Part shown: positions 1 through 39,741 of the stretch, one piece after another | Layout: every line of letters begins with the position of its first letter | Numbering within the stretch: position 1 is the first letter of the stretch | Source: a virus | DNA length: 39,741 bases | Virus record (IMG/VR): IMGVR_UViG_3300019888_000011 | Span: 1-39,741 of that record | Reading direction: 5' to 3' (one strand) | Notes under the pieces: model-generated | The model's database searches: none | Told to the model about the DNA's origin: nothing | The model's input: the letters and a program-made list of their open reading frames with translations, nothing else | Made by a program: the position numbers and the translations under genes

Positions 1-690
1 CTGGTGCGGCTCGGCGAGGAGCTGCGGGCCGGGAACGCCGGCGCGGTGGAGGCGGCGGCCGAAGCGGCAGCGGCCGGCGGCGTCGCGGGCCCGGCGCCGA
101 TGGCCAGCCGGGGCCTGCCCTGGCCCGCCGCCGAGCTGATCCTGCACGATGAGGCCGCCGACGACCTGGACGCCAGCCAGCCGGGCGACGAGCTGGACCT
201 GGATGTGCTGCTGGCAGCCGCCGAGGCCGACGCCGTGGCCGCCGATGCGGAGATCAGCCGGTTTAACACGGTGCACGCCCCGCCGGGCTCGCCGGCGGGC
301 GGACAGTTCGCCGCCGCAGCCGGCGGGGCCGCCGCCCAGCCCGTCGCCCCCGCGCCGGGCCCGCAGGGCAAGGCGGCCCGCAAGAAGGCGCTGCACGCCC
401 GCGCGGCGGCCGACCGGGCCGAGGCGCGCAAGCTCGGCGCCGAGCTGAAGCGGCTGCTGGGCCAGATGCGGGCCGCCACAGCCGCGCACAAGAAGGCCTC
501 CGCGTCCGCCAAGGCCGCCGGCAAGCATCACCACGCCGCCAAGCCGCACAAGACGGTGCACCACCACGCCGCTAAGCGTCACCACCGGCACGCGGTGTCG
601 CTGGCCGGGCGGATCACCGGGCTGCGGGCGAAAATCTACGCCCTGAACGCGCAGGCGAAGGCACTGGACGCGCAGGCGGCGAAGCTGTGA
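1..690 (+). CDS. Partial phage head protein (C-terminal part, His-rich tail)
   Basis: The frame is open from base 1, so the true start is upstream and at least 229 residues are seen. It lies directly before the capsid protease, where a portal or MuF-like head morphogenesis gene is expected. The segment around residue 90 (HAPPGSPAGGQFA) is a short motif often seen in actinophage portal, protease and head proteins. The C-terminal half is Ala/Lys-rich and probably helical, with a histidine-rich stretch near residues 175-200. No catalytic motif is visible. The assignment to the portal or head-morphogenesis family rests mostly on position. Confidence 0.55.
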   Translation: MVRLGEELRAGNAGAVEAAAEAAAAGGVAGPAPMASRGLPWPAAELILHDEAADDLDASQPGDELDLDVLLAAAEADAVAADAEISRFNTVHAPPGSPAGGQFAAAAGGAAAQPVAPAPGPQGKAARKKALHARAAADRAEARKLGAELKRLLGQMRAATAAHKKASASAKAAGKHHHAAKPHKTVHHHAAKRHHRHAVSLAGRITGLRAKIYALNAQAKALDAQAAKL

Positions 691-706
691 CTACGAAGGG
701 GGCCCC

Positions 707-2848
707 GTGACTGACGCGTGGGCAGACGACCAGATGAGCGCCCTGGGCCTGACGGCCGGGGCGCTCCGCCGTGGACGGGTGATCCCCGGTGAGCTGACCG
801 CCGGGGTGGATCCGCGTGACCTGCGCCGGGGTGACTCGGTGCTCGCCGAGGGCATGTGGGTGCGGGTCAAGGCCGACCCCGAGCCGGCCGCCGACGTCAG
901 CGGCCACCAGGTGGTCCGGGTGCATGTTCACCGTCCCGACACCGGGGAGGAAGGCTACCTGCTGTACGGTCCCGGTGACACGCAGGTGGCGGTCAGCCGC
1001 CGGGCCGCCGGCGAGCCGCGTGCCGGCGCGGGCACGTCGGTGAAGTGGCCGGACCGGGCCCGCGCCACGGCGGCGGCCGATGAGATCGAGCACCGGCTGG
1101 ACCGGTACCCGGCCCGGACGGTGGCCACGGGCGTGCGGCCGGTCCTGACCGCGCTGCGAGCCGAGATCACCCGGCCGAGCCCGGACGTGGCGAAGATGGA
1201 GCGGCACCTGACGAGGCTGTCGCAGGCGCTGCGCTCAGGCGGCCGTGACGGCCCGGCGTCCGACCGGGGCCTGGCGGAGGCGTTCACCGCCCTGGCCGAC
1301 ATGGCCGACGGGCTCGGCTTCCTCCAGGAGGAAGCCCACCGGGGGAGCTGGCGGGAGCTGCTGCACCTGCGCGGCGGCGCCCCGCGCGTCATCCCGGTGG
1401 CCGACGCCGCGACCCCGGAGGCGAGCCGGGCCGCGACGCTGGCGCATGAGCCGATCGGCAAGCCCGGCGGGCCGGGGGTGTGGGGGATGAAGGGCGCCCA
1501 GTACCCCGCCTACTTCCAGCACATCCGCAACGACCTCATCCAGGCCGGCCACCCCGAGGCTGAGGCGCACAGCCTGGCGTGGGGGATCATGCGGAACTTC
1601 GCCGCCGGCCACGACGGCAAGGGCGGCACGGTCAGCGCCGACACCCAGGCCAAGGCGACGGCGGCGATGGCGGAGATGGACAAGCTGCGGGCGCAGGCCC
1701 AGGCGACAAGGAGCACCGACATGACCGTGACCGAGATCCCCGACGCCACCGGCCTGGACGCGAGCTGGGACGACCTGACCGGCGTGGAGGAGGCACTGGC
1801 GGGCCTGACCCCCGAGGAGCTGGAGGCGGCGGCGGCCGACGCGGGGGTCGCGATCCCGCCTGGGGACATCGCCCGGGCGCAGCAGGAGCCGCCCGCCGGG
1901 CCGCTCGGGTCGGGGGACCGGTTCGCGGCGCTGGCCGCCAAGGTCAAGTCGAAGAAGCTGGCGGCGTGGATCGGGCACAAGAAGCTCGGCAAGCCCAAGA
2001 TGCTGGCCCTGGCGGCGGCGGCCCGCAAGCGGAAGGCGGGCCCGGCGACCCGCACCGCCAGCACCGGGGAGATGTTCCGGTACTGGCCGCTGGAGGAATG
2101 CCGGATCCTGCGGGCAGCCGAGGGCCGCGAGTATGAGTCGGGGCGGGTGGTGGAGGCGTACGCGGCGGTGTACGACATCCCGGTGGTGATCAAGGACCAC
2201 GAGGGCCACTACGAGGAAGAGATCATGCGGACCGCCTTCGATGACATCCTCCGCGAGATCGACCCGTCCCGGAACAAGGGGTTCTGGAACGCGACCTGCC
2301 TGTACAACCACGGGATGACCGTGCACGGCACGCCGGCGGAGCGGTTCAGCCTGCCCGCCGGGGTGCCCAAGCACATCAGCTCCGAGGGCAAGGGGCTGCT
2401 GACCCGCACCGAGTATGCCCCCACCCCGCTCGGCGACGAGCTGCTGACGCTGGTGGACATGGGCGCGCTGCGGTCGCAGAGCTTCACGGGCGGCATCGTC
2501 CGCTCCGACCCGCCGCTGCGCGGCCCCGGTGACCGTTACCGGCGGACGATGGGCGGCCAGCTCCAGCGGGTGAAGCGCTGGATTCTCGGGCTCCGCGAGT
2601 ACGGGCTGACCCCGTTCGCGGCCTACACGGGCGCCGAGGTTCTCGGTGTCCGCATGCAGCTTCCCGACGGCTTCGGCTACGCCGACGACGCCGGGCCTGA
2701 CCCTGACGCGGATGCTCTCGCCGGCCATGACGGCGACGGCACCGGCGGCCCCCCCGAAGAGGGGAACGCGTCGCGGTCCACCGGAAACCGGCTCTACCAG
2801 CTTCGCGCCCAGGAGGCGCTGGAGCGGGCCGGGATCACGCTGCCCTGA
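707..2848 (+). CDS. HK97-family prohead protease with long N-terminal extension
   Basis: This protein (713 aa) cleaves scaffold and capsid delta domains during head maturation. The protease domain is at about residues 480-660 and matches the HK97 prohead protease family (peptidase U35): a His in YNHG (H535) and a Ser in RSQSFTGG (S592) fit the catalytic pair. Around residues 258-330 is a small conserved phage module (GVWGMKGAQYPAYFQH) often found near portals and proteases. Residues 340-450 are acidic then basic, like a scaffold. GTG 707 has GAAGGGGG four bases upstream. U35 proteases are usually near 200 aa, so the extension is notable. An internal start exists at 1721. Confidence 0.85.
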   Translation: MTDAWADDQMSALGLTAGALRRGRVIPGELTAGVDPRDLRRGDSVLAEGMWVRVKADPEPAADVSGHQVVRVHVHRPDTGEEGYLLYGPGDTQVAVSRRAAGEPRAGAGTSVKWPDRARATAAADEIEHRLDRYPARTVATGVRPVLTALRAEITRPSPDVAKMERHLTRLSQALRSGGRDGPASDRGLAEAFTALADMADGLGFLQEEAHRGSWRELLHLRGGAPRVIPVADAATPEASRAATLAHEPIGKPGGPGVWGMKGAQYPAYFQHIRNDLIQAGHPEAEAHSLAWGIMRNFAAGHDGKGGTVSADTQAKATAAMAEMDKLRAQAQATRSTDMTVTEIPDATGLDASWDDLTGVEEALAGLTPEELEAAAADAGVAIPPGDIARAQQEPPAGPLGSGDRFAALAAKVKSKKLAAWIGHKKLGKPKMLALAAAARKRKAGPATRTASTGEMFRYWPLEECRILRAAEGREYESGRVVEAYAAVYDIPVVIKDHEGHYEEEIMRTAFDDILREIDPSRNKGFWNATCLYNHGMTVHGTPAERFSLPAGVPKHISSEGKGLLTRTEYAPTPLGDELLTLVDMGALRSQSFTGGIVRSDPPLRGPGDRYRRTMGGQLQRVKRWILGLREYGLTPFAAYTGAEVLGVRMQLPDGFGYADDAGPDPDADALAGHDGDGTGGPPEEGNASRSTGNRLYQLRAQEALERAGITLP
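1708..1723 (+). promoter_or_regulatory. Internal ribosome-binding site and in-frame ATG within the protease gene
   Basis: AAGGAG at 1708-1713 stands 7 nt before ATG 1721, which is in frame with GTG 707 (338 codons downstream). The shorter product would be 375 aa: the acidic/basic segment plus the protease domain, without the N-terminal modules. The spacing is better than that of the annotated start. Confidence 0.5.
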
Positions 2849-2871
2849 CGGGCAGGAAGGAGTGAGACGCC

Positions 2872-4365
2872 ATGCGTCTCCAGGAAATGCTGGACCGGCA
2901 GGCCGCCATCCGCACCGAGCTGTCCGCGATGGACGCGGACCCGGCCACCACCGAGGAGGGTGACGGCAATATCCGCGACACCCTCATTGACGAGTACGAG
3001 GCGCTGGAGAAGCTCAAGGCCCCGGTCATCCAGCGCATGGAGAAGATCAACCTGATCAAGCGCAACGCCTCCGACGGCGCCGGGCAGAACGGCGGCGGCC
3101 AGGGCGGCGGCGGCGAGGTGCAGCGCTGGGCGGGCGGCGCCGGCGGGACGCCTGAGTTCATGACGCGGCTGGACCCGTTCGCGGAGCTGGACAAGGTCCG
3201 TGACGGCCTGGTGCGCGGCTCGGACATGGTGGCCAGGTCGCTGTCGGTGATCGAGCTGCACGCCAAGCGCGGGCTGCTGCTGGACGACCGGGCGGAGGAG
3301 GCGACCCGCAAGGTCGCCTCCAACCCGCTGATCGCCCGGCATGCGTTGCTGACCGGCCACGACGAGTACGTGGACGCGTTCACTGCCTACCTGAACGACC
3401 CGATGGGGGAGGGGCTGCGCGCCGCGCAGCGGTCGCTGACCCTGGGCACCGCGTCGGGAGGGTTCCTCCTGCCGTACGTGCTCGATCCCACTATCGTGAT
3501 CACCTCGGACGGATCGATCAACCCGTACCGGGCACTGGCCGAGGTCAAGACCACCACCAGCAACGCGTGGCAGGGGGTCAACTCGGCGGGCGTGCAGATG
3601 GGCTGGCTGGATGAAGGCGGCCAGGCCACCGACAACACGCCGGTCGCGGGGCAGATCCAGATCTACCCGAAGAAGGCGGCGGCGTGGATCATCGCGTCGT
3701 TCGAGTCGAACGCTGACACCAACTTCGCCGACCAGCTCCCGCGCCTGCTGGCCGACTCCAAGGACATCCTGGAGGAGACCGCGATGGCCCGGGGCACGGG
3801 CGGCGTCGCCAACGCCGGGCAGCCGAAGGGCGTGCTGACCGCGCTCGGCACCGCCCAGCAGGTCAAGGCAGGCGGCTCGGCCGTGAGCGCGTTCACCGGC
3901 ACCGCCGGCGGCGCGAACGGCGGCGGGGTCGCCGACGTGATGGCGCTGAACTCGGCGCTGGGCGCCCGGTTCCGCATGTCCGCCTCGGTGGCGTGGGTGA
4001 TGAACATCACCAACATCAACCGGGTCCGGTCGATCGACCAGTACGGCGGCGGCGGGTTCCTGGCCAACCTGGCGCAGGGCCAGCCGCCGAACCTGCTGGA
4101 CAAGCCGCTGCGCGAGTCGCCGTCGCTGACCCAGACCCCCGGCACGGGCACCGCGCTGGCCGCTGCCGCTGCGGTGTTCGGGGACTGGTCCAAGTTCTAC
4201 GTGGTGGACAGGATCGGCTCCACGATGCTGTTCGACCCGCTGATCAAGTCGGCGGGCACGGCGAACATGCCGTCCGGCAACCAGGGCTGGTTCTACTACT
4301 GGCGGGTCGGGTCGGATGTGGCGACCCCCAACGCGTTCCGGTGGGCGACCGGCGGCACCGCCTGA
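2872..4365 (+). CDS. HK97-fold major capsid protein
   Basis: A phage capsid protein of 497 aa (Phage_capsid family, PF05065) that forms the icosahedral shell. Residues 1-65 are a charged coiled-coil delta/scaffolding region. A Gly-rich linker (about 70-95) follows, and then the HK97 core, with the typical GGFLLP entry near residue 195, ARGTGG near 305 and NQGWFYYWR near the end. The delta region is the expected substrate of the upstream protease. GGAAGGAG at 2855-2862 gives a strong ribosome-binding site 9 nt before ATG. It is followed by a strong hairpin and a long leader, so its expression may be set apart from the downstream genes. Confidence 0.95.
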   Translation: MRLQEMLDRQAAIRTELSAMDADPATTEEGDGNIRDTLIDEYEALEKLKAPVIQRMEKINLIKRNASDGAGQNGGGQGGGGEVQRWAGGAGGTPEFMTRLDPFAELDKVRDGLVRGSDMVARSLSVIELHAKRGLLLDDRAEEATRKVASNPLIARHALLTGHDEYVDAFTAYLNDPMGEGLRAAQRSLTLGTASGGFLLPYVLDPTIVITSDGSINPYRALAEVKTTTSNAWQGVNSAGVQMGWLDEGGQATDNTPVAGQIQIYPKKAAAWIIASFESNADTNFADQLPRLLADSKDILEETAMARGTGGVANAGQPKGVLTALGTAQQVKAGGSAVSAFTGTAGGANGGGVADVMALNSALGARFRMSASVAWVMNITNINRVRSIDQYGGGGFLANLAQGQPPNLLDKPLRESPSLTQTPGTGTALAAAAAVFGDWSKFYVVDRIGSTMLFDPLIKSAGTANMPSGNQGWFYYWRVGSDVATPNAFRWATGGTA

Positions 4366-4373
4366 TACGACCT

Positions 4374-4408
4374 GGGACCCCGGTGGCGGCAGCCTCCGCC
4401 GGGGTCCC
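4374..4408 (+). terminator. Hairpin after the capsid gene (possible attenuator or terminator)
   Basis: GGGACCCCGG (4374-4383) pairs perfectly with CCGGGGTCCC (4399-4408), and GGCGG/CCGCC can pair inside the loop. It begins 9 nt after the capsid stop codon. No T-run follows, so it may stabilise the capsid mRNA 3' end or act as a partial terminator, not as a classical intrinsic terminator. Confidence 0.5.
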
Positions 4409-4445
4409 GGGCACCAGGATAAAGGGACGGGGCTGGCTGAGGGGA

Positions 4446-4576
4446 GCCCGCGCAGGCGGGCCGACCAAGGTGTAGAGGGCCAGCGGCGCCGGGGGCGGCA
4501 ATCCGGCGCACCTTCGCTTCACCGCCTGTCGCCGGGGATCGGCTCCCGGGGTGTGGCCCCGTGCCAGCAACGGGGC
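4446..4576 (+). other. Structured, non-coding leader before the glycosyltransferase gene
   Basis: The interval 4366-4608 has no convincing gene. Besides the hairpin at 4374-4408 it holds GCCCGC/GCGGGC (4446-4451 with 4456-4461, loop GCAG) and GCCCCGT/ACGGGGC (4556-4562 with 4570-4576, loop GCCAGCA). The last hairpin ends about 22 nt before the AAGGGAG ribosome-binding site of the next gene. It may be a structured 5' UTR that limits glycosyltransferase expression relative to capsid. No known riboswitch class was recognised. Confidence 0.35.
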
Positions 4577-4608
4577 ATCCGTCATTCCCTGACCGGCCAA
4601 GGGAGTAG

Positions 4609-6540
4609 GTGTTCAAGATCAAGATTCTGTGGCACAGCAACGCACCGGAGCCGATGTCGGCGACCGGGTACGGCGTGCAGACCGCGCTGTTCACCCGGCG
4701 GATCGCCGACCTCGGCCACGACGTGGCGATCAGTTGCATGACGGGGATCTCCGGGTTCCCGTCGCAGTGGGAGGGCCTGCCGTGCCTGCCGGGCGGGCTG
4801 ACCGCCTACTCGGGTGACATCCTGTCCGAGCACGCCCGGCATTTCTTCGGCCGTGGCCCCGGCCTGATCCTGGTCCATTACGACGCGTGGGCGATCGGCC
4901 CGGAGGCGCTGGGCGGGCACGCCACGGCGGCGTGGTCCCCGGTGCACTCGCAGCCGATGAGCGCGGGCGACCGGATGTTCTACGGCCTGTCCGGGGCGCA
5001 GCCGATCGCGTTCTCCCGGTTCGGCGAGAAGATGATGCGCGAGGCCGGGCTCCAGCCGGCGTATGTGCCGCACGGCGTGGACACCTCGCTGTTCCGGCCG
5101 CTGGACGCCGAGGAGCGGGTCACGGTGCGGCGGGCGCTGAATGTCCCCGACGGCGCGTTCGTGGTCGCGGTGGTCGCGGCGAACAAGGGCACCGACCCGC
5201 CGCGCAAGGCGTGGGGCGAGCTGTTCCACGCGTTCGCGGCGTTCCGCAAGCGGCACGGCGAGGCGATCCTGCTGGTGCACTCGATGGCGGCCACTCCCGA
5301 GGGGTGGGGGCTGGACATGCGCCCGCTGATCGGCTACCTGGGCCTGGGCGGCGCGGTGATCTTCTCCGACGACTACGCGCAGGTCGCGGGCCTGTACTCG
5401 GCGGGGTACGTGGCGGGGCTGACCGGCTGCGCGGACGTGCTGGCCAACCCGTCCTACGGGGAGGGGTTCGGCCTGGCCGCGCTGCAGGCGCAGGCGTGCG
5501 GGGTGCCGGTGATCGTCGGCGACAACTCGGCGCAGACCGAGCTGTGCGCCGCCGGGTGGAAGGTGGCGTGCCAGCCGTACTGGCACTGGCGGGACGCGGC
5601 GAACTGGGCGGCCCCGTCGATCAAGGGGATCACCGCCGCGCTGGAGAAGGCCTGGAAGCAGGCGCAGAACCCGGCCGCGACGGCGAAGGCGGCGCGGGCC
5701 GGCCGCCAGTTCGCCGAGGGGTATGACGCGGACCTGATCACCACCCAGTACTGGAAGCCGGTGCTGGAGATGCTGGAGCAGTACGCGGGCGCGGCGCGAG
5801 TCCGGCCGCCGGGCAACGGCGGCACGGTGAGCCTGCCGGTCGCCGAGGCCGACGGGCTGCGCTGGCTGGCGCGGGGCCGGCACACCGACGACTGGATCTC
5901 GGTCGGGCACGAGGACGCGCTGGCGCCGACCCTGGACGCGCTCCTGCCGGCCGGCGGGGTGCTGCTGGACGTGGGGGCGCATGTGGGCCGGTGGTCACTC
6001 CGCCTGGCTGCGAAGGCCTCAAGGGTCATCGCCGTGGAGGCCAGCCCGGACACCGCCGCCTGCCTGCGCTACCACATCGCCCTGAACAAGATCACTAACG
6101 TGGAGGTGGTCGAGGCCGCCGCGTGGGACGAGCACACCCGGCTGGACCTGTTCGACGCCAACCACCAGGTGACCGGCGGCTCCACCCGGGTGGTCGCGCC
6201 CGATGAGGCGGCCGAATCCGAGGGCGCGACGGAGGCGTGGCCGCTGGACGCGCTGCTGCTCGATGAGGAAAACCCGGCCGCGAACCGGGTAGACCTGATC
6301 AAGCTCGACGTGGAGGGCGCGGACCTGCATGCGCTGCGGGGGATGCGCCGCATCCTGGAGCTGTGCCGCCCGGTGCTGTTCATTGAGGACCACTCGATCT
6401 ACGGCTACTACCAGCACGATGAGCTGATCGCGCTGCTGGCCGAGCTGGGCTATGATTCCCAGCCGCTGATCGCCCAGCTCGCCGGGGACCGGTCGGCGCC
6501 GTACGTGATCGCCCGCCCCCGGGCGGAGGCGCCGGCGTGA
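4609..6540 (+). CDS. GT4 glycosyltransferase fused to an FkbM-family methyltransferase
   Basis: A two-domain enzyme of 643 aa. Residues 1-395 form a GT-B glycosyltransferase (family 4 type): N-terminal Rossmann domain with MSATGYGVQTA, and donor-site segment SYGEGFGLAALQAQACG with E285. The second Glu of the EX7E motif is replaced by Gln (Q293). Residues 410-640 are an FkbM methyltransferase: SAM motif LLDVGAHVGRWS near 452 and DLIKLDVEGADLHAL near 565. The likely role is to attach a sugar and O-methylate it. Phage glycosyltransferases beside capsid genes are known to decorate virion proteins, so capsid or tail protein is the inferred target. GTG 4609 has AAGGGAG only 3 nt upstream. Confidence 0.85.
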   Translation: MFKIKILWHSNAPEPMSATGYGVQTALFTRRIADLGHDVAISCMTGISGFPSQWEGLPCLPGGLTAYSGDILSEHARHFFGRGPGLILVHYDAWAIGPEALGGHATAAWSPVHSQPMSAGDRMFYGLSGAQPIAFSRFGEKMMREAGLQPAYVPHGVDTSLFRPLDAEERVTVRRALNVPDGAFVVAVVAANKGTDPPRKAWGELFHAFAAFRKRHGEAILLVHSMAATPEGWGLDMRPLIGYLGLGGAVIFSDDYAQVAGLYSAGYVAGLTGCADVLANPSYGEGFGLAALQAQACGVPVIVGDNSAQTELCAAGWKVACQPYWHWRDAANWAAPSIKGITAALEKAWKQAQNPAATAKAARAGRQFAEGYDADLITTQYWKPVLEMLEQYAGAARVRPPGNGGTVSLPVAEADGLRWLARGRHTDDWISVGHEDALAPTLDALLPAGGVLLDVGAHVGRWSLRLAAKASRVIAVEASPDTAACLRYHIALNKITNVEVVEAAAWDEHTRLDLFDANHQVTGGSTRVVAPDEAAESEGATEAWPLDALLLDEENPAANRVDLIKLDVEGADLHALRGMRRILELCRPVLFIEDHSIYGYYQHDELIALLAELGYDSQPLIAQLAGDRSAPYVIARPRAEAPA

Positions 6541-6605
6541 GCGGCTGGACGCAGCGCCGGGCGCTGGCGTCCTGGCGGCGGCTGGAAGCCGGGCGGGCCC
6601 AGTGA
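6537..6605 (+). CDS. Possible 22-residue coupling peptide
   Basis: A GTG at 6537 overlaps the stop of the glycosyltransferase gene (GTGA), and its TGA at 6603-6605 overlaps the GTG of the next methyltransferase (GTGA again). The peptide is short, Arg/Trp-rich and has no recognisable domain. It exactly bridges the only gap between the two enzymes, and its codons end mostly in G or C. It may be a real mini-protein or just a translation-coupling bridge. Confidence 0.35.
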   Translation: MSGWTQRRALASWRRLEAGRAQ

Positions 6606-7228
6606 GCGGCGGCTGGTGGGGCGGGTACGCCGAGGACGTCACGGTGCGGCAGGCGATGGCCTACGGCGCCAGCCAGGACCCGTGGGAGCTGACTAAGGCG
6701 CTGGAGCTGGTCGCCGCGCTGGACCCGAAGCTGATCATGGAGATCGGCTGTGACCGGGGCGGGACGCTGTACGCGTGGACGGCGGTCGCGCCGCAGGCGC
6801 AGGTGTGGGGCATCACCCTGGCTGACAACGGGGCGGGCACGGGCGGGTCGGGGCTGGCGCTGGAGACGCACGGGGCGAAGGTGCTGATCGGCGACTCGCA
6901 CGACCCGGCGACGCTGGCGTGGTTCGCCGACCAGATGGCCGGCCCGTGCGTGGACGTGCTGTTCCTGGACGGCGACCACTCAGCGGCCGGGGTCAGGCAG
7001 GACCTGGCGATGTACGGGCCGCTGGTCCGCGCCGGGGGGCTGATCCTGCTGCACGATATCTGCTCGGCGCCGGACGTTTTCTGCCCGGTGGAGGTCCGCC
7101 AGGTGTGGGAGGAGATCCACGGCCGCTACGCCACCGAGGAGATCCGCAACCCGGACTCGGGCGGTCAGGGCTGGGGTGTTATCCGCGTCGCCGCCGGCGA
7201 CGACTTCGCGGTCCAGGTTCCAGCCTGA
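6602..7228 (+). CDS. Class I SAM-dependent methyltransferase (CmcI/Methyltransf_24-like)
   Basis: A small-molecule or sugar O-methyltransferase of 208 aa. The Rossmann SAM-binding motif EIGCDRGGT lies at residues 47-55. FLDGDHSAAGVRQDL near residues 121-135 and LILLHDI near 150 are typical of the cephalosporin-hydroxylase/rhamnosyl O-methyltransferase (CmcI, PF04989) and Methyltransf_24 group. The start overlaps the stop of the preceding mini-ORF. Placed after the GT4-FkbM fusion, it probably methylates a second hydroxyl of the same virion glycan. The acceptor is not visible from sequence. Confidence 0.75.
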   Translation: MSGGWWGGYAEDVTVRQAMAYGASQDPWELTKALELVAALDPKLIMEIGCDRGGTLYAWTAVAPQAQVWGITLADNGAGTGGSGLALETHGAKVLIGDSHDPATLAWFADQMAGPCVDVLFLDGDHSAAGVRQDLAMYGPLVRAGGLILLHDICSAPDVFCPVEVRQVWEEIHGRYATEEIRNPDSGGQGWGVIRVAAGDDFAVQVPA

Positions 7229-7367
7229 ACACGCCCGTGCTGTCCCAGGTGATCTCGCAGGGCCCGTCCTCGGCGGCGCGCAGCAGGACGCCTTTCCGCC
7301 GCCACGGCGGCCACCGCCGCCACCAGGGGCGGCCCGCGTAGATGTATGCGCCCAAGATCTTGCCCAT
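7179..7367 (-). CDS. Minus-strand small protein with Arg/Trp/Pro-rich segment
   Basis: A 62-aa ORF running against the late operon. Third codon positions are almost all G or C from the start to about codon 49, and this bias is lost only where it overlaps the 3' end of the methyltransferase gene. The protein has a short hydrophobic N-terminus (ILGAYIYAG), then RPWWRRWPPWRR, then a conventional segment (EDGPCEITWDSTGVFRLE) and a poly-Arg tail. The W/R/P run resembles indolicidin- and tritrpticin-type membrane-active peptides. TACGGT stands 6 nt before ATG and there is no Shine-Dalgarno sequence, so leaderless translation is likely. No family was recognised. Confidence 0.55.
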   Translation of the reverse strand: MGKILGAYIYAGRPWWRRWPPWRRKGVLLRAAEDGPCEITWDSTGVFRLEPGPRSRRRRRRG

Positions 7368-7373
7368 GCCCCG

Positions 7374-7379
7374 ACCGTA
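7374..7379 (-). promoter_or_regulatory. Leaderless-type -10 element for the 62-aa minus gene
   Basis: On the minus strand TACGGT is followed by exactly 6 nt (CGGGGC) and ATG. TANNNT-N6-ATG is the standard layout of leaderless actinobacterial transcripts. The best -35 candidate, TTCGCC at a 17-nt spacing, is weak. Confidence 0.45.
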
Positions 7380-7394
7380 CCGAAGGAGCACGCC

Positions 7395-7829
7395 GTGGCG
7401 AAGAAGCTGATGGTCACCCAGCCGCATCACATGGGCGATGAGGTGATCCAGCCCGGCACCCTGTACGACATCCGGGCCGCGCTGCCGGACGGCATCTCGG
7501 TCCGCGAGGTGGACGTGGACCCGGACCCGCCCGAGCCGGGCTGGTCGCAGCCTGAGTACAGCCCCGGCGCGAACCCGCATAACACGGGGGAGCCGGCGCC
7601 GGACGCCGCCGAGGTGCTGGCCGCCGAGGACGGCGAGGGCGACGACGAGGGCGACGACGAGGCCGGGAAGCCCGCCGCCAAGCCGGGCGGCAAGACTCCT
7701 GACGGGGCACACGGCAGCGCTAGCGGACACCCCCCGGCCAAGACGGATCAGGGCACGAGCGAGACGGCCAGGCCCGCTGCGGGCAGCCAGGGGCCGCGCG
7801 GCGGCACCAGGCCGGCCGGGAAGGCGTGA
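7395..7829 (+). CDS. Small virion-module protein with acidic low-complexity tail
   Basis: A protein of 144 aa. Residues 1-50 form a compact region (KLMVTQPHHMGDEVIQPGTLY) like short SH3-like phage head proteins. The rest is disordered: Asp/Glu-Gly runs near 75-95, then Ala/Gly/Lys/Pro. The frame is open further upstream, but GTG 7395 is chosen because AAGGAG at 7383-7388 gives a proper site and the upstream part lacks codon bias. The function is unknown; position suggests a head or head-decoration accessory. Confidence 0.65.
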   Translation: MAKKLMVTQPHHMGDEVIQPGTLYDIRAALPDGISVREVDVDPDPPEPGWSQPEYSPGANPHNTGEPAPDAAEVLAAEDGEGDDEGDDEAGKPAAKPGGKTPDGAHGSASGHPPAKTDQGTSETARPAAGSQGPRGGTRPAGKA

Positions 7830-8158
7830 CCGCCCGGCTGGCGGCGCTGATCCACGGGCACATCGACTGGGAATGCCCGAACTGCCCGACCACGGTCACC
7901 ACGCCGCTGCTGATCCCCAACCGGTACCACGCCTGCCCGGGGCTGCACGGCCTGGTCGCGCCGATGGTCCGCGCCGGCACCGACTGCAAGATCACCGCGC
8001 TGCCCCGCGAGGACTACCTGCACGGGGAGATCCAGCGCACCGGGGACGACGGCCGCCCCTACGGCGGGGTGCGGACGGACCGGCCGGACGGGTCGAACGA
8101 CCTGCACATGTTCGCGCCGCTCGCGCAGGCGGACGCCGAGGAGATGGGGCTGCGGTGA
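7826..8158 (+). CDS. Zinc-ribbon-like hypothetical protein
   Basis: A protein of 110 aa whose GTG start overlaps the preceding stop (GTGA). Residues 17-42 carry a CPNC pair followed by YHACPGLHG, a plausible Cys/His zinc site, and another Cys is near residue 53. The rest is polar, with a charged C-terminus. It could bind metal for structure. It lies among head accessory genes, and its function is not recognised. Confidence 0.7.
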   Translation: MTARLAALIHGHIDWECPNCPTTVTTPLLIPNRYHACPGLHGLVAPMVRAGTDCKITALPREDYLHGEIQRTGDDGRPYGGVRTDRPDGSNDLHMFAPLAQADAEEMGLR

Positions 8159-8442
8159 GTGACGGGCAGAACGGCCAGGGCTCCCCTGGCCCGATGGCGC
8201 AGGCGGTGGCGCCGTCCGCCACCTTCGACGCGGGCAACTCGCTGCTGGCCGAGCGGCCGGCGCAGCTCACCACCAGCCGCCTGGCGATGCCGGGCTACCC
8301 GGAGCGGGTGTGCCTGACGATCCGCACCGAGACCACGACGCTGACCGTGATGCTGTCCAAGGCGGACTCGCTGAGCTGGGCGGCGCAGCTCAAGACCGAG
8401 GCCGGCCAGATGTCCGGCCTGGGCCTGTTCACCGGGAGATGA
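8155..8442 (+). CDS. Small hypothetical head-module protein
   Basis: A protein of 95 aa beginning with GTG that overlaps the previous stop (GTGA). The first 40 residues are Gly/Pro/Ala-rich. The second half is a compact beta-alpha unit (RVCLTIRTETTTLTVMLSKADSLSWAAQL) ending with MSGLGL. Similar small proteins are frequent in actinophage genomes, but no function is known to me. Translational coupling suggests it is made in fixed ratio with its neighbours. Confidence 0.7.
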   Translation: MSDGQNGQGSPGPMAQAVAPSATFDAGNSLLAERPAQLTTSRLAMPGYPERVCLTIRTETTTLTVMLSKADSLSWAAQLKTEAGQMSGLGLFTGR

Positions 8443-8449
8443 GGTTGCG

Positions 8450-8809
8450 ATGACTGAGGCCGCGAACGCGCGGGGTGACGCGCTGCCCGTGGAGGCCGCT
8501 GCCGGCCCGGCGCTGCCGGACCACATGCTGCTGGCGCTGGCGCTGCGGGAGGCGATCGACGCCGACGGGCGGGTGGAGCTGGCCCGGCGCCGGGTCGCCC
8601 TGACCCGGGAGAAGGTCGCGGGCGCGGTCGACAGCGTCCAGGAGCTGCTCGCGCAGGCCGAGGCCGAGGCGGCTTCCGCCACCAGCCGGGTGGCGGAGCT
8701 GGCGCGCGGCGAGGGCGGGGCCGGCGCGGTCGCGGCGCTGAAGCAGGCCGCCGCCGACGCGCAGGCCACCTACGAGCGGGCAGCGGAGCTGCTGGGCGGG
8801 GGACAGTGA
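8450..8809 (+). CDS. Coiled-coil hypothetical protein
   Basis: A protein of 119 aa, mostly Ala/Glu/Arg-rich helix from about residue 28 to the end with heptad-like spacing, so a coiled coil or helical bundle is likely. There is no membrane segment or catalytic motif. ATG 8450 is preceded by GAGATGAGG, partly overlapping the stop of the gene before. It could be a small scaffold or chaperone-like protein; this is inference from composition and position only. Confidence 0.7.
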   Translation: MTEAANARGDALPVEAAAGPALPDHMLLALALREAIDADGRVELARRRVALTREKVAGAVDSVQELLAQAEAEAASATSRVAELARGEGGAGAVAALKQAAADAQATYERAAELLGGGQ

Positions 8810-8810
8810 G

Positions 8811-9305
8811 ATGGCGTTCGGCACCGCGTCCAAGATTTTCCGCAACTTCCTGAAGGACTGCCACGACGGCACCTCCACCGCGCCGGGCACCGGGATCCTG
8901 CTGGCCACCGACGTGCCGAAATGCGCCCTGTACGGCAACACCGGCACCCCCGACCAGAACGCCACCGCTGTCTTGTCGGCCTACAACGGGGCCGCCTCCG
9001 CGTGGGTGACCGCCAACGAGATCACCGACGCCAACTGGGCCGCCGGCGGGCGGGTGCTGGTGCCGACCACCCACTTCGCTGACACCGCCGGGATCTTGTG
9101 GTACGACTCGGCGGACACCACCGGGGCCGGGAACGTGACCGTGGCCAACGTCTACGGCGTCCTGGTGTATGACGACACGATCACCACCCCGCAGGCCGAC
9201 ATCGGGATGTCCTACCACGCGTTCGCCACCCAGCCGGCCGGGGTGACCGCCGGGACGTTCACGGTCGTCTGGGACGCGCTGGGCGTAATCCGCTACACGC
9301 TGTGA
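8811..9305 (+). CDS. Putative virion structural protein
   Basis: A protein of 164 aa, beta-rich and Thr/Ala/Gly-rich, with the look of a virion protein (MAFGTASKIFRNFLKDCHDG at the start, then alternating hydrophobic/polar strands and few charges). It starts 1 nt after the previous stop. It precedes the virion glycosidase gene, so it may be its adaptor or a surface protein. No family could be named. Confidence 0.7.
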   Translation: MAFGTASKIFRNFLKDCHDGTSTAPGTGILLATDVPKCALYGNTGTPDQNATAVLSAYNGAASAWVTANEITDANWAAGGRVLVPTTHFADTAGILWYDSADTTGAGNVTVANVYGVLVYDDTITTPQADIGMSYHAFATQPAGVTAGTFTVVWDALGVIRYTL

Positions 9306-9317
9306 CCTGGCCGGCGG

Positions 9318-10661
9318 ATGCCGTACCTGACGGGGATCGCCGGATCCGGGACCGGCCAGTACCTCACTGACGAGACAGGCGCCCCGTACCTGCTGCGGGG
9401 GGACACGATATGGGGCCTGCCGATCATGGCAGGCTCGGCGGGCGGGTCCGCGACCTGGCAGTCCGACATCGACACCTACTGCGCGACCCGGGCCGCGCAG
9501 GGTTTTAATGCGATGTACATCGCGGCGGTCGGCACCACCAACTACTCCCTGTCCGCCACCAACGTGAACGGCGACACCTGGGATAGCGTCTCGCCGTTTG
9601 TCGGCGGCGATCCGGGCGTGCTGAACGACACGTACTGGCAGCGGGTTGATTACATCGTGGCGGCGGCGCGGGCGGCGGGCATGACGGTGCTGATGAACAT
9701 CGCGGCGTCCTACGCGAACAACAACGCGGGCGGGCCGCTGAACGGCAAGACCGGCACCCAGTGGACGAACTACGGCACCGCGCTCGGCAACCGATACAAG
9801 GCCGCCAGCAACGTGACGTGGTTCCTGGGCGACGACTACTTCGATGACAGCAACACCAACTACGGCAACGCTGTCGCCGCGATCAAGGCGACTGGGGACA
9901 CGCACCTATTCACGTACGAGAACTACCCGGAATCCACCAGCCGGGAGGACATGAAAACCCCGTCGAACAAGCTGGCCGGCGGCACCGCAAACGCTAATTT
10001 CAGCTTCGCGTATTCCTACAACGTCAGCTATCTCGGGATTGAGGACGCCTGGACGGAGGCGTCCCCGATCCCGCCGATACGCGGTGACGGGTTCTACGAC
10101 AACGACTCTGTAGGGCAGGCATTCAACCGGGGCCTGCTGTGGTGGGCGCTGTCGTCGGGCGCGCGCGGGTTCATCTACGGCCGGGAAGCGATCTGGTCCT
10201 GGCCGCCGACCGCCCTGGCCGCCCTGACCACCAACCCGGTTGACAACACCGATTTCAACAACATCTGCAACGCCTTCGCCACGCTGATGGACTGGAACAA
10301 GCTAGTCCCCGACACGGCCAGCGCGCTAGTGACGGCAGGCCGGGGCACGCACGCCGCCGAGTTCGTTTCCGGCGGCAGCGGCGGCAGCTACAGCAGCGGC
10401 AACACCTACGTCACCGCGTCGAAGACCCCCAGCGGGTCACTGGCCGTCATCTACATCCCGAACGCGGCTGCGGCGATCACCGTGAACGGGGCGCTGATGG
10501 CCGCCGGGTACGGCGCGAAATGGATGGACCCGGTGACCGGCGCGACCACTTCGGCGACGATCGGGGCCACCTACACCCACGCCGGGGCGAACTCGGCGGG
10601 CGGCGCCGACTGGGTGCTGATCCTGGCCAGCCCGCCGTATGCGACCTGGACAGCGCCGTGA
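9318..10661 (+). CDS. DUF4038/apiosidase-like glycoside hydrolase, virion-associated
   Basis: A polysaccharide-cleaving enzyme of 447 aa. Residues 13-110 (YLTDETGAPYLLRGDTIWGL, then DTYCATRAAQGFNAMY) are typical of the DUF4038 TIM-barrel family (PF13204), which includes GH140 apiosidases. WFLGDDYF near residues 169-176 matches the barrel strand that usually reads WILGGD. The last ~90 residues (KWMDPVTGATT to WVLILASP) match the small C-terminal beta domain that accompanies the family (PF12904). There is no signal peptide. Its place among virion genes suggests a capsid- or tail-bound depolymerase. A/T-ending codons are more common here than in neighbours. The exact substrate and catalytic acids are not certain. 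Confidence 0.75.
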   Translation: MPYLTGIAGSGTGQYLTDETGAPYLLRGDTIWGLPIMAGSAGGSATWQSDIDTYCATRAAQGFNAMYIAAVGTTNYSLSATNVNGDTWDSVSPFVGGDPGVLNDTYWQRVDYIVAAARAAGMTVLMNIAASYANNNAGGPLNGKTGTQWTNYGTALGNRYKAASNVTWFLGDDYFDDSNTNYGNAVAAIKATGDTHLFTYENYPESTSREDMKTPSNKLAGGTANANFSFAYSYNVSYLGIEDAWTEASPIPPIRGDGFYDNDSVGQAFNRGLLWWALSSGARGFIYGREAIWSWPPTALAALTTNPVDNTDFNNICNAFATLMDWNKLVPDTASALVTAGRGTHAAEFVSGGSGGSYSSGNTYVTASKTPSGSLAVIYIPNAAAAITVNGALMAAGYGAKWMDPVTGATTSATIGATYTHAGANSAGGADWVLILASPPYATWTAP

Positions 10662-11476
10662 GCGTGACCTTCGGGGCGGCCGGCCCGTCCTCCTCCGGTG
10701 CGACCTCCACCACGGGGTCACTGTCGTGGACTCATGTGGTGGCCGCCGATGACACGCTGCTGCTGGTAGGCGTCGGCTGCGGGACGGACGGCCGGACGCT
10801 GGCGGCCACCGCTAACGGTGTCGCGATGACCACCAACGCCGGGTCGAACCTGTGGAAACGGCACACCGCCGATTCGACGTCCGGGTTCGGGCAGTGGTTC
10901 GCGCTGCCCGCCCCGGCTACCGGGTCGATCACGATCGCGGTGACCGGCGGGTCGTCGGGGGACCGGCTGACCGGCGGGTCGCTGTCGTTCAAGGGCACCC
11001 TGGGCACGGCCGCCGCGTACGGCACCCCGGTGTCGGCCGCGTCCAGCGGCAGCAGCACCCCGGCGACGGTGAACGTGGCGGGCACGGCAGCGTCGTCGAT
11101 GGTTGCCGCGTTCATGACGTCGGGCACCGATTTCTCGGTGACCGCGACCAGCCCGTCCACCCAGCGGTTCAACGCGGCCGGCGATTTCAGCTCCGGGGCC
11201 GGCAACAGCGCGGGGCAGACCGCGCCGGGCGGCGGCACCGTCACGATGGCCTGCCCGGTTTCCGCCGCCGACTTCTGGGCGATCTTCGCGGTCGAGGTGA
11301 TCGCCGCCCCGTCCGGCGCGGTCGCCGGGCTGGCGTCCGGCACCGGCACCGCGCCGGGGGTGACGGCGGCGACGAGCAACCTGACGTCCGGGCCGCTGCA
11401 CGCGACCGCAGCCGCTGCCCTGGCCGGCGGGCAGGGCACCTGGGCCACCCCCGAATACGCCGAAGGCGGGCCGTGA
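10658..11476 (+). CDS. Beta-sandwich virion protein with Ala/Gly repeat tail
   Basis: A protein of 272 aa, with GTG 10658 overlapping the glycosidase stop (GTGA). Residues 1-225 are low in charge and rich in Ser/Thr/Gly/Ala, with the strand pattern of beta-sandwich proteins often found as actinophage tail or fibre parts (LSWTHVVAADDTLLLVG, then GGSLSFKGT). Residues 228-272 contain one or two units of the same GLASGTGTAPG-type repeat that fills the protein at 12069-13784. The two are probably structural partners or paralogous fibres. The frame is open upstream, but that part lies inside the glycosidase gene. Confidence 0.65.
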   Translation: MSVTFGAAGPSSSGATSTTGSLSWTHVVAADDTLLLVGVGCGTDGRTLAATANGVAMTTNAGSNLWKRHTADSTSGFGQWFALPAPATGSITIAVTGGSSGDRLTGGSLSFKGTLGTAAAYGTPVSAASSGSSTPATVNVAGTAASSMVAAFMTSGTDFSVTATSPSTQRFNAAGDFSSGAGNSAGQTAPGGGTVTMACPVSAADFWAIFAVEVIAAPSGAVAGLASGTGTAPGVTAATSNLTSGPLHATAAAALAGGQGTWATPEYAEGGP

Positions 11477-11491
11477 TGGGAAGGGTGAACG

Positions 11492-12046
11492 ATGCCTAAG
11501 CAGACGTGGAGCGGGTTGCTGAACGACGGCGCCCCGTGGCAGACCACGCAGGGCACGCAGCTCGCGACGGCGGCGACGGCGACGATCAGCCCGCAGGCCC
11601 CGACCAGCCAGGACTGGCAGATGCCCGGCCAGCTCTGGTACCCCGGCGCGGTGCTGGAGTTCACGGCGCGCGGCATCTACACCATGGGCGCCACGGCGAC
11701 GAACTTCACGTTCACGATGCTGGCCGGCGCGACGACGCTGGCCACGACGGGGGCGTTCGCGGCGCCGGTCACGCAGACGACCCAGCCGTGGGTGCTCACC
11801 GGGCTCATCCGGTGCATCGCCTACGGGTCTACCGGGAACACGCTGGAGACCCAGGGCGAGCTGACGCTCTCCCAGGTTGCCTCGCCGTGGACGTTCCGGG
11901 TGCCGGTGCCGCTGATCAACGGCCCGACCGTCGCGGCGGTGGACCTGACCGTCGCGAAGATCATGCCGCTGCAGGCCACGCTCAGCCAGGTCACCGGCTC
12001 GCCGACGATCAAGTGCACCCAGTACCTGCTGCAGGCGATCAACTAG
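11492..12046 (+). CDS. Putative beta-rich virion protein
   Basis: A protein of 184 aa with low charge and many Thr/Ala/Gly/Gln. Alternating strands (VLEFTARGIYTMGATATNFT, FRVPVPLINGP) suggest a jelly-roll or beta-sandwich decoration or fibre protein. It sits between two proteins sharing Ala/Gly repeats, so it is probably part of the same virion appendage. The ribosome-binding site is weak (GGGAAGGG, about 11 nt before ATG). No family was recognised. Confidence 0.65.
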   Translation: MPKQTWSGLLNDGAPWQTTQGTQLATAATATISPQAPTSQDWQMPGQLWYPGAVLEFTARGIYTMGATATNFTFTMLAGATTLATTGAFAAPVTQTTQPWVLTGLIRCIAYGSTGNTLETQGELTLSQVASPWTFRVPVPLINGPTVAAVDLTVAKIMPLQATLSQVTGSPTIKCTQYLLQAIN

Positions 12047-12068
12047 GCGACGCGGGGGGCTGGCGGGC

Positions 12069-13784
12069 ATGGCGCCCTTTGTGGGACCGCTGAACCTGAG
12101 CAGCCCGGGGCTGCTCAGCCGTCCCGGCCTGCCGGTGCTGCCGAAGCCGGGGCTGCCGTATTCTCCGGTCGATTCGCCGGCGCTGGAGCTGTCCGGGTTC
12201 GGCTCTTTTTCGGGGGTCAGCCCGGCGGACACGATCCTGTCCGTGACGGTCACGGTCAACCAGTTCGGGTCGTCGGCGCTGCTCGGGGCGCCCACGTTCG
12301 AGCTGTGGGACTACAGCGGCACCCCGCAGATGATCGGCGTCACGCAGACCGGGGCGGCCTCCACGTCCGCCGCCAACATCGATTCCGCCGTGTTCACCGG
12401 GATCGCCTACGGGCAGCTCGGCACGCTGCGGCTGCGGATTTACGCGCATAAGGGCGCGGCGCTGACCGGCGCTGTCCAGAACGTGAACTGGGCGGGCCTG
12501 ACCGTCAGCTATGCCCCGGCGGCGGGGTCGGCTGCGGTGGGGCGGGCCGCCGGCACGGGCACCGCGCCGGGCCCGGTCGCGCAGGCCGCGTACTTCGCGA
12601 CCGCCATCGTGGCCGCCGCGACGGGCGCCGCGCCCGCGCCTGCCCTGGCCGCCCGCGCCGCCGCTGGCGCGGCGGCGGCGGCGGGCACGGCCCTGACCCC
12701 GCCGGCGCAGGCCCTGGCGGCCCCGGCGGCCGTCCTGGCCGCCGCGTCCGGCACCGCGTACAGCCCTGGGCCGCTGGCTGCCGCGCAGCCGGCCCCCGGC
12801 CTGGCCGCAGCGTCCGGCACCGCCTACAGCCCGGTAGCGGGCACCTCGGGCTCGGCGAGCGCGAGCGCGGGCCTGGCCGCCGCGTCCGGCACCGCGTACA
12901 GCCCGGCCGCTGCCGCCGTGCAGCAGGCAGTAGCCGGGCTGGCCGCAGCGCAGGGCACCGCGTACGTGCTCGGCCTGGCCGCCAGCGTTAGCGCCGGCGC
13001 CGGCGCGGCGACGGGCGCCGCGCCGGGCGTGACGGCCGCGCCCGCCGTAGCGCCTGCCCCTGGCCTGGCAGCCGCGACCGGTGCCGCCCTGGCCCCGTCG
13101 GCGGCGGTCACCCGGGCGGTCGCCGCAGGCGTGGCCGCTGCTGCCGGGGCGGCGTACAGCCCGGTGCCGCTGGCCGTGGCCGCCCCGGCAGCGGGCGCCG
13201 CCGCCGCGTCGGGGGCGGCGTACAGCCCGACGGTGTCCACGGCGTCGCAGGCGTCGGCCAGCGCGGGCCTGGCCGCCGCGACGGGCACCGCCTACAGCCC
13301 GGCGGCAGCCCCGGTGTCGCTGGGCACCGCAGGGCTGGCCGCCGCGACGGGCACGGCGCTGAACGGGACCGGCGTGCCGGGGCAGGCCCTAGCGGCCGGG
13401 CTGGCAGCGGGTACCGGGGCGGCGCCGGGGCCGCTGAGCCTGATCCTCACCTCCCGTGGCGTGGCCGGCCCGGGGACAGCAACCGGGGCGGCGCTGTCCC
13501 CGGCCGGGCAGGGCGCGAAGTTCTACCCGGCTGGCCTGGCCGCCGGGTCCGGCACCGCGTACGCGGATGCGCTGACGCTCGCCTCCCGGGCCGTGACGGC
13601 TGCCGCCGCCGCGCTCGGCGCGGCGCTCGCGCCGCAGGCGGTGACCGTGATCCCGGCCGTGTTCGGCACCGCCGTGGCCGGCGGGGCGCCGCTGACGGCT
13701 GGCGTCGCCGGCGGGGGCGCCCTCGCGGCTGCTTTCGCCGGCGGGGCCGCCGCCGGGACGTCGATCACCTCGGGGAGGCCGTAG
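12069..13784 (+). CDS. Ala-rich repeat fibre-like virion protein
   Basis: A protein of 571 aa. Residues 1-150 form a conventional beta domain (SPADTILSVTVTVNQFG, then LRLRIYAHKG) ending in VSYAP. Residues 150-571 are about 18 degenerate repeats of 22-24 residues built around GLAAASGTAYSP, almost free of charged or aromatic residues except the Tyr. A regular solenoid, fibre or shaft is plausible. Charge-free Ala/Gly/Thr repeats also occur in antifreeze-like and mucin-like proteins and could be glycosylation targets of the enzymes encoded at 4609-7228. The precise role is unknown; it is most likely a virion surface fibre. Confidence 0.7.
   Translation: MAPFVGPLNLSSPGLLSRPGLPVLPKPGLPYSPVDSPALELSGFGSFSGVSPADTILSVTVTVNQFGSSALLGAPTFELWDYSGTPQMIGVTQTGAASTSAANIDSAVFTGIAYGQLGTLRLRIYAHKGAALTGAVQNVNWAGLTVSYAPAAGSAAVGRAAGTGTAPGPVAQAAYFATAIVAAATGAAPAPALAARAAAGAAAAAGTALTPPAQALAAPAAVLAAASGTAYSPGPLAAAQPAPGLAAASGTAYSPVAGTSGSASASAGLAAASGTAYSPAAAAVQQAVAGLAAAQGTAYVLGLAASVSAGAGAATGAAPGVTAAPAVAPAPGLAAATGAALAPSAAVTRAVAAGVAAAAGAAYSPVPLAVAAPAAGAAAASGAAYSPTVSTASQASASAGLAAATGTAYSPAAAPVSLGTAGLAAATGTALNGTGVPGQALAAGLAAGTGAAPGPLSLILTSRGVAGPGTATGAALSPAGQGAKFYPAGLAAGSGTAYADALTLASRAVTAAAAALGAALAPQAVTVIPAVFGTAVAGGAPLTAGVAGGGALAAAFAGGAAAGTSITSGRP
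12519..13784 (+). repeat. In-frame degenerate repeat array (~66-72 nt unit, about 18 copies)
   Basis: The repeat encodes units of 22-24 residues with the core GLAAASGTAYSP or variants (GTAPG, GAALAP). The best conserved copies lie at about 12730-12920 and 13260-13380. Units differ enough at the DNA level that the array seems old and maintained at the protein level. A degenerate pair of the same unit occurs at the 3' end of the gene at 10658-11476. Confidence 0.7.
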
Positions 13785-13787
13785 GTC

Positions 13788-14600
13788 ATGCTGATCGCCG
13801 GGCAGGTGTATGAGGCCACGCTGACCGTCGGTGACGGGTCCACGGCGGCGGGCACGGTGGCGCTGTCGATCACCAAGCCGGACGGCACCCTGGTCAGCCC
13901 GGCCCCGGTGCCGATCAACTCGCCGGTCGGGTCCGGGAAGTACTTCTACGACTACACCCTGCCGGCGCCGGGCCTGTACTGCTTCGCGTGGACGACGACC
14001 GGGCCGGGCACCGCGCCGCGCCCCGAGTACATCAACGTCCGGTCGTTCATCTCGATCGTGAGCATGGCCGAGGTCAAGCAGCACCTGAACAAGATCAAGG
14101 ACACCGCCGACGACGAGCTGGGCGCCTACCTGATGGCCGCCACCGAGCTGGTGGAAGACAAGGTCGGGATCTGCGTGCCGCGCCAGTTCACCTCCCAGGT
14201 GGACACCGGCCGCTGGCAGCTCGTGGTGCCCTACCGGCCGGTCATCAGCGTGCAGTCGGTGGCCAGCATCTGGAACGGCGGCCCGGTGTGGGACAACACC
14301 GCCTCGCCGGGATGCCTGGCCGCCGACAACGAGGCCGGGATCATCTACCAGCCGACCATGTTCGATTTCTGGTACGGCCCGTGGAAGACGGTCTACACCT
14401 GCGGCCGGCAGCAGATCCCCGAGAAGTGGATCCACGCCGCCAAGGAGCAGATCCGGCACCTGTGGGAGACCCAGCGCGGCTCGATGCCGCCGGCGGTGCT
14501 GCAGGGCGAGGAGGTGTTCACCGCCACCTCGGGGTGGACGTTCAGCGTGCCGCGCCGGGTGCTGGAGCTGCTGGAGGCAGACATGGTGCCGTCGTCATGA
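13788..14600 (+). CDS. Head-tail connector (gp6-like) with N-terminal Ig-like domain
   Basis: A protein of 270 aa. Residues 1-85 form an Ig-like beta domain (YEATLTVGDGSTAAGTVALS, then GLYCFAWTTTG). From residue 88, SMAEVKQHLNKIKDTADDEL and the following helices match the gp6-like head-tail connector family (PF05135), whose members form the ring between portal and tail. The C-terminal half (WIHAAKEQIRHLWETQRG) is also typical. The Ig-like domain is an addition and could give surface adhesion. It starts 3 nt after the repeat protein gene. Confidence 0.75.
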   Translation: MLIAGQVYEATLTVGDGSTAAGTVALSITKPDGTLVSPAPVPINSPVGSGKYFYDYTLPAPGLYCFAWTTTGPGTAPRPEYINVRSFISIVSMAEVKQHLNKIKDTADDELGAYLMAATELVEDKVGICVPRQFTSQVDTGRWQLVVPYRPVISVQSVASIWNGGPVWDNTASPGCLAADNEAGIIYQPTMFDFWYGPWKTVYTCGRQQIPEKWIHAAKEQIRHLWETQRGSMPPAVLQGEEVFTATSGWTFSVPRRVLELLEADMVPSS

Positions 14601-14773
14601 TCACCGCGCACTGGGGCTCGTTCCTGGCGGGCGGCGCGGCCGGCTGGTTCGCGGCGCTGGCCTGGCTGGCCCGCAGAAGGAGGACCGATGCCCTGGACAT
14701 CAACCGCGCCCGCCGCGATAGCCGCCCTGGTGGCCGCGTTCAGCCAGATCCCGCTGAACGGCGAGGTCCGTGA
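14597..14773 (+). CDS. Small single-pass membrane protein (possible)
   Basis: A 58-aa ORF starting at an ATGA overlap with the connector gene. Residues 7-27 (GSFLAGGAAGWFAALAWLA) form a good membrane segment followed by RRRR, so the C-terminus would be cytoplasmic. The first 30 codons fill the gap before the next gene, and the remaining 86 nt overlap it in another frame. A membrane protein is unusual at this place in a connector cluster. It could also be just a coupling ORF. Confidence 0.45.
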   Translation: MITAHWGSFLAGGAAGWFAALAWLARRRRTDALDINRARRDSRPGGRVQPDPAERRGP

Positions 14774-15152
14774 CGGCCCGGCCACGGATGACGCGGACGC
14801 CCTTGAGGTGATCACCGTCGGCTACGTCGGGCCCGACGATGACGCCTCGGCCGAGGACCACACCCAGACCGAGGGCCTGGCCGGGATGGACCGGGAGGGC
14901 TACGACGTGCACTGCGCGGTCGCGGTCCTGGCCGGGGATGAGTCCGGGATGGACGGCGTGCCGGTGGTGCGGGCCCGCTGCTTTGAGCTGCTGGCCGCTT
15001 GCCGCCGGCCGCTGATCGCCGATCCGAGGCTCGGCGGCGCTGTCATGAAGGCGGCGATCTCCTCGTGGGCGCTGCGCGAGGACATGACCACGGGCGGCGC
15101 GTACGCCCGGATCCGGTTCGACGTGTCGATCGACGCGTTCGCCAACAGGTAG
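14688..15152 (+). CDS. Putative tail terminator / head-tail joining protein
   Basis: A protein of 154 aa. The layout (helix at 7-20 AAIAALVAAFSQIP, then VITVGYVGPD, strand-rich middle and a C-terminal RIRFDVSIDAFANR) fits the tail-terminator/tail-completion group that caps the tail tube and docks it to the connector. AAGGAGG at 14677-14683 lies 4 nt before ATG. It sits between the gp6-like connector and the tail tube gene, where this component is expected. The name rests on position and general layout, not on a diagnostic motif. Confidence 0.65.
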   Translation: MPWTSTAPAAIAALVAAFSQIPLNGEVRDGPATDDADALEVITVGYVGPDDDASAEDHTQTEGLAGMDREGYDVHCAVAVLAGDESGMDGVPVVRARCFELLAACRRPLIADPRLGGAVMKAAISSWALREDMTTGGAYARIRFDVSIDAFANR

Positions 15153-15169
15153 AAGGAGGGCGGTCCGAC

Positions 15170-15535
15170 ATGGCCGCAACTGCCCTGGCCATTCAGGCCG
15201 TCCCGCACGGCGGCCTGGCCCCGGTCGCCTACTCCACCCCGACGCAGACCACGGGGCACACCACGCCGTGCGGGCCCGATGTGGTGCTGATCGTCAAGGT
15301 CGCTTCCGGCGGCCCGCTCAACGTGGACCTGCACATGCCCGGCGCGGTGGACAGCATCCCGGTGGCTACCCCGGCCGGGGCCGCCGCGCCGTCGCGGCGG
15401 GTGGCGGCGGCCAACGGCGACAACATCATCCCGGTCCCGGCCGAGGTGTACGCCGACCCGGTGACGGGGCTGTGCACGTTCGACCTGGGGGCCGGGTTCG
15501 CCACCTCCACCATCGCCTCGGTTAGGAGCGCGTGA
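15170..15535 (+). CDS. Hypothetical virion protein of the connector-tail region
   Basis: A protein of 121 aa, beta-rich and Ala/Pro/Val-rich with few charges; strands such as DVVLIVKVASGGPLNVDLHM and IIPVPAEVYAD suggest a small beta-barrel or sandwich. AAGGAGGG at 15153-15160 is a strong ribosome-binding site 9 nt before ATG. The frame is open upstream into the previous gene, but this site decides the start. Decoration or tail accessory role is possible; no family was recognised. Confidence 0.65.
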   Translation: MAATALAIQAVPHGGLAPVAYSTPTQTTGHTTPCGPDVVLIVKVASGGPLNVDLHMPGAVDSIPVATPAGAAAPSRRVAAANGDNIIPVPAEVYADPVTGLCTFDLGAGFATSTIASVRSA

Positions 15536-15538
15536 GTC

Positions 15539-15820
15539 ATGGACCTGCTGCCCGGGGCCGACCCCGGATTCGTGAAGATCATCCACCCGGAGACCGGCGG
15601 GGTCGCCGAGGTGTCCGAGCTGGGCCTGGCCCAGTGGTGGGTGGCGGGCTGGGTGCCGCTGACCGCCGAGAACGCCCCGCCGGGCGAGCCGGGTGCCGGC
15701 AGCAGCCCCCCGGCGCTGACCGAGGCCCAGGTCGCGCAGGGCCTGACCGCCAAGCCGGACGCTAAGGCCGGCGTACCGCCCAAGTCCAAGTCCGGCACGG
15801 CCGGCAAGACCGGAGAGTGA
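15539..15820 (+). CDS. Small phage protein with short beta module and Lys-rich tail
   Basis: A protein of 93 aa. Residues 10-42 (FVKIIHPETGGVAEVSELGL, then WWVAGWVPL) form a short module seen in many actinophage head/tail gene clusters, where a loop of HP-TGG is followed by a helix and GW. The rest is a disordered Pro/Gly/Lys tail. It lies 7 nt before the tail tube gene and 3 nt after the preceding gene. Function is unknown. Confidence 0.65.
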   Translation: MDLLPGADPGFVKIIHPETGGVAEVSELGLAQWWVAGWVPLTAENAPPGEPGAGSSPPALTEAQVAQGLTAKPDAKAGVPPKSKSGTAGKTGE

Positions 15821-15827
15821 GGGCCCG

Positions 15828-16310
15828 ATGGCGCCTCCGAAGCTGATCCCGACCAGCCGGTATGTTCCCGAGGGCACCCGCAAGGTGTATTTCGTGCCGA
15901 CGATCGCCACCCAGGCGTCGCCGACCCGGGCGGAGATGAACGCCGGCACCGACCTGTCCGATGAGATCGCGGAGATGAACGGCTTCACCGTGACCTCCGA
16001 CCAGATCGAGGTGCCGGACATGGCGTCCCGGTTCACCGGGAAGATCCCGGCCCGGATCCTGGCCGACGACTCCTCGATCCGGCTGTACGCCTCGGTCACC
16101 TCCAACGACGTCCGCACCGTGCTGCCGCGCGACACCGCCGGGTTCATCATCTGCCTGTGGGAGGGCGACGTGCCCACCCAGAAGATGGACGTGTTTCCCG
16201 TCAAGGTGGGGGCGGCGTCGGTGCAGTCCGGGATCAGCGACCCGGGCTCGATCCTGGTGGCGTTCACGATCACCAAGATCCCCACCCTGAACGTGACCAT
16301 CCCGGCCTGA
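15828..16310 (+). CDS. Major tail (tube) protein
   Basis: A protein of 160 aa that forms the tail tube. Position immediately before the tail assembly chaperone pair and tape measure, together with a beta-rich sequence lacking long helices (FTVTSDQIEVPDMASRFTG, DTAGFIICLWEG, GSILVAFTIT), fits the siphovirus tail tube fold. Length is typical of short tail tube proteins without added Ig domains. It starts 7 nt after the previous stop. Confidence comes from synteny more than from motif. Confidence 0.75.
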   Translation: MAPPKLIPTSRYVPEGTRKVYFVPTIATQASPTRAEMNAGTDLSDEIAEMNGFTVTSDQIEVPDMASRFTGKIPARILADDSSIRLYASVTSNDVRTVLPRDTAGFIICLWEGDVPTQKMDVFPVKVGAASVQSGISDPGSILVAFTITKIPTLNVTIPA

Positions 16311-16359
16311 CCGGTCACTCTCCGATTACCCAGAAACCAGATAGTGGAGGCAGCCGGCC

Positions 16360-16812
16360 ATGCTTCTGTCCAGGGACGACATTCTCAAGGCGGACGACCG
16401 GCCCATCGAGACCGTGGAGGTCCCCGAGTGGGGCGGCGAGGTGCAGGTGCGCGGCATGATCGGCCGCAGCCGCGACGAGTACGAGGCGTCGATGGCGACG
16501 GTGAAGGGCGGCAAGCTGGTCCCCGACACCGAGAACTCGCTGGCCAAGCTGGTGTCCCGGTGCATCGTCGGCGAGGACGGCGAGCCCATGTTCACCCCCC
16601 GTGACGTGCACGCCCTGGGCGAGAAGTCCTCGGCGGCGCTGGAGCGGGTCGGGAAGGTCGCCGCGCGGCTGTCCGGCATGGACAGCGGCGAGGCGGCGGT
16701 GCTGGAAAAACTCTTCGGGGGCGGCCTGAGCGACGGTTCTACTTCCAGCTCGCCCTCCAGCTCGGATGCACCGTCACCGAACTCCTCGGCCGTGCCTCCT
16801 CCCGGGAGCTGA
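16360..16812 (+). CDS. Tail assembly chaperone, short form (gpG-like)
   Basis: A chaperone of 150 aa that coats the tape measure during tail assembly. Residues 1-35 (MLLSRDDILKADDRPIETV) and a helical core (about 60-110) are typical of actinophage chaperones. After residue 117 the frame-0 sequence becomes a Ser/Pro run with poor conservation signs, because the conserved continuation is in the -1 frame. This is the usual sign of a programmed frameshift between tail tube and tape measure genes. Upstream, GTGGAGG precedes ATG by about 10 nt. Confidence 0.85.
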   Translation: MLLSRDDILKADDRPIETVEVPEWGGEVQVRGMIGRSRDEYEASMATVKGGKLVPDTENSLAKLVSRCIVGEDGEPMFTPRDVHALGEKSSAALERVGKVAARLSGMDSGEAAVLEKLFGGGLSDGSTSSSPSSSDAPSPNSSAVPPPGS

Positions 16813-16913
16813 CCGAGTGGTACCTGTTCTTCAAGATCGAGCAGGAGGAGGCCGACCGGCGCGAGGCTGAGCGCCACGGCGTGAAATCCACGGTCAACAC
16901 GCGGGGGCTGTGA
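16707..16913 (+). CDS. Tail assembly chaperone, -1 frameshift extension (gpT part of gpGT)
   Basis: The -1 frame from about 16710 encodes RFYFQLALQLGCTVTELLGR and SSRELTEWYLFF, the conserved T domain of actinophage chaperones, and ends at TGA 16911-16913. It has no own start. Slippage on GGAAAAA (16704-16710, frame-0 codons GAA AAA) would give a fusion of about 184 aa. The G-run GGGGGC at 16717-16722 is a second candidate site. The T domain recruits tail tube subunits to the tape measure. The slip site is not a perfect X XXY YYZ heptamer, so its position is inferred. Confidence 0.75.
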   Translation, partial: KTLRGRPERRFYFQLALQLGCTVTELLGRASSRELTEWYLFFKIEQEEADRREAERHGVKSTVNTRGL

Positions 16914-17413
16914 TGCCGGAAGTGACGATCACCGGCAGCGGGCCGTCCGAGATGCGGGCCCTGGCGATCAGGCTGCGCCAGGCCGACCCGAAGCTGCGCC
17001 GGGCCCTGTACCGGCGGATGAAGGCGGCGGCCACCCCGGTGCTGCACGATGTCATGCGCGCCGCGCTGGACATGCCGGCGGGCAAGTACCACCACGGGCT
17101 GCGCGAGGAGATCGCCAAGACGATCTACGTGAACGTGGGGGCCGGCCGGGGCGGGGTGCACATGGACATCGTGTCGGCGGGCAGCCGGATGCCGAAGGGC
17201 AAGGAGTCCATCCCGGTGCACACCGACCGCAGGCGCGGCTGGGGGCATCCGGTGTTCGACAGCCCACGGCGGCTGCCCCGCGCCGACTGGACGTGGGTGC
17301 GCCAGTGGGGCCGGCCCGGCTGGTTCGAGAACTCGATCACCAAGGCGGCCGGCAAGGAGCGCGACGCGATCCAGGCCGCGATGGACGACCTCCAGCACGA
17401 GCTGGAGCACTGA
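16913..17413 (+). CDS. HK97 gp10-like tail component
   Basis: A protein of 166 aa with features of the HK97 gp10-like family (PF04883), which joins or completes tails: N-terminal helix with SEMRALAIRLRQADPKL, then RRMKAAATPVLHDVM, and a C-terminal WGRPGWFENSITKAA plus helix. ATG 16913 overlaps the chaperone stop (TGATG); a GTG one codon upstream is an alternative. In most phages this gene is in the connector cluster before the tail tube. Here it sits between chaperone and tape measure. Confidence 0.7.
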   Translation: MPEVTITGSGPSEMRALAIRLRQADPKLRRALYRRMKAAATPVLHDVMRAALDMPAGKYHHGLREEIAKTIYVNVGAGRGGVHMDIVSAGSRMPKGKESIPVHTDRRRGWGHPVFDSPRRLPRADWTWVRQWGRPGWFENSITKAAGKERDAIQAAMDDLQHELEH

Positions 17414-17572
17414 CCCGCGCGTGCCCGCGCCCGAGGCTCCCCTGGCCCCTGCGCCGCGCCCGGCGGCCGGGGGGGCTCGTACTGCCTGAGCTTCCCGGCG
17501 GGCCGCGCAGGGCCCTGTGGCGTCGCTCGCTGGTTGACGGCATCAGCCCCGTGAGGACCCGGAAGGAGCGGC
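17414..17572 (+). other. Intergenic gap before the tape measure gene
   Basis: The gap of 159 nt holds no gene that I can support. It contains a G-run (GGGGGG near 17470) and GGAAGGAG at 17560-17567, the ribosome-binding site of the tape measure gene. Short GC-rich ORFs exist on both strands but lack a start site or codon bias. Confidence 0.5.
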
Positions 17573-20500
17573 ATGGCCAACGTCATGCGGTTCATGCTGC
17601 TCGCCGACGACAGGGCCGGCAGCGCGTTCAACCGGTTCGCCGACAAGGTGGATAAGGCGAACGGCTCGATGGACCGCAACCAGGCCGCCCTCAAGCGGCA
17701 GGCGCAGGCGTCCAAGTCCGCGCAGAACGGGCTGCTGACACTGACCGGGACGGTCACCGGGTTCGGTGACGCCTCCCGCGCCGCCTCCAGCAAGGCCGGC
17801 ATGCTCGCCCGGGTGATGGGCGGTGTCGGGCTGGCCACCGGGCTGGCCGAGCCGCTGATGGCCGGGCTGCTGGTCACCACCGGGGCGCTGGCCGGCGCGC
17901 TGGTGACCGCCGGCGCGGGCGCGGGCGCCTTCATGGTCGCGCTGAAGCCGTCGCTGACGGTGGTGTCCGCCCTGATGAAGGCGCAGGCCACCTCGGTCAA
18001 GGCCGGGCAGATGGCGCAGCTCAACTACCAGAAGGCGCTCGCCGCCGGGGTCGCCCCGGCCACGGCGCTGGCCGCCAAGCAGGCCACGCTGGCCGCCAGC
18101 CAGCGGCAGCTCACGGCGGCGAACAAGCTGGCCTCCCCCGCCCAGCGCCAGCTCGCCGGCGAGCTGGTCAAGGCCAAGGACGCCTACAAGGCGTGGGGGC
18201 AGGCGCTGTCCGGGCCGGTGCTGGCGCCGCTGTCGATGGCCGTCAAGTTCATCCAGCCCGCCCTCAAGGCCATCGCCCCGCTGGCGCGGGCCGCCGCCGG
18301 GGCGTTCAAGACGCTGGTCGGAGAGCTGGGCGCCAACATCGCCGCCGGCGGGCTGACCCGCATCGTGGCGACCCTGCTGCCGCACGTCGTGCCGACCATC
18401 CTGAACCTGGCCCACGCCATCGGCAACATCACCGCCGGGATCTGGGGCGTGATCAAGGCGTTCCTGCCGATGAGCGACACGATCACGGGCGGGGTCGCCC
18501 GGCTGACCGCCCGGTTCAAGGAATGGGGCCTGTCCCTGCCGTCCCACAGCGGCTTCCAGTCGCTGATGGCCATGTTCAAGGGCCAGGTGCCGGGGGTCAC
18601 CGCCCTGTTCAAGAACCTGGTGATCATCGTCAAGCAGATCGCCACGGCGATAACCGGGCTGTCCACCCCCGCCAACTCCAAGGCCCTGATCCAGATCCTC
18701 ACCCCCCTGTCACAGATCATGGTCAAGCTGACCGCCAATCAGGGCCTGGTCCGGTCGGTCCTGTACTTCATGCTGATGAAGTCGGCGCTGAGCCAGCTCA
18801 AGCCCGCGTTCACCGGGGCCAAGCTCGGGATCGACGCGATCACCGGGTCCGCGACGGGCATCCAGAAAACCTACGGCGCATTCCAGAACCTGCGGGCCGG
18901 GTTCACGAGCGTCACTGCGGCCGGCCTGCCGATGACCGGCATGGCGGGGACCCTCGGCGGCAAGCTCAAGATCGTCGCCGACAAGGCCTCGGAGGCGGGC
19001 ACGGCGCTCGCCGGGAAGATCTCCGCCGGGGCGAACGCCGCCGCCAAGGGGCTCGCCGCTGCCGGGACGGCGGTCGCCGGCGTGGTCTCCTCCCTGGCCG
19101 CCAGCTCGTGGGCGTGGGTCAAGAACACCGCCGTGATGGTCGGGCAGAAGGCGGTGCAGCTCGCCGTCGCGGCCGGCACCAAGCTGATGGCCGCCGCGCA
19201 GTGGCTGCTGAACGTCGCGATGGACGCCAACCCGATCGGGCTGGTGGTCCTGGCGCTGGTCGCGCTCGGCGCCGCGTTCTACCTGGCCTGGACGCACAGC
19301 GCCACCTTCCGCAAGATCCTCACCAAGGCGTGGAACGCGGTGTGGGACGTGGCCAAGATCGTGATCGCCTGGTTCGCCGGCCCGTTCGTGAACTTCTTCA
19401 CCAAGACCATCCCGCATGTGTTCGGCCTGGTGCTGAGCTGGGTGAAGGCCAACTGGCCGCTGCTGCTGGGCATCCTGACCGGGCCGATCGGGCTGGCGGT
19501 GCTGTGGATCACCAAGCACTGGGGCGCGATCACCAAGTTCATGTCCGATTCGTGGCACACGATGACCAAGGCGGTGCGGGACGCGTTCGCCTGGATGGTC
19601 GATCAGGTGCTGGGTTTCTTCGGCACGATCCTGCACGGCGCCGCGACGATGCTGGGCTGGGTGCCGAACGTCGGCGCGAAGCTGAAGACCGCCGCCGCCG
19701 CGTTCGACACGTTCCGGCAGAACGTCAACGCCTCGCTGCGCGGCGTCAACGGGCATACGGTCACCGTCGGGGTCAACTTCAACAGCCAGGCGCTGGGGCT
19801 CGGCATCAACCCGGGGCCGCCGAAGTTCAAGGCGGCGGGCGGGCTGATCAGGGGGCCGGGCACCGGCACGTCCGACACGGCGGGCCTGTACTGGCTGTCC
19901 AACAAGGAGTACGTGCAGCAGGCCGCTGCCGTCGCCCACTACGGCACCGCGTTCATGGACGCGGTCAACGCGCGCCGGCTCCCGAAGATGGCCAGGGGCG
20001 GCATCCCCGGCGGCGGCATCGACGTGCGGACCTCGCTGCCGACGTCGGTGGTGATCGACCGGGCGATCGGCACGACCATCTCGGCGCTGGCCAGCGCGTT
20101 CGCCAAGGGCGTCCTGGGCGCCGGCGGGCCGATGATCGCCTACGCCCGCCAGTTCGTCGGCCGGGTGCCGTACGTGTGGGGCGGCACCACCCCCGCCGGG
20201 TGGGACTGCTCGGGGTTCACCTCGTGGGTGTACCACCACTTCGGGATCGGGACATGCCCGCGCACCTCCCAGCAGCAGCAGCTCTGGGCGGCCCCGTCGA
20301 TGGACCGGCCGGGCGCGCTGGCGTTCTTCTACGGCACCGGGGGCACCGCCCAGCATGTCGGGCTGTCGATGGGCAACGGGAAGATGATCAACGCCTACGG
20401 CACCGGGTTCGGGACGATCATCTCCCCGTCGCACATGGCCGGGTTCAGCGGGTTCGGGGTGCCGCCGGGCGGGCTGCGCAAGTTCGGCCGGGGCGGGCTG

Positions 20501-20713
20501 ATCACCGAGCCGATCATCGGCCTGGGGCTGCGCACCGGCCGGGGCGTCATGCTCGGCGAGGCCGGCATCGAGCGGGTCACGCCCGGCGCCGGCGCGGCCC
20601 GGCCAGCGGGCCCGCTGATCAGCTTCGGCGGTGACCTGGTCGTCCGCGAGGAGGCCGACATCGCGGTCCTGGGCCAGAAGCTCGGGTTCGCCATCCGCAG
20701 CGCGAGCTTCTGA
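17573..20713 (+). CDS. Tape measure protein with embedded NlpC/P60 peptidase domain
   Basis: A protein of 1046 aa that sets tail length and is ejected at infection. Long Ala-rich helices fill most of it. Hydrophobic segments lie at about 85-123, 553-573 and 625-645. Residues 855-955 carry an NlpC/P60 domain: PYVWGG, then WDCSGF with the catalytic Cys (C879), and QHVGLSMGNGKMINAY with the His (H928). Such domains cut peptidoglycan stem peptides and help the tail tip cross the cell wall. The C-terminal ~90 residues are Gly-rich with RGGLITEPIIG, common at tape measure ends. ATG follows GGAAGGAG by 5 nt. At about 0.15 nm per residue the tail would be near 150 nm. Confidence 0.9.
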   Translation: MANVMRFMLLADDRAGSAFNRFADKVDKANGSMDRNQAALKRQAQASKSAQNGLLTLTGTVTGFGDASRAASSKAGMLARVMGGVGLATGLAEPLMAGLLVTTGALAGALVTAGAGAGAFMVALKPSLTVVSALMKAQATSVKAGQMAQLNYQKALAAGVAPATALAAKQATLAASQRQLTAANKLASPAQRQLAGELVKAKDAYKAWGQALSGPVLAPLSMAVKFIQPALKAIAPLARAAAGAFKTLVGELGANIAAGGLTRIVATLLPHVVPTILNLAHAIGNITAGIWGVIKAFLPMSDTITGGVARLTARFKEWGLSLPSHSGFQSLMAMFKGQVPGVTALFKNLVIIVKQIATAITGLSTPANSKALIQILTPLSQIMVKLTANQGLVRSVLYFMLMKSALSQLKPAFTGAKLGIDAITGSATGIQKTYGAFQNLRAGFTSVTAAGLPMTGMAGTLGGKLKIVADKASEAGTALAGKISAGANAAAKGLAAAGTAVAGVVSSLAASSWAWVKNTAVMVGQKAVQLAVAAGTKLMAAAQWLLNVAMDANPIGLVVLALVALGAAFYLAWTHSATFRKILTKAWNAVWDVAKIVIAWFAGPFVNFFTKTIPHVFGLVLSWVKANWPLLLGILTGPIGLAVLWITKHWGAITKFMSDSWHTMTKAVRDAFAWMVDQVLGFFGTILHGAATMLGWVPNVGAKLKTAAAAFDTFRQNVNASLRGVNGHTVTVGVNFNSQALGLGINPGPPKFKAAGGLIRGPGTGTSDTAGLYWLSNKEYVQQAAAVAHYGTAFMDAVNARRLPKMARGGIPGGGIDVRTSLPTSVVIDRAIGTTISALASAFAKGVLGAGGPMIAYARQFVGRVPYVWGGTTPAGWDCSGFTSWVYHHFGIGTCPRTSQQQQLWAAPSMDRPGALAFFYGTGGTAQHVGLSMGNGKMINAYGTGFGTIISPSHMAGFSGFGVPPGGLRKFGRGGLITEPIIGLGLRTGRGVMLGEAGIERVTPGAGAARPAGPLISFGGDLVVREEADIAVLGQKLGFAIRSASF

Positions 20714-21594
20714 TGACCTACACCTCGATGACCCTGAGCGACCCGGCCAGCGGCTACTCCTCGGTGATCAAGCCCCGCGACGGGGTGTCGGTGATGGCCC
20801 TGGACGTGCAGTCCGCCGTCCGCGCGGTCACCTTCCCCCAGGTGCAGGCCGACGGCGTGATCGACCAGAGCATGTGGCTGGACACCGCCGCGTGCACCCT
20901 GGCGCTGCGGCTGTTCACCTCCGACGCCGGGATGACGCCCGAGGACTACCTGGATGAGCTGTCGCCGCTGCTGGGCCCGTGGGTGCGCCCGGTCCTGACC
21001 GTCACCAATGACCAGTGGGCCGGGCCCCGGATGCTGACACTGCGGTTCGACTCGCGGGCGGCGCCGGTCGATAACCCGGTGACCACCGATGTGGCGCTGA
21101 GCTGGAAGGTGCCGTCGGGCGGCTGGTCGGACACGGCCGCGACCGAGTTCACCGTCCCGGCGATCGTCGCCTCCACCACCGGCCTGCATTTCACCAGCGC
21201 CGGCGCGCACTTCACCAGCGCCGGCGCGCATTTCCCGGCGGGCGCGGCGTCCTCGGGCAGCATCGTGACCGTGGCCGGGTCGGTGCGCCCGCCCGGGCGG
21301 GCCCGGATCTACGGGCCGTGCACCGGGCCCCGGCTGACCTCCGACACCGCCGGCGGCGACATCATCTTCACCAGCGCCCTGGCCCTGGCCGCCGGACAGT
21401 ACCTGGACCTGGACTCGGTCGCGCGGACCGCGAACCTCAACTCTGACCCGGGCCAGTCGCAGCTCGCCCTGCTCGACTTCCTGAACACCACCTGGTGGCA
21501 GCTTGCGCCCGGCCCGAACCTGATCCGCTACCACCCGCTGACGGGTGGCGGCTCGGCGGCCGTCCTGGATTTCACCCCCGGCTACCTGCCGTGA
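20713..21594 (+). CDS. Distal tail protein (Dit-like)
   Basis: A protein of 293 aa right after the tape measure gene (TGATG overlap), the standard place of the Dit hub. The N-terminal half (residues 1-145) is beta-rich with VMALDVQSAVRAVTF and WVRPVLTVTND, as in siphovirus Dit proteins. A short tandem repeat (HFTSAGA twice, near 158-173) links it to a C-terminal galectin-like half (RIYGPCTGPRL, NLIRYHPLTGGG), which fits the two-domain Dit layout. It links the tail tube to the tip protein encoded at 23195. Confidence 0.75.
   Translation: MTYTSMTLSDPASGYSSVIKPRDGVSVMALDVQSAVRAVTFPQVQADGVIDQSMWLDTAACTLALRLFTSDAGMTPEDYLDELSPLLGPWVRPVLTVTNDQWAGPRMLTLRFDSRAAPVDNPVTTDVALSWKVPSGGWSDTAATEFTVPAIVASTTGLHFTSAGAHFTSAGAHFPAGAASSGSIVTVAGSVRPPGRARIYGPCTGPRLTSDTAGGDIIFTSALALAAGQYLDLDSVARTANLNSDPGQSQLALLDFLNTTWWQLAPGPNLIRYHPLTGGGSAAVLDFTPGYLP
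21187..21234 (+). repeat. Short in-frame tandem repeat (21-nt unit)
   Basis: The unit CAYTTCACCAGCGCCGGCGCG occurs at 21187-21207 and 21208-21228, and starts a third partial copy at 21229. It encodes HFTSAGA in the linker of the Dit-like protein. Such a short repeat can vary linker length by slippage. Confidence 0.8.
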
Positions 21595-21610
21595 CGATCG
21601 GAGCATCCCG

Positions 21611-22570
21611 GTGACCCTGCACGTCCCGCTGTTCCTGCAGCCGTCCGGCGCCGACCCGGACATCACCCCGACCGCGCAGGAGTTCCGCCGGTTCATCGAG
21701 GCCATCTCCCCGATCGGCCGGCAGGGCGTCGTCGGCGCCGGCGACATGCTGGTCGCCCAGCGGGCGGCGGGCGCGAACTTCAGCGTGGACATCGCCGCCG
21801 GGCTGCAGTTCATCGTCGGCGACGACATCACCAGCCAGGGGGTCTATCACGCCTGGAACGACGCGGTGGTCAACGTGGTGGTCCCGGCCGCGCCGGGATC
21901 GGGCACCCGGGTGCACCGGGTGGTGACGCAGGTCCGGGACAAGCTGTCCAACGGTGCCTACTCCACCTATGACGCCCAGTTCCAGCTCCTGGCCGACACC
22001 GGGGGCGGGACGCCGGCGGAGCCGAACTCGGCGGCCAGCCTCGCGCTGGTGTCGGTCGCCGCCGGGGACCTGTCGGTGGTCAACGCCAAGATCACTGACG
22101 TGCGGGCGCGGCAGGGCGCCGGCCCGTTCATCGCCGTCAAGCCCGCCGACACCTCCCGGACCAACAACGCCTCCCGTACTGCCGACCCGCACCTGTTCCT
22201 GCCGGTCGCCGCGAACGCGGTCTACTCGGTGGACCTGATGTGCCAGATGGACGGCAGCTCGGGCACCGACTTCGGGTTCAACTGGGCCGCGCCGGCCTCT
22301 GCGTCGTTCACCGCGATCGTGTCAGGCCTTCAGCTCGGCGCGGCCAACGCCAACGCCGACCAGTTCTTCTCGCCCGCTGACTCCTCGCCGTGGTCGGGCG
22401 CGGTGGGGCTGATCGGCGCGGGCAACAGTATCGGGTTCCTGCTGCGGGGCACGCTGATCACCGGGTCGGCGTCGGGGATCTTCCAGTTCAACTGGGCGCA
22501 GCAGACCAGCGGGGCGACGTCCACGATCTTGCATAAGGGATCGACGCTGACCCTGATCCGGGCGTCCTGA
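21611..22570 (+). CDS. Minor tail protein (tip-proximal)
   Basis: A protein of 319 aa. Residues 1-190 resemble the adaptor/stalk region of tail-tip proteins (TPTAQEFRRFIEAISPIG, then AAGLQFIVGDDI and ALVSVAAGDLSVVNAKITDV). Residues 195-319 form a separate beta domain (FLPVAANAVYSVDLMCQMDG) of the type found at receptor-binding tips. GTG 21611 is chosen because the protein pattern starts there; the frame is open 22 codons upstream within the Dit gene. It lies between Dit and the two minus-strand genes. Confidence 0.65.
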   Translation: MTLHVPLFLQPSGADPDITPTAQEFRRFIEAISPIGRQGVVGAGDMLVAQRAAGANFSVDIAAGLQFIVGDDITSQGVYHAWNDAVVNVVVPAAPGSGTRVHRVVTQVRDKLSNGAYSTYDAQFQLLADTGGGTPAEPNSAASLALVSVAAGDLSVVNAKITDVRARQGAGPFIAVKPADTSRTNNASRTADPHLFLPVAANAVYSVDLMCQMDGSSGTDFGFNWAAPASASFTAIVSGLQLGAANANADQFFSPADSSPWSGAVGLIGAGNSIGFLLRGTLITGSASGIFQFNWAQQTSGATSTILHKGSTLTLIRAS

Positions 22571-22571
22571 G

Positions 22572-22853
22572 CTACCCGTAGACGACGGGCAGGTCACCTT
22601 CGGGCAGCAGCGCCGCCAGCCGGTCGTACTCCGGGCACCGGAAGTACCTGAAGCAGTGATGCGACTCCAGGTGATCCCAGAACGCCCGGCGCAGCGGCGC
22701 GGCCAGCATCTGCGCCACGACCTCGAACCCCACATGGGCAAGCGTCGCGGGCGGCGGGTCCTCGTGGAGATCGCAGCGGCCGTCGCTGGTGATGTCCAGC
22801 AGTTTCTCGCTGGACGGGAAGTACGACCAGTGCCGCCTGTAGCAGAGCGCCAT
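22572..22853 (-). CDS. Minus-strand small protein, unknown
   Basis: A 93-aa protein encoded against the late operon, filling the gap after the minor tail gene and ending 1 nt from its stop. The sequence looks like a folded cytoplasmic protein, rich in His, Cys, Arg and aromatics (MALCYRRHWSYFPSSEKLLD, then FWDHLESHHCFRYFRCPEY). The HH-C-C cluster near residues 65-74 may bind metal. No domain is recognised. The hexamer GACGAT stands 6 nt before ATG, a near match to the leaderless -10 of the other minus genes. Codon third positions are G/C-rich in this frame. Confidence 0.65.
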   Translation of the reverse strand: MALCYRRHWSYFPSSEKLLDITSDGRCDLHEDPPPATLAHVGFEVVAQMLAAPLRRAFWDHLESHHCFRYFRCPEYDRLAALLPEGDLPVVYG

Positions 22854-22859
22854 CCCGGC

Positions 22860-22865
22860 ATCGTC
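22860..22865 (-). promoter_or_regulatory. Near-match leaderless -10 (GACGAT) for the 93-aa minus gene
   Basis: GACGAT-N6-ATG on the minus strand has the spacing of the other three antisense genes but lacks the first T of TANNNT. No Shine-Dalgarno sequence is present either. Confidence 0.2.
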
Positions 22866-22913
22866 TCACGGCAAGGAGAGAGGTGACCCGTGCCCGGCAG
22901 CAGGTTCAGGACA

Positions 22914-23171
22914 TCAGCCCCGGTGGAACCCGGGCCGCCGCTCAGTGCCAGGAGCGAACCGGAGAGGCCGGTCACTTCCGCCGAAGGTGACCGCATCAAA
23001 GGCCGCCGAGACTGCCGTGCCGCCCGTGCCGCCCTTGAAGTTGTTGACGATGAGCGTGCCGGGCCTGTCCTCGGCCTCGGGCTCGGGCTCGCACGCCTCG
23101 CGGGTCACCTGGCGCGCCCACGACGCGATGGCCATGCGCTCCTCCCAGGTGGGGCGCTCCTCTGCGGTCAT
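22914..23171 (-). CDS. Minus-strand small acidic protein, unknown
   Basis: An 85-aa protein whose start is only 23 nt from the divergent start of the tail-tip gene. It begins with an amphipathic helix (MTAEERPTWEERMAIASWAR, ending near residue 25), then an acidic stretch (EPEPEAEDRPG) and a Gly/Thr loop (NFKGGTGGT). Codons are strongly G/C-ending in the first 60 positions and less so near the end. TATGCT stands 6 nt before ATG and no Shine-Dalgarno sequence is visible, so leaderless expression is likely. No family was recognised. Confidence 0.6.
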   Translation of the reverse strand: MTAEERPTWEERMAIASWARQVTREACEPEPEAEDRPGTLIVNNFKGGTGGTAVSAAFDAVTFGGSDRPLRFAPGTERRPGFHRG

Positions 23172-23177
23172 GAGGCC

Positions 23178-23183
23178 AGCATA
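23178..23183 (-). promoter_or_regulatory. Leaderless-type -10 element for the 85-aa minus gene
   Basis: TATGCT is followed by GGCCTC and ATG on the minus strand (TANNNT-N6-ATG). It overlaps the AAAGG ribosome-binding site (23183-23187) of the divergent tail-tip gene by one base, so the two signals share the same 23-nt space. Confidence 0.45.
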
Positions 23184-23194
23184 AAGGCAGCGGC

Positions 23195-26100
23195 ATGACC
23201 ACGCGGGGCAACAGCTTCGAGGGCATCGGCAACGGCGTCACCGTCACGGCCGCCAACTCGGGCGGCGTTTCCGGGGACGCGTTCGATAGCGTGACGATCC
23301 CGGCCGGCTGCACGGTGATCTCCGATAACACGCACGCGGCGCACGGCGGCCAGGCCTGCAAGCAGCAGATCGGCGGCACGGCGCTGGGCTGCGCCGTCAA
23401 CTGGCTGCTGACCGCCGCCGGCACCGTCTACTACCGGGCCTACCTGTACGTGCCCGCGTTCCCGTCAGCCACGATCCGGGTCGTGAACGTCCGCTCAGGC
23501 GCGTCGTTCGCCGCCGCCATGGCCCTGACCGCCACGGGCAAATTGCAGATGCAGGCCTCTACCGGCGGCCAGATGGCGATCACCACGGCGTCGGTGCCGA
23601 CGGGCGCCTGGTTCCGGGTCGAGGGTTTCTTCATCGCGAGCGCCACGGCCGGGCAGGCGCGGGTGAAGCTGTTCACCTCGATGGACTCCACCAGCCCGGC
23701 GGAGACCAAGACGTCGGCGGCCACGTTCAACACGCTCGCGAACTTCGACCAGACGCAGATCGGCATCGCCTCCAACGTCGCCACCACCGGTCCCTGGTGG
23801 CTGGACGACCTGGCCGTATCAACGGCCGGCTATGTCGGCCCGTTCGTCACCGGAGGCGGCGGCGGCGGCGGGACGGCAGGCAAGACCGGCGCGTTCCTGA
23901 AGTTGATCAATTTCAACGCGCTGACCGGGCAGTCCGCCACCTTCGACGGCGGCAACGGGAACTGGACGCCGGCGGGGAACTCCTCGATCGCCAACTCGGC
24001 GGTGTCACCGCATAACGGGTCCGGGGCGATGCGGCTGACGTCGCTGGGTCCATCCGCCGGGCTGATGGACGCGGCGTCCTGCACCGCCGCGAACATCACC
24101 ACCCAGGGCAAGCCGTGCACGGCGGGTGACACGATTTCCTGCTCAGCGTGGCTGAAGGCGGTCACGGTCGCGCGTAACTGCCAGGTCGGGGCCGCGTTCT
24201 ACACCGCCGCCGGGGTGCTGTGCACGGGCACGAACCCGGTCATGGTGGCGGGCGGCGCCACGAACTCCACGTCGGCGTACACGCTGGTGCAGGGGCAGGT
24301 CACCACGCCTTCGGGCGTGAGCGCGGCGTTCTGCCGCCTGCATGTGCGGGTCAACGCGACAGCGGGCACGGGCGAGCAGCATGACGTGGATGACGCCCAG
24401 CTCGGCCCGTCCACCCTGGCGCAGGCCATCACCCAGTGGACCGCGCTGTCGGCTCGCGGCCTGGACGTGCGGCGCGAGTACTTCGCCGCCGGCCAGTACG
24501 GCACCGGGGCGTTCGCGATCACCGCCGACCTGACCGCTGACGCCGCCGCCGGGCGGAAAGTCTGCCTCACCCTGAGACCGCCGTACAACCCGGTGTCGGC
24601 GACCGACCGCACGAACATGGCCACGTTCCTGGCCTCCTGCGCGGCGGCCGGGCTGGTCATGGATATCGCGTTGTGGCATGAGCCTTTTTACAGCGGCCTG
24701 TCGGCGGCGCAATATATTGCGATGGTCCAGTATTACGGGCCGACGATTCAGGCCGCCGGCTACCCGGTGGTGTTCTGCACCGCCAACTCGGCGATTAAGA
24801 ATAATGCCGAGAACACGTATTATCCCGGCGACGCCTATATTGATAAAGTCGCGACGGACTATTATGCGCAAGGGTATGTCTCCGGGGATACGCTGGACGA
24901 TGCGGCGTCGATAGCTGACGCGGCCAGCCCGCGCAAGCCCTTCGGCGTGTGGGAGCTGAACGCCTCCACTGACACCGGCTCCGGGCAGACCACGCTGCAG
25001 GGCACGAACTACTTCAATTACCTCCGGTTGTTCTTCAACGCCCGCCTGGTGGCGGGCAAGACGAACGCCGACCTGCTGATCTTCAATGCCGACAGCAACG
25101 CCGGGCAGGAAACCCCGATCACGATGCCGGGGGACTACCGGATCGCCTTGTGGCAGGCCCAGTACGACGCCGGGGCGGTCACGGTCGGCGCGGGCGGCGC
25201 GGTCGGCGCCTACCTGAACCCCAGCAAGTTCGGGGCGGGCACCACCCTGGCGCAGGCCATCACCGACTGGCAGTCGGTGACCAGCCGGCCCCTGGACGCC
25301 CGCCGGGTGTACTTCACGCCGCTGCAAATCCCCGCCGCGATCACGACCGACCTGCTGGCCGACCAGGCGGCGGGCCGCAAGGTCTGCATGTCGCTGCGGC
25401 CCGATTTCGGGCCGCCCACCACCTCGGCCGCAGCGGCGCTCGACACGTTCCTGTCGTCCTGCAAGGCCGCCGGGCTGGTGGCCGACGTGGCCTTGTATCA
25501 CGAGCCCAACCAGGGCATGAGCATGGCCCAGTTCATTGAGGCCTTCCAGTTCTATGCCCCGACGATCAAGCAGTATTACCCGCGAGTATTCTGCACGTCC
25601 AGCTATTTCGTGCAGCACGGCGGCGGCAACGCATGGTATCCCGGCGACGCGTTTGTCGATAAGATCGCGACCGACATTTACGCGTCTGAGTATGACGGCG
25701 GGATCCGGCTGGACCTGCCCGCGTCGCTGGCTGATGCCGCCACCCCGCCTAAGCCGTTCGGGATCTGGGAGTTCAACTCCTCCACCGACGCGGCGCAAGG
25801 GCAGACGCAGGCGCAGTCGGCGACGTTCTTCACCTACCTGAAGCAGTTTTTCCAGGGCCGCCTGGCGAGCGGGAAGCCGAACTGTGACCTGCTGCTGTTC
25901 AACAGCGACAGCAACCTGTCCCAGGAAACCCCGATCATCACCGCCGGCGACTACCGGGTCGGCGAGTACCAGGACCTGTACGACGGGCTGACCACCCCGC
26001 CGGTCGGGTCGCAGACCAGGCCGCTGGCCGTGGCGGTCACGCTGACCGTGACCGTCAGCGCGGGCCTGGCCGGCGGGATCCCGATCGGGCCGCCGCCGCC

Positions 26101-27373
26101 GCCGCCGGTCCTGCCGCCGGCGGCGCAGGTGCTGACAGTCGCCGACTGGTCGTTCGTGATCGGGCCGCGCCAGCCTGCGGGCGGGCACGCGCTGGCGCTG
26201 ACCGAGGCCCGGAACCGGACGGCGGTGTTCCGCTGCGATCCCGGCACCTCGCATGAGGCGTCGTTCGACATTGACGGCCGCAGCGTGCAGGCGTCCGGGT
26301 TCGCCGAGCTGATCAGCGACCTTCAGGTGATCCGCAACGGGCAGATCCTGGCGGCGCTGCGGATCGTGCCGACCGCCGACCAGCTCGATGCGATGCAGCA
26401 TGTGGTGTCGGTGACGGCGCGGGACTACCGGGAGGTGCTGCGCCGCCGGCTGGTGCTGCCGGGGGACGCGCTGACCTGGAACGGCCCGGACGTGGTCGTG
26501 AACTCCGGTGACTTCTCGGGCGGCGGCGGCGGCGGCGCGGGCCCGCCGTTCACCGACCAGGCGGTGATCGCGTGGCAGATCATCCAGGGCGTCCAGGCCC
26601 GCAACGGCGGCGACCTGGGGATCGTGCCGGGCGCCGGGCAGGCCACCGGCCACGGCCCCGACTACGCCATCGGCGTCGGCGATTTCGCCGGCGACGCGAT
26701 CGACGCCCTGGCGCAGACGGCCAACGGGTTCGACTGGGACATCACCGCTTACGGCCCGGCGGACCTGCGGCTGGACATCTGGTCGCCGTACCGGGGGTTT
26801 GACCGGGGCGTGATCCTGGAGCACGGCGGCGGCCTGGTCGCCAGGACGGGCCGCACGGTGGACCCGTCAGCGTTCGCGAACGCGTGGCTGGTGACCGGCA
26901 GCCAGGCCAGCGGCACCAGCAACACCGGGTTCATCGGCAGCGGCGGGGGCGGCGGGGGCGGCAGCGCCCCGCCGCCGAATTGGATCGTCGTGTCAGAGCC
27001 GGGACTGCCCGCTGACCCGGCGGGCCGCTGGGATCAGGTGGACGGCACGTCGCTGGCGACGTTCCCGGCGGTCAGCGCCCGCGCCTACCGGGACCTGGCC
27101 AACGGCCTGGCGGTCATCCCGTCGTATGTGATCGAGCTGTATCCCGGCAAGTGGGGCGGCCCGGGCCACATCTGGCTCGGCGACGCGGTCACGGTGCGGG
27201 TCATGTCGGGGCGGCTGCGGGTCAACGACAAGCTGCGGGTCAGCGAGATCGCGGTGACGATCGGCGAGGAAGGCCAGGAGCAGGTGACCCTGACCGTGGG
27301 CCGCGCGCCGCTGGGCCCGCACCGGCTGATCGCCAGGATGCTGCGGCGCATCCAGCACCTGGAGCTGCGGTGA
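23195..27373 (+). CDS. Tail-tip protein with LamG-like, CBM-like and two tandem glycosidase domains
   Basis: A protein of 1392 aa. Residues 1-225: concanavalin-like beta sandwich ending in WWLDDLAVST. Residues 230-400: CBM_4_9-like module ending in DVDDAQLGPS. Residues 407-665 and 683-945: two related TIM-barrel glycosidase domains, each starting TLAQAIT-W; they share HEP (E496, E770) and PFG-WE-N (E587, E859) as acid/base and nucleophile candidates, resembling GH26/GH5 enzymes. A Gly/Pro linker with PPPPPP (about 960-975) leads to residues 980-1392, a tip domain like Gp37/minor tail proteins (VVSVTARDYREVLRRR, then ALAQTANGFDWDI). Role: bind and cut host glycan during adsorption. AAAGG precedes ATG by 7 nt. 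Confidence 0.8.
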   Translation: MTTRGNSFEGIGNGVTVTAANSGGVSGDAFDSVTIPAGCTVISDNTHAAHGGQACKQQIGGTALGCAVNWLLTAAGTVYYRAYLYVPAFPSATIRVVNVRSGASFAAAMALTATGKLQMQASTGGQMAITTASVPTGAWFRVEGFFIASATAGQARVKLFTSMDSTSPAETKTSAATFNTLANFDQTQIGIASNVATTGPWWLDDLAVSTAGYVGPFVTGGGGGGGTAGKTGAFLKLINFNALTGQSATFDGGNGNWTPAGNSSIANSAVSPHNGSGAMRLTSLGPSAGLMDAASCTAANITTQGKPCTAGDTISCSAWLKAVTVARNCQVGAAFYTAAGVLCTGTNPVMVAGGATNSTSAYTLVQGQVTTPSGVSAAFCRLHVRVNATAGTGEQHDVDDAQLGPSTLAQAITQWTALSARGLDVRREYFAAGQYGTGAFAITADLTADAAAGRKVCLTLRPPYNPVSATDRTNMATFLASCAAAGLVMDIALWHEPFYSGLSAAQYIAMVQYYGPTIQAAGYPVVFCTANSAIKNNAENTYYPGDAYIDKVATDYYAQGYVSGDTLDDAASIADAASPRKPFGVWELNASTDTGSGQTTLQGTNYFNYLRLFFNARLVAGKTNADLLIFNADSNAGQETPITMPGDYRIALWQAQYDAGAVTVGAGGAVGAYLNPSKFGAGTTLAQAITDWQSVTSRPLDARRVYFTPLQIPAAITTDLLADQAAGRKVCMSLRPDFGPPTTSAAAALDTFLSSCKAAGLVADVALYHEPNQGMSMAQFIEAFQFYAPTIKQYYPRVFCTSSYFVQHGGGNAWYPGDAFVDKIATDIYASEYDGGIRLDLPASLADAATPPKPFGIWEFNSSTDAAQGQTQAQSATFFTYLKQFFQGRLASGKPNCDLLLFNSDSNLSQETPIITAGDYRVGEYQDLYDGLTTPPVGSQTRPLAVAVTLTVTVSAGLAGGIPIGPPPPPPVLPPAAQVLTVADWSFVIGPRQPAGGHALALTEARNRTAVFRCDPGTSHEASFDIDGRSVQASGFAELISDLQVIRNGQILAALRIVPTADQLDAMQHVVSVTARDYREVLRRRLVLPGDALTWNGPDVVVNSGDFSGGGGGGAGPPFTDQAVIAWQIIQGVQARNGGDLGIVPGAGQATGHGPDYAIGVGDFAGDAIDALAQTANGFDWDITAYGPADLRLDIWSPYRGFDRGVILEHGGGLVARTGRTVDPSAFANAWLVTGSQASGTSNTGFIGSGGGGGGGSAPPPNWIVVSEPGLPADPAGRWDQVDGTSLATFPAVSARAYRDLANGLAVIPSYVIELYPGKWGGPGHIWLGDAVTVRVMSGRLRVNDKLRVSEIAVTIGEEGQEQVTLTVGRAPLGPHRLIARMLRRIQHLELR

Positions 27374-27698
27374 GGCCGTCCAGGCCGGCCGGGATCACCC
27401 CGGCGTAGCCCGGGTGATCGGCCCACACGCCGGCTATCGCGATCAGCACCAGGCCGAAGGCCACCGACGACGCGGCGGCGGCCACCATGGCCGGGCTGGC
27501 CGGGTCCGGGTCGATGGCGATCTGCTCGGCTACCGTCTCGGCGTTGACGCGGACCGCTACCAGGATTTTCCGCTTGGCCTCGGCCTCGGCGAGCAGGCGG
27601 TGCCCGAGCACGGCCAGGGCGCCGCCGCCGGCGATCAGCTCCCGCGCCGCCGCCTCGTCCTCGTCCCGGCGCGCGGCGCAGAACTTCTGCAGGTCCAT
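27240..27698 (-). CDS. DUF6221-like minus-strand protein
   Basis: A 152-aa protein. Residues 1-55 (MDLQKFCAARRDEDEAAAR, then LLAEAEAKRKIL) resemble the N-terminal part of the actinobacterial DUF6221 family, which has no known function and is common in actinophages. Residues 72-92 (VAAAASSVAFGLVLIAIAGV) could be a membrane segment, which is not usual for that family. The last 45 residues overlap the 3' end of the tail-tip gene and lose the codon bias, so they are probably a poorly conserved tail. TAGGGT lies 6 nt before ATG. Confidence 0.6.
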   Translation of the reverse strand: MDLQKFCAARRDEDEAAARELIAGGGALAVLGHRLLAEAEAKRKILVAVRVNAETVAEQIAIDPDPASPAMVAAAASSVAFGLVLIAIAGVWADHPGYAGVIPAGLDGLTAAPGAGCAAASWRSAGAGPAARGPRSGSPAPGLPRRSSPRSR

Positions 27699-27704
27699 GC
27701 CGTC

Positions 27705-27710
27705 ACCCTA
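27705..27710 (-). promoter_or_regulatory. Leaderless-type -10 element for the DUF6221-like gene
   Basis: TAGGGT-GACGGC-ATG on the minus strand fits TANNNT-N6-ATG exactly. No Shine-Dalgarno sequence lies before the ATG. It is within 10 nt of the AGGAG site (27716-27720) of the + strand gene that follows. Confidence 0.45.
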
Positions 27711-27727
27711 AGAGCAGGAGAACCGCC

Positions 27728-27880
27728 GTGACCGACCAGCCGTCCCTTGTCGCCGGGTTCGCCGTGATCCCGGGGCCGGTCACCCTGTCGATCGAGGCGG
27801 CCCGCGACCGGTACTGGTGTGCGTGCCACGGCTGGCATGACCGGGCCGAGATGACCTGCGAGAGCGAGAAGCGGCCATGA
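27728..27880 (+). CDS. Small Cys/His protein
   Basis: A 50-aa protein. AGGAG at 27716-27720 stands 7 nt before GTG, and its stop overlaps the next ATG (ATGA). Residues 31-44 (WCACHGWHD, then CE) have Cys/His spacing that could bind one metal ion. It is a plausible first cistron of the lysis-proximal cluster. Function is unknown. Confidence 0.65.
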   Translation: MTDQPSLVAGFAVIPGPVTLSIEAARDRYWCACHGWHDRAEMTCESEKRP

Positions 27881-28260
27881 CCGCAGGGCTGTCCGCGCTG
27901 GTCGCGTCCTGGTGGCTGAACTCGCTGCTCGGCACGAGCTTCACCCCGCCCGCCGCGCTGTGGGGCCAGATCCACGTCGGCGACCCGGGGGCGGCCGGGA
28001 CCGCGAACCCGTCAGCGGTCACGGCCCGCAGCCAGATCACCGCGACGGCCAGCAGCTCGGGCTCGGCGCTGGTGCTGTCCAACATCCCGGCGTGGACGGA
28101 GACCGCGACCGAGAAGGCGACCCACCTGTCCGTGTGGTCGGCGGCCTCGGGCGGGAACTTCCTGTTCTCGGCCGTCGGGAACGTCTCCCAGGCGCTCAAT
28201 CCCGGCGACATTCTCCAGCTCACGTCGCTGACGGTCGCCGCCGGCCCGCAGGCCGGCTAG
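27877..28260 (+). CDS. Gp80-like small virion/tail protein
   Basis: A protein of 127 aa. The pattern (LNSLLGTSFTPPAALWGQIH at the start, then a beta-rich body with THLSVWSAASGGNFLFS and a final strand LQLTSLTV) is the one seen in a small protein family frequent near tail-fibre genes of actinophages and other siphoviruses (the group annotated as Gp80-like). The start overlaps the previous stop (ATGA). It is probably a structural or fibre-associated protein. Confidence 0.6.
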   Translation: MTAGLSALVASWWLNSLLGTSFTPPAALWGQIHVGDPGAAGTANPSAVTARSQITATASSSGSALVLSNIPAWTETATEKATHLSVWSAASGGNFLFSAVGNVSQALNPGDILQLTSLTVAAGPQAG

Positions 28261-28281
28261 CCCGATACCCGAGGAGCACTG

Positions 28282-29157
28282 ATGACGATCTTCTACCCGG
28301 ACATTTCCGGTTTCCAGGCGGGCGTGGACCTGCGCGGCGCGGTCGCGGTCGCGGCGAAGGCCACCGAGGGCAGCGGCTTCGCCAACCCGGACTACGGCCG
28401 GGCGAAGGCGAACGCGGCCACCCACGGCGTGTTCTTCACCGCCTACCATTTCCTGCTGCAGGGCGGCGGCGGCGGCCAGGCCGCGCACGCCCGCTCGGTC
28501 GCGGGCGGCGCGCCGCTGATGCTGGACGTCGAAGCCGAGGGCAGCTCACGGCCGGGTGTCGGCGACGCCGTGGAGTTCATCGACGCCTACCGCAAGGCCG
28601 GCGGCCTCACCCACCTGGTGTACCTGCCGCACTGGTACTGGCAGGCGATCGGGGAGCCGTCGCTGCGCCCGCTGGAAGCACGCGGCATGGCGCTGGTCTC
28701 CTCGGCCTACACCCTGTACACCGACCGTGATTCGGGGACCGGCTGGCAGCCCTACGGCGGGATGACCCCGCTGGTGTGGCAGTACACTGACCGGCTGCGC
28801 TTCAACGGCCGCGACGTGGACTTCAACGCGTTCCGTGGCGGCCACCCCGGCGACCAGTCCGGCGGCGCGGTCGCCGACGCCCTGGCCCAGTTCAAGACGC
28901 TGTGCGCGACCGGGAAGCTGCCCGCCGCCGGGCACCCCGGCGGCACCCCGGCGGTGCCGGCCGAGCGGCTGGCCACCGGGAAGGAGTCGCTGCGGCACGC
29001 GGTCCGCCGGGAGGGCACCACGGTGCCTAGGGCGCTGTGGCTGATGGCCAGGGCGCACGGCGACGGGCACTTCGGCCACCCGTCCCAGGCGGCCTACATC
29101 ATCGCCGGCGACTGGGACGCGATCATGCCCTGGCACATGGTGTACTGGGTCGGCTGA
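28282..29157 (+). CDS. Endolysin, GH25 lysozyme (muramidase)
   Basis: A peptidoglycan muramidase of 291 aa that releases progeny. Residues 3-200 form the GH25 barrel: YPDISGFQ (D7), AAKATEG (E29), LMLDVEAEG (D82, E84) and VWQYTD near 166 are the active-site segments. Residues 205-291 are a Pro/Gly linker and a compact C-terminal domain (LRHAVRREGTTVPRALWLM, FGHPSQAAYIIAGDWD) that could bind cell wall; I do not recognise its family. There is no signal peptide, so release needs the downstream membrane proteins. GAGGAG at 28270-28275 lies about 6 nt before ATG. Confidence 0.9.
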   Translation: MTIFYPDISGFQAGVDLRGAVAVAAKATEGSGFANPDYGRAKANAATHGVFFTAYHFLLQGGGGGQAAHARSVAGGAPLMLDVEAEGSSRPGVGDAVEFIDAYRKAGGLTHLVYLPHWYWQAIGEPSLRPLEARGMALVSSAYTLYTDRDSGTGWQPYGGMTPLVWQYTDRLRFNGRDVDFNAFRGGHPGDQSGGAVADALAQFKTLCATGKLPAAGHPGGTPAVPAERLATGKESLRHAVRREGTTVPRALWLMARAHGDGHFGHPSQAAYIIAGDWDAIMPWHMVYWVG

Positions 29158-29176
29158 TCAGCAGGGAGGCAGTGAC

Positions 29177-29557
29177 ATGGCCAAGCGGGCACCGCTCGCG
29201 CCGAAGTTCTACGGCGGGGTGTTCGGCGCGGGCTCGGGCGGCGGCGCGGCGGCGGTGGCCGTCGCGCTGATCCAGGCGGGCACGCGCCACGCCCTGGACC
29301 CGGCGGTGGTCCAGGCGATCTACTACCTGGTGCCGATCGCCGGCACTGCGGCGGGGATCTTCCTGGCGCCGCATCAGGCGCGGCCGGGCGACCCGGACGG
29401 CACGGGCGGGGATCAGGTGCGCGCCCGGCTGATGGCGCTTGAATCAGCGCTTGGGCAGGTCGCCGCCGGGCACGGCGCGGGGCTGGAGCGCCTCGTGCCG
29501 CAGCGCGCGCAGGGCGCGGGGTCGCCGGGCGGCGACCTGCCCGGGCTGCCGCTGTGA
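29177..29557 (+). CDS. Holin candidate (two membrane segments)
   Basis: A protein of 126 aa just after the endolysin gene. Two hydrophobic segments (about residues 12-33 and 43-65) are joined by a short loop with HALDP and followed by a charged, Gly-rich cytoplasmic tail. This is the class II holin layout common in actinophages. GGGAGG at 29163-29168 gives the ribosome-binding site. Confidence 0.75.
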   Translation: MAKRAPLAPKFYGGVFGAGSGGGAAAVAVALIQAGTRHALDPAVVQAIYYLVPIAGTAAGIFLAPHQARPGDPDGTGGDQVRARLMALESALGQVAAGHGAGLERLVPQRAQGAGSPGGDLPGLPL

Positions 29558-29799
29558 TGCTGATCGCGATCATCTTCGGCGCGGCGTTCATCGTGGCCGG
29601 CCTGATCGCGCTGGCGGTGTACGCGGCGGCGTGCGAGGCGCCGGGCTCGGAGTGGCGCTCGGCGGACCGGGCCTGGTACCGGTCCGGCGGCGACGTGGCG
29701 TCGGCGCTGTCACTGGACCTGCGCCGCCGCAGCGACCGGTCCGCCCGGCTGGCCAGAAGCAGGCCGCAGAACACCCCTCCCGCGCGGCCACGTAGCTGA
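29557..29799 (+). CDS. Small membrane protein, second holin or lysis accessory
   Basis: A protein of 80 aa with one N-terminal membrane segment (residues 2-26, LIAIIFGAAFIVAGLIALAV) and an Arg/Ser-rich soluble tail. ATG 29557 overlaps the holin stop (TGATG); a GTG one codon upstream is possible. Actinophage lysis cassettes often carry a second, single-pass protein after the holin. The exact job is not known. Confidence 0.65.
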   Translation: MLIAIIFGAAFIVAGLIALAVYAAACEAPGSEWRSADRAWYRSGGDVASALSLDLRRRSDRSARLARSRPQNTPPARPRS

Positions 29800-29897
29800 C
29801 GCAGCGGCGTTCACGGCCTGCCTGGTGTGATGGCACGCACCGGGAGGCCGGGGCCTCTCCGTGGCGCTCAGCACCGTGTGGGGGCACAGACAGGCGA

Positions 29898-29937
29898 AGC
29901 GGCCCCGTACCTGCTCTCCAGGTACGGGGCCGCTTTC
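29898..29937. terminator. Bidirectional terminator between convergent operons
   Basis: A 16-bp perfect stem (29898-29913 with 29919-29934, loop CTCTC) is followed on the + strand by TTC. It lies between the last + strand gene and the last minus-strand gene, so it can stop transcription from both sides. The flanks 29800-29897 and 29938-29952 hold nothing else that I can support. Confidence 0.8.
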
Positions 29938-29952
29938 AGCATGCCCGGCGGG

Positions 29953-30063
29953 CTACTGGCCGAACCGGTCGTCGTGGCCGGCGTTCGGGTTGCCCAGCGG
30001 CCAGCGGGTCAGCCCGCCGGGGGTGTCCGGGCCGTTGCACTGGCTTCCTCCTCGCGTCACCAT
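29953..30063 (-). CDS. Mini-protein at the end of the minus operon
   Basis: A 36-aa ORF. AGGAGGTG (minus strand, 30071-30078) stands 7 nt before ATG, one of the best ribosome-binding sites in the window; it overlaps the stop of the HicA-like gene. The peptide is Gly/Pro/Asn-rich with one Cys (GGLTRWPLGNPNAGHDDRFG). It is not hydrophobic. No function is recognised. The strong site and its place before the terminator support a real gene. Confidence 0.6.
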   Translation of the reverse strand: MVTRGGSQCNGPDTPGGLTRWPLGNPNAGHDDRFGQ

Positions 30064-30069
30064 TTCCCC

Positions 30070-30300
30070 TCACCTCCTCTCGCGTTCCTTGTCGCGCAGC
30101 CCGGCCGCGCGCAGCCGGGCCCGGCTGTTCAGCCAGCCACGGCGGTCAGACGGCGTGTTCTCGGTGAAGATCACCGCGCCGCCGGGTGCTTTCCACCGCC
30201 AGTGGTTGCGGCGGTTCAGGGTCACCGTCCAGCCCTGCCTGCGCGCCAGCCCGGCCAGCTCCGCGAGCGGGCCGGGCGGCCGTGCCCTGCTGCGGCTCAC
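30070..30300 (-). CDS. HicA-like protein
   Basis: A protein of 76 aa. LAELAGLARRQGWTVTLN, RRNHWRW and FTENTPSDRRGWLNSRARLR form the HicA double-stranded RNA-binding fold, with H33 at the place of the HicA catalytic His. HicA toxins cleave mRNA; in actinophages similar proteins are widespread and often stand alone. No HicB-like partner is next to it. GTG 30300 is chosen because it overlaps the preceding stop (GTGA); an ATG at 30327 is possible. Confidence 0.75.
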   Translation of the reverse strand: MSRSRARPPGPLAELAGLARRQGWTVTLNRRNHWRWKAPGGAVIFTENTPSDRRGWLNSRARLRAAGLRDKERERR

Positions 30301-30560
30301 GGCCTGGCCGCCGGGCACTGGCCGCACCGGACCCGGCGCGGGGCCGGGAGCACGTCATCACCGCTGCGGCGCTGGGTGCCGCCGCGCTGCACCTCGCGGC
30401 GCGGCAGCGGCCGGTAGCGGACTGTCCGCTCGGCTGTGTGGCCGCAGGCCAGGATCAGCGCCCACCAGCGGGCCCGCCGGGGCATGTCCGGGCCGAGGAC
30501 GCTGCCCCGGCCGCTGCGCAGGACGGCGGCGATGACGTGCTGCCACGGCCGGGCGGTCAT
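30297..30560 (-). CDS. Small zinc-ribbon protein
   Basis: A protein of 87 aa. WWALILACGHTAERTVRY followed near the end by RRVRCGQCP forms a C-GH ... C-x2-C site typical of small actinophage zinc proteins. ATG overlaps the stop of the gene upstream (ATGA). It is coupled to the HicA-like gene by a GTGA overlap. Nucleic-acid binding is possible but not shown. Confidence 0.75.
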   Translation of the reverse strand: MTARPWQHVIAAVLRSGRGSVLGPDMPRRARWWALILACGHTAERTVRYRPLPRREVQRGGTQRRSGDDVLPAPRRVRCGQCPAARP

Positions 30561-30769
30561 CGGCCCTCGCCCCTGGTCAGCTCGCGGACAGCGGCGCCCA
30601 GGCAGTAGCCCAGCCACCCGGCCCGGTCGTTCAGCTCGCCGTCCGGCCAGTACCCGCCGTCAGCGGCGGTCTTGAGCCGGGTGCCGCCCAGGCTGCGGTA
30701 GTCGTTGTCCCGCATGACCTCCAGGGCATCTGCGGGGGTAAGCCACGGCATGAGCATCGCCGCCGTCAC
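30557..30769 (-). CDS. Hypothetical small protein
   Basis: A protein of 70 aa. The core (LTPADALEVMRDNDYRSLGG to WLGYCLGAAVRELTRGEG) looks like a compact helical domain. GTG 30769 overlaps the previous stop (GTGA); ATG four codons later is an alternative start. No family was recognised. Confidence 0.65.
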   Translation of the reverse strand: MTAAMLMPWLTPADALEVMRDNDYRSLGGTRLKTAADGGYWPDGELNDRAGWLGYCLGAAVRELTRGEGR

Positions 30770-31242
30770 GGCCCGCCGCCGATCGCGGCCAGCGGGCCGG
30801 GCCCGGACACGCCGAGCAGCGCCAGCATGACGGGCTCGAACGGCTTGCCCCGCACGAACGCGCGCATAGCCGCGTCGGCGGCCCGGTCGCACCGGCCTTC
30901 GTCCAGGCAGATCCAGTTGTCGCCGGGCTCGCCGTCCCGGCTGAACGGGTCCAGCAGGGGCCGGGCCTCCCCGGCGGCGAGCACGACATGGCACAGGCAG
31001 CAGGTCCGTGGCTGGTGCCCGCGCTCGAACACCCGGGTGGCCGGCCAGGCGCCCCGGTAGCAGTCGGAGGTGACGGCTGACAGCATCAGCACGGTGTGCC
31101 ACGCGGGGCTGGTCAGCTCGGCCAGCGTGGCGGCCTGCCCGACCCGGGGCACGCGGTAGATCCGCTCGCCGCAGTGCCCGCAGATCCGCTCGCCCCGGCC
31201 GTACCGGGCCGGCTGGCGGGCAGGCGCGTATGCCGCTGTCAT
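30766..31242 (-). CDS. Multi-Cys zinc-binding hypothetical protein
   Basis: A protein of 158 aa. ICGHCGERIYRVP (residues ~19-31), CCLCHVVL near 80 and CLDEGRC near 112 are Cys pairs that could form one or two zinc sites. The middle (SPAWHTVLMLSAVTSDCYRG) is hydrophobic. ATG 31242 starts 5 nt after the upstream stop without a clear ribosome-binding site, so translation probably depends on coupling. Function unknown. Confidence 0.65.
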   Translation of the reverse strand: MTAAYAPARQPARYGRGERICGHCGERIYRVPRVGQAATLAELTSPAWHTVLMLSAVTSDCYRGAWPATRVFERGHQPRTCCLCHVVLAAGEARPLLDPFSRDGEPGDNWICLDEGRCDRAADAAMRAFVRGKPFEPVMLALLGVSGPGPLAAIGGGP

Positions 31243-31247
31243 GGCGT

Positions 31248-31661
31248 TCACCGGATCGCCGTGCATGACAGCAGGTCCTGGTAGCTGGACAGCAGGTGGT
31301 TGCGCCAGCCGTACACGTCGCACCGGTAGGTCCGGCCGACCTTGAGCTGGAGGAACAGGTCGGAGGAATTAATCTTCTTGTGGAACCAGGCGTCGGTGTC
31401 CTCGTACACCACGCCGTGCACGTCATCGAAGATCAGGTACTTGTGGCCGCTGCTGGTCGCCTGGTCGTCCTTCGACCCGACCGTCAGCGTCACCGTGCGC
31501 TCGGTGCCGTACTCGAAGTGCCAGAACGCCGGCAGGCCGAGGCCCAGGAACAGCAGGGCGGCCAGCAGCAGGCCGAGGCAGCCGAAGCCCATCCGCTGGT
31601 CGCTGTCGCGGACCCGGCTGCGGGTCGGCATCCGGTAGGTGTCTCGGGATCGGTAGGTCAT
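31248..31661 (-). CDS. Membrane-anchored beta protein
   Basis: A protein of 137 aa with a cytoplasmic N-terminus (~27 residues), one membrane segment (GCLGLLLAALLFLGLGLPAF, ending near residue 48) and an outside domain with beta strands (RTVTLTVGSKDDQATSSGHK, YLIFDDVHGVVYEDTD, INSSDLFLQLKVGRTYRC). The outer domain, with its KYLI-D and NSSD-Y/F-QL-G-Y pattern, matches a membrane-protein family widespread in phages with no defined function. It could alter the host envelope or superinfection. Start overlaps the upstream stop (ATGA). Confidence 0.7.
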   Translation of the reverse strand: MTYRSRDTYRMPTRSRVRDSDQRMGFGCLGLLLAALLFLGLGLPAFWHFEYGTERTVTLTVGSKDDQATSSGHKYLIFDDVHGVVYEDTDAWFHKKINSSDLFLQLKVGRTYRCDVYGWRNHLLSSYQDLLSCTAIR

Positions 31662-32104
31662 GATCGTGTTCCTCTCCTCCTGAGCTGCGGGCAGTTCCCC
31701 GGCTTGCGATGGCGGATCCTGATCTCGCGGTTGCTCCACCGGCCGTAGCTGGTGGACTTCGCCCAGCACCGGTAGCACCAGCCCTCGGCGCGGCTGGCCA
31801 GGGTGGCCTCGGCGCAGCGGGCCAGCCGGGCGACTTCGGCTTGCGCGGCGCGGCTGGTATCCGCTGCGGCGCCGGTCGCGGCGGCGGCAGCAGCGGCCGT
31901 GCGGGCGGCCACGGTGCGGCGCCACTCGGCGATCTGCTCAGCGGAGCCTCGGCCGCCGGCGACGCACGCCGGGTTCGAGCACGGGCCCGTCCACGCGCGG
32001 CGGTCGCCGGGCAGGTTCGCCGACGAGCAGAACGGGCAGGTCCAGGACCCGTCCGGCCACGCCCGGGCCTCGCGGGCCTCCCCGTCTGCGAGCGTGACGA
32101 TCAT
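31658..32104 (-). CDS. Zinc-ribbon protein with Ala-rich helix
   Basis: A protein of 148 aa. WTCPFCSSANLPGDRR followed by CSNPAC gives a four-Cys zinc ribbon near residues 22-42. A long Ala/Arg helix (70-105) leads to a second site, WCYRCWAKS. ATG overlaps the upstream stop (ATGA). It is probably a nucleic-acid-binding or structural small protein; no family is named. Confidence 0.65.
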   Translation of the reverse strand: MIVTLADGEAREARAWPDGSWTCPFCSSANLPGDRRAWTGPCSNPACVAGGRGSAEQIAEWRRTVAARTAAAAAAATGAAADTSRAAQAEVARLARCAEATLASRAEGWCYRCWAKSTSYGRWSNREIRIRHRKPGNCPQLRRRGTRS

Positions 32105-32424
32105 GTCATCTCCTGGCTGTGCCCGGTGCCGAGCCGCGCGTCCGGCAGCCGCCTCTCGCGGATGGTGAAGCAGCGCGGGCACGTCGGCAGCGCGGCGGCC
32201 TTGTCGTACTCGTGCTGGCTGCCGGTGCCGTACCAGTCGTCGGGATGGTGGCACGGCAGCGGGTCGCCGTCGCGGTCGTGACCGCGCTCGCACATCACGT
32301 AGCCGCGAGTGTCGTCCCACTGGAGGTGGGCGTAGTGGCCGCCGCGCAGGTACACGCGGGTGCAGGTCGGCCCGGTGCCGCGCGGCGGCGCCGAGTCGTA
32401 AGAATCGCAGGACAGGTCTGTCAC
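32101..32424 (-). CDS. Cys/His-rich hypothetical protein
   Basis: A protein of 107 aa. Scattered Cys/His (YVMCERGHDRDGDPLPCHH near 43-61 and LPTCPRC near 80) could bind zinc. GTG overlaps the upstream stop (GTGA). Polar, without membrane segment. Function unknown. Confidence 0.65.
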   Translation of the reverse strand: MTDLSCDSYDSAPPRGTGPTCTRVYLRGGHYAHLQWDDTRGYVMCERGHDRDGDPLPCHHPDDWYGTGSQHEYDKAAALPTCPRCFTIRERRLPDARLGTGHSQEMT

Positions 32425-32627
32425 GGCTGCTCCGTCCCGGCCCGCTCGGCGCTGTCAGCGGCGGCCTGCGCCCAGTTGTCGTAGGCGCGCTCGGTGCCCT
32501 CGGGGTCAGTGACCAGCACCTGCCACGGGTGTGTGATCCGCATGCGCCCGAGCCGCCCGGCGTCCCGGATCCAGGTCACCTGCTGTCGCACGCCGCTGAA
32601 CCCGGCGGGCAGGCGGGCCCCGCTCAT
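32421..32627 (-). CDS. Hypothetical small protein
   Basis: A protein of 68 aa with a short beta unit (MRITHPWQVLVTDPEGTERA) and a C-terminal helix (YDNWAQAAADSAERAG). ATG overlaps the stop of the DnaN-like gene (ATGA), so the two are probably co-translated. No function recognised. Confidence 0.6.
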   Translation of the reverse strand: MSGARLPAGFSGVRQQVTWIRDAGRLGRMRITHPWQVLVTDPEGTERAYDNWAQAAADSAERAGTEQP

Positions 32628-33301
32628 TCGGTCACCGGCATGATCATGGCCCGGAAGTCGGTGCCGACCGTCACGAACACCGGCTTGCCGGTGGTGGTGA
32701 ACTGGAGCTGCACGCTGTCGCCCCACGAGCTGCCGCTGTCGCCCTCTACCTCGGCCAGCAGCGCCATCATGCGGCGGCGGAAGACGTGGCGGCGGTTCCA
32801 CGGGCGGCCGTCCAGCCTCGCCAGCCGCTTCCGCTCCTGCGCCCAGTTCCGGTCTATCGTCACGGCCGGCCACGGCTGCATCGAGTCCCACGCGGCTACC
32901 TTCTCGGTGACCGGGGTGCGGGACGGCCGGGCCAGGGTCAGCTCGGCGTGGTCAGAGCCGCTGACGTGCGTGATCGTGACCGTGGCCTGGCCCCGGACGT
33001 GGTTGCTGGCGTCGATCCGCAGGACCCGGCGGAACGCGCCGATCGCCTTGCGCAGGTCGCGGGCGTCCAGCAGCACATCGTCCAGTGTGCCGTTGCCGGG
33101 GTCGGCGGAGCGGATCATCGCCTGGCCGGCGGCGTACCGGTCGGTCGCCTCGGCGACCTGGGTGCCGTCGATCACCCGGAAGTGGACGTGGCACAGCACC
33201 GGCAGGGTCCGGTCGGTGCTGGCGAACAGTGCCGCGTTGTGCAGGGCCCGCAGCACGTCGGCGGCCTGCCCGGTCATCGTGCGGGTGGTCAGCTCAGTCA
33301 T
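32624..33301 (-). CDS. DnaN-like sliding clamp protein
   Basis: A protein of 225 aa. VLLDARDLRKAIGAFRR, VTITHVSGSDHAELTLARPS and the final KPVFVTVGTDFRAMIMPV follow the pattern of bacterial beta clamps (DnaN), whose last strand reads KP-x-L-MP. Bacterial clamps are near 370 aa with three domains, so this one has room for about two. Actinophages often carry such clamp-like proteins; they may load phage polymerase or capture the host machinery. No polymerase or clamp loader is in the window. GGGAGAGAG lies just before ATG 33301. Confidence 0.7.
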   Translation of the reverse strand: MTELTTRTMTGQAADVLRALHNAALFASTDRTLPVLCHVHFRVIDGTQVAEATDRYAAGQAMIRSADPGNGTLDDVLLDARDLRKAIGAFRRVLRIDASNHVRGQATVTITHVSGSDHAELTLARPSRTPVTEKVAAWDSMQPWPAVTIDRNWAQERKRLARLDGRPWNRRHVFRRRMMALLAEVEGDSGSSWGDSVQLQFTTTGKPVFVTVGTDFRAMIMPVTE

Positions 33302-33312
33302 CTCTCTCCCTT

Positions 33313-33768
33313 TCATGGCTGCCTGCCCTCGGCGGAGCGCAGGCATTTGACTGTCGCGGCCCGCAGCGCGATCTGCTGGGCCAGGTACGCGGCGCGCAGC
33401 TCAGGATCGACCTTGGCCCAGTGCGCGGCGCACAGCAGCGCCCCGGGCTCGCGCTCGGCCCCGCAGCCGCCGAGACGGCACAGCCAGCGGATCACCGTAT
33501 CCGTCGTCTGCCCGTGCCGGGCCTGGCCGCGCATGGCCTGGAACGCGGTCTCCGCGCCGTAGCAGAACGCGGCGGCCAGCTCGGTGCCGACCAGCTCGAT
33601 GTTCTGCCCGTTGACCATCCGGGCCATCCACGCCGGGGCGAGGATGGTGAGGCCGCCGCGCAGCCGCTCCCAGCGGCGGATCAGCCCGTCAACGCGCAGC
33701 CTCTCCAGCCAGCGGTCAATGTCGTCAGCCTCGAACGTGAGCGCGTGCAGGCAGTCAGCGTCGTTCAC
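33313..33768 (-). CDS. Hypothetical protein with Cys-rich segment
   Basis: A protein of 151 aa. Residues 8-45 (LTFEADDIDRWLERLRVDGL) look like a small winged-helix region. LCRLGGCGAEREPGALLCAAH near 95-115 resembles a short zinc knuckle that is common in actinophage proteins. GTG 33768 overlaps the preceding stop (GTGA). Possibly DNA-binding; not established. Confidence 0.6.
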   Translation of the reverse strand: MNDADCLHALTFEADDIDRWLERLRVDGLIRRWERLRGGLTILAPAWMARMVNGQNIELVGTELAAAFCYGAETAFQAMRGQARHGQTTDTVIRWLCRLGGCGAEREPGALLCAAHWAKVDPELRAAYLAQQIALRAATVKCLRSAEGRQP

Positions 33769-34067
33769 CGGCCGGCCTCCACGGCCGCCTCGGTCGCGGC
33801 GTTGCACGGCCCGCACAGCACAGCGGACGGCTCGGTGTTCTGCGGGTCACCGATCTTGACTGACACGGGGAACGGGTCCCCGCACCGCACGCAGGGAACG
33901 TAGACGTAGAAGTCGGTGCCAGCGAGCGCGGCGGCCTCGGCATGCATCTTGCGGGCCAGCGGGCTGCGCAGCGCGGCCAGCGCCTCGGCGCCGCGCTGCA
34001 CCTCGCGCCACCGTTCCCGCAGCACCCGCAGCTCGGTGACCGAGCCAAGCGCTACCTGCGATGTCAC
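33765..34067 (-). CDS. Zinc-ribbon hypothetical protein
   Basis: A protein of 100 aa: N-terminal helix (VTELRVLRERWREVQRGAEA) and a C-terminal CVRCGDPFPV ... LCGPCN four-Cys ribbon, near residues 59-89. Its GTG overlaps the stop of the gene before. Metal binding is very likely, partner unknown. Confidence 0.65.
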   Translation of the reverse strand: MTSQVALGSVTELRVLRERWREVQRGAEALAALRSPLARKMHAEAAALAGTDFYVYVPCVRCGDPFPVSVKIGDPQNTEPSAVLCGPCNAATEAAVEAGR

Positions 34068-34372
34068 GACCCCTCCTCGCGGTGCTGGTCTAGCCGGCGG
34101 GCCGCCGCGTACAGCGGCGAGCTGACCAGGCCGGCGTTGGCGGCCAGGGTGCGCAGCATGGTGGCAGCGAACCGCAGCGCGGCGTCCTGGTCCAGCGGCT
34201 CAGCCTCGGGCGGTGACTTGTGCGGCCAGGCGAGCTGGACGGCGAACAGGTGGGCCGCGAGGTCAGGCGGGTGTTCCTTCGGCAGCCTGCAAGTGACAGC
34301 GGCGCTGCCGCGCTGGACGGTCCACCGCTGGGCCTCGCTGTCCCAGCTCCAGCCGTTGTAGGTCTCTGTCAC
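34064..34372 (-). CDS. Hypothetical protein
   Basis: A protein of 102 aa: N-terminal beta hairpin (NGWSWDSEAQRWTVQRGSAA) followed by two helices (PPDLAAHLFAVQLA, DAALRFAATMLRTLAANAG). No cysteine pair or membrane segment. GTGA overlaps on both sides show operon membership. No family was recognised. Confidence 0.6.
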   Translation of the reverse strand: MTETYNGWSWDSEAQRWTVQRGSAAVTCRLPKEHPPDLAAHLFAVQLAWPHKSPPEAEPLDQDAALRFAATMLRTLAANAGLVSSPLYAAARRLDQHREEGS

Positions 34373-34608
34373 CGGCTTGCCTCCTTTGTGGTTCCTGCTG
34401 CGGCGAAAGCCTGAGCGGCCTTGCCCGCCGCCTTGACGGTGTCGTAGGTGCCGGACGCGGACGGGTGGACGATCCGCTTGTGATGGCCGCCGGTCACGAA
34501 GTACAGGCCATCACCAGGCCCGCCCCAGAACAGGGTGGCGGCGGTGCCGGGCAGCGGCCCCCACTCCTGCATCCCGAACGCCAGCGGGCGGCGGCTCAGC
34601 TCCGTCAT
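34369..34608 (-). CDS. Hypothetical protein
   Basis: A protein of 79 aa with a beta-rich first half (GTAATLFWGGPGDGLYFVTG) and a short C-terminal helix (DTVKAAGKAAQAFAAAG). The ATG overlaps the stop of the winged-helix gene. Function unknown. Confidence 0.6.
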   Translation of the reverse strand: MTELSRRPLAFGMQEWGPLPGTAATLFWGGPGDGLYFVTGGHHKRIVHPSASGTYDTVKAAGKAAQAFAAAGTTKEASR

Positions 34609-34874
34609 GGCCGGGCCTGGCGGGCGCGCGGGGCGGCGAGCCGCCAGCCGCGATCGGTGAGCGCGTACCAGACGTGGCCGCGCCCGTGCTTGCTGGCCAC
34701 CAGGTCCTTGCGGATCGCGCTGGCGGCGGTCTCGGCGGCGCCCTGCCAGGACTGGCCGGTGCGCGCGGCGATCTCGTGGGCGCGCACCCAGCCGCCCTGC
34801 ACGGCCAGCCAGCGGATGGCGTCGATGACGGCGCGCTCGCGGTCGGTCAGCTTCCCGGCCCTGACGTTGATCAT
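34605..34874 (-). CDS. Winged-helix DNA-binding protein
   Basis: A protein of 89 aa. LTDRERAVIDAIRWLAVQGG, the helix-turn-helix HEIAARTGQSWQGAAETAAS and the wing GRGHVWYALTDRGWRLA are a small MarR-like winged helix. It could be a local regulator, for example of the repeated promoter cassettes, but no target can be read from sequence. ATG 34874 follows the upstream gene by 4 nt; the site overlaps that gene's Lys-rich end (AAAGACGGAAAGAAGAAG). Confidence 0.65.
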   Translation of the reverse strand: MINVRAGKLTDRERAVIDAIRWLAVQGGWVRAHEIAARTGQSWQGAAETAASAIRKDLVASKHGRGHVWYALTDRGWRLAAPRARQARP

Positions 34875-34878
34875 GGTC

Positions 34879-35403
34879 TCACTTCTTCTTTCCGTCTTTC
34901 GGCTTGCCCTGGCTGCGCTTGGTCTCGCGGGGCCCGTCGATCAAGATCACCAGGGCCGGCACGGTGATGTCGTGCTCGTCGTCCAGGTGAGCGGTCAGCG
35001 CCGCCAGGTCCTCTGCGTCCGGCTGGTCATCAGGCAGGGCCAGCCGCCAGTCCGCCGGGCAGGGCTGGCCGGGGCATTCCAGGTAGGTGATGACCGCCAC
35101 GTGCCGGCCGGCGGCGCACAGCCGGGTGATCAGGTCCTGCTCGAACCGGATCGTGTCCCGCCACTCCTGATAGCGGCGCTGCTGGCTGGCCGCGATCTCG
35201 CGCGCCGACCGGTTCGGGGAGCACAGCACGATCGGGGCGGGCGGCAGCCTGTAGTCGAGCCAGGCCAGCCACGCCGCCGAGCACGGCTCGCAGCGCTGGT
35301 ACCCGGCGGGTGCGGCAGGAGTCGAACCTGCGCCGGTCCCGTCCGGGCCCGTGCCGCGCCGACTGCCGGTGTCTCTCCGGTCAGCCTTCGCACCCTCGCT
35401 CAT
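34879..35403 (-). CDS. Hypothetical protein whose 5' end overlaps a tRNA-like sequence
   Basis: A protein of 174 aa. Residues 37-43 (RCEPCSA) are a Cys pair; 57-80 and 83-100 look helical (SAREIAASQQRRYQEWRD), followed by a beta-alpha unit (HVAVITYLECPG) and an acidic segment; the end is Lys-rich. ATG overlaps the upstream stop (ATGA). Codons 4-32 coincide with the tRNA-like fold at 35308-35395, so this N-terminus may be a later addition. Function unknown. Confidence 0.6.
   Translation of the reverse strand: MSEGAKADRRDTGSRRGTGPDGTGAGSTPAAPAGYQRCEPCSAAWLAWLDYRLPPAPIVLCSPNRSAREIAASQQRRYQEWRDTIRFEQDLITRLCAAGRHVAVITYLECPGQPCPADWRLALPDDQPDAEDLAALTAHLDDEHDITVPALVILIDGPRETKRSQGKPKDGKKK
35308..35395 (-). 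other. tRNA-like sequence (T-arm and acceptor stem)
   Basis: On the minus strand GGGTGCG (5') and CGCACCC (3') form a perfect 7-bp acceptor stem 88 nt apart. Next to the 3' strand, GCAGG-TTCGACT-CCTGC is a perfect T-arm with a consensus loop. The length suits a class II tRNA, but I find no anticodon loop with U33 and no clear D-arm. It may be a decayed tRNA gene, or an attachment site matching a host tRNA 3' end. Confidence 0.4.
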
Positions 35404-35717
35404 GGCCGCCTCCCGTGGCGGCGGTTGGCCGCGCGCTGCCAGGCGTCAACCTCGGCTTTACGCTCGGCCGTGGCCGGCCAGTGGTCGGACTGCCACCCGG
35501 CGGCCAGCCAGGCGGCGACTTCCCTGCGGGCCTGAGCCAGGCTGCGGACGGGGCCGACCCAGCCGGTGACCAGGCGGCCGAAGCCGCCCGCGTCAGGCTG
35601 GCAGCGCGGCTCGTGCGGGCACTGCTGTGGTCGGCGGGCGCGGGGGGTGTCACTGACCTCGCACAGCACCCAGCGCCACCGCTTGACGTAATACCGGGCA
35701 GAGACGGCGGCCCTCAT
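35400..35717 (-). CDS. Hypothetical basic protein
   Basis: A protein of 105 aa, Arg- and Trp-rich: YYVKRWRWVLCEVSDTPR, then CPHEPRC, and a C-terminal helical part (SLAQARREVAAWLAAGW). The Cys/His pairs may bind zinc. The start overlaps the stop of the 30-aa first cistron (ATGA). Nucleic-acid binding is possible from charge only. Confidence 0.6.
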   Translation of the reverse strand: MRAAVSARYYVKRWRWVLCEVSDTPRARRPQQCPHEPRCQPDAGGFGRLVTGWVGPVRSLAQARREVAAWLAAGWQSDHWPATAERKAEVDAWQRAANRRHGRRP

Positions 35718-35806
35718 GGCGTGCTCCAGCCGAGGACCTCGGTCGCGGTGACCGTCCCGTCATCGAGGGCGTAGGGCGCCTCGGGCGGGCATCCGTGAGC
35801 AGTCAT
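35714..35806 (-). CDS. Short first cistron (30 aa)
   Basis: A 30-aa ORF, first after the promoter cassette at 35817-35842. GGAGAGGGAG lies about 10 nt before ATG, and the stop overlaps the next ATG (ATGA). The peptide (ALDDGTVTATEVLGWSTP at its end) looks like a small strand-turn unit. It may act as a leader cistron for the 18-gene unit that runs to 29953. Confidence 0.55.
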   Translation of the reverse strand: MTAHGCPPEAPYALDDGTVTATEVLGWSTP

Positions 35807-35816
35807 CTCAGTCGAT

Positions 35817-35842
35817 CTCCCTCTCCGCACACCAGTGTATCA
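35817..35842 (-). promoter_or_regulatory. Promoter/RBS cassette, copy 4 (variant)
   Basis: Minus strand: extended -10 TGATACACT (35834-35842), then 8 nt later GGAGAGGGAG (35817-35826). It aligns without gaps with the other three copies (AACTG-TA---TGG---G-GGAGAG). It precedes the largest minus-strand unit, and a run without genes (35807-35852) surrounds it. Confidence 0.55.
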
Positions 35843-35852
35843 GTTGGGCCTG

Positions 35853-36269
35853 TCAGCCGTACAGCGCGTTGTCCAGGTTGACTCGGGGCTCGAACACGGC
35901 GCACGGCGGCGTGCAGTCGTAACGGTGGTGGCTGCCGGCGCCGACGCTCCAGCCGGGCGCGCTGGCCTTCAGCTCAGCCCCGGCCGCTGCCCGCGCCTTC
36001 GCGGGACTCTCGGCCCAGTAGCGGGGCGTCCGGCCGGGCAGGGTGCGCTCGGTCGCGTCCGGCGGCCAGGTCTCGAATGTGAACATGTGAACGGCGAGCG
36101 CATCCGAGCAGGTCTCGCCGTCGTAGCCGTGGCCGCCGTGCGAGCACGTGCCGGCCTGGGCGGACTGCCGCCCGGCGGGGCTGGCGTCGGCGTATTCCTG
36201 CTCCTCCGCAAGACGGATCTCGTCCTGGCAGTCGTCGCTCAGCGGGTCGTAGCCGTCAATTCCTGGCAT
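35853..36269 (-). CDS. Hypothetical acidic protein
   Basis: A protein of 138 aa: acidic N-terminus (DPLSDDCQDEIRLAEEQEYA), Cys/His residues (CSHGGHGYDGETC near 42-54), and a middle part FTFETWPPDATERTLPG. It starts 1 nt after the stop of the 58-aa gene. Metal binding is possible. No family was recognised. Confidence 0.6.
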   Translation of the reverse strand: MPGIDGYDPLSDDCQDEIRLAEEQEYADASPAGRQSAQAGTCSHGGHGYDGETCSDALAVHMFTFETWPPDATERTLPGRTPRYWAESPAKARAAAGAELKASAPGWSVGAGSHHRYDCTPPCAVFEPRVNLDNALYG

Positions 36270-36270
36270 G

Positions 36271-36447
36271 TCAGCCTGCTTCCTGGGTGGTGATCGGGCC
36301 GGCCGAGTCGAAGAAGTCCCGGACCTCGGCCCTGGCCTCGCGGATGTCGCCGACCTGGGCGAGGATGTCGCCGCCGCCGACGGTCACGTATCCGGCGTCG
36401 GGGTCGTAGACGGCGATCACGGCGCCGTACTGGATGAACTCGGTCAT
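36271..36447 (-). CDS. Hypothetical small protein, first gene of its unit
   Basis: A protein of 58 aa, beta-rich then helical (AVIAVYDPDAGYVTVGGG, IREARAEVRDFF). GGAGAGGGAG (36457-36466) stands 9 nt before ATG, directly after the promoter cassette. Its first codons (MTE) and their DNA are shared with the first genes of two other units. Function unknown. Confidence 0.65.
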   Translation of the reverse strand: MTEFIQYGAVIAVYDPDAGYVTVGGGDILAQVGDIREARAEVRDFFDSAGPITTQEAG

Positions 36448-36456
36448 CTGGTCACT

Positions 36457-36482
36457 CTCCCTCTCCACTACCCATGATACCA
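36457..36482 (-). promoter_or_regulatory. Promoter/RBS cassette, copy 3
   Basis: Minus strand: TGGTATCAT (36474-36482) followed after 7 nt by GGAGAGGGAG (36457-36466). GTGTG lies upstream as in copies 1 and 2. It sits between the stop of the 122-aa gene (36484) and the start of the 58-aa gene. Confidence 0.7.
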
Positions 36483-36483
36483 G

Positions 36484-36852
36484 CTAGCACACCGAAGTGT
36501 CTAACGGGTATCGGGGCAGGCGGGGCACGGTGCGCTCAGCGTCCAGGCCAGCCGCCGACAGACGGGGGCAGCCCCGCGAGCACGGGCCGCTGCCGCAGTG
36601 ATTCACGCAGGTCACCCCGTCGGCGCACGCTCGCCGCTGCGGCCCGCCGGCGTGGTAGAGGGGGCCCTCGTCGCGGAGCCGGGCCCGGATCCCGTAGGCC
36701 TCATCGTCGGTAACGGCGTCCAGGCCAGCGATACTGACCGTGCCGGGAGCGCCGGGCGGGCCAGTCGCGGGGATGATCTGGAGCCGGCCGCCTAGCAGCC
36801 CCTCCAGCAGCCGGGCGTCGTCGTCGGTGACGGTGAGCAGGTAGCGGGGCAT
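36484..36852 (-). CDS. Cys-rich hypothetical protein
   Basis: A protein of 122 aa. Residues 1-65 are a beta-alpha unit (PRYLLTVTDDDARLLEGLLG to AYGIRARLRDEG); residues 72-92 hold four to five Cys (ACADGVTCVNHCGSGPCSRGC), a likely metal site. ATG 36852 overlaps the upstream stop (TGATG); GTG one codon earlier is an alternative. Last gene of its unit. Confidence 0.6.
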   Translation of the reverse strand: MPRYLLTVTDDDARLLEGLLGGRLQIIPATGPPGAPGTVSIAGLDAVTDDEAYGIRARLRDEGPLYHAGGPQRRACADGVTCVNHCGSGPCSRGCPRLSAAGLDAERTVPRLPRYPLDTSVC

Positions 36853-37163
36853 CACAGCGCCTTCCGCCGGGCTGCCTCGGCCTTCTCAGCGGCGTACGTG
36901 CGGTGGTAGCTGTTGGACGCCAGGTCGTACGCCCACCGGGACTCCGTCCAGGCCATCACCATCCGGGCCGGGTAGACCGACAGCAGGTACCCGTCGCCCG
37001 GGCCGCCGGACAGCGGCCGGATCAGGTACCCGTCCTGGCCGTACTCGCGGTGCTCGCGGACCACCTCGCCGAGCCGGTCACCGCCCTGCGGGGTGCTCGT
37101 GCCGTACTCGACACGGTCACCGGGCCGGAACCGGTGGTCGCTGGTGTTGGGGCTGTTCTTCAT
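36852..37163 (-). CDS. Hypothetical protein with SH3-like start
   Basis: A protein of 103 aa. HRFRPGDRVEYGTS and GEVVREHREYGQDGYLIRPL look like an SH3/KOW-type beta barrel. The C-terminal helix is charged (YAAEKAEAARRKAL). Its start overlaps the preceding stop (ATGA). Function unknown. Confidence 0.6.
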   Translation of the reverse strand: MKNSPNTSDHRFRPGDRVEYGTSTPQGGDRLGEVVREHREYGQDGYLIRPLSGGPGDGYLLSVYPARMVMAWTESRWAYDLASNSYHRTYAAEKAEAARRKAL

Positions 37164-37387
37164 GACTGCTGCCTCCTCGGGGCGTGCCCGACGCCGTGCG
37201 CCAGGGCTCTGCGGATCTCGGGTTTCAGGTCGGCCCTCAGCACCGGCCACTGCAACGGCGGGCTCGCGCCGATCAGGTCGAACAGGTAGTGGGAGCTGCC
37301 GGTGGTGAACACCCGGAAACGGGTCCCGAAGGACCCGTTCAGCTCGGCGACGAACTGCTTGACCTGTAGCTCCTGCGGGAAGGTCAC
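37160..37387 (-). CDS. Hypothetical small protein
   Basis: A protein of 75 aa: helix-strand-strand (LQVKQFVAELNGSFGTRFRV, SSHYLFDLIG) and a basic end. No motif. GTGA overlap with the upstream gene and ATGA overlap with the next gene place it inside the operon. Confidence 0.6.
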   Translation of the reverse strand: MTFPQELQVKQFVAELNGSFGTRFRVFTTGSSHYLFDLIGASPPLQWPVLRADLKPEIRRALAHGVGHAPRRQQS

Positions 37388-37551
37388 GGCGTCTCCCTCG
37401 GCTCGACTTTCAGCGCGATCCGGCTGCCGTGCTCGCGCACCAGCTTGCAGTCGCGGCGGTGCACGACGGGCTTGCCCCTGTTGAAGCAGAACCCGCAGAA
37501 CCCCTCCTCGTTGGCGATCTTGGCCTCGCGGCGGGCCGTGGCGTCGGTCAT
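37384..37551 (-). CDS. Small zinc-finger-like protein
   Basis: A protein of 55 aa. GFCGFCFNRGKPVVHRRDCK (residues 17-36) has a C-x2-C ... H-x3-C spacing suited to one zinc ion. ATG overlaps the preceding stop. It is small, basic and possibly nucleic-acid binding. Confidence 0.65.
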   Translation of the reverse strand: MTDATARREAKIANEEGFCGFCFNRGKPVVHRRDCKLVREHGSRIALKVEPRETP

Positions 37552-38048
37552 GCCGGCACCGCCTGCTTGGTGGACCTGCCGGTGCCTGCCCACGGCAGCG
37601 CGTCCGGGTAGTCCGACAGCTTGGAGGTGCCGCGCGACGAGTAGCAGGCCTTGGTGACCAGGCGGCCGGTCTCCCCGGCGCGGCCCCGGAACAGCACGCC
37701 GACCATGCCCTCGGGCACGCCTGGCTGCCAGTCGCCCCACGCGGCGATCACGAACGACTCGCCGGCGTCCAGGGCCGCCTCGGTCGCGTCGTACTCGGCC
37801 TGGGACTTCGCGGCGCCCTCGCGGCACTGCTCGCCGTGGATGCCCTTGCTGCCGCCGGCGGCCTTGAAGCAGGCGGCGCACAGCGCGGGCGGGGAGCAGT
37901 AGCTCATGACAATCCGCACGGCGGAGCGCAGCGTGTCGCTGGTCACCCTGAACCGGCAGGCGCGCTTGCGCACCCCGCCGACCGTGCCGCAGCCGTCGCA
38001 GGCCAGGGCCTGCCGGCCCGACGCGGTGTATCCGTAGCAGTAGCCCAT
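37548..38048 (-). CDS. Zinc-ribbon hypothetical protein of actinophage type
   Basis: A protein of 166 aa. It starts MGYCYGYTASGRQALACDGC and has further Cys in KRACRF, SYCSPPALCAACF. This N-terminal pattern recurs in hypothetical proteins of actinophages. Residues 90-166 are a beta-alpha domain (AGESFVIAAWGDWQPGVPEG). ATG starts 1 nt after the upstream stop. Function is not known. Confidence 0.7.
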   Translation of the reverse strand: MGYCYGYTASGRQALACDGCGTVGGVRKRACRFRVTSDTLRSAVRIVMSYCSPPALCAACFKAAGGSKGIHGEQCREGAAKSQAEYDATEAALDAGESFVIAAWGDWQPGVPEGMVGVLFRGRAGETGRLVTKACYSSRGTSKLSDYPDALPWAGTGRSTKQAVPA

Positions 38049-38049
38049 G

Positions 38050-38397
38050 TCAGGCCGCCTCCTCCTTCGGGAACGGGTAGGACTTGTAGGAGCTGGCCTG
38101 GTAGGCCAGCTCGCCGACCTCGTCGCAGTAGACGCCGTCAACCTCGCCCTTGACCCAGGTCTTGAGGCCACGGGTCAGGACCCGGCGCACCACGTAGGTG
38201 TCGTTGCCGTCCAGGTCCACGGTGACCTTGTAGCCGGATGACACCGGCAGGGTGACCCCGGTGCCGTGGTCGTAGACCCGGCCGCCCGAGATCGCGAAGA
38301 TGTTGCCCCGGCCGATCTGCGCGGCCAGCTCGGCCGCGTCGCACTCGGCGAACCTCGCCTTGTCGGCGACGGCATCCTCAGTGGTGTAGATCTTCAT
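38050..38397 (-). CDS. Hypothetical beta-rich protein
   Basis: A protein of 115 aa: N-terminal helix, then strands (VTLPVSSGYKVTVDLDGND, TYVVRRVLTRGLKTWVKG, VYCDEVGELAYQASSY). It starts 4 nt after the first gene of the unit. The second half may be a small barrel. No family was recognised. Confidence 0.65.
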   Translation of the reverse strand: MKIYTTEDAVADKARFAECDAAELAAQIGRGNIFAISGGRVYDHGTGVTLPVSSGYKVTVDLDGNDTYVVRRVLTRGLKTWVKGEVDGVYCDEVGELAYQASSYKSYPFPKEEAA

Positions 38398-38401
38398 CTG
38401 G

Positions 38402-38656
38402 TCATGCTCCCTTCAGGCTCAGCTTCAGCTCGGCCTTGATCCGGCGGGCGTCGGCGCCGCGCCAGGTGGCGGCGTTGGACAGGAACCGCTGCACGATCTC
38501 GCTGCCGGTGTCGCAGCCGTAGGGGTCGGTCGCCTTGTCCAGGGCGGCCATCGCGGTCAGGTAGGGCAGCGCGCCGTAGAAAACCTTCGGCCAGGTGGCG
38601 CGGATCTCGCGGGCGACCTGGCGGAGCGTGCGGGCGGCGGTGACGGTCTCGGTCAT
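38402..38656 (-). CDS. Hypothetical small helical protein, first gene of its unit
   Basis: A protein of 84 aa, helical (ARTLRQVAREIRATWPKVFY, LPYLTAMAALDKATDPYG). GGAGAGAGAG (38666-38675) lies 9 nt before ATG, after the promoter cassette. Starts with MTE as do the first genes of the other cassette-driven units. Function unknown. Confidence 0.65.
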   Translation of the reverse strand: MTETVTAARTLRQVAREIRATWPKVFYGALPYLTAMAALDKATDPYGCDTGSEIVQRFLSNAATWRGADARRIKAELKLSLKGA

Positions 38657-38665
38657 CGGGTCCTT

Positions 38666-38691
38666 CTCTCTCTCCACTTCCCATGATACCA
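38666..38691 (-). promoter_or_regulatory. Promoter/RBS cassette, copy 1
   Basis: Minus strand: extended -10 TGGTATCAT (38683-38691), 7 nt, GGAGAGAGAG (38666-38675). Upstream it shares ATGAGTGTGT with copy 2. The -10 lies inside the left arm of a 16-bp inverted repeat. Confidence 0.7.
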
Positions 38692-38725
38692 GTTCACACA
38701 CTCATATGCGAACTGGTATCATGGG
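38680..38725. repeat. 16-bp perfect inverted repeat around the promoter (operator candidate)
   Basis: CCCATGATACCAGTTC (38680-38695) and GAACTGGTATCATGGG (38710-38725) are exact reverse complements, 14 nt apart. Both arms contain TGGTATCAT reading outward, so an extended -10 exists on each strand. It could be an operator for a dimeric regulator or a divergent promoter pair, but no + strand gene follows. Confidence 0.75.
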
Positions 38726-38957
38726 GATTTTCAGGTCCGTGTCGTCGGGCCCGCAGCGGCTGCGGGCCCGACGCGGTGACCAGGGTCAGGTGCTGCACGC
38801 TGAACGGGTAGTCGTCCAGCTCGGCGACGGTGCGGACATCCCCGGCCAGGGTCCCGTAGTAGCTGACCTTCAGCCACGGGCCGTCGCGTCCGCGCGGCGC
38901 GGCGGCCAGCATGATCGGCTCGACCGTCCATTCCCGGTCAGGCGACTGGTAGATCAC
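38694..38957 (-). CDS. Hypothetical protein, last gene of the rightmost unit
   Basis: A protein of 87 aa. Residues 1-62 are an ordered beta region (WTVEPIMLAAAPRGRDGPWL, VSYYGTLAGDVRTVAELDDY). The last 25 codons run through a hairpin (38743-38773) and the inverted repeat, with loss of codon bias, so the C-terminus may be newly formed from regulatory DNA. GTG overlaps the previous stop. Confidence 0.55.
   Translation of the reverse strand: MIYQSPDREWTVEPIMLAAAPRGRDGPWLKVSYYGTLAGDVRTVAELDDYPFSVQHLTLVTASGPQPLRARRHGPENPHDTSSHMSV
38743..38773. terminator. 14-bp hairpin near the end of the rightmost unit
   Basis: CGTCGGGCCCGCAG (38743-38756) pairs perfectly with CTGCGGGCCCGACG (38760-38773), loop CGG. 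No T-run follows on either strand. It lies 50 nt before the stop of the minus gene and upstream of the next promoter cassette, so it may insulate the two units. Confidence 0.5.
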
Positions 38958-39340
38958 GCCTCTGCGCTACTGGCCGGCCTCTGGCCGCACGCGGCGGCCA
39001 GCTCCCGCTGCACGGCCGCTGCGGAAGCGGTCAGCGCGGCGGGCTGGTGCCGCCAGTTGCCGGACGAGTAGACCTCGCCCTTGGCCGGGCCGTCATCGTT
39101 GGCAACCCAGGACCTCCACGCCCCGGCGGCCTTGCCGACGCACAGCGCGCCGCCGGCCAGTGCCTCGCCGTCCAGTACCTGGTCGGGGAACACCCACCAG
39201 GCGTTCACCAGGCCGTTGCCGACCGGCGCCTCCGACCACACGGTGCCGGACCGGCCGAACGGGGCCAGCCAGCCGTCGCCGGGAGCACTGTAGTGCGACC
39301 AGCTCAGCCGGCCGCCGGCCTTGACAGGCTTCGCCTTCAT
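38954..39340 (-). CDS. Hypothetical protein
   Basis: A protein of 128 aa. Basic start (MKAKPVKAGGRLSWSHYSAP), Trp-rich beta middle (WLAPFGRSGTVWSEAPVG, AWWVFPDQVLDGEAL), C-terminal helix with AVQRELAAACG. ATG overlaps the stop of the 53-aa gene. It looks like a folded domain but no family was recognised. Confidence 0.6.
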   Translation of the reverse strand: MKAKPVKAGGRLSWSHYSAPGDGWLAPFGRSGTVWSEAPVGNGLVNAWWVFPDQVLDGEALAGGALCVGKAAGAWRSWVANDDGPAKGEVYSSGNWRHQPAALTASAAAVQRELAAACGQRPASSAEA

Positions 39341-39498
39341 ATCGACAGCCTCACGGTCGCGGCCAGCCGCGACAGCTCGGCGACGGCCCGCTCGGTGGTG
39401 ACGCCCATCGCGACCGCCTTGCTGGCGGCGAGCGCGGCGACCTGGGCGGCGGTCAGGCGGTAGACCCGCATGACCTGCTGGGTGGTGGTCTCGGTCAT
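39337..39498 (-). CDS. Small helical protein, first gene of the rightmost unit
   Basis: A protein of 53 aa, helical (YRLTAAQVAALAASKAVAMG, TERAVAELSRLAATV). GGAGAGAGAG (39507-39516) lies 8 nt before ATG. It could be a small coiled-coil or a mini helix-turn-helix. Function unknown. Confidence 0.6.
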   Translation of the reverse strand: MTETTTQQVMRVYRLTAAQVAALAASKAVAMGVTTERAVAELSRLAATVRLSI

Positions 39499-39506
39499 CT
39501 GGCACC

Positions 39507-39532
39507 CTCTCTCTCCGCTTCCCATCATACCA
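39507..39532 (-). promoter_or_regulatory. Promoter/RBS cassette, copy 2
   Basis: Minus strand: TGGTATGAT (39524-39532), 7 nt, GGAGAGAGAG (39507-39516), then ATGACCGAG. The 10 nt ATGAGTGTGT upstream are shared with copy 1. The remaining 39533-39741 hold no supported gene. Confidence 0.7.
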
Positions 39533-39741
39533 GTAAACACACTCATGTGGGACCTGGCCTGGCCTGGGATTACACCCAAACCGGGGGCGAGCGCGCGGCC
39601 ATCGTGGCAGCGTGGCCGGGAACTGATCCCCGATCGTGCCCGCGACCGGCCCCCGGGCGGAAGGAGGCGCTGCGCCTGGTCAACGCTGACCGGCCCGCAG
39701 CGGCCCGCCCGGGCTGCCTGACGTCAGGACACGCGAATGAT

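Follow-up and report, generated by a model that had tools for sequence, protein, structure and literature searches.

Within the head-tail operon of a soil actinophage, the reverse strand at positions 7179-7367 quite probably carries a genuine small accessory gene, a moron, which has its own putative leaderless start and in which the Trp/Arg block is not the functional core of the product. The gene lies in a 39.7-kb IMG/VR virus record that was analysed over its whole length and is referred to here as the window (W in comparisons with related loci). Its 62-residue product, read from 7367 to 7179 (-), is designated P0001.

Setting and coding pattern of the reverse-strand gene

The window comprises a forward head-tail module encoding a protease, the major capsid protein, a fused glycosyltransferase/FkbM methyltransferase, a CmcI-type methyltransferase, tail proteins, a tape measure protein and an endolysin; none of the window proteins scanned was recognised as an integrase or repressor, and Rfam and tRNA scans of the window gave no match. 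P0001 is placed in a slot of this module. The left border is the gene of the CmcI/Methyltransf_24-type methyltransferase (6602-7228 (+); Pfam PF13578 and PF04989), which is syntenic in relatives; the right border is a forward gene (7395-7829 (+)) with its own AAGGAG at 7383-7388 and a GTG start 28 nt from the P0001 ATG, weak homologues of which occur in the related loci L009, L004 and L011. The spacer between the methyltransferase end at 7228 and the GTG at 7395 measures 166 bases and houses P0001, the final 50 bases of its gene (7179-7228 (-)) overlapping the methyltransferase gene tail to tail. Two enzymes in the structural region are worth recording in their own right: the fused GT4 glycosyltransferase and FkbM methyltransferase (4609-6540 (+)), which directly follows the major capsid gene, precedes the CmcI-type methyltransferase, is retained in most close relatives and may modify the capsid; and an Apiosidase-like glycosidase with a putative collagen-binding-type domain (9318-10661 (+)), found in several relatives.

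As described in the initial annotation, the reverse-strand ORF starts with an ATG (7367-7365), ends with a stop codon at 7181-7179, contains the Trp/Arg segment RPWWRRWPPWRR and closes with a run of arginines (SRRRRRRG). Its length is unremarkable here (43 ORFs of at least 30 residues in one 5-kb stretch). Outside the overlap, G or C occupies codon positions 1, 2 and 3 in 28/46, 29/46 and 44/46 cases, as is typical of genuine genes in the window (p = 1.5e-5 when the A/T positions of the frame are permuted). Over the last 16 codons, which lie opposite the 3' end of the methyltransferase gene, this pattern is lost (8/16), and the poly-Arg tail (RRRRRRG) is therefore set by the methyltransferase gene. 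The earlier argument that G/C-ending codons support coding thus holds for the larger part of the frame and fails for its last 16 codons; nor does the pattern alone choose the strand, because one forward frame shares the G/C-rich column. On the window's codon model the ORF scores -15.3, below zero, mainly because of its Trp/Arg content and the overlap, and it was not called by a simple gene finder. In four comparisons with related sequences, W's own frame was the best of six, narrowly; the pairwise similarities are weak, and for these divergent pairs the two strands could not be told apart by counting substitutions at each codon position.

Start signal and leaderless layout

A putative -10 hexamer, TACGGT, is located at 7374-7379 (-), i.e. 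at exactly -12 to -7 relative to the P0001 ATG with six bases between, in a leaderless arrangement. In Actinobacteria, leaderless genes, which make up more than 20% of all genes, are marked by TANNNT about 12 bp ahead of the start (PMC3160421; PMC3898074), and TANNNT lacking a -35 box is the principal promoter signal mapped in M. tuberculosis (PMC3898074). P0001 has the TANNNT core at this distance and shares with those genes that a -35 box is not needed (PMC3160421, PMC3898074); none was found for P0001. The leaderless TANNNT genes of Actinobacteria are mostly cellular, however, whereas P0001 belongs to a phage and is carried as cargo, in reverse orientation, by a late operon.

The hexamer recurs at the same place in the lineage. 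All reverse ORFs of at least 40 residues with a coding-like pattern, located in gaps between forward genes of the window and its related loci, were examined for TANNNT upstream of their starts. It is found at -12 in 25 of 572 such starts and at -13 in 9, and no other offset exceeds 6. Because some records among the related loci overlap or are nearly identical, the 25 starts cannot all be counted as independent, although almost every one has a different sequence. Among the controls, TANNNT stands at -12 in 4 of 5,724 antisense ORFs inside forward genes (<0.1%) and in 2 of 637 forward genes. In most of the 25 reverse ORFs, 18-47 nt separate the start from that of the next forward gene, and known types among them are a ribbon-helix-helix protein (L030), a helix-turn-helix protein (L041) and an HNH-related match (L072). 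The form TACGGT-N6-start occurs in W, L010, L007, L009 and L003, with TATGTT in L008 and TATGCT in L101; in L053 the hexamer is TATGGT and lies one base farther from the start. The hexamer at -12, together with this enrichment for reverse ORFs in gaps, points to a putative promoter of P0001's own.

The window itself holds four TANNNT-N6-ATG sites, compared with 1.07 expected; three lie in operon gaps (starts at 7367, 23171 and 27698), where each of the three reverse genes begins 24-30 nt before the next forward gene. The second gene (22917-23171 (-)) encodes 85 residues and has TATGCT-N6-ATG, with 24 nt to the following forward start; the third (27243-27698 (-)) encodes 152 residues, has TAGGGT-N6-ATG, with 30 nt to the following forward start, and belongs to DUF6221 (Pfam PF19730, E = 6.9e-9). 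This third gene lies between the gene for a minor tail protein and the forward gene that comes after it. Since one site thus heads a DUF6221 gene with G or C at 103 of 108 third positions, the TANNNT-N6-ATG layout marks real genes here. A terminator-like site was not detected in 6900-7600 by a scan that is based on T-runs and may miss GC-rich actinobacterial terminators, and for this reason P0001 is classed as moron-like.

Three further observations concern such signals elsewhere. The second reverse gene forms, with 22572-22853 (-), a two-gene reverse cassette within the tail operon, whose first gene starts with TATGCT-N6-ATG and which has no family match. In L045, TACGGT-N6-ATG at position 3075 (+) also heads a 65-residue forward ORF just upstream of the gene corresponding to 7395-7829. 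In the right arm of the window, three near-identical promoter-like repeats, CTGGTAT[C/G]ATGGG[T/A]AG[T/C]GGAGAG, lie just upstream of reverse genes (36461-36483, 38670-38692 and 39511-39533, all (-)), where none is expected by chance.

Relatives of the slot and the C-terminal motif

Related loci were collected by searches with the capsid protein (15, later 80) and with the zinc-ribbon-like neighbour encoded at 7826-8158 (50 more). Their gene order is kept: capsid, glycosyltransferase/methyltransferase, methyltransferase, slot, and the 7395-, 7826- and 8811-type genes. The slot is filled in W, L004, L007 and L010 and closed in L002, L003, L005, L008, L009, L014 and L015; P0001 is accordingly an addition between two genes that lie side by side in related phages. 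The slot of L010 holds a 69-residue reverse ORF that resembles P0001 (WW.R..RR....A...GP....WD..G...E) and is likely a diverged homologue, judging from the alignment (BLASTP E = 3e-4; shuffle p 0.0002-0.0008; score 65 versus a best of 64 among 13,214 other ORFs). Different reverse proteins of 109 and 121 residues, mutually 40% identical, fill the slots of L007 and L004, with a third relative in L053. These proteins, P0003 (L007) and P0004 (L004), were considered as members of the P0001 family, since like it both end in ..LEP, but were rejected because the alignment is weak.

A profile built from W and L010 had its best new reverse-strand matches in L101 (E 0.007) and L009 (E 0.049). Both ORFs later proved to have TANNNT at -12, a feature invisible to the profile; motif and hexamer were thus found separately and agree. 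With a wider profile, a reverse ORF of L008 joined. The likely relatives differ in their N-termini and share a C-terminal motif, [FWC]-x-[IV]-x-W-D-x-x-G-x-x-[RK] (..TITWDxxGxFRL), which in P0001 spans residues 37-51, CEITWDSTGVFRLEP (7215-7259 (-)), and is common to the reverse ORFs of L008, L009, L010 and L101. Structure prediction, suggested in the initial annotation, placed two C-terminal strands in this region (37-41 and 47-51) but left the Trp/Arg block disordered, in a model of low confidence (pLDDT 56); a viral fold search with the model gave nothing under E 0.001.

Beyond the related loci, the homologue search proposed with the 62 residues revealed no close relative: none was found in phages (tblastn, E up to 10), IMG/VR or GTDB genomes, and Pfam and PHROGs contained no family for P0001 at E up to 10. 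There was likewise no match for a DNA search of the slot in phages, for the two-sequence profiles A4 and A7 in IMG/VR, for the profile A6 among solved structures (E up to 1) or for the capsid profile in GTDB genomes. In phages, the related reverse proteins P0002, P0004, P0006 and P0007 gave only a chance-level match, and a single-sequence scan of IMG/VR found no relatives of the neighbour genes, although it did find some of the capsid gene.

A motif of the same kind closes the 164-residue product of the forward gene 8811-9305 (+) (..GTFTVVWDALGVIRYTL), a protein without Pfam or PHROG match, and the profile of the reverse family matches many forward proteins of this type (E 1e-5 to 0.02). The likeness to the P0001 hairpin extends over only about 15 residues, and such short likeness does not establish common descent; on sequence grounds, it hints at the 8811-9305 protein as a possible partner of the hairpin. 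A more far-reaching reading, to which we assign little probability, is that the late operons of this actinophage lineage recurrently carry leaderless reverse cargo at a near-fixed distance before forward starts and that in several cases the cargo shares a hairpin copying the 8811-9305 C-terminus, which would bind or interfere with that protein and might, for example, block the assembly of a competing phage.

Alternative readings and biological meaning

Three other explanations of the ORF have to be weighed. That it is spurious, a GC-rich spacer between forward genes which happens to be open on the reverse strand, would account for the lack of a close homologue, the weak pairwise similarities, the failure of the codon model to call it and the absence of a spacer at the slot in the seven relatives where the slot is closed; it is nevertheless unlikely, because 44/46 G/C third positions stand beside ordinary first and second positions, TANNNT sits exactly where fewer than 0.1% of antisense control starts have it, and two further reverse genes of the window, one of a known family, have the same layout. 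The coding signal might instead stem from a forward mini-gene in the spacer, for instance a 34-residue frame from the GTG at 7237 to 7341 that shares the G/C-rich column: every long gene around is forward, and the codon log-likelihoods are only 2.3 nats apart (-167.6 sense versus -169.9 antisense). This origin is extremely unlikely, given that the forward frame stops at 7341 and the P0001 pattern runs on to 7367, that the frame lacks a Shine-Dalgarno sequence, that its 34-residue protein has no match in the related loci and that the spacing of TACGGT would be left unexplained.

A different question is whether the gene is real but its product is a cationic Trp/Arg peptide active on membranes or nucleic acids, as proposed from its resemblance to the cathelicidin-type peptides indolicidin and tritrpticin. 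With a net charge of +11, five tryptophans in the protein and the segment RPWWRRWPPWRR, of which L010 retains WW and several arginines (counterpart of the core, RWWDRLLFRRR), the proposal has an evident basis; we consider it very unlikely to be correct all the same. The core consists of three in-frame 9-bp units, TGGCGGCGG / TGGCCGCCG / TGGCGGCGG, which are translated as WRRWPPWRR (7296-7322 (-); seen in the sequence and by a direct-repeat search), and neither segment nor charge is kept in the relatives. The Arg tail derives from the antisense overlap, and the net charge falls to +4 without it; values in the likely relatives range from -8 to +2, the relatives in L008, L009 and L101, which have no Trp/Arg segment, being acidic (-4, -4 and -8). 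A conserved cationic Trp/Arg core is thus absent from the family, and in the predicted model the block is disordered. Nor does the segment exceed chance, because 12-mers with at least four Trp and at least four Lys/Arg occur at 72 separate places in the six frames of 1.1 Mb of related loci; two to three would be expected in 40 kb, where one place was found. Read by eye, P0001 contains no signal peptide or membrane segment, its N-terminus MGKILGAYIYAG being too short for a signal peptide. The likeness to indolicidin and tritrpticin concerns local W/R/P composition only; in contrast to cathelicidin-type peptides, P0001 has no secretion leader or precursor processing that could be seen, its segment is not conserved and it has a separate C-terminal motif. 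The Trp/Arg resemblance is best taken as repeat composition. What stands of the initial annotation is a probably expressed phage gene, as indicated by the codon pattern, the leaderless promoter arrangement and weak but independently supported relatives; the cathelicidin-type reading does not. An action of P0001 on membranes, DNA or other phages is no more than a possibility.

The preferred reading, a small accessory gene reversed in the operon, could operate in the following manner. TACGGT would serve as a SigA-type -10 box, from which a leaderless mRNA would begin at or next to the ATG, and P0001 might thereby be expressed separately from the late operon, for instance soon after infection or during lysogeny. 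The product would be a small protein with a variable, replaceable N-terminus and a C-terminal beta-hairpin that may bind a partner; the Trp/Arg block would be a lineage-specific repeat expansion. Such a protein may modify the host or exclude other phages, as other morons do.

Elements of this kind have precedents. P0001 is comparable, as a reverse-strand moron, to pid of Salmonella phage P22, with no sequence relation implied; pid has a canonical Shine-Dalgarno sequence and a Rho-independent terminator, whereas P0001 shows neither and has the leaderless arrangement instead (PMC3573128). In Cluster O mycobacteriophages, small leftwards genes interrupt the rightwards structural operon, and one of them, Corndog 53, has a promoter, PL2, whose predicted transcript is leaderless (PMC4351075). 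Corndog 53 is described there as a putative DNA-binding protein, whereas P0001 matches no family, and the sections consulted offer no counterpart for the recurrent head-to-head spacing of 18-47 nt in the window and related loci (PMC4351075). The kind of element is therefore known, but within the reach of the searches both the protein family and the wide spread of the pattern across the lineage appear to be new.

Small reverse genes in phage structural operons are easily lost by gene finders in GC-rich genomes, as P0001 was missed by the codon model, and P0001 shows that a GC-rich repeat can mimic an antimicrobial peptide. The TANNNT-N6-start rule, with its clean control, provides a direct way to find such genes in actinophage metagenomes, and would give a catalogue of small accessory proteins, a class whose members in other phages target host physiology or keep rivals out.

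Follow-up and report, generated by a model that had tools for sequence, protein, structure and literature searches.

The window analysed here, meaning the whole stretch of DNA, is an IMG/VR viral record of 39,741 bases with a GC content of 72%. One of its genes encodes a tail-tip protein with two internal domains that resemble each other and that a first-pass annotation took for glycosidase barrels duplicated in tandem within the gene. The locus raises the question of what these domains are, whether one arose from the other in place, and what they might do at the tip of a phage tail. The gene lies after those for the tape measure (17573-20713) and a Dit-like protein (20713-21594), and is followed by an endolysin gene (28282-29157). 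Its product ends in a hub-type domain homologous to tail proteins: residues 1000-1392 were 45% identical to the hub protein of L005, which is itself without barrels, and the hub part matched phrog_1885 (minor tail protein; E = 1.4e-12). A weak match to Sipho_Gp37 was also seen, and no relative of the hub was found among annotated phages. The barrel-free L005 hub and the phrog_1885 match indicate that the window protein consists of some 1000 residues placed ahead of an otherwise ordinary hub. The features of the protein, all on the plus strand, are as follows:

23195..27373, plus strand: tail-tip (hub) protein of 1392 aa, a single ORF
23195..23845, plus strand: N-terminal domain, residues 1-217, with a relative in contig L002
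23885..23902, plus strand: TGAFLK, residues 231-236, a family motif and the proposed beta1 of barrel 1
23915..24409, plus strand: CBM (CBM4/9/16-like), residues 241-405, proposed to interrupt barrel 1 between beta1 and alpha1
24413..25183, plus strand: barrel 1 (alpha1 to alpha8), residues 407-663, GH26-like
24680..24682, plus strand: Glu496, predicted acid/base of barrel 1
24953..24955, plus strand: Glu587, predicted nucleophile of barrel 1
25196..25999, plus strand: barrel 2, residues 668-935, a complete (beta/alpha)8, GH26-like
25502..25504, plus strand: Glu770, predicted acid/base of barrel 2
25769..25771, plus strand: Glu859, predicted nucleophile of barrel 2
26000..26191, plus strand: Thr/Val- and Pro-rich linker, residues 936-999, recognized from the sequence itself
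26192..27370, plus strand: tail hub domain, residues 1000-1392, assigned by its identity to L005 and by phrog_1885

When the two halves were compared by BLASTP, residues 406-658 and 683-930 were identical at 134 of 253 positions (53%; E = 2e-94). The repeat alignment scored 684, against 37 ± 6 for the shuffled sequence. The alignment of residues 407-665 with 683-945 noticed earlier was therefore reproduced, and the two pairs of glutamates were found at exactly the positions given for them: E496 in an HEP motif and E587 in WEL (spacing 91), and E770 in HEP and E859 in WEF (spacing 89). In the parts alignable at the DNA level, the repeats were only 66-72% identical, which indicates that the barrel copies are old and have long been separated.

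An AlphaFold2 model of barrel 2, built from an alignment of eight sequences (mean pLDDT 73, pTM 0.76), had the full (beta/alpha)8 order with a low-confidence beta1; Glu770 lay just past beta4 and Glu859 within beta7. Its top five Foldseek matches in the PDB were all GH26 enzymes, and GH26 also headed the VIA-align 2 list (Z 15.9 and rmsd 3.3 over 215 residues). For an AlphaFold model of barrel 1 (residues 222-663; pLDDT 71, pTM 0.60), the first ten VIA rows were GH26-barrel chains with Z scores of 19.8-18.7, the following row scoring 17.3. The models of both barrels rest on 8-13 sequences, and beta1 has a pLDDT below 50 in each. Barrels of GH5, GH10, GH164, epimerase and AP-endonuclease type also matched the models at ranks under GH26, and count as less likely rather than rejected. 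The fold prediction proposed earlier as a check, namely TIM barrels with the glutamates in one pocket, agrees with these models, in which strands beta4 and beta7 carry the predicted catalytic residues at their C-terminal ends, the arrangement of clan GH-A.

Sequence profiles gave the same answer. A profile of the phage barrels searched against PDB sequences found GH26 enzymes (E = 2.7e-5), and in the alignment the phage HEP paired with the HE of the lichenase CtLic26, and WE with its AE; this HE and the later Glu are the acid/base and nucleophile of the lichenase. Profile-profile comparison with bacterial GH26 proteins, themselves collected by a scan, reached a probability of 97.7 (E = 1.9e-12) with the same Glu pairing. 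Among the families suggested for comparison (GH26, GH5 and GH39), GH26 was thus clearly the best by Foldseek, VIA and profiles alike. The window protein scored 16.5 bits against Pfam GH26, under the cut-off of 20.2, which was exceeded by two relatives, L003 (28.8 bits) and L048 (27.5 bits); NCBIfam gave no match for the barrels. Because the window protein falls under the Pfam cut-off, its barrels are named GH26-like here and not GH26 members. They combine a (beta/alpha)8 fold nearest to GH26 with a His-Glu pair after beta4, holding the predicted acid/base, and a predicted nucleophile Glu where beta7 ends. Both glutamates were invariant in the first eight barrels compared, while the His ahead of the acid/base varies in relatives (H, Q, P or S). 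The window barrels are GH26-like (beta/alpha)8 domains with predicted catalytic Glu pairs, and the original description of two glycosidase-type TIM barrels, each keeping both glutamates, on a tail-tip hub protein stands.

Relatives were found by alignment-based scans of viral contigs and by DNA patterns (YPGDA motif); none was returned by single-protein scans of viral contigs or by tblastn of annotated phage and plasmid collections. The barrel is present in ten more viral contigs (L002, L003, L004, L007, L008, L009, L031, L042, L048 and L050). L002 and L042 end at contig or locus ends and the other eight are whole; none of these eight contains two barrels side by side. Most relatives carry the barrel in tail proteins. 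L003, L004, L007, L009 and L031 matched phrog_5313 (function not given), L048 matched phrog_1885 and L050 phrog_2840, the last two phrogs being minor tail proteins. A search for prophage copies in 395 genomes of the Actinoallomurus class (E<=1e-8) yielded none, apart from one ORF with a part-profile match. The N-terminal domain of the window protein (residues 1-217) has a relative in L002 (38% identity over 216 aa; blastp 5.8e-34) and no match by Pfam or PDB sequence search; the LamG-like module previously placed there was not recovered.

The relatives bear on whether the two window barrels are sisters. Barrel 2 grouped with the L007 and L008 barrels (support 99/98) when eight barrels were placed in a tree, and a sister relationship between the window barrels was rejected (AU p 0.0027). 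With 13 barrels it was rejected again (AU p 0.0064), and barrel 1 grouped with those of L002, L003, L004, L009 and L042 (support 94/94). Further, barrel 2 was closer to the L007 barrel (64% identity) than to barrel 1 (53%). A recent duplication of one barrel in place within the tip gene would suit the level of identity between the copies and their head-to-tail arrangement in the same orientation, but both the rejected sister status and the closer kinship of barrel 2 with L007 make it very improbable. The tandem duplication inside this gene that had been proposed is consequently not upheld. Being non-sisters, the barrels indicate that the tandem unites two branches of one barrel family, either because tail genes recombined or because a duplication older than the split of these phages was followed by loss in the others.

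A second point concerns where barrel 1 begins. Within residues 407-665 its first beta strand is absent, and coverage by the family profile begins at position 8, as against position 2 in barrel 2. Barrel 2 and the relatives open with a strand motif such as VGAYLN or TGAYLN, after which come xxLGxST and then helix 1. In barrel 1, QLGPST precedes helix 1 but no strand does; the CBM (241-405) intervenes, and TGAFLK (231-236) lies just before it. The beta1 motif [VT]G[AV][FY][LV] occurs at two sites only in the tip protein, both at the expected places, and the probability of its falling by chance in the stretch before the CBM is about 0.001-0.004. The CBM itself was modelled as a beta-sandwich of CBM fold (Foldseek: 2zey, a CBM16, E = 4.3e-7; 8iqe, the K2-2 tailspike, E = 4e-6; 3p6b, E = 7.7e-6) and scored 15.0 bits against Pfam CBM_4_9, under the cut-off of 25.9. 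It is homologous to CBMs in L003, L004, L008 and L009 (blastp E-values among the five from 1e-18 to 1e-41), and a sixth was found in L031 by a profile of the others. In L009 the CBM splits the barrel at profile position 194/196, in the beta7-alpha7 loop, while in L003 and L004 it comes after beta8 and ahead of the final helix of the barrel.

The CBM of the window might instead be an ordinary N-terminal neighbour of a truncated barrel 1 lacking beta1, and the model is in line with this in that residues 231-236 have a pLDDT below 50 and no assigned strand. We consider it rather unlikely, because TGAFLK joined to QLGPST-LAQA rebuilds the beta1-loop-alpha1 sequence of the relatives, because the chance probability of the motif is low, and because in L003, L004 and L009 this CBM breaks into the barrel at other points. 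The structural alignments of barrel 1 also argue against truncation: all 50 listed by VIA begin at model residues 1-12, which places their start at the 231-236 stretch, with 232-266 residues aligned. The input alignment for this model of barrel 1 with the CBM contained no relative over beta1, so that the placement of the strand was not pushed. Barrel 1 thus probably starts at residue 231, with TGAFLK as beta1, and not at 407, and the CBM most likely sits inside its beta1-alpha1 loop, the evidence for this being good, if not final. Of the earlier description, the barrel in 407-665 is retained but its start is moved outside that range; likewise, the CBM-like nature of the preceding module is supported by a weak Pfam match, structure and homologues, but this module most likely lies within the barrel rather than merely ahead of it.

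Insertion is not restricted to CBMs in this family. The following loci were informative:

L048 (contig IMGVR_UViG_3300036828_000198), 853-4530, minus strand: nested-barrel tail protein, an ORF of 1226 residues
L050, 1786-2559, minus strand: tail protein that ends in a GH26-like barrel whose two catalytic Glu are replaced (WHGP, TQM)
L031, 3180-7979, plus strand: phrog_5313 protein with a barrel in its N-terminal part

In L048 a complete inner barrel (profile 4-238, residues 438-690) interrupts an outer one (residues 229-431 and 728-768) between profile positions 201 and 199, with Gly-rich junctions. L007 represents the empty site, its match to L048 running up to its residue 422 and resuming at 430, and the insertion site coincides with that of the CBM in L009. 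The outer barrel of L048 is without both glutamates (VDP, WRF), and the inner one retains both (QEP, FEL). The L050 barrel is likely a binding-only descendant; together with the outer barrel of L048, it suggests that binding alone can suffice in this barrel family. Barrels are also inserted in a small C-terminal domain, at one loop in L003 and L004 and at another in L009; the same domain is uninterrupted in the Streptomyces phages Chymera and phiSASD1. In L031, the CBM occupies the C-terminal-domain loop that holds the barrel in L003 and L004. The best reading of these proteins is that they carry divergent GH26-like tail-tip depolymerase or adhesin modules exchanged as nested cassettes. We lean, by a little, towards a general plug-in scheme for soil actinophage-type tails, in which the GH26-like barrel and the CBM would be interchangeable cassettes, each insertable in tail-protein loops: the CBM in at least three loops of the catalytic face of the barrel (beta1-alpha1, beta7-alpha7 and beta8-alpha8), and the barrel in its own kind at the loop that bears the CBM in another phage, the outer copy losing its catalytic residues. 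The tandem of two unlike barrels in the window would be one product of this scheme.

As to function, it seems fairly likely that the window protein is a hub carrying two divergent GH26-like retaining barrels, with a CBM inside barrel 1, that binds and cuts a host glycan, the barrels having been brought together by recombination, or kept since an old duplication, and not freshly duplicated in tandem. On contact, the CBM and barrels would attach to a beta-linked surface polysaccharide of an actinobacterial host, and the barrels would cut it locally during adsorption, letting the hub reach the wall. We speculate that two unlike barrels might serve for two linkages or decorations, rather than for repeated cutting of one chain; the processive cutting suggested earlier gained no support from these results. 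An actinobacterial host is suggested by three sequence clues, namely the high GC content, capsid relatives on Gordonia, Mycobacterium and Rhodococcus phages, and a receptor domain common to the relatives and Streptomyces phages.

The barrels could also be lectin-like adhesins derived from GH26 that still bind glycan but no longer cut it, as the loss of both catalytic Glu from L050 and the outer barrel of L048, with the fold motif kept on a tail protein, would lead one to consider. This is the most serious of the alternatives, though still an unlikely one: both glutamates are present in both window barrels and in most relatives, and of the 32 columns invariant in the six other phages, 29 are retained in barrel 1 and 28 in barrel 2, so that neither looks decayed. 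A secreted GH26 enzyme acting as a metabolic helper, breaking down polysaccharides of plants or soil to the benefit of the host, would have a precedent: soil viral contigs predicted to come from viruses of Actinobacteria are reported to carry GH26 mannanases, interpreted as auxiliary enzymes (PMC6460857; see also PMC10127799). For the window this is the least probable explanation of all, as the barrels are in frame with a tail hub in a tail gene cluster, and those of most relatives lie in tail proteins.

Compared with known GH26 enzymes (CtLic26, 2bv9/2cip; Vibrio beta-1,3-xylanase, 2ddx; AlXyn26A, 7xjr; mannanases 4zxo and 2bvt), the window barrels share the (beta/alpha)8 fold, the HE acid/base after beta4, the nucleophile Glu on beta7 and a YPGDxYVD motif. 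They differ in being about 11-18% identical to these enzymes, in the score of the window protein, which lies under the Pfam cut-off, in the variable His before the acid/base among relatives, in belonging to a phage tail hub and in having a CBM inside a barrel. The window CBM is a beta-sandwich like CBM4/9, CBM16, CBM22 and part of the tailspike of Klebsiella phage K2-2 (8iqe), but lies below the Pfam CBM_4_9 cut-off and is located in barrel loops. In siphophages of Gram-positive bacteria, CBMs are inserted in Dit loops and stand in tandem on Tal (PMC9692632), which resembles the present case in having CBMs in loops of tail-tip proteins and tandem carbohydrate-binding domains on Tal. In those evolved Dit and Tal proteins, however, the insertions are received by the galectin domain, a structural element, and the modules serve for binding, whereas in the window and its relatives catalytic barrels are inserted and are themselves insertion hosts. 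TIM barrels are preferred hosts of domain insertion (PMC13114784). Chitinase ChiW (PMC5132251) has two catalytic domains per chain, as does the tip protein, but it belongs to a bacterial cell surface rather than to a phage tail.

Enzymes at the tail tip are already known, as are tail proteins with inserted CBMs. Open literature searched at the level of titles, abstracts and selected papers yielded no account of a GH26-like barrel in a phage tail, of a CBM shifting from one barrel loop to another or of a self-nested barrel; within that scope, catalytic barrels that trade positions with binding modules, sit inside one another and degenerate into scaffolds seem to be undescribed. They offer the testable idea that a phage varies its tail tip, leaving the hub undisturbed, when a cassette in a loop that tolerates insertion is exchanged or receives another. 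Some GH26 genes that soil virome studies class as auxiliary metabolic genes (PMC6460857, PMC10127799) may likewise be parts of tail tips.

Two other proteins of the window deserve mention. The tape-measure protein (17573-20713, plus strand) ends in an NlpC/P60 domain, which likely gives the tail another enzyme that cuts the wall. Directly after the major capsid gene, positions 4609-6540 (plus strand) encode a glycosyltransferase (phrog_2170) fused to a methyltransferase (phrog_8156), a protein that may modify the virion.
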